Source: an uncultured Muribaculaceae bacterium (GTDB lineage Bacteria; Bacteroidota; Bacteroidia; Bacteroidales; Muribaculaceae). From it: 41,364 bases of DNA. Location: NCBI GenBank assembly GCA_944321715.1, contig CALUMJ010000024.1, positions 1 through 41,364 on the forward strand, written 5' to 3'. The notes under the pieces were generated by a model that saw only the letters and a list, made by a program, of their open reading frames with translations, was not told the origin of the DNA and ran no database searches. Shown one piece after another: positions 1-41,364 of this stretch (positions are counted from its first letter, which is position 1; the number at the start of each line of letters is the position of its first letter). The translations under genes and the position numbers were made by a program.

Positions 1-3000
1 CAGGGCATGTGTTGGCATGGCACTTGCGCATCATCACGCAGCCAAGCACAATCAGTGCCGTAGTGCCGAATGCAAATTCCTCGGCTCCCAACAGTGCCAT
101 GCTCACCACGTCGTGGCCTGTCTTGATTTGCCCGTCGGTCTGCAAGCGCACTTGTCCACGCAGCCCGTTAAGCACCAGCGTCTGCTGTGTTTCGCTAAGC
201 CCGATTTCGGGCGAAATGCCGGCATACCTCACCGACGAGGCTGGCGACGCACCTGTGCCACCTTCTGCGCCCGAAATTACCACAAGGTCGGCCTTGGCTT
301 TAACCACTCCGGCGGCGATAGTTCCCACGCCGCTCTCGGCAACGAGTTTGACACTGATTTTAGCTCGTGGATTGACATTCTTCAGGTCGAAAATCAGTTG
401 CGCCAAGTCCTCGATGGAGTAAATATCGTGGTGGGGTGGTGGCGAAATCAGCGAAATGCCCGGGATTGAATGGCGTGTGCGAGCAATCACTTCATCGACC
501 TTGAAGCCGGGTAATTGTCCACCTTCACCGGGTTTCGCGCCCTGTGCCACCTTGATTTGTATTTCTTCGGCATTGGCAAGGTACTCGGCTGTAACGCCAA
601 ACCGGCCCGATGCCACTTGCTTGGTCTTGCTGTTAAGTGCGATGCCGTCGATGCTGTCGTGGAACCGCACCGAGTCTTCGCCGCCCTCGCCCGTGTTGCT
701 TCTCGACCCGAGCGCGTTCATTGCCAAAGCAAGTGCCTCGTGCGCCTCCTTGCTGATAGCCCCGAACGAAATTGCGCCAGTCACGAAATGCTTCACAATC
801 TCTTCGACAGGTTCGACCTCGTCGATTGGGATTGGGTTCTTCTTGAACGTGAAGAAGTCACGCAGGAAGATTGGCGATGGTTTGTCGTCGGCACGGTGGG
901 TAAATTCTTTGAATTTCTTGTAGCTGCCAAGGCGTGTGGCCAACTGCAGTAGGCTTATAGTTTCGGGGTTCCACGCATGTTGCTCGCCATCTTTGCGGTA
1001 GGAATATTGCCCGATGTAAGGCAATATTTCCCCGTTGTGGTTATGGGCGAATCCAGCGTCATGGAACTTGATGTAGTCGGTGGCAATCTCTTTCAGCCCG
1101 ATGCCACCAATCGACGATGTGGCGGTGCCGAAATATTCCTTGAGCAGCTCCTCGCCAAGCCCCACGGCTTCGAAGATTTTTGCCCCGCGGTATGAGCGTA
1201 TGGTGCTTATTCCCATTTTGCTCATGATTTTGTACAGCCCCTTGCAAATGGCTTTTATGTAGTTTTTCTCGGCGGTTTCGTAGTGCATTGGCAATTCGCC
1301 GTCGTGCGACAAGTGGTCGAGTACGGCAAAAGCCATGTATGGGTTGATGGCACTTGCGCCATATCCCAGCAGCAATGCAGCGTGCATCACCTCGCGTATT
1401 TCTCCGCTTTCGACAACCAATGCCGTCTGCACACGTTTCTGCACACTGATTAAGTGGTGGTGCACTGCACTCACGGCCAGCAATGATGGAATGGCAGCAT
1501 GTGTGGCGTCGATGCCGCGGTCGGAGAGGATTATGTAGTTTGCTCCGTTCGACACGGCTTCTTCGGCATCGGCGCACAATTTGCTTATAGCCTCGCGCAG
1601 TCCGGCCACTCCGCGGCTCACCTCGAAGAGCATGGGCAGCTTCACGGTGTTGAACCCTTTGTAGCGTATGTTGCACAGTATGTCGAGCTGCGTGTTGGTC
1701 AGTATCGGGTGCGGCAACCTCACCATCTTGCAGTGCCCTTCGTCGGGCAACAATATGTTAGTGCCTACGGCTCCCACATATTCGATGAGCGACATTACCA
1801 ACTCTTCGCGAATCGGGTCGATGGCGGGGTTGGTGACTTGCGCAAACTGTTGGCGGAAGAAGTTGAACAGCAGTTGTGGCTTCTGCGACAATACGGCAAG
1901 CGGCGTGTCGTTGCCCATCGAGGCGGTGGGTTCCACGCCCTTGTCGCACATGGGAATGATGATTTTCTCCACATCTTCGCGAGTGAACCCGAACGCCCTC
2001 AGGTGGCAATCATAGTCGTCAACGCTGTTGCTCACCTTGCGGCCGCTGCGCAGCGTGTCAAGCTCGATGCGGTTGGCCGACAGCCATTTGCGGTAGGGGC
2101 GTGCCGAGGCCAGTTCCTCCTTGATTTCGCCGTCGTAATATATGCGGCCCTCTTGTGTATCAACAAGCAGGATTTTGCCGGGCTGCAAACGGCCTTTTTC
2201 CTTGATTTTCTCTGGCTCGAAACTTGTCACACCTGCCTCACTTGCCACCACCATGATGTCGTCCTTGGTGATTAAGTAGCGGGCAGGGCGCAGTCCGTTG
2301 CGGTCGAGCATGCCGCCGGCATAGCGTCCGTCGCTGAAGAGCAATGCGGCAGGGCCGTCCCACGGCTCCATCAATATTGAATGGTATTCGTAGAATGCCT
2401 TCAGGTCTTCGCTTATCGGGTTTTTGTCGTTGAACGATTCGGGTATGAGCATCGCCATCGCATGAGGCAGGCTCAACCCCGACATTACGAAGAATTCAAG
2501 CACGTTGTCGAGCGACGCGCTGTCGCTCATGCCTGGTTGGATGATGGGACGTATTTCTTTCACGTCGCCAAGTTGGGGCGTTGACAAGACGCTTTCGCGC
2601 GCCGCCATCCACCCACGGTTGCCGCGGATGGTGTTGATTTCGCCATTGTGCGCCAACAGGCGGAACGGCTGGGCAAGGCTCCATGTGGGGAATGTGTTGG
2701 TGCTGAACCGCGAGTGCACTATTGCCATGCCGCTCGTGAAGTAGGGCTGCGTGAGGTCGGTGAAATATTTCCGCACTTGCATCGACGATAGCATTCCCTT
2801 GTAAACGATGTTTTTGCTCGACAGCGACACCACATAGAAATCGGGGTCATCGACACGCTTCTCGATTTTCTTCCTGATTTTGTAAAGCATTCGGTCGATA
2901 TTGGCCACGTCGGTCACGCCGGTTATGAACAGTTGCTTGATGTCGGGCTCGGTGCGTCGTGCATTCTCTCCGAGTACGTCGGAATTCACTGGCACGGCGC

Positions 3001-3406
3001 GCAGGTGCATCAATGTGAGTCCCTCGCGCTCGATTTCTTCTATTATAATACTCAGTATCGCCGATTGCCGCTCCTTGTCCTTCGGCAGGAATACAAGCCC
3101 GGTGCCATATTTGCCTTTCTCTGGCACGGGAATGCCTTGCAGCAGGATAAACTCGTGCGGGATTTGCAACATTATGCCGGCACCGTCGCCAGTCTTGTTG
3201 TCGGCACCTTCGGCACCGCGGTGCTTCATGTTTTCCAATACCCTCAAGGCCGAATCGACTAATTCGTGAGATTTGTTTCCGTGAATGTCAACAATCATTC
3301 CTACGCCACATGCGTCATGCTCGTAGGCTGGGTCATACAGTCCTGCGCATTGTCGCTGGCCGCCGCTGCGGCAGGGTGCGCTTTCGTTTGCTTGCTTTGT
3401 TTTCAT
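1..3406 (-). CDS. gltB: Glutamate synthase large subunit, partial (C-terminal end outside window)
   Basis: Makes glutamate from glutamine and 2-oxoglutarate in the cytoplasm, normally with a small GltD-type subunit that would lie beyond the window start. Reading leftward from ATG at 3406-3404, the protein begins with a propeptide-like stretch and then [14 protein letters not shown], where Cys33 matches the N-terminal nucleophile of class II glutamine amidotransferases. This is followed by [18 protein letters not shown], a conserved early GltB block. At the window edge the frame reads [14 protein letters not shown], the cysteine cluster that holds the 3Fe-4S centre in the FMN domain. About 1135 residues of a family usually near 1500 are present, so the GXGXG domain is missing. 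The frame has no stop at its end because it runs off the window. A -7 box lies about 45 bases upstream. Confidence 0.95.
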
Positions 3407-3446
3407 CTCGACATTTTTATTGTATAAACCTAATAACTTTCAATTT

Positions 3447-3489
3447 TTGCTTGCAAAAATATATATTTTCTTTCAAATTGCTTGCAAAA
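3447..3489 (-). promoter_or_regulatory. gltB promoter with two palindromic operator-like sites
   Basis: On the minus strand 3461-3454 reads TATTTTTG, a match to the Bacteroidetes -7 box TAnnTTTG, placing the start of transcription about 40 bases before the gltB ATG. The 12-mer TTGCTTGCAAAA occurs twice (3447-3458 and 3478-3489) and contains the palindrome TTGC-TT-GCAA. The copies are 31 bp apart, about three helical turns, and the first overlaps the -7 box. That is the geometry of a repressor or nitrogen-response operator. The regulator is unknown. Confidence 0.5.
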
Positions 3490-3643
3490 CAATGTAAAAT
3501 TTTTCTTTTTGCGTTGAATAAATTGTTGTGCCGGTCTTGCTGGGAGAAACTTTGCGGGGGCGCGCGGCTCGTGCGCCCGCTGCGCCAATGGGCGATATAT
3601 TGCTGTAATGCAGCAGAATGTGGCATATTGCAAAGGTGTGATT

Positions 3644-3675
3644 TGTAGCCGTCATACCATGGCGGCTCGTTACTG
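3644..3675 (-). repeat. Short palindromic repeat, copy 1
   Basis: On the minus strand this reads CAGTAACGAGCCGCCATGG and continues into TATGACGGCTAC. The core GAGCCGCCAT/ATGACGGCTC folds on itself with one C-A mismatch. The same core recurs at 3767-3799, 6071-6100 and 6144-6173. This copy has lost two bases (TAGCC instead of TAGAGCC) relative to the others. It resembles a REP-type element. Confidence 0.65.
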
Positions 3676-3766
3676 CCACAGTTTGCAGCACATTGTGGTT
3701 GTGGTTGCAATCGGGCGGTCATCGAGCCGCTGTCGAGGTGTCATTGGGTTGCCATCAGGCGGTCAT

Positions 3767-3799
3767 CGAGCCGCCATGATATGACGGCTCTACAGTAAT
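3767..3799 (+). repeat. Short palindromic repeat, copy 2
   Basis: Carries CGAGCCGCCATGATATGACG and then GCTCTACAGTAAT. It differs from the 6144-6173 copy by one base in the loop. Directly upstream are two direct copies of a GCGGTCATCGAGCCGC block, so the element appears to have duplicated locally. Confidence 0.65.
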
Positions 3800-3875
3800 T
3801 GATGCTGTTTTGAGGACGGAAACTGGGCATTTGGTGTAGGAATCGGCATGGTTGGTGTAATTTTTTGCAGGGGGG

Positions 3876-3907
3876 CTTGTCGGTTGGTGTATAATTTGTT
3901 ACATTTG
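3876..3907 (+). promoter_or_regulatory. Promoter of the kinase-FGE gene
   Basis: TACATTTG at 3900-3907 is a full match to the -7 box TAnnTTTG. CTTG at 3876-3879, 20 bases upstream, is a plausible -33 box. Transcription would start near 3914, which rules out an upstream in-frame ATG at 3848 and supports translation from 3935. Confidence 0.6.
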
Positions 3908-3934
3908 CTAAATTCTTTCAAAAAACATGTTATT

Positions 3935-6001
3935 ATGAGTAGCGGAGAGCAAGCAAATAGTGCGGCATTGCCCGAGGGTGCCATGCTGATGGGCGGAAAG
4001 TACCGCATTGTCAAGAAGTTGGGGCAAGGGGGCTTCGGCATCACCTATCTTGCCGAGCATGTCGAGCTTGAGAAGCGGGTTGCAATCAAGGAATTCTTTT
4101 TCGGGCAGTATTGCGAGCGCGATGCCGACACGTCGCATGTAACGGTACCGACTGCCGGCAACCGCGAGCTTGTGGAGAAGTTCCGGCGCAAGTTTGTCAA
4201 GGAAGCGAAACTCATAGCCAGCAAGCTGTCGCATCAGTCAATCGTGCGAGTGTCCGACGTTTTCAGCGAGAATGGCACGTCATATTACGTGATGGATTAC
4301 ATCGATGGTCGTTCGTTGTCGGAGATTGTTGCCGAGCGTGGGCGCATGGGCGAAACGGAGGCCATCGGCATCATCGACAGTGTGGGTAAGGCATTGGAGT
4401 TCATCCATTCGCAGAAAATCAACCACCTTGACATCAAGCCGGGCAATATCATGGTGGAGCGCAACTCGGGCAACGTGGTGCTAATCGACTTCGGCGTAGC
4501 CAAGCAGTATGATGCCGAAACGGGCGAGGCCACGACTACCACTCCTGTGGCACACAGCCGCGGCTATGCGCCTCCCGAGCAGTACAAGCCCGGTGGCGTG
4601 GGTAGCTTCACGCCCGAGAGCGACATCTATGCCCTCGGGGCGACACTCTACAAGATGGTAACAGGCACCACGCCCCCCGATGCAATGGACGTGGTGACGC
4701 AAGGCGGCATCCCACCGTTGCCCGGCAGCATATCTGCCCCCGTGCGGCGCGCCATCACCGCCGCCATGCAGACTGCGAAGAAAGACCGCCCGCACACCGT
4801 TGCCGAGTTCCTCGGCATACTGCACGGCAAGGCCGTCGGCGAGGAAACCGAGGTGGACGAGAAGAAGCGGAAGCAGAACGACATCGAGGTAATTGTTATC
4901 GATGATGGACGTGGTGGCAAAGGCAATAATGGCAACAATGGTGGCAGAGCAAGTGACAGCAGTGCATCGGGTCATAACCCCCAACCACAGCCAACTCCAC
5001 AATCGCAGCCACGTCGCAAGTGGCTGCCGTGGGTGGTAGCTGCCGTGGTGGCAGTGGTTGCATTTGTGGCAATCATGCTGCTACCCCAGCAGCCCGAGCC
5101 GATACCACCTGATATAATAGCGGCAGTGGCAAGCGGCGCCGACACGGTGTCGCAGCAAGAGCAGCCGCAGCAGCCAGTGCGGCCACCGTCGCAGCCACAG
5201 GTCCAACAGCAGCAACCTGCACAGCCTAATTCACCACAGCCAACGCAACAAATAGTTCAGCAGCAGTCGCAATTTGTGCAACCAACAGTAATTGAGCCAG
5301 AGCAAACAGAGCGGCATCAGAACAATTTGATGGAAATTGAGATGGTGTGGGTTTCTGGTGGCACGTTCTCTATGGGTGCAACAACGGAGCAAAGTGGCGA
5401 TGCGTACAGTGATGAAATTCCTGCTCACAGGGTTACGTTGGGTGGCTATTACATAGGCAAGTATGAAGTGACGCAGAAATTATGGAAGGCAGTGATGGGC
5501 AGCAACCCGAGTAGATTCAAGGGTGACAACCTGCCAGTGGAGAATGTAAGTTGGAACGATGTACAAGAGTTTATCCGCAAGTTGAACCAGCTGACAGGGA
5601 AGAGTTATCGTTTGCCGACTGAGGCAGAGTGGGAGTATGCGGCACGTGGCGGCGGTAGCAGCCTCGTCTACAAGTACAGTGGCAGTAACAATATAGGTAG
5701 TGTGGCATGGTATAGGGGTAATAGCGGCTACGGAACGCACCCAGTAGGGAGCAAATCACCGAACGAGTTGGGTATCTATGACATGAGCGGGAACGTGTGG
5801 GAGTGGTGTCAGGATTGGTACGATAATGGTTATTATGATAAATTGCCGCAACGAAATCCCACAGGACCTACTAGTGGGGTGCACCGCGTGTGCCGTGGCG
5901 GTAGCTGGTACGATGATGATAGGAGCTGCCGGGTGTCGAACAGGAGTCGTAGCAACTCTAGCAATCGGCGCAACTACCTTGGTTTTCGCCTCGTCCTTTA
6001 G
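3935..6001 (+). CDS. Ser/Thr protein kinase fused through a membrane segment to an FGE-like domain
   Basis: 688 residues. A cytoplasmic eukaryote-like kinase comes first: glycine loop LGQGGFGITYLAEH (about 29-42), Lys52 in VAIKEF, catalytic HLDIKPGN with Asp166, DFG at 185-187, APPEQY at 212. One membrane helix follows (about 363-384), then a Pro/Gln-rich linker (about 385-465) and an exported FGE/SUMF1-type domain (466-688) with GGTFSMG, YEVTQKLWKAVMG, YRLPTEAEWEYAARGG and GNVWEWCQDW. Of the two copper-binding cysteines of true FGE, the first position is Asp660 and only the second (Cys665) is kept, so sulfatase activation is unlikely and a binding role is more plausible. The last 36 codons look like a diversified region (see findings). 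Start 3935 is chosen over 3848 because the promoter lies between them. Ligand and kinase substrates are unknown. Confidence 0.9.
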   Translation: MSSGEQANSAALPEGAMLMGGKYRIVKKLGQGGFGITYLAEHVELEKRVAIKEFFFGQYCERDADTSHVTVPTAGNRELVEKFRRKFVKEAKLIASKLSHQSIVRVSDVFSENGTSYYVMDYIDGRSLSEIVAERGRMGETEAIGIIDSVGKALEFIHSQKINHLDIKPGNIMVERNSGNVVLIDFGVAKQYDAETGEATTTTPVAHSRGYAPPEQYKPGGVGSFTPESDIYALGATLYKMVTGTTPPDAMDVVTQGGIPPLPGSISAPVRRAITAAMQTAKKDRPHTVAEFLGILHGKAVGEETEVDEKKRKQNDIEVIVIDDGRGGKGNNGNNGGRASDSSASGHNPQPQPTPQSQPRRKWLPWVVAAVVAVVAFVAIMLLPQQPEPIPPDIIAAVASGADTVSQQEQPQQPVRPPSQPQVQQQQPAQPNSPQPTQQIVQQQSQFVQPTVIEPEQTERHQNNLMEIEMVWVSGGTFSMGATTEQSGDAYSDEIPAHRVTLGGYYIGKYEVTQKLWKAVMGSNPSRFKGDNLPVENVSWNDVQEFIRKLNQLTGKSYRLPTEAEWEYAARGGGSSLVYKYSGSNNIGSVAWYRGNSGYGTHPVGSKSPNELGIYDMSGNVWEWCQDWYDNGYYDKLPQRNPTGPTSGVHRVCRGGSWYDDDRSCRVSNRSRSNSSNRRNYLGFRLVL
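5894..6001 (+). other. Candidate diversity-generating retroelement variable region
   Basis: This is the 3' end of the kinase-FGE gene, from RGGSW to the stop. Sixteen codons starting at 5909, 5912, 5915, 5918, 5924, 5939, 5945, 5948, 5951, 5954, 5957, 5960, 5963, 5969, 5972 and 5975 all end in C or T and encode only Tyr, Asp, Ser, Asn or Arg. All can be reached from AAC or AAT by changing adenines. The invariant frame between them (CRVSNR and LGFR) matches the C-terminal motif of FGE-type retroelement targets. No template copy or reverse transcriptase is in the window, and ordinary FGE-like proteins can be Asn/Ser/Arg rich here. Confidence 0.4.
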
Positions 6002-6070
6002 TTTTAATCTTTTGAGGAGGTAGTGGAGCAGTTTCGTTTGGTGTCTGCATCTTTGCGTACTGCATATTTG

Positions 6071-6100
6071 TTGTAGAGCCGTCATACCATGGCGGCTCGA
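6071..6100 (-). repeat. Short palindromic repeat, copy 3
   Basis: The plus strand reads TTGTAGAGCCGTCATACCAT and then GGCGGCTCGA. It lies in inverted orientation to copy 4, 43 bases away, so the pair could form a longer cruciform just after the kinase gene and may also terminate its transcript. Confidence 0.7.
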
Positions 6101-6143
6101 TGATAGCTCGATTGTGACCGCAATATACTGTAAATGTGACAGT

Positions 6144-6173
6144 AACGAGCCGCCATGGTATGACGGCTCTACA
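6144..6173 (+). repeat. Short palindromic repeat, copy 4, with a degenerate fifth copy
   Basis: Contains CGAGCCGCCATGGTATGACG followed by GCTCTACA. The bases before it (CTGTAAATGTGACAGTAACG) are echoed at 6203-6224 (CTGTAAGTGTTGCAGTAACG), followed by GAGCCGC, so a decayed fifth copy lies at about 6218-6240. The shared flank shows that the repeat unit is longer than the palindrome. Confidence 0.65.
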
Positions 6174-6246
6174 TGATGGCCCGCTGAGTGTGGGTGCAAT
6201 GGGCTGTAAGTGTTGCAGTAACGAGCCGCGGTGCGCCACGGATAGA

Positions 6247-6741
6247 TTACTGCTTGGGGAGGGTGAGAATCCAGGGCTTTGCGATGGGGATTTTTATTGC
6301 CACTTTGGTGGATATGTTTTTTAGGTATTCGGCGGCTTCGGGGGCTGTGTCGAAGCCTTCGACAACGACGTAGTAGGTGCTTTCGGAGTCCTTGACCACG
6401 TAGGAGCCGTGTCCGTTGTTGATAAGACGGTTGCGGAACGAGCGGGCGTTGAATAGCTGGCGGTATTCGCCCACCACCACATTATAAGGTTTTATGTCGG
6501 CACGGGTGCCATCGACAATATCGACGTAGGTAGTCACCATGCGCACCGAGTCGCCCATCACGACGGCGGTGTTGGCCGTGCGTTCGGCTTCGATGCGGGC
6601 GTAGGTGTTTTCGTCCACGCCTGCCATCTCGCGCTGGCGTTCACGGGTGATGTCGTATGCGGCACGGTAATTGGCCTCGCTCGACTTGCACGATGCGAGC
6701 ATGGCCAATGCCGCAAGTGGTATTATATATAGCGCTTTCAT
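6247..6741 (-). CDS. SPOR-domain lipoprotein
   Basis: 164 residues. The N terminus is a lipoprotein signal ending in the lipobox LASC (Cys18), so the protein should be anchored to the outer membrane. Residues about 85-160 form an SPOR domain (YNVVVGEYRQLFNARSFRNR, then YVVVEGFDTAPEAAEYL), which in known families binds peptidoglycan stripped of stem peptides at the division septum. The middle (ITRERQREMAGVDE to TTYVDIVDG) is a linker of unknown role. A role in division or envelope organisation is inferred from the domain only. It is transcribed away from 6884, with its own promoter. Confidence 0.85.
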   Translation of the reverse strand: MKALYIIPLAALAMLASCKSSEANYRAAYDITRERQREMAGVDENTYARIEAERTANTAVVMGDSVRMVTTYVDIVDGTRADIKPYNVVVGEYRQLFNARSFRNRLINNGHGSYVVKDSESTYYVVVEGFDTAPEAAEYLKNISTKVAIKIPIAKPWILTLPKQ

Positions 6742-6764
6742 AATTCACATTTATATATGTGTTG

Positions 6765-6772
6765 CAAATGTA
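6765..6772 (-). promoter_or_regulatory. -7 box of the SPOR lipoprotein gene
   Basis: The minus strand reads TACATTTG, a full match to TAnnTTTG, 24 bases before the ATG at 6741. No clear -33 box is present. Confidence 0.5.
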
Positions 6773-6883
6773 CGACAATAATCGCTTTGTTGCATTGCGC
6801 CGCCAAAAAATAATAGTGTCGCTTGTGTTTCTTTGTTTTTTTAATGTAACCTTTGCATTGGTGAGAATAAACAAGCTGAACGT

Positions 6884-7078
6884 ATGAAAGTAGGAGATAG
6901 AGTGTTCATTTCTCCCGACCTGACCCTGCAAAAGGATTGGCTGCCGGGAATTGTTATCCAAATGGAGAACAATCCCTTTGTGGGCATTGTGATATCGGCG
7001 GAAACCGAAGACCACAACGTATTTTTTGGCCGTGACGACATGTTCAAGCCAATAGAGGAGGAAGTATGTTTGCCATAA
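6884..7078 (+). CDS. Small conserved-looking protein overlapping the vapD remnant
   Basis: 64 residues, acidic, no signal peptide, not recognised as a named family. It opens with MKVGDRVFISPDL and continues with WLPGIVIQMENNPFVGIVISA and HNVFFGRDDMFKP. The alternating hydrophobic and glycine pattern suggests a small SH3- or KOW-like beta fold. Its last 13 bases overlap the ATG of the following vapD frame (7066), the tight coupling usual for toxin-antitoxin pairs. It could be an antitoxin or accessory partner of VapD, but that rests on position only. The frame is intact although the vapD after it is broken. Confidence 0.6.
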   Translation: MKVGDRVFISPDLTLQKDWLPGIVIQMENNPFVGIVISAETEDHNVFFGRDDMFKPIEEEVCLP

Positions 7079-7348
7079 GTTTTGACATGACGGTTTAGAG
7101 TCTTGAAAACCAATTATGGCAAACCGTATAACTGAGCATGTTATGAGATAAAGGTGTGCTTGAAGAAAAACGGCTTTGAGTGGATTCAAGGTAGTACCTA
7201 TCTCACAGCCAATGGCAACTTGAGCAACCTGTACAAGGCAATAAACGACCTTTGCAAGTATGATTGGTTTAAGAAGTCGGTTCGTGACATACGTGCTTAC
7301 AAAGTGGAGGATTGGTCGGATTTCACACCGATTGTAAAAGAGGGTTAA
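7066..7348 (+). pseudogene. vapD-like endoribonuclease pseudogene
   Basis: VapD proteins are small Cas2-fold ribonucleases that act as toxins. Here the start MFAISFDMTV (7066-7095) is followed by an in-frame TAG (7096-7098). The family sequence resumes one frame over near 7106 (NYGKPYN, 7112-7132), meets a TGA (7133-7135), and then runs intact to 7348 as [55 protein letters not shown]. So two nonsense changes and one frameshift fall within the first 30 codons, while the other 65 are clean, which suggests recent inactivation. A GTG at 7154 could in principle start a truncated product lacking the first beta strand and its active-site aspartate. Confidence 0.75.
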
Positions 7349-7472
7349 TATTCAACTACTTACCGTCGTTTCGTGTGAAGTTTCGTAACGTCCATTCATC
7401 CGCAGCCGTGGGGCGCGTGCCGAAATTGCGCAATAGTGAGATTTTCTGCAAAAAAACAGGGGCGATAATTTC

Positions 7473-7501
7473 GTTGGTTATTGAATAATTGTATAAATTT
7501 G
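7473..7501 (+). promoter_or_regulatory. Promoter of the thrS operon
   Basis: TAAATTTG at 7494-7501 matches TAnnTTTG; GTTG at 7473-7476, 17 bases upstream, can serve as the -33 box. Transcription would start near 7508, about 50 bases before the thrS ATG at 7558. An in-frame TTG/ATG region near 7489 lies upstream of this start and is not part of the gene. I see no T-box. Confidence 0.6.
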
Positions 7502-7557
7502 CGGACGATTTAAACAATGTTGTGTTGTTGTATGGCACAACGGAAAAAACTATTAAA

Positions 7558-9495
7558 ATGATAAACATTACTTTTCCAGATGGAAGCGTGAAGCAATTTG
7601 AGAGCGGCGTAACTCCACTCCAGATTGCCGAGAGTATCAGCCAGCGGCTGGCACAAGATGTGCTTGCGGCTACGTTAAACGGCGAGGAATGGGATATCTC
7701 AAGGCCAATTTGTAGCGATGGCGAGATAAAACTGTTCAAGTGGGATGACCCTGAAGGCAAACATGCCTATTGGCACACATCGGCGCACTTGCTTGCCGAG
7801 GCGTTGCAGGAGCTTTACAAGGGCATCCAATTCGGCATTGGCCCGGCGATTGAAAATGGGTTCTACTATGACATCGACCCGGGCGAGAATGTCATTACCA
7901 GTGCCGATTTCCCCAAGATTGAGGCCAAGATGGCCGAGCTTGCCGCCAAGGACGAGGCTGTGGTGCGCAAAGATATTTCAAAAGCCGACGCTTTGAAATA
8001 TTTTGGTGACCGTGGCGAGACGTATAAATGCGAATTGATAAATGACCTCGAAGATGGTCATATAACCACATATACACAGGGCAACTTCACCGACTTGTGC
8101 CGCGGCCCGCACTTGCCATCGACAGGCAAGATAAAGGCTATCAAGGTACTTTCGCTTGCCGGTGCATACTGGCGTGGCGACGAGAAGCGCAAGCAGATGT
8201 TGCGCGTGTATGCCATCACGTTCCCCAAGAAGAAGATGCTCGACGAGTATCTCGCATTGCTCGAAGAGGCCAAGAAACGCGACCACCGCAAGCTCGGGAA
8301 AGAGATGGAGCTGTTTGCATTCTCGGCCAACGTGGGGCCGGGTCTGCCATTGTGGCTTCCCAAGGGGGCGGCATTGCGCGACCGCTTGGAGCAATTCTTG
8401 CGCAAGATACAGAAGCGTTATGGCTACTTGCAGGTAATCACCCCGCATATCGGCAACAAGATGCTGTATGTGACTTCGGGCCACTATGCCAAGTATGGCA
8501 AGGACTCGTTCCAGCCAATCCACACACCCGAGGAGGGCGAGGAATATTTCTTGAAGCCGATGAACTGCCCGCACCACTGCGAGATTTACAAGGTATCGCC
8601 GCGGTCGTATAAGGACCTGCCATTGCGCTATGCCGAGTTTGGAACGGTTTACCGTTACGAACAGAGCGGCGAATTGCACGGATTGACCCGTGTGCGCGGA
8701 TTTACGCAAGACGATGCCCACATATTCTGTACACCCGACCAGCTCAAGGGCGAGTTCTTGAAAGTGATGGATATAATCTTCTACATCTTCAAGGCTTTGC
8801 ACTTCGACAACTATGAGGCTCAAATCTCGCTGCGCGACCCCAACAACCGCGAAAAATATGTGGGAACCGACGAGAATTGGGAAAAGGCCGAACGTGCCAT
8901 CGTCGAGGCTTGCGAGGAAAAGGGATTGCCGGCAAAGAAGGTAATAGGCGAGGCCGCGTTCTATGGGCCGAAACTCGACTTCATGGTTAAAGATGCCATC
9001 GGCCGCCGTTGGCAGCTCGGCACAATCCAAGTCGATTACAACCTGCCTGAACGTTTCGGGCTTGAATATACAGGTGCCGACAACCAGAAGCACCGCCCCA
9101 TCATGATACACCGTGCGCCATTTGGCTCGATGGAACGCTTCGTGGCCGTGCTGCTTGAACACACAGCAGGAAAATTGCCGTTGTGGCTTGCTCCCGACCA
9201 AGTGGTGGTGCTGCCAATCAGCGAGAAGTACAACGATTATGCGCGCCGGGTAGTCGAGATATTGTCGGAGCGAGACATCCGCGCCTTCATCGACGACCGC
9301 AACGAGAAAATAGGCCGTAAAATCCGCGACAATGAGCTAAAGCGCATACCTTACTTGCTCGTTGTAGGCGAGAAAGAGGCACAAAATGAAGAGGTTTCGG
9401 TGAGAAAACAGGGCGAAGGTGATAAAGGTTCGCAAAAAATTACTACCTTTGCAGACGATTTTGCAAGCGAAATCGAGAAAATGACAAACTTTTAA
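7558..9495 (+). CDS. thrS: Threonyl-tRNA synthetase
   Basis: 645 residues, the usual length for the bacterial enzyme, which charges tRNA-Thr with threonine using ATP. Domain order: N-terminal TGS domain ([13 protein letters not shown]); editing domain with [11 protein letters not shown] and [14 protein letters not shown], which removes mischarged serine; class II catalytic core with motif 2 ([20 protein letters not shown]), zinc-binding cysteine in [11 protein letters not shown], and motif 3 ([11 protein letters not shown]); C-terminal anticodon domain starting near [11 protein letters not shown]. Start 7558 (MINITF) is chosen because it begins exactly at the TGS domain and lies downstream of the promoter. 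infC follows after 9 bases, the widespread thrS-infC-rpmI-rplT order. Confidence 0.98.
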
Positions 9496-9504
9496 GTTAA
9501 CTGA

Positions 9505-10101
9505 ATGGAGAAAAAGCCATCGTGGACAGGCCCGAAAAAGCCTAACAATGAAAACAACCAGGCAAAAGGGGGAAGAAGGAACGATAAGGAAAAGGACGGA
9601 CATGCCATCAACGAGCAGATAACCGCCAAGGAGGTGAGGCTTGTGGGTGACAATGTGGAACAAGGTGTGTATCCGATTGCCGAGGCAATGCGGATTGCCG
9701 ACGAGCAAGGCCTCGACCTTATAGAAATATCTCCGAATGCAGCCCCGCCGGTGTGCCGCGTGTTGGACTATCAGAAATTTTTGTACCAGCAACGCAAAAG
9801 GCTTAAAGAGCAGAAAGCCAAGTCGGTTAAGGTTGTGGTGAAAGAAATACGTTTCGGCCCACAAACCGACGACCATGACTACAACTTCAAGTTGAAGCAT
9901 GCGATGGAGTTCCTCAAGGAAGGAGCGAAAGTGAAAGCATACGTGTTTTTCCGCGGCCGTTCCATCCTCTTTAAAGAGCAGGGTGAGGTGTTGCTGCTGC
10001 GATTTGCCAACGACCTTGAAGAATATGGCAAGGTGGAGCAGATGCCTATACTTGAGGGCAAAAGGATGACGATTTTGTTAACTCCGAAGAAGTCGAAATA
10101 A
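9505..10101 (+). CDS. infC: Translation initiation factor IF-3
   Basis: 198 residues. IF-3 binds the 30S subunit, keeps it from joining 50S too early and checks the start codon. A lysine-rich, low-complexity extension of about 30 residues ([20 protein letters not shown]) precedes the N domain ([16 protein letters not shown] to [11 protein letters not shown]). A basic linker helix ([19 protein letters not shown]) leads to the C domain ([40 protein letters not shown]). It starts with ATG rather than the AUU used by enteric bacteria, so the classic IF-3 self-control at the start codon is not expected. It follows thrS by 9 bases. Confidence 0.97.
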
Positions 10102-10107
10102 ACACGA

Positions 10108-10202
10108 GCCTTGTGCAAGCGTCGAGTTGCTACATGACGCGCGCAAGCTGCAAGGCGCAATCATGATTAAAACGGGAGCATGGCTTGTAAGTGCCATGCC
10201 CC
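10108..10202 (+). promoter_or_regulatory. Two-hairpin intercistronic leader before rpmI
   Basis: First a branched stem: GCCTTG (10108-10113) with CAAGGC (10151-10156), enclosing GCGTC (10119-10123) with GACGC (10136-10140). Then a hairpin with GGG and GCATGGC (10174-10184) pairing GCCATGC and CCC (10193-10202), one bulged A and an 8-base loop. There is no U-run, so it is not a simple terminator. The L20 operon is autoregulated through RNA in other bacteria, so this may be a binding site or processing site. Confidence 0.4.
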
Positions 10203-10238
10203 TATTTGATATAAAAACAATTTAAACTAAAAGTAAAA

Positions 10239-10436
10239 ATGCCAAAGATTAAGACTAACTCCGGTGCCAAAAAGAGGTTCGCCCTTACCGGAACGGGTAA
10301 AATCAAAAGAAAACATGCTTTCAAAAGCCACATTCTGACAAAGAAGTCGAAGAAACGCAAGAGAAACCTCGGCTATTTCGCAACAATCAGCACAGCCGAC
10401 CGTTCAAACATCAAGAAACTGCTTGTGTTGAAGTAA
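10239..10436 (+). CDS. rpmI: Large ribosomal subunit protein bL35
   Basis: 65 residues, very basic, full length. It carries the family signature at the start ([20 protein letters not shown]) and [14 protein letters not shown] in the middle. It is a structural protein of the 50S subunit. It stands between infC and rplT, with untranslated gaps of 137 and 130 bases that both hold hairpins, which suggests separate control or processing inside one transcript. Confidence 0.97.
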
Positions 10437-10508
10437 GTGTGTGGTGCAACACTTGTTGCAGAGCATAAATATTCTTTTGGAGATAAAAAACAAAACAATT
10501 TATTAACC

Positions 10509-10551
10509 GAATGTCTCAGCAAAGTAAAGAGCAGAAAAGCCGCTGACATTC
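10509..10551 (+). promoter_or_regulatory. Hairpin just upstream of rplT
   Basis: GAATGTC (10509-10515) and AGC (10518-10520) pair with GCT and GACATTC (10542-10551), a 10-bp stem with a two-base bulge and a purine-rich 21-base loop, ending 15 bases before the rplT ATG. It lacks a U-run. In known bL20 operons the protein binds such a structure and blocks translation, so a similar role is inferred here. Confidence 0.45.
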
Positions 10552-10566
10552 ACAAACATTAGCAAA

Positions 10567-10923
10567 ATGCCAAGATCAGTAAATCATGTTGCCTCAAGGG
10601 CACGCAGGAAGAAAATTCTAAAACTTACAAAGGGTAATTACGGGGCACGCAAGAATGTTTGGACCGTCGCCAAAAACACATGGGAAAAGGGCCAAACGTA
10701 TGCATATCGTGACCGCAAGAACAAAAAGCGCACATTCCGCGCACTGTGGATACAACGTATCAATGCAGCAGCTCGCCTTGAAGGGCTTTCTTATTCCCAA
10801 TTGATGGGTTTATTGCACAAGGCTGGGATTGAAATCAACCGCAAAGTTCTTGCCGATTTGGCTCTCAACAATCCCGAGGCTTTCAAGGCTATCGTTGACA
10901 AGGTAAAAGCACCAGTTGCCTAA
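10567..10923 (+). CDS. rplT: Large ribosomal subunit protein bL20
   Basis: 118 residues, full length. The basic N-terminal tail ([20 protein letters not shown]) and the globular domain ([40 protein letters not shown]) are both typical. bL20 is needed for early 50S assembly on 23S rRNA and in several bacteria represses its own operon by binding the mRNA. The hairpin ending 15 bases before its start is a reasonable candidate for such control. Confidence 0.97.
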
Positions 10924-11117
10924 AGATGGCCTGAAGCGCATACCGGCATATAAGCGGCTCGGACGATGCCGCACAGGTGTGCGATGTGTGGATTGTTAAT
11001 ATTCACAGCACTTTTAATTTAATTATAAACTTTAAGTTGCAGTGCAATCTCTGGCAAGAGTAAAGTAGATTGGAGCTTGTTAATATTGCGCTGGCAATAA
11101 AATACAGTAAGAAAACA

Positions 11118-11489
11118 ATGGATTTAATTAAAATAGTAGAAAAGGCTTTTGAGAGCGGCAAGGAATTGCCTCCATTTCAACCAGGCGATACTGTAACTGT
11201 GTCGTATCGCATCAAGGAAGGTAACAAGGAACGTGTTCAGCAATATCGCGGTGTGGTAATACGCATCGTCGGCGAAGGCCGCAAGAAACGTTTCACCGTT
11301 AGGAAAATGAGCGACAACATCGGTGTTGAGCGTATTTTCCCGATGGATTCGCCGTTTATCGACAGCGTCGAAATCAACAAGTATGGTAAAGTGCGTCGTG
11401 CAAAGCTGTACTATCTGCGTGGCTTGACGGGCAAGAAGGCTCGCATCAAGGAACGCCGTGTAAAAACTCCGGTTTCGACCGAGGCATAG
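11118..11489 (+). CDS. rplS: Large ribosomal subunit protein bL19
   Basis: 123 residues. It sits at the interface of the 30S and 50S subunits. The N-terminal region ([20 protein letters not shown]) and the core ([38 protein letters not shown]) match the family, and the C terminus ends in KARIKERR plus a short tail. An in-frame ATG exists at 11070, but starting there would add 16 residues with no counterpart in bL19, so 11118 is used. It is separated from rplT by about 195 bases, so it probably has its own promoter, although I find no exact -7 box. Confidence 0.96.
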
Positions 11490-11523
11490 AAATAAATTTA
11501 CTACATATCTTTGCTTTAAAAGG

Positions 11524-11554
11524 GGGTGCGTCGAATGTGATATTCGGTGCACCC
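11524..11554. terminator. Hairpin after rplS
   Basis: GGGTGC (11524-11529) pairs with GCACCC (11549-11554), with CGAAT/ATTCG inside. The T-rich flank (CCCCCTTTTAAAG read on the minus strand) makes it a better terminator leftward than rightward. It lies 35 bases after the rplS stop. Confidence 0.5.
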
Positions 11555-11710
11555 ACTTGCATTTTGTGCATGGAGTTGCCAGTGGGCAGCAGGAGCAAAG
11601 GCGCACTGTGGGCACAAATAGTGTTAACATGGGTTAAATGTCGGCTGCCCAGTGCAAGGTTTCGCCGAATGTTGGTTTATAGGGTAAAAACACGATAAAA
11701 ACGAAGAAAT

Positions 11711-12490
11711 ATGAATAAGTTGAATAAATTAGTCTTTATGCTGGCCGCGACAGGAACGGCGGCACTGTCGTTGGTGTCGTGCAACGATGACGATGACGAC
11801 TGGATGCTGGTTTACCAGCCTTATACGGTAAATGCGATTGTGACAGTGAAGCCTGTTGACGATGGCGACTGTTACTTCCAACTCGACGATTCTACCACGT
11901 TACAACCAATCAATCTCAAAGGTTCGCCCTACGGAGAGAAGGAAGTACGCGCACTGGTGAATTACTATGAAATGAAGGAGGTAATCAACCCCAACAGCTT
12001 GAACGTGTATGTCAACTGGATGGATAGCATCCGCACTAAGCCAACTGTGGCAACGCTTGGCGACTTGAATGACGAAGCATACGGTAACGACCCTATCGAG
12101 ATAGTCAACGACTGGTACACGGTTGCCGAAGATGGTTACTTGACGTTGCGCTTCAGGACGCTGTCGGACCGCACTGGCCGTGTGCATTATGTCAACTTGT
12201 TGACCGGCGTTGACGATGACGACCCATACACTGTGGAACTGCGGCATGATGCCCGTGGCGACGTGTCGGGGATAGCAACTGACGGACTGATTGCATTCGA
12301 CCTGAGCCAACTTCCCGACACAGGGGGCGAAGTGGTGAAGCTGACCTTGAAGTGGAAAGGTTATGATGCCGACAAGTCGGTGACATTCGACTATTGCACC
12401 CGAGGCAGCTCAAGTGCCGGAGATTCGGAGGATGTTAATGGAACAAACGCCCCGATAGAGGTTGAATCGCTGAAATTAGAAGTGGAATGA
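11711..12490 (+). CDS. NigD-like surface lipoprotein
   Basis: 259 residues. A signal peptide ends at LSLVSC, and the mature protein begins Cys-Asn followed by a run of aspartates, the acidic pattern that directs Bacteroidetes lipoproteins to the cell surface. An N-terminal beta-barrel-like domain (YQPYTVNAIVTVKPVDDGDC, YFQLDDSTTLQPIN) and a C-terminal beta domain (GYLTLRFRT, VHYVNLL, YTVELRHDARGDVSG, GLIAFDLSQL, VVKLTLKWKGYDADKSVTF) match the NigD-like arrangement. The molecular role of this family is not known. It appears monocistronic, and a second acidic lipoprotein follows 175 bases later. Confidence 0.8.
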   Translation: MNKLNKLVFMLAATGTAALSLVSCNDDDDDWMLVYQPYTVNAIVTVKPVDDGDCYFQLDDSTTLQPINLKGSPYGEKEVRALVNYYEMKEVINPNSLNVYVNWMDSIRTKPTVATLGDLNDEAYGNDPIEIVNDWYTVAEDGYLTLRFRTLSDRTGRVHYVNLLTGVDDDDPYTVELRHDARGDVSGIATDGLIAFDLSQLPDTGGEVVKLTLKWKGYDADKSVTFDYCTRGSSSAGDSEDVNGTNAPIEVESLKLEVE

Positions 12491-12665
12491 CCATTATTTA
12501 GCAATAACAGCCCACTGTGACGTGTTTGTTTACCCTGCATACGTTTTATAATTAGATGACGAGCTTCGATGAGATATGAGAACAACGCTTGTTTAATTCA
12601 CGGCAGTGGGCATTTTTCTATGGGAATTTTTAGTATTAACCTATAAATGATAATTTTAAAGAAAG

Positions 12666-13220
12666 ATGAAAAAGTTTATTTTTACAGCTATGGTAATGTG
12701 TGTTTGTTCAATGGTAGTGGCATCGTGTAGCGACGATGACGACCCAATTGAACCATTGACAGCCGACAGCGTGAAAGGCTCATACACCGGAGTATTGACG
12801 ATTAGCGGCGACACAGTGGGTGATGCTTCTGTGGTCGTAGGCGACACGGTGGCAATCAACGCCCTTCCTGTTGACTCGATATTGGGAATAGCAGTACCGG
12901 CTGAACATTTTGACGAAGCATTGGCATCGGCACAGGTGGTCGATTATGTGATTGACTACACGACGAATATATTTGGGCTGAACTTGTTTGCCGACTTTAC
13001 TTTCGCTCCGGTCAGCATCGATGTGGAGTATGGTGGCGCAAGCCATGTGGTAGAAGCCACGTTCTACACCGAAAAAAGTGGCGTATATAACGGAAGCGAT
13101 TATTCGTTCTCGTTTGAAATGCAGCTTGAAAAAGTTACGCTCGACGGTGCAGAAGTCACTATTGGCAATCCGCAACTTTATGAATTTGACTTGGATAAGG
13201 CCATAATTAATCTATATTAA
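12666..13220 (+). CDS. Surface lipoprotein, DUF4840-like
   Basis: 184 residues. Signal peptide with lipobox VASC (Cys20), then Ser and a run of four aspartates, an acidic surface-export signal. The mature part is beta-rich, starting with VKGSYTGVLTISGDT and continuing through a long mid-section (VPAEHFDEALASAQVVDYVI) to an end with SFEMQLEKVTLDGAEVTIG. The pattern recalls the Bacteroidetes DUF4840 family of unknown function; the assignment is from memory of the pattern and is moderate. Its stop codon abuts the left end of the MITE-like element, whose terminal repeat begins at the last base of the stop. Confidence 0.7.
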   Translation: MKKFIFTAMVMCVCSMVVASCSDDDDPIEPLTADSVKGSYTGVLTISGDTVGDASVVVGDTVAINALPVDSILGIAVPAEHFDEALASAQVVDYVIDYTTNIFGLNLFADFTFAPVSIDVEYGGASHVVEATFYTEKSGVYNGSDYSFSFEMQLEKVTLDGAEVTIGNPQLYEFDLDKAIINLY

Positions 13221-13394
13221 GAAACTGTTTTGAATTTTTGCAGAACATTTTTTGAATGAAGTTCTTTGTTTATGTTTTGAGAGCTTTTTCGGATTGTTTT
13301 TTCAACTTTAGCTTTTTAGACTTATTCAAAAAATAATCAAAACCGCCTCGAAAATTCATCTCAAACCATTGAACAAAAAAGCAAAACAGTTTCT
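13220..13394. mobile_element. MITE-like inverted-repeat element
   Basis: AGAAACTGTTTTG at 13220-13232 is repeated exactly in inverse at 13382-13394, and the repeats go on imperfectly through a T-rich stretch. The 175-bp interior is strongly AT-rich and has no plausible gene. Size, perfect 13-bp ends and lack of coding capacity fit a miniature inverted-repeat transposable element. No obvious target duplication is visible. The parent insertion sequence is not in the window. Confidence 0.5.
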
Positions 13395-13461
13395 AAGGCA
13401 CAATTTATCTTGCCGGCTAATGGAAAAAATGTTAGTTATAATTTGAAAAAGACGATTGGGT

Positions 13462-13493
13462 TTGCATGGCGGCTTTGCACGGGCGTCATGCAA
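13462..13493 (+). promoter_or_regulatory. Hairpin in the leader of the sigma factor gene
   Basis: TTGCATG (13462-13468) pairs perfectly with CATGCAA (13487-13493) around an 18-base loop, 35 bases upstream of the sigma factor ATG. A TATAATTTG sequence near 13437-13445 resembles a -7 box with one extra base. The role of the hairpin is unknown. Confidence 0.3.
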
Positions 13494-13528
13494 TCCTGCA
13501 TCGTTACCCTTGTGGCTGAACTGCCAAA

Positions 13529-14107
13529 ATGTATCTATCATTGGTAAATAACGGAAAAAATAATGAACAACAATTGCTGGCCGATGTCGTTGCCGGCAAG
13601 CAGGCTGCAATGAGAGGACTGTATGATTGTTATGCAAGGTACCTTTCGGCAGTCGTTGCTCGTTACATACCCGATGAAGATGACCTGAAAGACGTGTTAC
13701 AGAATAGCTTTGTAAAGATATTTACAATGATAAATAAATTCCAATATCGAGGTGAAGGTTCGTTAAAGGCATGGATGACGCGTATTGCCGTTAACGAGTC
13801 GCTTGATTGGATAGCCGCCAACAAGCAGGTTGACGGATTTGCCGAGAATGGCTATGATGCAATAACAGATGATTATGAAGAACCCAATGTCGATGATATT
13901 CCCATGCCAGTCATACTTGAAATGATAAGGCACCTGCCGGCAGGATACCGCAGTGTGTTCAACTTGTATGTATTTGAAGGTAAAAGCCATCGCGAAATAG
14001 CCCGGACGCTGAACATAAAAGAGGATTCGTCGGCATCGCAATTGCACAGAGCCAAAGCTATTCTTGCATACCAGATTAATGAATATCGGCAACACTTAAA
14101 AGACTAA
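13529..14107 (+). CDS. ECF-type RNA polymerase sigma factor
   Basis: 192 residues, only regions 2 and 4, as in extracytoplasmic-function sigma factors. Region 2 spans about 17-90 (LLADVVAGKQAAMRGLYDCY, DEDDLKDVLQNSFVKIFTMI, FQYRGEGSLKAWMTRIAVNE). An acidic linker (about 105-122) leads to region 4 with a helix-turn-helix (LPAGYRSVFNLYVFEGKSHR, EIARTLNIKEDSSASQLHRA). It directs RNA polymerase to a set of envelope or stress promoters not identifiable from here. Three bases separate it from the next gene, an anti-sigma-like fusion, so the pair is an operon and probably a signalling unit. Confidence 0.93.
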   Translation: MYLSLVNNGKNNEQQLLADVVAGKQAAMRGLYDCYARYLSAVVARYIPDEDDLKDVLQNSFVKIFTMINKFQYRGEGSLKAWMTRIAVNESLDWIAANKQVDGFAENGYDAITDDYEEPNVDDIPMPVILEMIRHLPAGYRSVFNLYVFEGKSHREIARTLNIKEDSSASQLHRAKAILAYQINEYRQHLKD

Positions 14108-14110
14108 GAA

Positions 14111-15475
14111 ATGGAAGAACAATGGTTGAAAAAACTGAAAGAACGTTCGGAAAATTTCGAGCGTGATGTTCCGCAGGGGTTATGGGAATGTATTCAGCAT
14201 TCGATGGACGAGCAGAATGGTGCCATTAGGAATGCCGAGCAGAATGAGCCCGAAAAAAGTTTACGCAAGATAGCCCCTATGGTGTGGTTGCGGCGCGCGG
14301 CTGCGGTTGCAGCAGTGTTATTGCTTGCAGTCATGACCTTTGTGGCATTGCGCGACGATACCGTGCAGCTCGATGTTACAAATGAAACCTCGAAGGTGCA
14401 TTCGCCTGTTGTCGCACAGAGTGGTGAGCAAAAGGACGTAGATGAAATGAATGGCGATGAAGCATTGATTGCCGAAAACAGCAGCATACCGCGTGCGGGT
14501 CAAGGAAGCGTCGGCCATGCAGAAACTGATGTGCAAAGTGAACGATTTGGTAAAGTTGTTGCTGATACGGTTGCAAATGTTGTAACCGATGTTGTAGGTG
14601 CAGAAGGTCAAGCTATGTTAAAACCGACTGAAGAAACAAATGACAACGCCACAAATGAAAGTAACGGAGGTGACAAATCACACCATTCGGTATTCGACAA
14701 CATACGGCAAAAATCAACACGAGATGCCTCGAAACGGGATTATGAATACAGGTCACATAATAGGCTTCAAGTAGAGCAATCGAGCAAATGGAGCATGAAC
14801 CTGTATGCGTCAAATATGTCGGGAACCAATAATTCGTCGTATGGCTACAGGAATTTCACCATGGGTGCCAATCCTTTCAGCACTATGCCGAAACAAGAAA
14901 CATGGACGACAGGAGCAATGGCAAATATAATGTTCAACAACATTGATGCCGTGACCGAAACTAAAGTGAACCACCACTTGCCATTACATGTGGGTGCAAT
15001 GGTGAAATATGAAATTACCGACCGGTGGGGTGTTGAAACCGGTCTTACCTACACGCTGCTGAAATCAGATTTGACCTCGGGCAGCGACCTTGACTATTAT
15101 GCTACCGAGCAGTCGCTCCATTACCTCGGCATACCGGTGAATGTGAGTTTCACCGTGTGGCACAACGACCGCTTCAATGTATATGTAGGTGCTGGAGGGG
15201 CTATGGACATACCGTTGTCGGGCAAGACTGTCACCAATTATGTCAACAGCGGCAATGTGGTTGATAGTGAAACTGGCGATGTTGACATAGACAGGCTGCA
15301 GTGGTCGGTATCGGCAGGCGTGGGCGTGCAGTATAATATCATCGACAAGCTTGGCGTGTATGTCGAGCCTGGGGTAAAATATTATTTCGACGACGGCAGC
15401 GACGTGCTCACCAGATACAAGGACAAGCCATGCAATTTCAATTTGCAGGTAGGGCTGCGCTTTACGTTTAAATGA
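14111..15475 (+). CDS. Anti-sigma-like protein fused to an outer-membrane beta-barrel
   Basis: 454 residues. The N-terminal 55 are polar (WLKKLKERSENFERDVPQGL, WECIQHSM), then basic residues and one membrane helix (about 60-80, WLRRAAAVAAVLLLAVMTFV). A long polar linker follows (about 85-225), and the last 200 residues are a beta-barrel of the small porin type (LPLHVGAMVKYEITDRWGVE, TGLTYTLLKSD, YLGIPVNVSFTVWHN, FNVYVGAGGAMDIPLSGKTV, ending FNLQVGLRFTFK). Cotranscription with the sigma factor suggests that the N-terminal part binds it. If both parts fold as predicted, one chain would span the inner membrane and reach the outer membrane. The sensing mechanism is inferred. Confidence 0.8.
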   Translation: MEEQWLKKLKERSENFERDVPQGLWECIQHSMDEQNGAIRNAEQNEPEKSLRKIAPMVWLRRAAAVAAVLLLAVMTFVALRDDTVQLDVTNETSKVHSPVVAQSGEQKDVDEMNGDEALIAENSSIPRAGQGSVGHAETDVQSERFGKVVADTVANVVTDVVGAEGQAMLKPTEETNDNATNESNGGDKSHHSVFDNIRQKSTRDASKRDYEYRSHNRLQVEQSSKWSMNLYASNMSGTNNSSYGYRNFTMGANPFSTMPKQETWTTGAMANIMFNNIDAVTETKVNHHLPLHVGAMVKYEITDRWGVETGLTYTLLKSDLTSGSDLDYYATEQSLHYLGIPVNVSFTVWHNDRFNVYVGAGGAMDIPLSGKTVTNYVNSGNVVDSETGDVDIDRLQWSVSAGVGVQYNIIDKLGVYVEPGVKYYFDDGSDVLTRYKDKPCNFNLQVGLRFTFK

Positions 15476-15529
15476 ACACGGATAAAAAAATCTTGTGACA
15501 TATATGTGGGGCGATTGATGAAAATTGCG

Positions 15530-15537
15530 TATCTTTG
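15530..15537 (+). promoter_or_regulatory. -7 box of the pyrBI leader
   Basis: TATCTTTG is a full match to TAnnTTTG. No good -33 box is seen 19-20 bases upstream. Transcription would start near 15541-15544, almost at the ATG of the leader reading frame, and about 195 bases before pyrB. Confidence 0.5.
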
Positions 15538-15542
15538 TCAAT

Positions 15543-15665
15543 ATGAAAGCAAAGCATAATCAACTATTGCCGTCGAGCCAATGCGTGGTGCAGCGCATGG
15601 CATGGGGGCGTGATAACGGGAAAGTCAATCATAATAAGCCATTTTTCGTTAAGTGGCATGTGTGA
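15543..15665 (+). CDS. Possible 40-codon leader peptide of the pyrB operon
   Basis: An open frame begins with MKAKHNQLLPSSQC and ends KPFFVKWHV, with its TGA (15663-15665) inside the 3' arm of the attenuator stem. In E. coli a 44-codon leader peptide ends in the same way within the pyrBI attenuator, and translation close behind the polymerase prevents termination when UTP is low. Length and placement are strikingly similar. Against it, the frame would be translated from an almost leaderless mRNA with no ribosome site, and 40 open codons could occur by chance. Confidence 0.35.
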   Translation: MKAKHNQLLPSSQCVVQRMAWGRDNGKVNHNKPFFVKWHV

Positions 15666-15677
15666 TTGGCTTTTTTT
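15623..15677 (+). terminator. Attenuator-like terminator upstream of pyrB
   Basis: AGTCAATCA (15623-15631) pairs with TGATTGGCT (15663-15671), nine pairs with one G-T, and is followed by seven Ts (15671-15677), an intrinsic terminator 60 bases before the pyrB ATG and pointing into it. The loop contains a second small stem (GCCA 15638-15641 with TGGC 15654-15657) and a T5 run. AAGCCA (15636-15641) could instead pair with TGGCTT (15667-15672), so two exclusive folds exist, as in attenuators. Confidence 0.6.
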
Positions 15678-15737
15678 GTGCAGCATTTCATGTAACATAA
15701 CCCTATATAACTATATACTTTAAATCGACGAATAATT

Positions 15738-16655
15738 ATGAATAGTGAAAGTCTGGTTTCAATTTCAGATTTCTCAAAAGATGAAATTTTGTCGCTGCTT
15801 GAATCGGCAAGCCGGTTTGAGGCATCTCCCAACAGGAAATTGTTGGAGGGCAAGGTGGTGGCAACATTGTTCTTTGAGCCTTCGACCCGCACGCGCCTCA
15901 GCTTTGAAACTGCGGTCAACAGGCTTGGAGGCAGGGTCATAGGCTTCTCCGATGCCAACACTACAAGTTCGTCAAAAGGCGAAACGTTGCACGACACCAT
16001 CATGATGGTGAGCAATTATGCCGACTTGATAATAATGCGCCATTACCTTGAAGGTGCGGCTCGATATGCGAGCGAATTTTCGCCTGTTCCAATCATCAAT
16101 GCGGGAGATGGGGCCAACCAGCATCCGTCGCAGACGATGCTCGACTTGTATTCAATCTACAAGACGCAGGGAACGCTTGAAAACCTGACCATCACGATGG
16201 TGGGCGACCTGAAATATGGCCGCACTGTGCATTCGTTGCTCATGGCCATGTATTATTTCCACCCACGTTTCAATTTCGTGGCTTGTGACGAATTGAAAAT
16301 GCCCATCGAGTACAAGGAATTTTGTAACAAACATGGGATTGAATACCATGAGTATACCGATTTCAGCGAAGATGTAATCAACGAAACCGACATATTGTAC
16401 ATGACTCGCGTGCAGAGGGAACGTTTTACCGACATCATGGAATATGAGCGAGTCAAGAACCTCTACACGCTGCGAAATTCCATGCTGCTCGGCAGCAAGG
16501 ACAATTTGCGTGTGCTGCATCCGCTGCCACGTGTCAACGAGATTGCCTACGACGTCGATAGCAATCCCAAGGCCTATTATTTCCAGCAGGCACGCAACGG
16601 GCTGTATGCGCGCCAAGCTATTATATGCAAAGTTCTAGGGATTGATGTTAAATAA
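15738..16655 (+). CDS. pyrB: Aspartate carbamoyltransferase catalytic chain
   Basis: 305 residues, full length. Joins carbamoyl phosphate and aspartate, the first committed step of pyrimidine synthesis. The carbamoyl-phosphate loop [15 protein letters not shown] lies near residue 50. The middle has [18 protein letters not shown] (Ser where many homologs have Thr), and the aspartate domain has [24 protein letters not shown] and HPLPRVNEI. The next gene is the regulatory chain, so the enzyme is the class with separate catalytic trimers and regulatory dimers. Transcription is probably controlled by the attenuator in the leader. Confidence 0.97.
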
Positions 16656-16668
16656 GGAGGACACAGTA

Positions 16669-17133
16669 ATGACAACGATAAAAAACGATGAATTGCTTGT
16701 CGCCGCATTGCAGAACGGCACAGTGATTGACCACATACCCACTGAATCGCTTTTCAAGGTGGTGGATTTATTGGGGATTTCACGAATGAAAAATAGCGTG
16801 ACGATAGGGTTCAACCTCGATAGCAAGAAGTGTGGGAAAAAAGGCATAATAAAGGTGGCCGACGTATTCCTGCACGAAGACACGCTCAACCGCATAGCCC
16901 TTGTAGCCCCGAATGCCAAAATCAATATCATCAGGGATTACAAAGTGGTGGACAAGCACACAGTGACGCTGCCCGACGACATATATGGAATAGTGAAGTG
17001 TAACAATCCCAAGTGCATCACCAACAACGAGCCGATGAGGACGCACTTCCACGTGATAGACCGCGACAATGTGGTGCTGGAGTGCCATTATTGTGAGCGC
17101 ACGGTTGCAAAAGATGATATTGTGCTGGAATGA
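16669..17133 (+). CDS. pyrI: Aspartate carbamoyltransferase regulatory chain
   Basis: 154 residues. Binds the nucleotide effectors that tune PyrB and links catalytic trimers. An N-terminal allosteric domain ([39 protein letters not shown]) is followed by a zinc domain with four cysteines in two pairs (CNNPKC, then CHYC). The start at 16669 is preceded by AAGGAGGACACAGTA, one of the few strong Shine-Dalgarno sequences in the window; an upstream in-frame ATG at 16642 lies inside pyrB and is disfavoured. The end overlaps the next gene by four bases (ATGA). Confidence 0.96.
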
Positions 17134-17696
17134 AGCAAAACTGGAAACCGGGAACGTTGATTTACCCATTGCCGGCACTGCTTGTGAGTTGTGGGGCATC
17201 GCCCGAGGAATATAATGTGTTCACAGCGAGTTGGAGCGGTACTATATGTACCAATCCGCCAATGTGCTATGTGTCAATTCGCCCTGAGCGTCACAGCCAC
17301 GGCATCATAAAGCGCAACATGGAATTCACGCTCAACCTCACCACTGAGGAACTCGCACGGGCTACCGACTGGTGTGGGGTGAGAAGTGGACGCGATTACG
17401 ACAAATTCAAGGAAATGGGAATCACACCGATAAAGGGCGAGAAAGTGTCGTCGCCCTACATTGCCGAAGCCCCATTGTCGATTGAATGTCGTGTGAAGGA
17501 AATAGTTTCGCTTGGTTCTCATGATATGTTTATCGCCGATGTGGTCAACATCGTTGCCGATGACCGTTATATAAATGCCGAAACAGGGGAATTTGACATG
17601 AAACGAGCCGGAATGCTTGTGTATTGCCATGGCGAGTATTTCGGGCTTGGCAATAAGATAGGACATTTCGGTTGGTCGGTAAAGAAAAAGAAATGA
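17130..17696 (+). CDS. Flavin reductase-like FMN-binding protein
   Basis: 188 residues. A split-barrel flavoprotein of the flavin reductase family: [17 protein letters not shown] near the start, [20 protein letters not shown] forming the FMN-binding core, and [20 protein letters not shown] with [20 protein letters not shown] after it. Proteins of this type reduce flavins or act as small flavin-dependent reductases; the substrate cannot be told. Its start overlaps the pyrI stop, so it is translationally coupled to pyrBI. Why it belongs to a pyrimidine operon is unclear. Confidence 0.88.
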
Positions 17697-17722
17697 TTGA
17701 ATAATAACAATAACTATTTGTA

Positions 17723-19003
17723 ATGGAGAGAGATAAAGTAATTTTCGACATCATCGAACGTGAGCATCAACGCCAAAAGAAGGGTATAGAACTCATAGCA
17801 AGCGAGAATTTCGTCAGCGACGAAGTAATGCAGGCAATGGGGTCGTGTCTGACCAACAAGTATGCCGAAGGTTATCCCGGACACCGCTATTATGGCGGTT
17901 GTCAAGTGGTTGACGAATCGGAAACCATCGCTATCGAACGCTTGAAACAACTGTTCGGTGCTGAATGGGCCAATGTGCAGCCTCACTCGGGCGCACAAGC
18001 CAACATGGCTGTGTTTATGGCCGTGATGAAGCCTGGCGACAAGTTCCTCGGGTTGAATCTGTCGCATGGCGGACACTTGTCGCATGGCAGCCCAGTGAAT
18101 TTCTCGGGGCTTGTATATCAGCCGTTTGAATATAATGTAACGCCCGACACTAACCTTGTCGATTACGACATGCTCGAAGAGGTGGCTCGTCGTGAACACC
18201 CACGGTTGATTGTGGGTGGCGCAAGTGCTTATTCGCGTGAATGGGATTACGCCCGCATACGCCGTATTGCCGACGAGGTGGGTGCCATATTCATGTTCGA
18301 CATGGCGCACCCTGCAGGGCTCATTGCCGCAGGCTTGCTCGACAACCCGGTGAAATATGCCCATATTGTCACTTCGACAACGCACAAGACGCTCCGTGGC
18401 CCACGCGGCGGCGTGATTATGATGGGCAAGGATTTTGAGAACCCATTTGGCAAGAAAAACAACAAGGGCGAATTGCGCATGATGTCGTCGTTGCTCGATT
18501 CGGCTGTGTTCCCCGGTGTACAAGGTGGCCCGCTCGAACACGTGATTGCAGCAAAGGCAGTGGCATTTGGCGAGGCGTTGCAGCCGTCGTTCAAGGAATA
18601 CCAGTTGCAAGTGAAAAAGAATGCCGCCGTGATGGCTCAAGCATTGCTCGACAAGGGCTACAAGATTGCCTCGGGCGGAACCGACAACCATTGCATCTTG
18701 CTCGACCTGCGCGGCAAGTTCCCTGAACTCACAGGCAAGGTGGCCGAGCGAGCACTTGTTGCTGCCGACATTACTGCCAATAAGAATATGGTGCCGTTTG
18801 ACACCCGTTCGCCATTCCTCACTTCGGGTATCCGCCTCGGCACACCTGCCATCACCACCCGCGGTGCCAAGGAAGAATTAATGGGCGAAATTGTCGAAAT
18901 GATTGATACCGTGCTGCATAATGTTGATAACGATGCGGTAATCACATCGGTAAGGGAAAAGGTCAACAGCATAATGAGTGAATATCCAATGTTTGCTTAT
19001 TAA
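17723..19003 (+). CDS. glyA: Serine hydroxymethyltransferase
   Basis: 426 residues, full length, pyridoxal-phosphate dependent. Converts serine and tetrahydrofolate to glycine and 5,10-methylene-tetrahydrofolate, the main source of one-carbon units, which also feeds thymidylate synthesis. Motifs: [40 protein letters not shown], the substrate region [12 protein letters not shown], and the cofactor lysine in [15 protein letters not shown] (Lys near residue 229). It lies 26 bases after the flavin reductase and may be the last gene of the pyrB transcript. Two hairpins follow it. Confidence 0.98.
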
Positions 19004-19022
19004 TTGTTGCCGATATAATAAC

Positions 19023-19089
19023 CCCAAATCTATTGCCGATTTGGGCTAAACGCAACAGAGGGTGTGCCCGTTTGGAGTACACCCTCTGT
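19023..19089. terminator. Double hairpin between convergent glyA and pyrF
   Basis: First stem CCCAAATC (19023-19030) with GATTTGGG (19038-19045). Second stem of 11 bp, ACAGAGGGTGT (19055-19065) with ACACCCTCTGT (19079-19089), loop 13. Both are symmetric and serve the two converging transcripts. Confidence 0.7.
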
Positions 19090-19128
19090 TATGTGTTACG
19101 GTAACGTGATAATTACTGTGCGGTGGGG

Positions 19129-19950
19129 TTAGATTATGCCTTTGGTGGCGAGGAGTGCCGCCATTTGCTGTTGCATTTCGCGGGCTTTGGTAGCGGCTAC
19201 TGCGGCGAAGTCTTTGCCATTAGAAGCGTGGATTATGCCGCGCGACGAATTGACAATGAGGCCGCACTCGTCGGTCATGCCATATCGGGCCACTTCTTCG
19301 AGGCTGCCGCCTTGAGCACCCACGCCTGGCACGAGCAGGAAGTGGCGAGGAACGATGCGGCGAACATCCTCGAACATTTTCCCCTGCGTTGCACCCACTA
19401 CGAACATCATATTGCCTTGGTTGCCCCATGTCGCCACTTTGCCCATCACCTCTTCAAACAGGTAACGGCCATCGGCGGTGCGGAGCATCTGGAAATCGTG
19501 TGAACCCTTGTTGGAAGTCAGCCCGAGTACGATTACCCACTTGCCGTCGTAACCGAGGAACGGTGTAACGCTGTCTTCGCCCATGTAGGGAGCTACTGTA
19601 ACGGCATCTACACCGAGCTGCTCGAAAAAGCTGCTGGCATACATACGCGATGTGTTGCCGATGTCGCCACGCTTGGCATCGGCGATGATGAACAGGTCGG
19701 GGTAGTTTTCGTTGATGTATGTCACCGTTTGTTCAAACATTTCGTAGCCACGTGTTCCGAGGACTTCGTAGAATGCGAGGTTGGGCTTGTAGGCTATGGC
19801 ATACTGTGCCGTGGCATCGATGATTTGCTTGTTGAACTCAAATAGGTTGCCATCCAAGTGTGTCGGCATCTTTGCAGTGTCGGGGTCGAGGCCAACGCAC
19901 AGGAATGATTGCTTGCGACGTATGTTGTCGATTAGTTGTTGCTTGTTCAT
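19129..19950 (-). CDS. pyrF: Orotidine 5'-phosphate decarboxylase
   Basis: 273 residues, the longer type 2 form. Decarboxylates OMP to UMP, the last step of UMP synthesis. Visible: [14 protein letters not shown] at the start, [20 protein letters not shown] with the catalytic Asp-Lys-x-x-Asp set, [20 protein letters not shown], and the phosphate-binding end [14 protein letters not shown]. It overlaps the DUF4153-like gene by four bases and is the last gene of the prfA transcript. pyrB and pyrI lie nearby on the other strand, so two pyrimidine loci are separated only by glyA and the flavin reductase. Confidence 0.97.
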
Positions 19951-21665
19951 TTGTCGTTATTATTGTTTAGTTGAAATAAATATCCTTTGATTTGGCTGAT
20001 GCAGATACTGTCGCCCACTGTTGCCGAAATGCTTGTGAGAATGAACTTGAAGCTATTGCTGTTCTGTGGCAAGCCAGTGTATGGTTCACCGTATGATTCC
20101 TTTGTATTGAGTTGGCGCAAGGTGGCAAAGTCGATATACACAGTATCGCTGTTGTTCAATGCTATAGGTATTGCTTCATCTTTTAGAAATGATACATTGC
20201 TGTAATCATACACATCGACTTCGGTTATATGCGTTGCACCATCGGGAATATCGATTCCGTTTTCCAACGTGGTGTAGAATCCATAATAGTCGCCTTCGGT
20301 ATATACAGTATCGAATGATTCATATATATAGAATTGGACGCTGTCGGCGACAAGATGGTCATAACTGTTATTGCCGTACATGTTTTGCAGATACATGAGT
20401 TTGTCGTTGATGTTCTGCCCTTCGCTGTATGGCATGATGTTGTTTATCCAGTTGGCATATTGTTCTTCCGAGAGGGGAGGAGTGTCGGTACACGTTTGCT
20501 CCATTGCAGTTTCAATCTCGTTGCACAGCGCGGTGCGTGTGATGTTTGAGAAATTTAACCACGGCAGCACCGAAGTGAACAGGAAAACGGCGGCGAAAGA
20601 TGCCGGAATCCAGCTGATGCGTCGTGCGCGTGTGATGAACAAGATGATGCACACTGCATAGCACCAAGCGTTGAATGCCGCAAGATAGAGCCGTGTGACG
20701 GTGATGCCATAATCGTTGAAGCGGCGGGCTATGCCTATTGTCATAAGCACCAATAGCGGCAATATGAACATGGGCAGCCAGCGGGCAATGAATTCATCAG
20801 CTTTTTTCTTGGCGGGAAATTGGCGGAACGGGTAAAGACCTGCCTCGATGATTATGCAGCCAGCCATTGATGCAGCCACGAGCCACGACACATAGCCGTC
20901 GGGCAGCTGCCATGTCACCAATATACGTGCAGCATAGGCATAAAGCACGAGTATATATGCGGCTGTGAGTGGAATGAACACATACCGTACCAGTATGTTG
21001 AGGAAATTGTTGGTGTGAGGCAATCGGTCGTGCCTGGCATCGCCGGCAGGCATCATGCCGATGAATAGCAGTAGTGTAAGCCCAATGTTGCACACTATCA
21101 TTATATCGGCATAAAGTCTGTCGCCAAATGGCAGGTCGAACAACTGCTGGATTGAAACGATAAGCAGAATGATGCCGAATGTGAACAAGAGGCCGACAAG
21201 GGCGGCTTTGATATAAGCGACTGCACTGCGCATGGCAAAGTTCCAGCATGGCATATCATTATTCCACTTGAGGAATGGTATGATAAATATGGCGACCACA
21301 ACGGCTGTAACCACAGCAGCATGTGCAATGATTATTGTTGTGGAAATGTTATCGAGCAGGTATAACAATAGGGCATCGGCAAGCAATATTGATTGTCCGA
21401 TGGCGTGTGTAGCCATGCGTTTGGCGCGGCTTGCCATTTCCTCGCTCCACAGTTGCAGCATCAGTGATAGCGGAATGCCGACTGGCAGGTAGTAGGAAAG
21501 TATTATGCACAAACGCTCGTCGCCTGGTTCGTTTCCGTGGTTAAGTATTATGCACCATATTGTAAGCAACACGATGAATGCAAATGCGAGAGGAAAACGA
21601 GTGATGCACCTGCTCAATGACGAGGCTGCATATTTGAGCCATTGTGAAACTATATTGTTGCCCAT
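19947..21665 (-). CDS. Polytopic membrane protein, DUF4153-like
   Basis: 572 residues. About eleven hydrophobic segments fill the first 370 residues (for example [89 protein letters not shown]). A polar C-terminal domain of about 200 residues is probably outside the inner membrane. The layout matches the Bacteroidetes DUF4153 family, whose function is not established. The start [12 protein letters not shown] (21665) is preferred to an upstream ATG at 21779 because the added residues would lie in prfA coding sequence. It is the middle gene of prfA, this gene and pyrF. Confidence 0.8.
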
Positions 21666-21687
21666 ATCCGGATAAATGATAATATCG

Positions 21688-22797
21688 TTATATCTCGCTG
21701 GCTTTGAGTTTTTCGGCATTCTCGGCCACGATGAGGTGGTCGATGCAGTCTTGTATGTCGCCGTCCATGAAGGCGGCAAGGTTGTAGATGGTATATCCTA
21801 TGCGGTGGTCGGTGATGCGCCCTTGCGGATAGTTGTAGGTGCGTATTTTTGCCGAGCGGTCGCCAGTCGAAACAAGTGTTTTGCGGCGCGATGCGATGTC
21901 GTCGATATATTTTTGGTGTTCCTTGTCGTATATGAATGAACGCAAGCGCGTCAATGCACGTTCCTTGTTTTTGGGTTGGTCGCGTGTTTCGGTGCATTCT
22001 ATGAGTATTTCCTCGGTTTCGCCTGTGTTGGGATTTTTCCACATGTAACGCAGTCGCACGCCCGATTCCACCTTGTTTACATTCTGACCGCCGGCACCAC
22101 CACTGCGGAAAGTGTCCCACTTGATTTCGCCTTCGTTGATTTCCACGTCGAATGGTTCGGCCTCGGGCAGCACGGCTACCGATGCTGCCGATGTGTGTAC
22201 ACGGCCTTGCGTTTCGGTGGCCGGCACACGCTGCACACGGTGTACGCCCGACTCATATTTGAGTGTGCCATATACATTTGCACCGCTCACGGTGAATATG
22301 ATTTCTTTGAACCCACCTGCTGCACCTTCGCTGCTGCTCGACACTTCGACTCGCCACCCTTTGCTCTCGCAATACTTGGCGTACATGCGGAACAGGTCGC
22401 CGGCAAACAATGCAGCTTCGTCGCCGCCAGTGCCGCCACGAATTTCCACTATTGCGTTGCGGCTGTCTTCGGGGTCTTCGGGGATAAGCAGCAACTTTAT
22501 TTCTTCTTCGATGCGCGGAAGTTCGGCGGTGTTGGCATCAAGTTCTTCATGCGCCATTTGGCGCAAGTCCTCGTCGCTCTCGGTTTCAAGCAATGACTTG
22601 GCTTGGTCTATTTCGTCGAGCAGCTTGCGGTAACGGTGAGTGGCGGCAAGCAGTTTTTCGAGGTCTTTGTATTCCTTGCTCAGTTTTACATATCTTTTTT
22701 TGTCGGCAATGACCGACGGGTCGGTAATGAGAGTGCCAATCTCTTCAAAGCGAGAATCTAATCCTTCAAGACGCTGTAACAGTGGTGTGGTTGACAT
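21688..22797 (-). CDS. prfA: Peptide chain release factor 1
   Basis: 369 residues. Ends translation at UAA and UAG. It has the tripeptide PAT (in RVQRVPATETQGR) that reads the stop codon in RF1, and the GGQ motif (FRSGGAGGQNVNK) that triggers peptide release. The N-terminal coiled region (KKRYVKLSKEYKDLEKLL) is also typical. The frame is open far upstream, to 23655, but that part is antisense to the nitroreductase; the ATG at 22797 gives the normal length and lies 31 bases after the promoter. Confidence 0.97.
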   Translation of the reverse strand: MSTTPLLQRLEGLDSRFEEIGTLITDPSVIADKKRYVKLSKEYKDLEKLLAATHRYRKLLDEIDQAKSLLETESDEDLRQMAHEELDANTAELPRIEEEIKLLLIPEDPEDSRNAIVEIRGGTGGDEAALFAGDLFRMYAKYCESKGWRVEVSSSSEGAAGGFKEIIFTVSGANVYGTLKYESGVHRVQRVPATETQGRVHTSAASVAVLPEAEPFDVEINEGEIKWDTFRSGGAGGQNVNKVESGVRLRYMWKNPNTGETEEILIECTETRDQPKNKERALTRLRSFIYDKEHQKYIDDIASRRKTLVSTGDRSAKIRTYNYPQGRITDHRIGYTIYNLAAFMDGDIQDCIDHLIVAENAEKLKASEI

Positions 22798-22814
22798 AAA
22801 TAAAATATAACTTT

Positions 22815-22846
22815 CTTGTTTTTCACGCAAAGTTACACTATTTTTG
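22815..22846 (+). promoter_or_regulatory. Nitroreductase promoter
   Basis: TATTTTTG at 22839-22846 with CTTG at 22815-22818, spacing 20. It is back to back with, and overlaps, the prfA promoter region. Confidence 0.5.
22828..22835 (-). promoter_or_regulatory. -7 box of the prfA operon
   Basis: The minus strand reads TAACTTTG, 31 bases before the prfA ATG. It falls between the -33 and -7 boxes of the divergent nitroreductase promoter, so the two should compete for RNA polymerase. Confidence 0.5.
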
Positions 22847-22875
22847 AGTAGTTTTAAACCTCTTAATAAAATAAT

Positions 22876-23625
22876 ATGCAAAACGAGATAAAACAATTGT
22901 TTGAAACGCGCACGAGTGTGCGCAGGTATGAATACGACCCAATCCCTGCCGAGGCTCTTGAAGTAATTTATGCAGCAATACGCAATTCGCCAACGAGTTA
23001 CAATGGACAGCAATATTCGGTCATCGACATTGCCGACCAAGATGTGAAACTGAAGTTGTATGAAATAACCGGACAGAAGCAAATCAAGACTTGCAACAGG
23101 TTCATGGTGTTCTGCGCCGACTACAACCGCATAGCAGTGCTTGCCAAGGCCAAAGGAATCGATATGCCTGAATTTAGCAACACGCTCGACGGGTTCACCG
23201 TGGGAGTGCTTGATGCCGCCATCACCATGCAGAGTGCCGCCATTGCAGCACAAGCATGCGGGTTGGGGTGCTGCTGCATGGGATATGTGCGCACGGCCAA
23301 TCCATCGGCAGTGGCCGAGTTGCTCGGGTTGCCACAGGGCGTTTTTGCAGTGTGTGGGTTGGCAATCGGTGTTCCACGCGAGCATCCCGACGTAAAGCCC
23401 AAGTTGCCCCGGGAGCTTGTAATCCACCAATCGCGTTACACCGACCGTGACATGACTGCCGAGCTTGTGGCATACGACAACGAGGTGACACAGTACAATG
23501 CCACCCGAAGTGGCAGCAAGAGCGACAATGACTGGTGTGGGCATATACTGGACTATTACCGTGAGGCAATGAATTACCGTATGCTCGATGCCGCTCGTCA
23601 ACAGGGCTTTGATATACAGAAGTGA
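22876..23625 (+). CDS. NfsA-like nitroreductase family oxidoreductase
   Basis: 249 residues. An FMN- and NAD(P)H-dependent reductase of the NfsA/FRP type. The N terminus has the FMN-binding TRTSVRRYEYDPIP and RNSPTSYNGQQYSV. The middle has LDAAITMQSAAIAAQACGLG and the C-terminal part has GVPREHPDVKPKLPRELVIH, the KPRLP-like block of NfsA relatives. Likely substrates are quinones, flavins or nitro compounds; the natural one is unknown. It has its own divergent promoter and is followed by a terminator-like hairpin. Confidence 0.88.
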   Translation: MQNEIKQLFETRTSVRRYEYDPIPAEALEVIYAAIRNSPTSYNGQQYSVIDIADQDVKLKLYEITGQKQIKTCNRFMVFCADYNRIAVLAKAKGIDMPEFSNTLDGFTVGVLDAAITMQSAAIAAQACGLGCCCMGYVRTANPSAVAELLGLPQGVFAVCGLAIGVPREHPDVKPKLPRELVIHQSRYTDRDMTAELVAYDNEVTQYNATRSGSKSDNDWCGHILDYYREAMNYRMLDAARQQGFDIQK

Positions 23626-23633
23626 TACAACAC

Positions 23634-23672
23634 AAGTGGTGCAGGGTTGAAACAAACCTTTGCGCCACTTTT
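23634..23672 (+). terminator. Terminator of the nitroreductase gene
   Basis: AAGTGGTGC (23634-23642) pairs with GCGCCACTT (23662-23670), nine pairs with one G-T, followed by a short T run. It starts nine bases after the stop codon. Confidence 0.6.
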
Positions 23673-23692
23673 ACTGTTAATAATTCTTAAAT

Positions 23693-23702
23693 GGGGGGGG
23701 GG
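23693..23702 (+). repeat. Homopolymeric G10 tract
   Basis: Ten consecutive Gs between the nitroreductase terminator and the next promoter. Tracts of this length are prone to slippage. It ends about 45 bases before the -7 box of the outer-membrane receptor gene. Confidence 0.9.
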
Positions 23703-23746
23703 TAATATTTTTCATATTCAATAGTGCCGTGGGTGCAACTTTTTTA

Positions 23747-23754
23747 TAATTTCG
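23747..23754 (+). promoter_or_regulatory. Probable -7 box of the outer-membrane receptor gene
   Basis: TAATTTCG differs from TAnnTTTG by one base and is followed by GCAGCGT, the same downstream sequence as in the promoters near 33334 and 36392. It lies 45 bases before the ATG. Confidence 0.4.
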
Positions 23755-23798
23755 CAGCGTCTAATGTTGCAAAAAAGTAGCATTAAACGTTTTTTATT

Positions 23799-26273
23799 AT
23801 GAATATTACAATTATGTGTTTAATTAAAAGGTTTTTATCAACTTTATTTGTGCTGTGCATAGGTATTGGCATTGCCGAGGCGCAATATTCTGTGAGAGGA
23901 GAGGTAGTAGATACTACCGGTGTGGGCGAACCATACGCCACTGTCAGGATATATGCGTCGGACGACACCACCAAGGTTGTCGCGATGGGTGTGACCGGTG
24001 AAGATGGCACGTTCAAGCAGGAACTTGCGAGAAAAGGCGGCTATGTGTTGACTGTAGCTTCGGTCGGAAAGGAGAATGTCACAAGAAATTTCAGTGTCGA
24101 TAACAGTAATCGCAACTATGACTTCGGTAAATTGGTAGTGCGGACAGCCGACAATGTGCTCGGCGAGGTGGAAGTGGTGGCTCAGAAGCCGCTCGTGACG
24201 GCCGAGATTGACCGCTTGAGCTATGACGTGCAGAGCGACGAGGACTCAAAGACCAACACGATACTTGAGATGTTGCGCAAAGTGCCGATGGTGACTGTCG
24301 ATGGGCAAGATAACATCAGGGTGAACGGGAGCAGCGATTTCAAGATTTATAAAAATGGCCGCCCCGACAACACAATGCAAGGCAATCCGTCGCAAGTGCT
24401 GAAATCCATTCCGGCCAACATGGTGAAAAAGATTGAAGTAATCACCGAGCCGGGAGCGAAATATGATGCTGAGGGAGTGAGCGGAATACTCAACATAGTG
24501 ATGGAGGAGAGCAGCCGCATAGATGGCGTGATGGGTACACTTTACGCCCAATACAACACTTTGAACCAGCCTGGTGGCAACATGTACCTCACTACCAGCA
24601 TCAACGATAAGCTCACGGCGAGTATTAACTACTCGTATTTCCGCATGAGCGACAAAAACATGTATTATGGCGACAATTCCTATACATACAAGGAAACGGG
24701 CAATAATGAAACACAAAACATGGAAGTCGAGAATCCAGGCAATTTGCATTACGCATCGCTTGACTTGAGTTATGAGATTGATACATTGAATCTGATTACG
24801 GCCTCATTCAGTGGGTATTATATAGGTGTGGACCAACACGGGCAAAGAGGTGTACAGATGCGTGACAGCAATGGCAACTTGATGTATTCCTATGTGCAGA
24901 CATTCGACGCAGGGCAGCAGTATGACTACAGCAACATGAGCGGGCGACTCGACTACCAGCACCTCACCAGCAATAAAGGTGAGTCGATTAATTTCTCATA
25001 CCTGCTGTCATCGTCGAACGTAGGCAATGATTACGATTCACGGTATGAAGAACTGGTAAACCCACAGTTTGACTACACGAGGTACGCGAGCAATAGCGAC
25101 CAGAAATTCATAGAACACACGTTCCAGCTCGACTGGACACGCCCGATAGCCGAGAAGCACAAGTTGGATATAGGTGCCAAATATATTTTCCGCCGCAATC
25201 ACAGCGTGTCAACCACTCAGCAAGATGACAATGCGCCGATTGACGTTGACTTCATGCACCGCACGCATGTCGGGGCTGTTTATGGCGAGTATTCGTTCAC
25301 ATCGGGACCATGGATGGCTCGTGCTGGCGTGAGATATGAGTTTTCGCGCATGACCACTGATTATCGTGGTGGTGACGGCCCCGCTGTGGAGAAAAATCTC
25401 AATGATTTTGTACCTACGCTTAGTTTGGGTTACAAGTTGAATGACAAAAACAGTTTCAAACTTAATTTCTCGACACGTATCAATCGCCCTGGCATAAGTT
25501 ACTTAGACCCGACAATAAACGAAACACCCACTGAGGTGCGGTATGGCAATCCCGACCTGTCGAGTTCGCGCAACAACTCGTTGCAAGCCACTTACACTTT
25601 TATTCATCCCAAGCTCACGCTTAATGCATCGGCTGGATACTCGTTTGCCAACGACCAGATTACCGAAGCCATTTATGTCGAAGACGGACTTCGCTACCGC
25701 ACCTACGGCAATATAGGCAAGATGCGGCGTGGATGGCTTAATGTGTATGCCCAATGGATGCCAACCGAAAAGACCAATGTGTCGTTTAACGGCGGTGTCA
25801 ACCACTATGACTATGCCAACGACGACCTTGGCATAAGCAATAAACGCTGGACGTTCTATGCCTTCTTGCAAGTGTCGCAGCAGTTGCCGTGGAAGTTGCG
25901 GCTCAGCGCGTATGGCGGCCGCAACGAAGGCGGAGTATGGGATTTGTATTCTTATTATCGTCCTAATTATTACTACTCGTTCGGCTTGCAACGCTCGTTC
26001 TTGAAAGATGACAGGTTGACAGTGCAGCTGTTTGCAATAAATCCGTTCTCGGGTGATTACCAGACCAATGAGAGTGTCACCCGCTATGGCGATTACACAG
26101 GGTGGGAAACTGGCCGGTACAGGGGCCGTATGTTCCAAGTGGCGGTGTCGTTCCGCTTCGGCTCGCTCAAGGCTTCGGTTAAAAAGACACGCAAAACCAT
26201 CACAAACGATGACGTTGTGGGTGGTGGCGGTCAAGGAGGCGGTACGCCATCGGCAGGTGGCGGAGGCAAATAA
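23799..26273 (+). CDS. TonB-receptor-like outer-membrane beta-barrel protein
   Basis: 824 residues. A signal peptide ends at GIAEAQ. Next comes a carboxypeptidase-regulatory-like domain (YSVRGEVVDTTGVGEPYATV, about 29-110), then a plug (EVEVVAQKPLVTAEIDRLSY, ILEMLRKVPMVTVDGQDNIR, SIPANMVKKIEVITEPGAKY, GILNIVMEE), then a large barrel of the OMP_b-brl_3 type from about 250 on. It ends in an unusual glycine-rich tail (GGGGQGGGTPSAGGGGK) after the expected last strand. No SusD partner follows, so it is not a standard glycan-uptake pair; the ligand is unknown. A second ATG, six codons in, could be the true start. Confidence 0.9.
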   Translation: MNITIMCLIKRFLSTLFVLCIGIGIAEAQYSVRGEVVDTTGVGEPYATVRIYASDDTTKVVAMGVTGEDGTFKQELARKGGYVLTVASVGKENVTRNFSVDNSNRNYDFGKLVVRTADNVLGEVEVVAQKPLVTAEIDRLSYDVQSDEDSKTNTILEMLRKVPMVTVDGQDNIRVNGSSDFKIYKNGRPDNTMQGNPSQVLKSIPANMVKKIEVITEPGAKYDAEGVSGILNIVMEESSRIDGVMGTLYAQYNTLNQPGGNMYLTTSINDKLTASINYSYFRMSDKNMYYGDNSYTYKETGNNETQNMEVENPGNLHYASLDLSYEIDTLNLITASFSGYYIGVDQHGQRGVQMRDSNGNLMYSYVQTFDAGQQYDYSNMSGRLDYQHLTSNKGESINFSYLLSSSNVGNDYDSRYEELVNPQFDYTRYASNSDQKFIEHTFQLDWTRPIAEKHKLDIGAKYIFRRNHSVSTTQQDDNAPIDVDFMHRTHVGAVYGEYSFTSGPWMARAGVRYEFSRMTTDYRGGDGPAVEKNLNDFVPTLSLGYKLNDKNSFKLNFSTRINRPGISYLDPTINETPTEVRYGNPDLSSSRNNSLQATYTFIHPKLTLNASAGYSFANDQITEAIYVEDGLRYRTYGNIGKMRRGWLNVYAQWMPTEKTNVSFNGGVNHYDYANDDLGISNKRWTFYAFLQVSQQLPWKLRLSAYGGRNEGGVWDLYSYYRPNYYYSFGLQRSFLKDDRLTVQLFAINPFSGDYQTNESVTRYGDYTGWETGRYRGRMFQVAVSFRFGSLKASVKKTRKTITNDDVVGGGGQGGGTPSAGGGGK

Positions 26274-26306
26274 AATTAACCATTGCCGTGTAACGTGAAA
26301 ATGTAT

Positions 26307-26345
26307 GCTGCCGCTTGCTGTTGTGAGCGGCAGCGAGTTTTTTTA
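26307..26345 (+). terminator. Terminator of the receptor gene
   Basis: GCTGCCGCT (26307-26315) pairs perfectly with AGCGGCAGC (26326-26334), followed by GAG and eight Ts (26338-26345). A textbook intrinsic terminator 34 bases after the stop. Confidence 0.85.
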
Positions 26346-26394
26346 TTTGATGTATTTTCACATGAATGGTGGCTCGGGTTTGCACGCTTTTGAT

Positions 26395-26402
26395 TAACTT
26401 TG
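26395..26402 (+). promoter_or_regulatory. -7 box of the BamA-like gene
   Basis: TAACTTTG matches TAnnTTTG. The start of transcription, near 26408, falls after an in-frame ATG at 26366 and 12 bases before the ATG at 26420, which decides the start of this gene. Confidence 0.55.
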
Positions 26403-26419
26403 GCGGCGATTGTTTTCTA

Positions 26420-27682
26420 ATGTATATGGGAAAGACGAGAGATTTGGTGATTTTCATAATATGTATGCTGGGAATTGGTGTGGTGCAGGCGCAACAGCAA
26501 TATGCGGTCGATTCCACGCTGATTTATGAAAATCCGACCCTTGGCAAAATGCTTGAATTACAGGCCAACCTTAGTGACATAGTGTTTAAACGGGAGAGTT
26601 CGATTCTCGACCGCGAGCCGTCGTTCAGGATTTTGCCTACAGTCAAGCGTATCCCTGGATATGGGTTCTCTTTTGGATTGGGCGGCGCGGTATCGTTTTA
26701 CACCGACAAGACCAACTTGCGGCTGCGCCGCAGCGAAGTTCCGCTGTATGTGTCGGTGGCTTTTACCAAGCCGTTTTCCTACAGCATAGGTTGCGAACCA
26801 TCGTTTTATTTTGCAAGCAATGCCATTTTGCTCAAGGCCGAGATTTCATATCGCGATTGGCTCGAATACTATTTCGGTGTCGGATATTCGACTGGCCACA
26901 AGCCCGAGTATGAAAAAGACCGCTACACCTACGAGAGCCGCTTGATACGCTTCAAACCGAGTTTACAGTTGCGCATGGGCAATGACGACTTGTATGGCGG
27001 ACTGGTAGTCGATGTGTGGAATGAGCAGGTTAAGGACCCCGAACAGTTTGTGGTTTCTGACCCCGATTACATCAAGTTGGTCGGCAATGCCGGTGAGGCA
27101 TATTCGGCTACCGGCACTGGAGTGGGGTTAAACATGACATACGACACTCGCGACGTGCCAAATGACGCATACCGCGGCGTGTTGCTGACGGCCGAAACGA
27201 TGCTATACACGACCGCCTTTGGAGGCAATGCCAAATATGGAACTCTGCTGATTGACTATCGCCAATACCTGCAATTGGGCGGACGCAAGCAGGTGCTGGC
27301 ATGGAATGTAACCAGCAACAATGTGTTTGGCAACAATGTGCCATTCATGCGCTATGCCACAATCGGGGGCATCAACAATTTCCGAGGCTATTACAACTAC
27401 CAATATCGCGACAAATCAATGCTGACGGCGCAGGTGGAATATCGATATTGGCTGCAAGTCAATTCCAACTGGGGCGTGTTGCTTAACCGTTTCGGCTTCG
27501 CCGTGTGGGTGGGAACTGGCGTGATAGGACCAAATCCCGTCAAGTATGAGGCATTGCTTCCGCAGGCAGGTGCCGGCATAAGGTTTGCCTTGCGTGAACG
27601 GTTGAACTTTCGTTTCGATGTTGCGCATAATCCAGTTGATGATGATACGATGTGGTATATAAGTTTCTCGGAAGCGTTTTGA
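26420..27682 (+). CDS. BamA/TamA-family outer-membrane barrel without POTRA domains
   Basis: About 420 residues. A signal peptide (IFIICMLGIGVVQAQ) leads into a short pre-barrel and then an Omp85-type 16-strand barrel. The key lid-loop motif appears as NNFRGYYNYQYRDKSM (the VRGY/F-like motif of Omp85), and the last strand ends in Phe (MWYISFSEAF). The length leaves no room for periplasmic POTRA domains, so this is not BamA itself; such short members are known in Bacteroidetes, with unknown substrates. Start choice: the promoter at 26395-26402 excludes the ATG at 26366; 26420 and 26426 are both possible. Confidence 0.85.
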   Translation: MYMGKTRDLVIFIICMLGIGVVQAQQQYAVDSTLIYENPTLGKMLELQANLSDIVFKRESSILDREPSFRILPTVKRIPGYGFSFGLGGAVSFYTDKTNLRLRRSEVPLYVSVAFTKPFSYSIGCEPSFYFASNAILLKAEISYRDWLEYYFGVGYSTGHKPEYEKDRYTYESRLIRFKPSLQLRMGNDDLYGGLVVDVWNEQVKDPEQFVVSDPDYIKLVGNAGEAYSATGTGVGLNMTYDTRDVPNDAYRGVLLTAETMLYTTAFGGNAKYGTLLIDYRQYLQLGGRKQVLAWNVTSNNVFGNNVPFMRYATIGGINNFRGYYNYQYRDKSMLTAQVEYRYWLQVNSNWGVLLNRFGFAVWVGTGVIGPNPVKYEALLPQAGAGIRFALRERLNFRFDVAHNPVDDDTMWYISFSEAF

Positions 27683-27724
27683 CACAATTTTCAGGCAAAA
27701 AAGTTGAAACCCGATTTGATATAA

Positions 27725-27755
27725 TTTGCAAAAAGCAAAAGATTGTTTAAATTTG
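27725..27755 (+). promoter_or_regulatory. Promoter of the first small barrel gene
   Basis: TTTG at 27725-27728, 19 bases, TAAATTTG at 27748-27755. This is the best complete match to the Bacteroidetes promoter in the window, with a leader of about 90 bases. Confidence 0.75.
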
Positions 27756-27850
27756 TCACTGAAATAGGGCTGCAATGCCGCAGCCGCACCGGTAAGGACG
27801 TGGCCGATGCGTATGGTAGCCAATGTGTAAACCTTTAAATTCAGAATAAA

Positions 27851-28489
27851 ATGAAATTAATTAAAAGTGTGACTTCTGTCGTCCTGTTGGCGATTGTGAT
27901 GTTATTGTCGTCAACTGCGGCAAATGCCCAGTTGAGGTTTGGTATCAAGGCTGGTGCCGCAATTAATGACCTTAAATTCAACACCGATGCATTCTCAAAA
28001 GAGAACCGTGCGGGCTTCACAGGTGGTTTGATGCTCGAATTTACTGTGCCAGTAATTAACCTCGGCTTTGACGTGTCGGCAATGTATGTGCACCGCACAG
28101 TGAATGCCGACAATACCGAAGGTTATTACCAACTCACCGAGGAGGAAATAGACGGACTTGGACGTGACTATATCGACATTCCCGTTAACTTGAAGTATAA
28201 ATTGAACTTGCCGGGTGTAGGGAGCATCGTTGCGCCATTTGTGACCACAGGGCCGAGTTTCGCATTCCTTGTCAGCAAAAAGGATATAAGCGACGCATTT
28301 AAAAACAAGACATGCGACATTGCATGGAACTTCGGGTTCGGCATAGAGCTTTTCTCGAAAGTGCAGGTTGCGGCAAGCTATGGTTTGGGATTGACCAATA
28401 CGCTTGAATATATTAACGTGACAGGCAACCGCGAAACAATCGAGGGCAAGAACCGTTATTGGACAGTCACGGCAGCTTGGCTTTTCTGA
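27851..28489 (+). CDS. Small outer-membrane beta-barrel protein, tandem copy 1
   Basis: 212 residues. Signal peptide ending at AANAQ, then an eight- to ten-strand barrel of the porin-like OMP_b-brl_2 type: LRFGIKAGAAINDLKF, GFTGGLMLEFTVPVINLGFD, VSAMYVHR, YIDIPVNLKYKLNLPGVGSI, APFVTTGPSFAFLV, VQVAASYGLGLTNTLEY, ending YWTVTAAWLF with the aromatic C-terminal residue used by the barrel assembly machinery. Function unknown; such proteins are often abundant surface proteins. The next gene is a diverged duplicate with its own promoter. Confidence 0.85.
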   Translation: MKLIKSVTSVVLLAIVMLLSSTAANAQLRFGIKAGAAINDLKFNTDAFSKENRAGFTGGLMLEFTVPVINLGFDVSAMYVHRTVNADNTEGYYQLTEEEIDGLGRDYIDIPVNLKYKLNLPGVGSIVAPFVTTGPSFAFLVSKKDISDAFKNKTCDIAWNFGFGIELFSKVQVAASYGLGLTNTLEYINVTGNRETIEGKNRYWTVTAAWLF

Positions 28490-28530
28490 TGATTGTGGCA
28501 TAAAATTTTATTAAACAGTCGCAATATTAC

Positions 28531-28583
28531 GGCATTCTCGCTCGTCACATTACTTGTAATGCACGAGAATGCCGATTTTTTTT
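28531..28583 (+). terminator. Terminator between the two small barrel genes
   Basis: GGCATTCTCG (28531-28540) pairs perfectly with CGAGAATGCC (28564-28573), with a further small stem (ATTAC/GTAAT) inside, followed by GA and eight Ts (28576-28583). The end of the T tract overlaps the TTTG -33 box of the next promoter. Confidence 0.85.
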
Positions 28584-28612
28584 GTCATTTGCAATAAAAT
28601 GTGGTAGCTTTG
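28581..28612 (+). promoter_or_regulatory. Promoter of the second small barrel gene
   Basis: TTTG at 28581-28584, 20 bases, TAGCTTTG at 28605-28612. It is fused to the preceding terminator. Confidence 0.65.
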
Positions 28613-28643
28613 CATTAAGTATTAATATTGGAAAGAGCAATAT

Positions 28644-29267
28644 ATGAAGAGAATTGTTTTAGCACTCGCATTATGCTGTATGATATTTGCCGGTATTACG
28701 GCACAGGCCGAAACACGATGGGGTGTTGTGGCCGCAGGCAACTATTCCACGCTTAAATTCAATCAAGACCTGATAGGTGTAGAAAATGGATTTGGCGGCG
28801 GTGCCGGTTTGATAGGTGAAATCATTATCCCGGGGATAGGTTTTGCTGTTGACGGGTCGTTGATGTATTCGGCATTCACGACGAATGTGCATTTTGGCGA
28901 AAAGAAAGTGTGGAGCAGCGATGGTTATGGTAACGAAACGCTTTGTAATCATACAATCGACATACCTATAAACTTGAAATTTAAGTACACCAACCTTAAT
29001 GGTGTGGAAAATATCATATCGCCGTTGGTTTACGTCGGTCCGTCGTTCACGGTTCATCTCAAGGATGGCAGCAACGGAGCAAGTGCCGTGAGCTACAAGA
29101 GTGTGGCTGTGGGCATACATGTGGGTGTCGGTTGCGAGTTGTTCCGCAAGGTACAGGTGTCGGCAAGCTATTCATGGGCGATAAATGAAACGCTATCGAC
29201 CATCAAGCTCGATGATTTTGAAGCAAAAAATAAGTTCTGGCGAGTGCAAGTAGCTTATTTCTTTTAA
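28644..29267 (+). CDS. Small outer-membrane beta-barrel protein, tandem copy 2
   Basis: 207 residues, a diverged paralog of the gene before it, with the same strand order: ETRWGVVAAGNYSTLKFNQD, GGAGLIGEIIIPGIGFAVDG, SLMYSAF, HTIDIPINLKFKYTNLNGVE, SPLVYVGPSFTVHL, VQVSASYSWAINETLSTIKL, ending FWRVQVAYFF. Signal peptide ends near ITAQA. Both keep the pattern of Lys-Phe-Asn after strand one and IDIP before strand four, which supports duplication. Function unknown. Confidence 0.83.
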   Translation: MKRIVLALALCCMIFAGITAQAETRWGVVAAGNYSTLKFNQDLIGVENGFGGGAGLIGEIIIPGIGFAVDGSLMYSAFTTNVHFGEKKVWSSDGYGNETLCNHTIDIPINLKFKYTNLNGVENIISPLVYVGPSFTVHLKDGSNGASAVSYKSVAVGIHVGVGCELFRKVQVSASYSWAINETLSTIKLDDFEAKNKFWRVQVAYFF

Positions 29268-29340
29268 ACGCATCATGGCATGACAGAAATAATGAAGTTG
29301 TGCTAAAATAAAATTAGCCTCCCTGCAACGGGGCAGTGAA

Positions 29341-29398
29341 AAATGTGAAGTGACCCACGAAAGTTTTGTGCCTAACTTTTACGGGTCACTTCACATTT
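29341..29398. terminator. Bidirectional terminator, 16-bp stem
   Basis: Bases 29341-29356 pair perfectly with 29383-29398 (arms AAATGTGAAGTGACCC and its complement), and AAAGTT/AACTTT (29360-29365, 29374-29379) extends the stem inside. It lies between convergent genes and is T-rich at its exit on both strands. Confidence 0.85.
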
Positions 29399-29436
29399 TG
29401 CGCTACCTCATTGTTTTAGGGGTGGAATGGCGTAAT

Positions 29437-31737
29437 TTACCTTAATAGCTTAGGGGCATATAGAAGAATGCCAAAGTTTATGCCGAAATTCCAGTTCCGC
29501 TTGGGATAGCTTAAATAGTTGGCATATACGCTCAATGTTGCGAAAGGAAATGTATAGACAACCGACGCTTCGGCCATGTAGTCCAAGCTCCTGAACCATT
29601 TGCCATATTGGGGTTGGTGCGCCTCGGTTTCGAGTATTTCTCGGAATGGGGCGAACACATAAAATTCGGGCCGGAACTGTAAGTTGTTGTTTATAGTCCA
29701 TATAGGCAGTAATCCGGCAGCTGCGTATGAATTGCTTCGGAAAGCGATGTTGAAATAGTTTTGGGTCGATGGGGTAGGCGTGAATGCCGGAGATTGCACC
29801 AAGAACGCAGTGTAGTTGGCACCGAGTGGGCGAGTTGATGCCACAGCATTGGCTTTGACACCTAATGAGAACCGGCGCAATATGTTAAAGTATTTGTCCC
29901 ATACTATTTCGCCCTCGACCCAGCCGTTGTTTTCGTCTGCCGAGATTTGAAGAGCCGAGTTTTGGTTGCTATTTTGTCGGTAACTGCTGTTGCCATATAT
30001 GCCGGCAGCCGAAATTCTGAACCTGTTTCCCGAAGTCGGGTATAAGGGATGGTTGAGCGTGTTATTGTCAAACTCGGCTTTTATTATTCCTAATTTGTAA
30101 TTGGCTTCGTCTTGCTGTGTGTTGGCAAAGTCTATCACATTACTCTGGTAGAATTTATCTTTAAGATGGCCATATCCCAACGATATTTGCAGGCGTGACT
30201 TGCGTCCGACGGCAAGCATGTATTTGAGCCGGATGTATTTTTCATAATTTATGATGAATGTAGGCTGTTCGTTTTCGTAGAATAAGGCATCATTTTCATA
30301 AAATTTTTGTTTCGACATGACACCTTCGATTCCTATGCTCGATGGAGTGGAGGTGTCGAGTGCAATTTTTGCTTGTAACATGCCTGCATAATAACTTTGA
30401 CCAATCCAACCGTCAAGGCTTGCATCAAACGAGTTGTAGCTGAAAGTGTTGTAATTGGCCGAAAGGAATATCATGCTATTTGTCGATGAGCTTAGCCAGC
30501 CGCCAACCCCTATTGAGAACGGGTCTTTCATGTCGGCACGGAGGTGCAGGTCGAACATTTGGAGGTGTGGGTCATACGTCGCTTCGGGAACAAGGTCGTT
30601 TAGCTTGCCGCTTGAGATGGCGCGGTAATAAGCCGTTTGTGCGCCGCCGATGTCGAGTGTCGGTTTCTTGTTTTGTTCAAAAAGGCTTAGCAGATAACTG
30701 TTTTGCCGTTCGGTTCCACCGTCAACCGAGATGCTGTCGAAAATCACTTGAGGTGTTTTGCTCTTGAATAGTTGCCGTGTAAATGCACGGGTGGCCTTGC
30801 CAGTCCGCTTTGAGGTGCGTCCCTTGATTGAGTCAATCATCGATATGGCTTTGTCGTAGCCACGGCGGTAGATTGAATCGGCCTTGTCGAAGTCGAGTAT
30901 ATTGAATTCCTTCAGCACCACATTTATTCTCACACCTTTGTCGGCAGGAATGTCGGCACCATTGTCTTGGACTATCATGCTTTGCACTTGCTTGATGAGA
31001 TTGTCAACGCCAATCTCGTCTTCTCCGGCATTTACGTCCACGCCTATGATGAAGTCGGGAGAAAATTCCTCATTCATCACGTTGACAGGGAAATTCTCGT
31101 ATATGCCGCCGTCGAAAATTGGGAATCCATTGATATATTGCGGTTTATACACTATTGGGAAACTCATCGACGCTCTAATTGCCGCACCCAGGCTGCCGCT
31201 TTTCATCACCATTCTGCGCTTGTGGAACACATCGGCTGCCACGCACCTGAAAGGCACGTAAAGATTGTTGAAATCGCCGGCGCACTGTGCCGTGTAGGGC
31301 GAGAATAGTTCCATGAATGCAAAATTCATGGGTAATGGGTTGATGAGGCTTGAAGGCAGGATTCCAGCTTTGGTGGCAGAACTGTCGGCACTCTCGATGT
31401 TGATATGGAACATTGCCGGAGTCGGCTCCTTTTGGTCGAAATAATAGGTGAGCGAGCTGCTAATAGTGCCAGTTGACCAATCGGCAAATCCATCAGATTT
31501 GATGAGCTCAAGCATTTCATGCGGCGAGTATCCCGAGGCATACAATCCGCCGATAATTGCTCCCATCGATGTGCCGGTGATGTAGTCGATGGGAATATCG
31601 TTGTCTTCCAATGCTTGAATCACGCCTATGTGCGCGATGCCTTTTGCTCCGCCGCCACTCAGTACCAAGCCGACGCTTTCGCCCATGGCGGTAAATGCCA
31701 TTGCTATGGCAGTAATCAGCGTTACGATTTTTCTCAT
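29437..31737 (-). CDS. Patatin-like phospholipase with outer-membrane barrel
   Basis: 766 residues. Signal peptide, then a patatin domain (about 20-230): oxyanion loop SGGGAKGIAHIG, nucleophile in GTSMG (GxSxG) and catalytic Asp in FDGGIYENFPV, so the Ser-Asp dyad is intact. A POTRA-like segment (VIFDSISVDGGTERQNSYLL) leads to a C-terminal Omp85-like barrel ending YLSYPKRNWNFGINFGILLY. The order matches PlpD-type (type Vd) autotransporters, in which the lipase is exported through its own barrel. Lipid substrate unknown. serB lies 15 bases upstream on the same strand, so the two may be cotranscribed. Confidence 0.9.
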   Translation of the reverse strand: MRKIVTLITAIAMAFTAMGESVGLVLSGGGAKGIAHIGVIQALEDNDIPIDYITGTSMGAIIGGLYASGYSPHEMLELIKSDGFADWSTGTISSSLTYYFDQKEPTPAMFHINIESADSSATKAGILPSSLINPLPMNFAFMELFSPYTAQCAGDFNNLYVPFRCVAADVFHKRRMVMKSGSLGAAIRASMSFPIVYKPQYINGFPIFDGGIYENFPVNVMNEEFSPDFIIGVDVNAGEDEIGVDNLIKQVQSMIVQDNGADIPADKGVRINVVLKEFNILDFDKADSIYRRGYDKAISMIDSIKGRTSKRTGKATRAFTRQLFKSKTPQVIFDSISVDGGTERQNSYLLSLFEQNKKPTLDIGGAQTAYYRAISSGKLNDLVPEATYDPHLQMFDLHLRADMKDPFSIGVGGWLSSSTNSMIFLSANYNTFSYNSFDASLDGWIGQSYYAGMLQAKIALDTSTPSSIGIEGVMSKQKFYENDALFYENEQPTFIINYEKYIRLKYMLAVGRKSRLQISLGYGHLKDKFYQSNVIDFANTQQDEANYKLGIIKAEFDNNTLNHPLYPTSGNRFRISAAGIYGNSSYRQNSNQNSALQISADENNGWVEGEIVWDKYFNILRRFSLGVKANAVASTRPLGANYTAFLVQSPAFTPTPSTQNYFNIAFRSNSYAAAGLLPIWTINNNLQFRPEFYVFAPFREILETEAHQPQYGKWFRSLDYMAEASVVYTFPFATLSVYANYLSYPKRNWNFGINFGILLYAPKLLR

Positions 31738-31752
31738 AGCAATGCGCTGCGG

Positions 31753-32982
31753 TTATGTGTTGATAAACGAGTCTTTGAACCCCAAGAAGTATAGCACACC
31801 ATCGAGGCCGATGGTCGAGATGCTCTGCTGGGCGTTTGCTTTCACTTTGGGTTTGGCGTGGTAGGCAATGCCAAGTCCGGCTGTTGTGAGCATTGGCAGG
31901 TCGTTTGCGCCGTCGCCCACGGCGATTGTTTGTGCAATGTTGACGTTTTCCACTTGCGCCAGCAGCCGCAGCAGCTCGGCTTTGCGTTTGCCATCGACTA
32001 TGTCGCCGACATATCGTCCGGTGAGTTTGCCGTCCTCTATTTCGAGTTCGTTGGCATAAACGTAATCTATGCCATATCGTTGTTTCAAGTAATTGCCGAA
32101 ATATGTAAATCCGCCCGATAGAATGGCGATTTTGTAGCCAGTGCGCTTGAGGACTTTCATAAGGCGGTCAACGCCTTCGGCGATGGGCAGTTTTTCGGCA
32201 ATATCTTTCATTACCGATTCGTCGAGGCCTTTAAGCATGGCCACGCGCCGAGTGAAACTTTCCTTGAAATCAATTTCGCCGCGCATGGCACTTTCGGTTA
32301 TTGCTTTCACCTTGTCGCCCACGCCAGCACGTTCGGCGAGTTCGTCGATTACTTCGGTTTCAATCAGTGTGGAGTCCATGTCGAAGCATATTAACCGGCG
32401 GCATCGGCGGAAAATTGTGTCTTCTTGTAGCGACAGGTCGAATCCCAACCGGTTGGTGAGTTGCATGAATGCACGTTGCATCTTGCCCTTGTCAGACGGC
32501 GTTCCTCTCACCGAAAATTCGATGCAGGTTTTCCCTGTCGATGTATCTTCTTCCGACAATGGCATACGTCCGGTCAGTCGTTGAATCATGTCGATGTTCA
32601 ACCCCTGTTCGGCCACTATGGCAGTCACCGAGGCTATTTGTTCGGCAGTGATACGCCGCCCAAGTATTGTGATGATGTATCGGTTTTTCCCTTGCAGGCT
32701 CACCCATTCTTCGTAGTCCTCGACCGATATGGGCGAGAAACGGATTTGCACATTCATTTCTGCCGCTTTGAAGAGCAATTCTTTCATAATGTCGCCGCTG
32801 CGGTCGCTCGTAGTTTTGAATAGGATTCCGAGTACCAGCGTGTGGTGTATGTCGGCTTGTCCTATGTCGAGGATTGATGCTCCATATTTTCCAAGAATTG
32901 CTGTGAGTGCCGAGGTGACTCCAGGGCGGTCTTGCCCCGAGATGTTTATTTGGATAAGTTCCAGGTTTTGCTGCTTTACCAT
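31753..32982 (-). CDS. serB: Phosphoserine phosphatase with N-terminal ACT domains
   Basis: 409 residues. Makes serine from phosphoserine, the last step of serine synthesis. The first 190 residues hold two ACT-type regulatory domains (LELIQINISGQDRPGVTSAL and NRYIITILGRRITAEQIASV). The HAD phosphatase follows with nucleophile Asp in CFDMDSTLIETEVIDELAER, the Ser motif in ILSGGFTYFGNYL, and GDGANDLPML binding magnesium. The double ACT arrangement is common in Bacteroidetes and actinobacteria and suggests feedback by an amino acid. Start at 32982 (MVKQQNLELIQ). Confidence 0.95.
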   Translation of the reverse strand: MVKQQNLELIQINISGQDRPGVTSALTAILGKYGASILDIGQADIHHTLVLGILFKTTSDRSGDIMKELLFKAAEMNVQIRFSPISVEDYEEWVSLQGKNRYIITILGRRITAEQIASVTAIVAEQGLNIDMIQRLTGRMPLSEEDTSTGKTCIEFSVRGTPSDKGKMQRAFMQLTNRLGFDLSLQEDTIFRRCRRLICFDMDSTLIETEVIDELAERAGVGDKVKAITESAMRGEIDFKESFTRRVAMLKGLDESVMKDIAEKLPIAEGVDRLMKVLKRTGYKIAILSGGFTYFGNYLKQRYGIDYVYANELEIEDGKLTGRYVGDIVDGKRKAELLRLLAQVENVNIAQTIAVGDGANDLPMLTTAGLGIAYHAKPKVKANAQQSISTIGLDGVLYFLGFKDSFINT

Positions 32983-33035
32983 AAAAGTTAGATTGTGTTG
33001 ATGTATATATTATGTATGTGTGGCAGAATTTCTGC

Positions 33036-33043
33036 CAAAATTA
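33036..33043 (-). promoter_or_regulatory. -7 box of the serB operon
   Basis: The minus strand reads TAATTTTG, matching TAnnTTTG, 54 bases before the serB ATG. TCTG, 19 bases upstream, is a weak -33 box. Confidence 0.45.
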
Positions 33044-33302
33044 CGCATTATTTTGGGTGGAACAGAAATTTTTTCAATCTTTTTTCGGCTATTTTATATG
33101 AGCCAATTAACAAATCGAATTTAATGCACGGGGTGTTAAAATATGCTTTAAAACATACTTTTCAAACACAGCGCAAACCGCTTGTAGGTCGCTGTTTTAA
33201 CGTGTTAACTTAATTATGTTTGAATGGTTAAATAATTTCGGAGAAATAAAATGTGCAATTAACTCTTTTGCAAATAATTAAACTTCCGCTGGGTGACATA
33301 CG

Positions 33303-33334
33303 TTTGTTGAAATAAAATATTTGCATTAATTTTG
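33303..33334 (+). promoter_or_regulatory. Promoter of the structured-leader gene
   Basis: TTTG at 33303-33306, 20 bases, TAATTTTG at 33327-33334, followed at once by CAGCGTTTT. Transcription would start near 33341, 130 bases before the ATG. Confidence 0.7.
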
Positions 33335-33340
33335 CAGCGT

Positions 33341-33472
33341 TTTAGGTTGCCACGTGGGGTATAGACCCCGAAAGAGAAAAGTAGCAAGCGTGGCATGATA
33401 GCCGAAACTCGGCGGGGCCTTTTTCCGAGTATGCTCGCAAACTGGCCTGATTGTTTAACTAAGAGCTAAAGA
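33341..33472 (+). promoter_or_regulatory. Structured 5' leader, possible riboswitch-like element
   Basis: TGCCACG (33348-33354) pairs with CGTGGCA (33389-33395). It encloses a hairpin GGGGT-ATAG-ACCCC (33356-33369) and a purine-rich single strand of 19 bases. Next is GCCGA-AAC-TCGGC (33401-33413), followed by GGGGCC and five Ts; CTCGG (33408-33412) can instead pair with CCGAG near 33426-33430. I do not recognise it as a known riboswitch class. The GC content is clearly higher than in the preceding 300 bases. Confidence 0.45.
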
Positions 33473-33955
33473 ATGAGGAAATTTCTTTTGACGGCCATAG
33501 GAGCCGCCTTATTATTGATTGTTTTGTCGGCCGATTATCCTGCATCATCGGGTTTCAGCATCGGCGACACTGTTCCGGGCTTCTCGGTGTCTAACGACAG
33601 CAACGAAGTGGAAATGCAGCAATTGCGAGGCGAATATGTGTTATTGTCGTTCTGGACATCGACCAATCCGCAATCGCGCATAGCAAACAAGACGTATAAT
33701 GATTTTGTTGCCGGCCAAGAAGGAGGAATCGAATATGTGGCCGTGAATTTCGACCCGTCGTCGAACGTGTTTAATGAGATAGTTAAAATTGACGGTCTTG
33801 ATGCCTGTAAGCAATTTCATGTCGAACGTAATTCGGCTTTGATGGAGTCATATAGCTTGCGCGGTGGTTGCGTGAGTTTGTTGATTGACCCCCAGGGTGA
33901 AGTTGTCGCACAAAATCCCACATTGGATGAAGTGAAGAATGTGATGGGTGTGTGA
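33473..33955 (+). CDS. Exported thioredoxin-fold protein lacking the CxxC motif
   Basis: 160 residues. A hydrophobic N terminus (LLTAIGAALLLIVLSADYPA) acts as signal peptide or anchor; it has no cysteine, so it is not a lipoprotein. The rest follows the AhpC/TSA-thioredoxin-like fold: GDTVPGFSVSNDSNEVEMQQ, LRGEYVLLSFWTSTNPQSRI, EYVAVNFDPSSNVFNEIV and the cis-Pro-like end SLLIDPQGEVVAQNP. Where redox members have WCxxC after SFW, this protein has TSTNPQ, so dithiol chemistry is excluded; two other cysteines occur later. A scaffold or binding role in the periplasm is more likely. It is preceded by the structured leader and followed by its own terminator. Confidence 0.75.
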   Translation: MRKFLLTAIGAALLLIVLSADYPASSGFSIGDTVPGFSVSNDSNEVEMQQLRGEYVLLSFWTSTNPQSRIANKTYNDFVAGQEGGIEYVAVNFDPSSNVFNEIVKIDGLDACKQFHVERNSALMESYSLRGGCVSLLIDPQGEVVAQNPTLDEVKNVMGV

Positions 33956-34003
33956 CATTGCTGCAGCAAGATTGAAGTTATTGAAATTGTTTTGAATTAA
34001 TGG

Positions 34004-34040
34004 GAGGAGTCGGGCTTGTGTGCCGGCTTCTCTTTTTTTT
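34004..34040 (+). terminator. Terminator of the thioredoxin-fold gene
   Basis: GAGGAGTCGG (34004-34013) pairs with CCGGCTTCTC (34023-34032), ten pairs with two G-T, followed by eight Ts (34033-34040). Confidence 0.8.
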
Positions 34041-34104
34041 GTATGACTGCAGAAAATATTGTGTATAATGGGGGCGTGGATTATTTTGTTACCGCCAAAA
34101 GTCG

Positions 34105-34112
34105 TACATTTG
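34105..34112 (+). promoter_or_regulatory. -7 box of the DUF4293-like gene
   Basis: TACATTTG, a full match, 42 bases before the ATG at 34154. TTTG at 34085-34088 lies 16 bases upstream, slightly short of the usual spacing. Confidence 0.5.
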
Positions 34113-34153
34113 CACTACAACTGAATAATACTATAACTTAAACTGTAATATTT

Positions 34154-34627
34154 ATGGTCATACAAAGATGGCAAAGTGTTTACTTGCTTGTAGCGGCGTT
34201 GCTAATGGGCTTTTACGCCTTTATGCCGATTGTGGGATTTAGCATTGATGGTAGTGGTTTTGAATTGTCGTTGCTCGGGGTGGATAATATGTCGGCTGCA
34301 AGTGGCGCAGAATGTGCGGCGACACCCGACATACCGTGGGTGTTGACGTGGCCATTGTTTGCCGTGGCTATATTGACTTCGTTGCTGTCGTTGGTGGCAA
34401 TATTCAAGTTCAAGCAAATGAAGTTGCAAAAGGCATTGTGCCGTGTGTGCATAATATTGACTATAGCATTGGTGGCATCGTTGCTTGTCATGGTGAATGG
34501 TTGGGAAAACGTTCGATATTATTTTTCCAACTGCATGCCCATATTGGCAATTATCGCTTATGTGATGGCATTGCGCGGCATCATAAGCGACTATAAAAAA
34601 ATAAGTGATGCCGACCGTTTGCGTTAA
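34154..34627 (+). CDS. Four-helix membrane protein, DUF4293-like
   Basis: 157 residues. It starts with IQRWQSVYLLVAALLMGFYA, the family-like opening in which an Ile-Gln-Arg motif precedes the first helix. Three more hydrophobic segments follow (WPLFAVAILTSLLSLVAIFK, CIILTIALVASLLVMV, CMPILAIIAYVMALRGI) and the end is polar (DYKKISDADRLR). This matches the Bacteroidetes DUF4293 family, whose function is unknown. It is 55 bases upstream of nhaD and may share its transcript, since no separate promoter for nhaD is evident. Confidence 0.8.
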   Translation: MVIQRWQSVYLLVAALLMGFYAFMPIVGFSIDGSGFELSLLGVDNMSAASGAECAATPDIPWVLTWPLFAVAILTSLLSLVAIFKFKQMKLQKALCRVCIILTIALVASLLVMVNGWENVRYYFSNCMPILAIIAYVMALRGIISDYKKISDADRLR

Positions 34628-34682
34628 TCGGGAGGCGAAGGATTGTTACAGAATATAACTTCAATTAAAATAGGTATTATAT

Positions 34683-36020
34683 ATGATAGAGATGATGATA
34701 GTAGTCTTTGTCGTAGGCTACTTGATGATTGCCATCGAGCATGTGCTTGAGGTGAACAAGGCGACATTTGCCCTGCTGATGGGCGGCGTGTTGTGGACGA
34801 TGTTTGCTTTCACGGGTATGGTCGATAATGTCGATGCCGTGCTTGTGGAGCATCTTGGCGATACTTGCGAGATACTTGTGTTCTTGATTGGCGCGATGGT
34901 GATAGTCGAGCTGATTGACCGTTACAAGGGATTCAATTTCATTACCCATGTCATTCATTCTCACAGCAAGAAGAAGTTGCTGTTCTTGATGTCGGTGATT
35001 ACATTCTTCATGTCGGCAGTATTGGATAACATGACGACGACAATTGTCATGATAATGCTCATGCGCCGACTCTTGACCGAGACCAACGACCGATGGCTGT
35101 TTGCCGGTGTGATAGTGATTGCCGCGAATAGTGGCGGTGCGTGGTCGCCGATTGGCGATGTGACTACAATCATGCTGTGGATGAACGACAATGTGACCTC
35201 GCTCGACCTGATTGTTAACCTGTTTGTGCCGTGCTTGGTATCGACAATCGTTCCTGCCTACTTGGCATCGCTGATGATAAAGAACAATGCCATGGAAGCC
35301 GTTACCACAACGGGTAATACCGAGCAGGTCGGTGGCGGCATCAATCCGCAATTGAGCCGACTGGTGCTTGTCGTGGGTGTTGCTTGCCTGATTTTTGTGC
35401 CGATTTTCAAGACTTTGACTGGTATGCCGCCGTTTGTCGGCATGATGATTTCGCTTAGCGTGATGTGGCTTATGACCGAAATCATTGTGCGTAAGAATCA
35501 TTTCGGTGATGATTTCGACGGGCGCGTTTCGCAAGCGATTCGCAATATCGACATGCCCACAATCTTGTTCTTTTTGGGTATATTGATGGCGGTGGGCGCA
35601 TTGCAGGCTGCCGGAATTTTGAGCGAGATTGCCCACTTCCTCGACCGTACAATCCATGAACCGTTCATTATCAATACAATCATAGGTGCATTGTCGTCGG
35701 TGATTGATAATGTTCCGCTTGTGGCTGCTTGTATGGACATGTACCCGATACTCGACCCGGCGCAGGTGGCTGCTGCTGTTGACCCGGCATACGCCAACAA
35801 TTTCATCGAAGACGGGCTGTTCTGGCATTTGCTCACTTTCTGCGCTGGAGTGGGCGGTAGTATGTTGATTATCGGGTCGGCTGCCGGCGTCGTTGCCATG
35901 GGGCTTGAAAAGATTTCGTTCTGGTGGTATTTGAAACGCATTTCTTGGCTGGCTCTCATAGGCTACATTTGTGGCATATTGACCATCTGGGCGCAGCACT
36001 CCATAATAGGCATAGGCTGA
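34683..36020 (+). CDS. nhaD: Na+/H+ antiporter, NhaD type
   Basis: 445 residues, inner membrane, about 11 to 13 helices of the ion-transporter superfamily. Exports sodium (or lithium) in exchange for protons. Signature stretches: KATFALLMGGVLWTMFAFTG, FLIGAMVIVELIDRYKGFNF, MSAVLDNMTTTIVMIMLMRR, IVIAANSGGAWSPIGDVTTI (the conserved unwound repeat with Asn and Asp), its second half VIDNVPLVAACMDMYPI, and GVGGSMLIIGSAAGVVAMG. It likely serves pH and salt balance. No promoter is seen in the 55 bases before it. Confidence 0.92.
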   Translation: MIEMMIVVFVVGYLMIAIEHVLEVNKATFALLMGGVLWTMFAFTGMVDNVDAVLVEHLGDTCEILVFLIGAMVIVELIDRYKGFNFITHVIHSHSKKKLLFLMSVITFFMSAVLDNMTTTIVMIMLMRRLLTETNDRWLFAGVIVIAANSGGAWSPIGDVTTIMLWMNDNVTSLDLIVNLFVPCLVSTIVPAYLASLMIKNNAMEAVTTTGNTEQVGGGINPQLSRLVLVVGVACLIFVPIFKTLTGMPPFVGMMISLSVMWLMTEIIVRKNHFGDDFDGRVSQAIRNIDMPTILFFLGILMAVGALQAAGILSEIAHFLDRTIHEPFIINTIIGALSSVIDNVPLVAACMDMYPILDPAQVAAAVDPAYANNFIEDGLFWHLLTFCAGVGGSMLIIGSAAGVVAMGLEKISFWWYLKRISWLALIGYICGILTIWAQHSIIGIG

Positions 36021-36384
36021 TTACTCATCAATAAAATTAATGATTTGTGTCTGCAATGCTCGCAAGGGCGTTGCAGATATTTTTTGTACATGGTGGTCCG
36101 ACGTGAAATGGGGATTTTGTTATGACGACGACCTCGGGCAAGAAGTCAAAGTGTCGATAGTGTGCTTGAAATTTGGCGAAAAGGATTGGATTGATTATAA
36201 ACATGCGTATTTATGCTTTTTGGACTTATTGTGGTTTGATTGAGATTAGATTTTTATGTGTGGGAAGGGCGGTATTGCCATGTTTGCAGCCGCCAATTTT
36301 CCCTGCGAATTATATTGAATGTTAAATAATGTAAGCGCAAAGAAAATTATTGTCGAAAAATTATGTTGTAAAACATATTTGCTT

Positions 36385-36392
36385 TACCTTTG
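36385..36392 (+). promoter_or_regulatory. -7 box of the candidate small RNA
   Basis: TACCTTTG matches TAnnTTTG and is followed by CAGCGTTTT, the same downstream sequence as the promoter at 33327-33334. The -33 region (GTTG 36365-36368, spacing 16) is weak. Confidence 0.5.
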
Positions 36393-36398
36393 CAGCGT

Positions 36399-36532
36399 TT
36401 TCATAGTAATAGTTTTTTAGGTAAATGATTTAAATGCCGTGAGGCAGGAGTTTCATGTTTTAGGTTTATGTTAATGGTATTAAAGGTTAATTGGTAAGCG
36501 ATCCCGGGCAGTGATGTCGGGGATTATTTTTT
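36399..36532 (+). ncRNA. Candidate small RNA or leader upstream of dnaB
   Basis: A -7 box at 36385-36392 and an intrinsic terminator at 36501-36532 frame about 130 bases with no convincing reading frame. Inside is a small hairpin TGCC-GTGA-GGCA near 36436. The dnaB gene has its own promoter after the terminator, so this may be an independent RNA rather than a dnaB leader. I cannot match it to a known RNA family. Confidence 0.4.
36501..36532 (+). terminator. Intrinsic terminator upstream of the dnaB promoter
   Basis: ATCCC (36501-36505) pairs with GGGAT (36520-36524), extended by G36506-C36518 with one bulge, followed by TA and six Ts (36527-36532). Confidence 0.55.
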
Positions 36533-36553
36533 GTTGGGTGTTGTGATTGCGTT

Positions 36554-36585
36554 GTTGTGGGGCTGGAATGGTTTTTATACATTTG
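36554..36585 (+). promoter_or_regulatory. dnaB promoter
   Basis: GTTG at 36554-36557, 20 bases, TACATTTG at 36578-36585. The start of transcription would be near 36592, about 20 bases before the ATG at 36613. Confidence 0.65.
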
Positions 36586-36612
36586 CATTTCCGAAAAAAG
36601 TAACATAAGCAC

Positions 36613-38205
36613 ATGGACAACAATAACGGATATTCCTACAAAAGTAGTGGCCGGCAATATGGCGGTGGCAATAGACAGCCATCGCAGCAACTTGTTGCCG
36701 ACATGGGTATTATGCCGCCGATGGATACCGACCTTGAAGAGGCGGTATTGGGTGCATTGATGCTTGAAAAAGACGCATATACTATAGTGTGTGACCTGCT
36801 GAAGCCCGAAAGTTTCTACGACCCTGCCAACCAGAAAATCTATGAGGCTATACAGCAGCTCGGAGCAATGCAGCGGCCGATTGATATGCTCACTGTGACC
36901 GAGCAGCTGCGGAACAACGGAACTTTGAACGAAGCTGGTGGCGCATTAAGGGTGTCGGAATTGACTGGCAGAGTGTCGTCGGCCGCCAACGTCGAGTATC
37001 ATGCAAGGATTGTTGCCCAGAAATATCTTGCTCGCGAGTTGATAGCATTCTGCTCATCGGTGCAAACGAAGGCCTTCGACCCGACGAATGATGTTGACGA
37101 CCTGATGCAGGAGGCAGAAGGGCGGCTGTTTGAAATATCACAGCACAATGTGAAAAAAGATGTCACGCAAATCGACCCTGTCATCAATGCCGCTATCAAG
37201 AAGATTGAAGATGCTGCAAACCGCGAGTCGGGCTTGAGCGGCTTGCAAACTGGCTTCATTGACCTTGATAAAATCACTTCGGGATGGCAGTCGAGCGACC
37301 TTATTATCATAGCTGCCCGTCCTGCGATGGGCAAGACTGCACTGGTGCTGTCGATGGCAAAGAACATGGCGGTGGATTTCAACATACCCATTGCGATTTT
37401 CTCGCTTGAAATGTCGAACATTCAGCTTGTCAACCGCCTTATAAGTAATGTATGCGAGCTTGAGGGTGATAAAATCAAGAGCGGACAATTGTCGCCCGAT
37501 GAGTGGAACAAGCTCATGAGCCGCATTAAAAACTTGTATTCGGCACCGATGTATATCGACGACACGAGCAACTTGTCGGTATTCGAGTTGCGCACCAAGG
37601 CTCGGCGGCTTGTGCGCGAGCATGGCATAAAGATGATTATTATCGACTACCTGCAGCTGATGAATGCAAGCGGGATGAAGTTTGGCAGCCGTGAGCAGGA
37701 GGTAAGTGCCATATCGCGTTCGCTCAAGCAGCTTGCCAAGGAGCTTGAAATTCCGGTGATTGCGCTTTCGCAGCTTAGCCGTAAGGTGGAAGACCGAACC
37801 GATGGCAAGCGTCCGCAACTTTCCGACTTGCGTGAATCGGGTGCAATCGAGCAAGATGCCGACATCGTGTGCTTCATTCACCGCCCAGAGTATTACACCA
37901 AGTCGAGCGAAGATGCAAGTGGGCGCGACATTCGCGGGCTTACCGAGTTTATTATCGCCAAGCATCGTAGTGGTGCGGTAGGCGATGTGAAATTGCGATT
38001 CACGGCACGCTTTGCACGTTTTGAAAATTGGAGCGATAATGTGATTTCAGGCGGAGGAACGTATGAGTCGAAGTTGGGTATGGGAAATGTCGCAACGAGC
38101 GATGCAAATGCGGCTATGCCACCAGCACCATCGAGCAACAGCCAAGACCTGCCAGGCGATTTCGACTTTTCGGCAGGCCCCGATGATATACAAGCCCCAT
38201 ATTGA
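36613..38205 (+). CDS. dnaB: Replicative DNA helicase
   Basis: 530 residues. Hexameric helicase that unwinds the replication fork and recruits primase. A Gly/Asn/Gln-rich start (about 1-35) leads to the N-terminal domain (DLEEAVLGALMLEKDAYTIV, PIDMLTVTEQLRNNGTLNEA). A linker joins the RecA-like domain with Walker A AARPAMGKTALVLSMAKNMA, FSLEMSNIQLVNRLIS, Walker B MIIIDYLQLM, ALSQLSRKVEDR and RESGAIEQDADIV. There is no intein at Walker A or the other usual sites. The C-terminal 50 residues are Ala/Pro/Ser-rich and end DDIQAPY. Single gene with its own promoter and a strong terminator. Confidence 0.97.
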   Translation: MDNNNGYSYKSSGRQYGGGNRQPSQQLVADMGIMPPMDTDLEEAVLGALMLEKDAYTIVCDLLKPESFYDPANQKIYEAIQQLGAMQRPIDMLTVTEQLRNNGTLNEAGGALRVSELTGRVSSAANVEYHARIVAQKYLARELIAFCSSVQTKAFDPTNDVDDLMQEAEGRLFEISQHNVKKDVTQIDPVINAAIKKIEDAANRESGLSGLQTGFIDLDKITSGWQSSDLIIIAARPAMGKTALVLSMAKNMAVDFNIPIAIFSLEMSNIQLVNRLISNVCELEGDKIKSGQLSPDEWNKLMSRIKNLYSAPMYIDDTSNLSVFELRTKARRLVREHGIKMIIIDYLQLMNASGMKFGSREQEVSAISRSLKQLAKELEIPVIALSQLSRKVEDRTDGKRPQLSDLRESGAIEQDADIVCFIHRPEYYTKSSEDASGRDIRGLTEFIIAKHRSGAVGDVKLRFTARFARFENWSDNVISGGGTYESKLGMGNVATSDANAAMPPAPSSNSQDLPGDFDFSAGPDDIQAPY

Positions 38206-38261
38206 GCCGTTGTTGCGCCGTGATTGCAGGTCCGCAAAATTTGCGGGGAGAAGTAAAATGG

Positions 38262-38307
38262 CAAGGGGTGTATCAAAATTGCAAATACATTTTTGATACA
38301 CCCCTTG
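38262..38307. terminator. Bidirectional terminator, 17-bp perfect stem
   Basis: Bases 38262-38278 pair without mismatch with 38291-38307 (outer arms CAAGGGGTG/CACCCCTTG; inner run of As on one side and Ts on the other). It separates convergent dnaB and cysK. A shorter palindrome, CCGCAAA-A-TTTGCGG, lies just upstream at about 38232-38246. Confidence 0.85.
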
Positions 38308-38384
38308 TAATTTGGGCGATGCTATCCCCCCCTTATGGAATCATGTGGAATTACGTTCTGGTGCTGTCCTTGCAAGACGGTTGT

Positions 38385-39326
38385 CTATAGAGGGTAGTTG
38401 TCATAGTCATACAGTTCGGTTGACAAGTACCGCTCGCCAGTGTCGGGCATGATGGCGACGATGCACTTGCCGCGGTTTTCCTCGCGTTGCGCCACTTGCA
38501 GAGCCGCCCACATAGCAGCTCCCGATGAGATGCCAACGAGCAGTCCCTCGCGAGTGCCTAACGTGCGGCTTGTCTTGATGGCTTCGTCGTCGGGTACATT
38601 GATTACTTCATCGATGACCGAAGCATCATAGTTACCAGGAATGAAATTCGCCCCTATGCCTTGTATTTTGTGCTTGCCCGGTGCGCCACCGGTCAATAGG
38701 GGTGACGATGCTGGTTGTACCGCAATCGCTTTAATGCCGGGGTTGTATTGTTTAAGTCTCTTGCCCGTTCCGCTGATAGTTCCACCCGTTCCTACACCGG
38801 CTACAAGTATATCCACCTTTCCGGCGGTGTCTTCCCATATCTCGGTGGCAGTCGTAGAATAGTGGGCATGAGGGTTGGCAGGGTTGGAAAATTGTTGCAG
38901 TATGATGGAGTTTGGCGTGGTGCGTTGCAGTTCCTCGGCCTTGTCCACCGCGCCTTGCATTCCTGCGCTGCCCGGGGTCAGCACCACTGTTGCACCGAGG
39001 GCTTTCAGCAGCATTTGCCGTTCCACGCTCATGGTTTCGGGCATCGTCATGATGGCCTTGTAGCCGCGGGCGGCGGCGTTCATGGCTATGCCCACGCCGG
39101 TGTTGCCGCTTGTCGGCTCGATGATTGTGCCGCCGGGCATCAGCCGTCCTGAGGCTTCGGCATCGTCAATCATGGCTTTTGCCACGCGGTCTTTGATGCT
39201 TCCTGCCGGGTTGAAATACTCTAATTTTGCCAAAATTCTGGCTTGGAGGCCAAGTGCGGTTGCCACGTTATGCAGCTCAAGCATCGGCGTGTGTCCTATA
39301 AGTTCTGTAATGTTGTTTGCAATCAT
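38385..39326 (-). CDS. cysK: Cysteine synthase
   Basis: 313 residues, pyridoxal-phosphate enzyme that makes cysteine from O-acetylserine and sulfide. The cofactor lysine is in NPAGSIKDRVAKAMI; the substrate loop is PTSGNTGVGIAMNAA; the phosphate-binding loop is GVGTGGTISGTGK; and the active-site region GAPGKHKIQGIGANFIPGNY follows. Length is normal for CysK. It lies 15 bases downstream of radC and is the last gene of a glycosyltransferase-radC-cysK transcript. No separate promoter is evident. Confidence 0.96.
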   Translation of the reverse strand: MIANNITELIGHTPMLELHNVATALGLQARILAKLEYFNPAGSIKDRVAKAMIDDAEASGRLMPGGTIIEPTSGNTGVGIAMNAAARGYKAIMTMPETMSVERQMLLKALGATVVLTPGSAGMQGAVDKAEELQRTTPNSIILQQFSNPANPHAHYSTTATEIWEDTAGKVDILVAGVGTGGTISGTGKRLKQYNPGIKAIAVQPASSPLLTGGAPGKHKIQGIGANFIPGNYDASVIDEVINVPDDEAIKTSRTLGTREGLLVGISSGAAMWAALQVAQREENRGKCIVAIMPDTGERYLSTELYDYDNYPL

Positions 39327-39341
39327 GTGTGTATAAGTGTT

Positions 39342-40052
39342 TTATAATCTACCTTCGTCAACGTAGCTGTAATATCCTCTTTCGCCTACAATCACGTGGT
39401 CAACCATTTCGATGCCTATCACCTTGCAACTTTGGCGCAGCTGGCTTGTGATACTGTCGTCGTCGCTGCTGGGCGTGGTGTTGCCCGACGGGTGGTTGTG
39501 GACTACTATGATGCCGTCGGCAAGGTGGTCGATGGCGGTTTTCAATATGATTTTGGGGTCGGCGGTTGTCGTGTGTGTTCCGCCTGTGCTGATTTTGATT
39601 TTTGCCGTCACGTGCTTTGCGCGGTCGAGCGTGAGCAGCCAAAATTCCTCGTATGGCAAGTGTATGAGGTCCATTTTGATGTAGTTGTAAACCGATGCGC
39701 TCGATATTATTTGCGGGCGTTGCGGGATTTTTTCGGAATGGTATCGCCGCCCGAGTTCGAGTGCTGCAAGTATGGTTATTGCCCTCACGGTGCCTATGCC
39801 CTTGAATTGCTTGGTGAGGTCTTTTACTGTCAGCTTTGCAATGTTGTTCAGCTGGTTGCCGCACGAGTTGAGTATGCGTTGGCACAAGTCCACCACCGAC
39901 TCGCCGCGAGTGCCGCTTCCCACCAGTATGGCGAGCAACTCGGCAGTCGATAGCGACTGGAAGCCGTGCTGCAGTGCCTTTTCGCGCGGACGGTCGTCGG
40001 CGGCAAGGTCTTTGATGGCTCTGGTGTAAGTTTCGCTGCTGTCGTGTGGCAT
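39342..40052 (-). CDS. radC: RadC/JAB-domain family protein
   Basis: 236 residues. N-terminal helix-hairpin-helix-like region (STAELLAILVGSGTRGESVV, QFKGIGTVRAITILAALELG) and a C-terminal JAB/MPN metalloprotease-like domain with the zinc motif VVHNHPSGNTTPSSDD. Named for DNA repair, but the repair role of RadC in E. coli was traced to another gene, so the true function is uncertain; an N-terminal DNA-binding and metal-dependent hydrolase role is inferred from the domains. It is 7 bases after the glycosyltransferase and 15 before cysK. Confidence 0.95.
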   Translation of the reverse strand: MPHDSSETYTRAIKDLAADDRPREKALQHGFQSLSTAELLAILVGSGTRGESVVDLCQRILNSCGNQLNNIAKLTVKDLTKQFKGIGTVRAITILAALELGRRYHSEKIPQRPQIISSASVYNYIKMDLIHLPYEEFWLLTLDRAKHVTAKIKISTGGTHTTTADPKIILKTAIDHLADGIIVVHNHPSGNTTPSSDDDSITSQLRQSCKVIGIEMVDHVIVGERGYYSYVDEGRL

Positions 40053-40059
40053 GGCCGTG

Positions 40060-41058
40060 CTACTTGCCTTTCCTGATTAAGATTTCTTCTTCGATATTGC
40101 GACCCTTGCCGAGCAGGATTTTCACGAACCACGCCTTCAGGAAGCCGCAGCCGTATGCACCAAGCTGTATGATGCTCGCAGGGATTGCCAGCAGCCCGAT
40201 TTTGATGCTGCGGTTGGCAGCGGTGGCTGCGACGAATATGGCAAGCAGGTATGCGGCAAGTGGCGCGATGGCCCACGGGGTGATAGCGATGGCAAGCACA
40301 ATCATTGCAAGCGAGCATAGCACAAATGCGGCTGGCAAGCAGTGAACGAGTTTGAGCGAGTCGGGGTAGAGTAGCTTGAGCGTGATGCGCGACATGCCAA
40401 ACACGTAGGTTTGCCGGCAGAATAGTCGCAGGTTGCCGCGCCGCTTGTGGTAAACGTAGGCATCGCGGAACAGATTGATTGAGAACCCAGCTTTGCGTAT
40501 GCGTGTGCTCATGTCGATGTCTTCCGAAAACATTTCGCGGAAGCCTCCGACGGCGAGCCACACTCGGCGAGAGTAGCCCATGTTGAACGAGCGAGGCACG
40601 AATTTTTCGAGTTTGACTTTGCCGCCTCGTATTCCGCCCGTGGTGAGGAACGAGGTCATCGAGAAGTTGATGGCCTTTTGCACGTCGGTGAACGAGTCGT
40701 GGGCGGCATCGGGCCCGCCGAAGCAGTCGGTGGGGTTACGTTTCAACTCTTGGGCAAGTGTGGCGAAATATTGCGGAGGAATGACGCAATCGGAGTCAAA
40801 AAACACGAAATATTCGCCGCTTGCACGTTCCATGCCGTAGTTGCGGGCGATGCTGCGCCCTTCGTTGCTCTTGTAGAAGTATTTTATGTCGAGCTTTGAG
40901 GCGTATTCGTCTACGGCAGCTTTGCATGGCTCGGTCGAGCCGTCTTCGACGATGATTACTTCAAAGTCGCCAAGCGTCTGTTGCGAAAGGCTTGCGAGCA
41001 AGTCACGCACCTCGTCGATACGGTTATAGACAGGAATGATTATGGAGAAATATGGCAT
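40060..41058 (-). CDS. Family 2 glycosyltransferase
   Basis: 332 residues. A GT-A fold transferase starts at once (MPYFSIIIPVYNRIDEVRDL), with the nucleotide-binding VIIVEDGSTE, ARNYGMERASGEYFVFFDSD carrying the DxD-like DSD, and the ED motif (FREMFSEDIDMSTRIRKAGF) where the catalytic base is expected. The last 90 residues hold two or three membrane helices (AAFVLCSLAMIVLAIAITPW, IAPLAAYLLAIFVAATAA, ASIIQLGAYGCGFLKAWFV), so it acts at the inner face of the inner membrane. It probably works on a cell-surface glycan or lipid-linked sugar; the sugar is unknown. The start 41058 is chosen because upstream in-frame residues do not fit the fold. Confidence 0.9.
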   Translation of the reverse strand: MPYFSIIIPVYNRIDEVRDLLASLSQQTLGDFEVIIVEDGSTEPCKAAVDEYASKLDIKYFYKSNEGRSIARNYGMERASGEYFVFFDSDCVIPPQYFATLAQELKRNPTDCFGGPDAAHDSFTDVQKAINFSMTSFLTTGGIRGGKVKLEKFVPRSFNMGYSRRVWLAVGGFREMFSEDIDMSTRIRKAGFSINLFRDAYVYHKRRGNLRLFCRQTYVFGMSRITLKLLYPDSLKLVHCLPAAFVLCSLAMIVLAIAITPWAIAPLAAYLLAIFVAATAANRSIKIGLLAIPASIIQLGAYGCGFLKAWFVKILLGKGRNIEEEILIRKGK

Positions 41059-41191
41059 AATCGGGTCAATTGCTTTTATTTTAATTGCTAATATAGCACA
41101 AAAGTGCGGGTTGTGCAAGCGGCTTGGTGCCGATTGGGTCGAAAATCAGTATGTTTTTCCGGTCGTCGGCACGGCATAAGGAGGCGAAGGG

Positions 41192-41364
41192 TCATTCCTT
41201 GGTCTTGTCTTGTTTGGTGCTGCTGTCGTCAGCGTTGGGTTTTATGATGTTGTAGTCCTGGTCTTTGTATTCGGCTTGCGAAGTGAATAGCAGGCTCAAG
41301 TTCTTGACAGCCTTTTTTGCCCTTAGCCCTGCATTTGCCATCAGGCTGCCTTTACTGGCGATTG
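41192..41364 (-). CDS. C-terminal end of an unrecognised protein (partial)
   Basis: About 57 residues are visible, entering from the right edge and ending at the TGA at 41194-41192. The sequence has SKGSLMANAGLRAKKAVKN and LSLLFTSQAEYKDQDYNIIK, then a hydrophilic tail PNADDSSTKQDKTKE. I do not recognise a family. The charged tail looks like a flexible end. It lies 133 bases upstream of the glycosyltransferase and on the same strand. No clear -7 box is found in that gap. Confidence 0.5.
   Translation of the reverse strand, partial: IASKGSLMANAGLRAKKAVKNLSLLFTSQAEYKDQDYNIIKPNADDSSTKQDKTKE

Follow-up and report, generated by a model that had tools for sequence, protein, structure and literature searches.

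A transmembrane kinase-FGE gene of an uncultured Muribaculaceae bacterium as a probable former target of a diversity-generating retroelement

Background

A stretch of 41,364 nucleotides from an uncultured Muribaculaceae bacterium (hereafter the window) carries a gene in which a Ser/Thr protein kinase is joined to an FGE domain, and the last codons of this gene resemble the variable region (VR) of a diversity-generating retroelement (DGR). A first-pass annotation, made from the window alone, took the gene for a remote DGR target. Is it one, which template would serve it, and is it still being rewritten? The gene is compared here with its own genome (a MAG of 2.82 Mb in 88 contigs, 92.9% complete with 2.7% contamination) and with genomes of the same genus and family.

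Architecture of the kinase-FGE gene

The gene occupies positions 3935..6001 of the plus strand, on which all its domains lie too. The reading frame is open from 3848, and the ATG at 3935 is the likely start because a paralog (C7b, on contig C7) has Met at the matching place. The kinase domain (4001..4678; PF00069, E 7e-40), with HLDIKP and DFG motifs, is followed by a single predicted transmembrane helix (5018..5083, from a hydropathy scan), a Q/P-rich linker, and an FGE-sulfatase domain of the C-type-lectin fold (5339..5995; PF03781, E 2.5e-54) that runs up to the stop codon. The helix is preceded by RRK, which by the positive-inside rule would place the kinase in the cytoplasm. With one such helix in a diderm Bacteroidota cell, the expected place of the FGE domain is the periplasm. 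The external face that the first-pass annotation gave to this membrane kinase is therefore doubtful.

An FGE domain with a C-terminal VR, as in the window gene, is an architecture of DGR targets. The AF2 model of the domain has a pLDDT of 93. Its best match is TvpA of Treponema denticola (PDB 2y3c), by profile (E 1e-56) as well as among PDB folds (E 5e-23, TM 0.85). TvpA is a DGR variable protein, and its place as nearest solved structure on both measures supports the reading of the window gene as a DGR target. The variable codons would encode putative ligand contacts.

The gene is bracketed by MITE-like repeats: a palindromic pair on its 5' side (3647..3794) and a single element with 28-nt perfect inverted arms on its 3' side (6072..6173). 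The core of this repeat has 68 matches (51 merged elements) in the genome. Five of the 12 FGE-family genes or gene pieces tested have an element no more than 500 bp away, and three of these five are flanked on both sides (P about 1e-4 in a post hoc test that places the elements at random among 2300 gene gaps, an assumed number). When the window was searched by nucleotide BLAST against the 18 kb surrounding the homolog in a sister species (L245), only the gene and the sequence directly beside it matched, with no wider synteny.

Codons of the variable region

There are 23 codons between GGSW and LGFR. Re-reading confirms that 16 of them end in a pyrimidine and encode only Tyr, Asp, Ser, Asn and Arg (TAC, GAT, GAT, GAT, AGC, AAC, AGT, CGT, AGC, AAC, TCT, AGC, AAT, CGC, AAC and TAC). 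The intervening codons (e.g., TGC, CGG, GTG, TCG, AGG) keep the CRVSNR frame, as had been annotated. Such codons are concentrated where a VR would be: each of the eight best listed 34-codon spans has 18 of them, where the gene averages 7.1, and every one of these spans lies at the end of the gene. The region first marked, 5894-6001, is real but too short. Aligned to TR1, a template on contig C33 described below, the VR extends over 5870..6001 and takes in two more variable codons, CAC at 5882 and TGC at 5891. The claim that every codon can be derived from AAY holds at most variable sites; it fails against TR1 at 5918, 5954 and 5957, which face GCC, TCT and CCC, and at 5960, which faces GAC. 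Note that the pyrimidine endings were rejected as independent proof of a DGR. They mostly restate the amino acids, and only the choices of AGY for Ser and CGY for Arg carry independent information (P about 0.035).

A DGR locus on another contig

BLAST of the end of the window gene against its own genome finds, besides further FGE tails, two matching places on contig C33; one of these is a copy rich in AAC, the template TR1. The order on the minus strand of C33 is a kinase-FGE gene, a disrupted HRDC-type gene, a reverse transcriptase (RT) and TR1. In a PF00078 (RVT_1) search this RT is the only match in the genome, and searches with RT proteins likewise gave no second one. It has the motifs GLPIGNLTSQ and YMDD, which mark RTs of the DGR type, and shows 57% identity across 174 residues to an RT whose frame is open in a relative (G117). 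By sequence it is a DGR-type RT, though one split over two frames in this assembly and so only a putative active enzyme. The HRDC accessory gene also lies in two frames: a MITE-like insert, whose inverted arms are 33 nt long, and an in-frame stop interrupt it. Its frame is open in the relatives L206 and L210. The breaks in the two genes may be either real or assembly errors.

The local VR on C33 differs from TR1 at 23 of 35 adenines and at one of the 94 other bases (p 1e-15), as expected of a template and its target. This local target too has, by eye, a hydrophobic helix between kinase and FGE. The first-pass annotation had proposed a search for an adenine-rich near copy of the tail beside an RT gene. 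TR1 and the RT are indeed there, but the window gene differs from TR1 at 22/94 non-adenine bases as well. As a separate observation, a 64-nt inverted repeat (78% complementary; L023 329-392 and 2313-2376) lies just 3' of TR1 and just 3' of the local VR. A phage origin was considered and dropped, since a scan of viral_contigs with the first RT piece as query gave no relative.

Adenine bias among the FGE tails

The genome has 15 FGE places. After TR1 itself, C54 (an FGE protein of 477 aa whose tail is of another kind), and C43 and C8 (both without their C-terminus) are set aside, eleven tails remain for ungapped comparison with the 35 adenines and 94 other bases of TR1. Three of the eleven, the local tail of C33 and the remote tails C6b and C7a (19/35 adenine and 1/94 other mismatches each), differ almost only at adenines (19-23/35 against 1/94; p 3e-12 to 1e-15). 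The others grade away from TR1: C35 (24/35 adenine, 8/94 other mismatches), C28 (13/35, 16/94), C7b (23/35, 17/94), C50 (19/35, 17/94), the window tail (18/35, 22/94; p=0.0026), C6a (22/35, 34/94), C39 (16/35, 46/94) and C55 (22/35, 47/94). A stretch of about 485 bases reaching past the stop codon is the same in C6b and C7a, while their upstream parts differ, so the two tails (L034/L036, contigs C6 and C7) are one diversification event copied by recombination. Contig C43 ends (L041) within an FGE gene, and the sequence at this end, which reads as Illumina adapter, is probably an assembly artefact.

Since two of the three tails with almost adenine-only differences are remote from TR1, diversification of kinase-FGE genes in trans is well supported. 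A caveat is that the contigs of a MAG are joined by binning, although the TR1-derived tails on C6 and C7 sit on contigs of >100 kb. The genome has 11 kinase-FGE genes, one of them cut by a contig end. The RNA of TR1 is, or was, presumably reverse-transcribed with random bases going in at adenines, and the cDNA would then replace the 3' end of the target genes. The outcome would be a sensor domain, probably periplasmic, in which variable ligand contacts are coupled to a cytoplasmic kinase.

A plainer explanation of the window tail is that no DGR ever acted on the gene and that a tip rich in polar Tyr, Asp, Ser, Asn and Arg is normal for FGE. It is consistent with the pyrimidine endings, which largely follow from the amino acids. 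It also fits the tails of C39 and C55, of doubtful DGR status, which vary at the same codons with no significant adenine bias; part of the modest adenine excess of the window tail could be such ordinary variability. Three features of the window gene make this explanation very improbable: a residual adenine bias (18/35 against 22/94 overall; 16/33 against 9/53, p 0.002, at codon positions 1 and 2), a template frame, RVxRGGSW...CRVSxR...LG, that is kept across 42 aligned family members, and a clade shared with fresh targets.

That clade comes from a tree built without the VR, in which the window gene falls among seven rows with a support of 100/100. Four of the seven carry VRs with 1/94 non-adenine mismatches, so a DGR-target ancestor is the simplest reading. 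The branching order inside the clade is not settled around the window gene. The tree left out four of 21 intended rows, and one row of the sister species G007 (C20a) stood one codon out of register in it; the same row was out of register in the test of codon positions 1 and 2 (in register it has 26/96 non-adenine mismatches).

Divergence of the window tail from TR1

The idea of a remote target thus survives in part. Kinase-FGE genes elsewhere in the genome differ from TR1 almost only at adenines and the window gene belongs to their clade, but it does not behave as a current target. In the part of its FGE domain that precedes the VR, it is 21-23% different from its clade-mates C33, C35, C6b and C7a, and the figure for the clade-mate C7b is 27%. 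The non-adenine divergence of its VR from TR1, 22/94 or 23%, matches this 21-27%, and in pairwise comparison with all ten paralogs tested the non-adenine divergence of its tail (22-31%) tracks the upstream divergence (21-30%). A fresh pair looks different: C33 and G007-C43 are 11% apart upstream but only 2% in the VR. The agreement between tail and upstream part therefore indicates no rewriting by TR1 since the lineages split. A better template than TR1 was found neither in the own genome by BLAST nor in 397 family genomes by a pattern search allowing <=3 mismatches, which returned only TR1. With mismatches at background level, no better template and an RT in two frames, the window gene is classed as a former or otherwise-templated target, not as a current target of TR1.

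Taken together, the gene is read (probability about 0.72) as a kinase-FGE paralog of a family diversified in trans that was itself once diversified and has most likely been retired. It would have been rewritten in the same way as its relatives, and its VR would then have drifted at the rate of the rest of the domain; it is this drift at the domain rate that makes a retired target the most likely case.

Next in order comes a template outside the assembly: a second template, with its own RT and TR missing from the 92.9%-complete genome, would still be rewriting the window gene. A second template is implied elsewhere. The C50 tail and the sister-species tail G007-C47b have 17 and 16 non-adenine changes from TR1. 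The two genes are 26% different upstream, and their VRs differ at only 3/94 non-adenine but 18/35 adenine sites. This pattern is the mark of homing from a shared second template, and with it an unseen template becomes possible for the window gene too. A pattern search for a C50-like template (<=3 mismatches) in nine genomes of the genus returned only TR1; the own and G007 assemblies are 92.9% and about 83% complete. The AAY-derivable codons of the window tail at most variable sites also fit this alternative. It is nevertheless unlikely for the window gene. The backbone of its tail occurs in no other tail, the closest of 78 other tails and templates (ungapped) being 21/94 non-adenine sites away, and drift already predicts the equal divergence of tail and upstream part against each of the ten paralogs. 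In addition, the second base is A or G in every one of its 14 AAY-facing codons, against 78% in nine confirmed template-target pairs (P about 0.03 under the spectrum of these pairs), a hint that polar residues were later selected for.

DGRs and FGE tails in related genomes

At E 1e-10, an RT match is found in 29 of 297 family genomes searched, own genome included, and in one of nine genomes of the genus, the own one. Ten RT loci were fetched. Seven of them have an RT, a TR and an FGE target, with 0-1 non-adenine mismatches between TR and target VR; L208 yielded no TR/VR pair, and L212 and L213 have another type of target. In the latter two (L212 3653-3976, L213 2946-3610) the template contains GCGAATAAY, and the VR starts about 210 and 550 bases before it. 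All eight local targets of the seven loci are FGE by Pfam (one is an 86-residue piece) and none has a kinase domain, so the kinase fusion occurs as a local target here only on C33.

Among the 18 remote FGE tails compared from five RT-bearing genomes, three are clearly adenine-biased relative to the local template: G117 L218 (20/37 adenine, 2/91 other mismatches), G170 L223 (18/36, 7/93) and G280 L221 (16/37, 10/98). The remaining 15 have p >=0.004. Most paralogs are therefore ageing or non-diversified, and the window gene is in keeping with them. In the sister species G007, one tail has 20 adenine mismatches and one other mismatch to TR1, and two other tails are identical to tails in records of 'Candidatus Avimuribaculum pullicola'. 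BLAST of TR1 against 61 relatives scored 13 of 23 first-look candidates in G000 and 13 of 14 in G007; no absence is claimed from it.

Meaning and comparison with known systems

The sequence shows that this gut Bacteroidales genome has had a DGR acting on transmembrane kinases whose genes are dispersed over it. Fresh, ageing and stale VRs stand side by side in this one genome, which could make the turnover of targeted hypermutation measurable, and the paired tails of two species suggest a template absent from both assemblies. A broader scenario is speculative and, in our view, doubtful: members of the genus may keep about a dozen hypervariable receptor-like membrane kinases, often bracketed by MITE-like repeats and rewritten in trans by at least two alternative DGR templates that come and go, with older members such as the window gene being fixed, 'matured' receptors kept after template loss.

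Literature searches, from which subscription journals were mostly out of scope, returned only a liver-disease review for DGRs with Muribaculaceae and only phage or virome papers for DGRs with Bacteroidales and hypervariable. Neither kinase targets nor remote targets of DGRs are new. DGRs of human microbiomes are described as commonly targeting FGE (PMC4159848), a link between DGRs and the FGS/FGE domains of conflict systems has been drawn (PMC7159879), and a large survey states that its own method would miss such remote targets (PMC8144416).

Three known systems are close. In cyanobacteria, Ser/Thr kinases with a C-terminal CLec domain are the commonest DGR targets and remote paralogs occur; those targets are mostly predicted to be cytosolic, some being transmembrane or secreted, (PMC7517822), whereas in the window gene, and by eye in the C33 target, kinase and FGE lie on either side of a hydrophobic helix. 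In Thiohalocapsa PB-PSB1, candidate remote targets and diversification in trans have been explored, Pkinase is among the domains, and transposons and MITE-like repeats surround the DGR loci. That bacterium is multicellular, and its targets are putative conflict systems (PMC10907252). The TvpA DGR of T. denticola shares the FGE/C-type-lectin tip, the C-terminal VR and the remote targets. HRDC is named 10 times in its description and has a remnant here; the term 'kinase' does not occur in that paper, as against 11 kinase-FGE genes in the present genome. Target genes left over after loss of the template or the RT, the state most likely for the window gene, have been described in T. denticola (PMC4891356).
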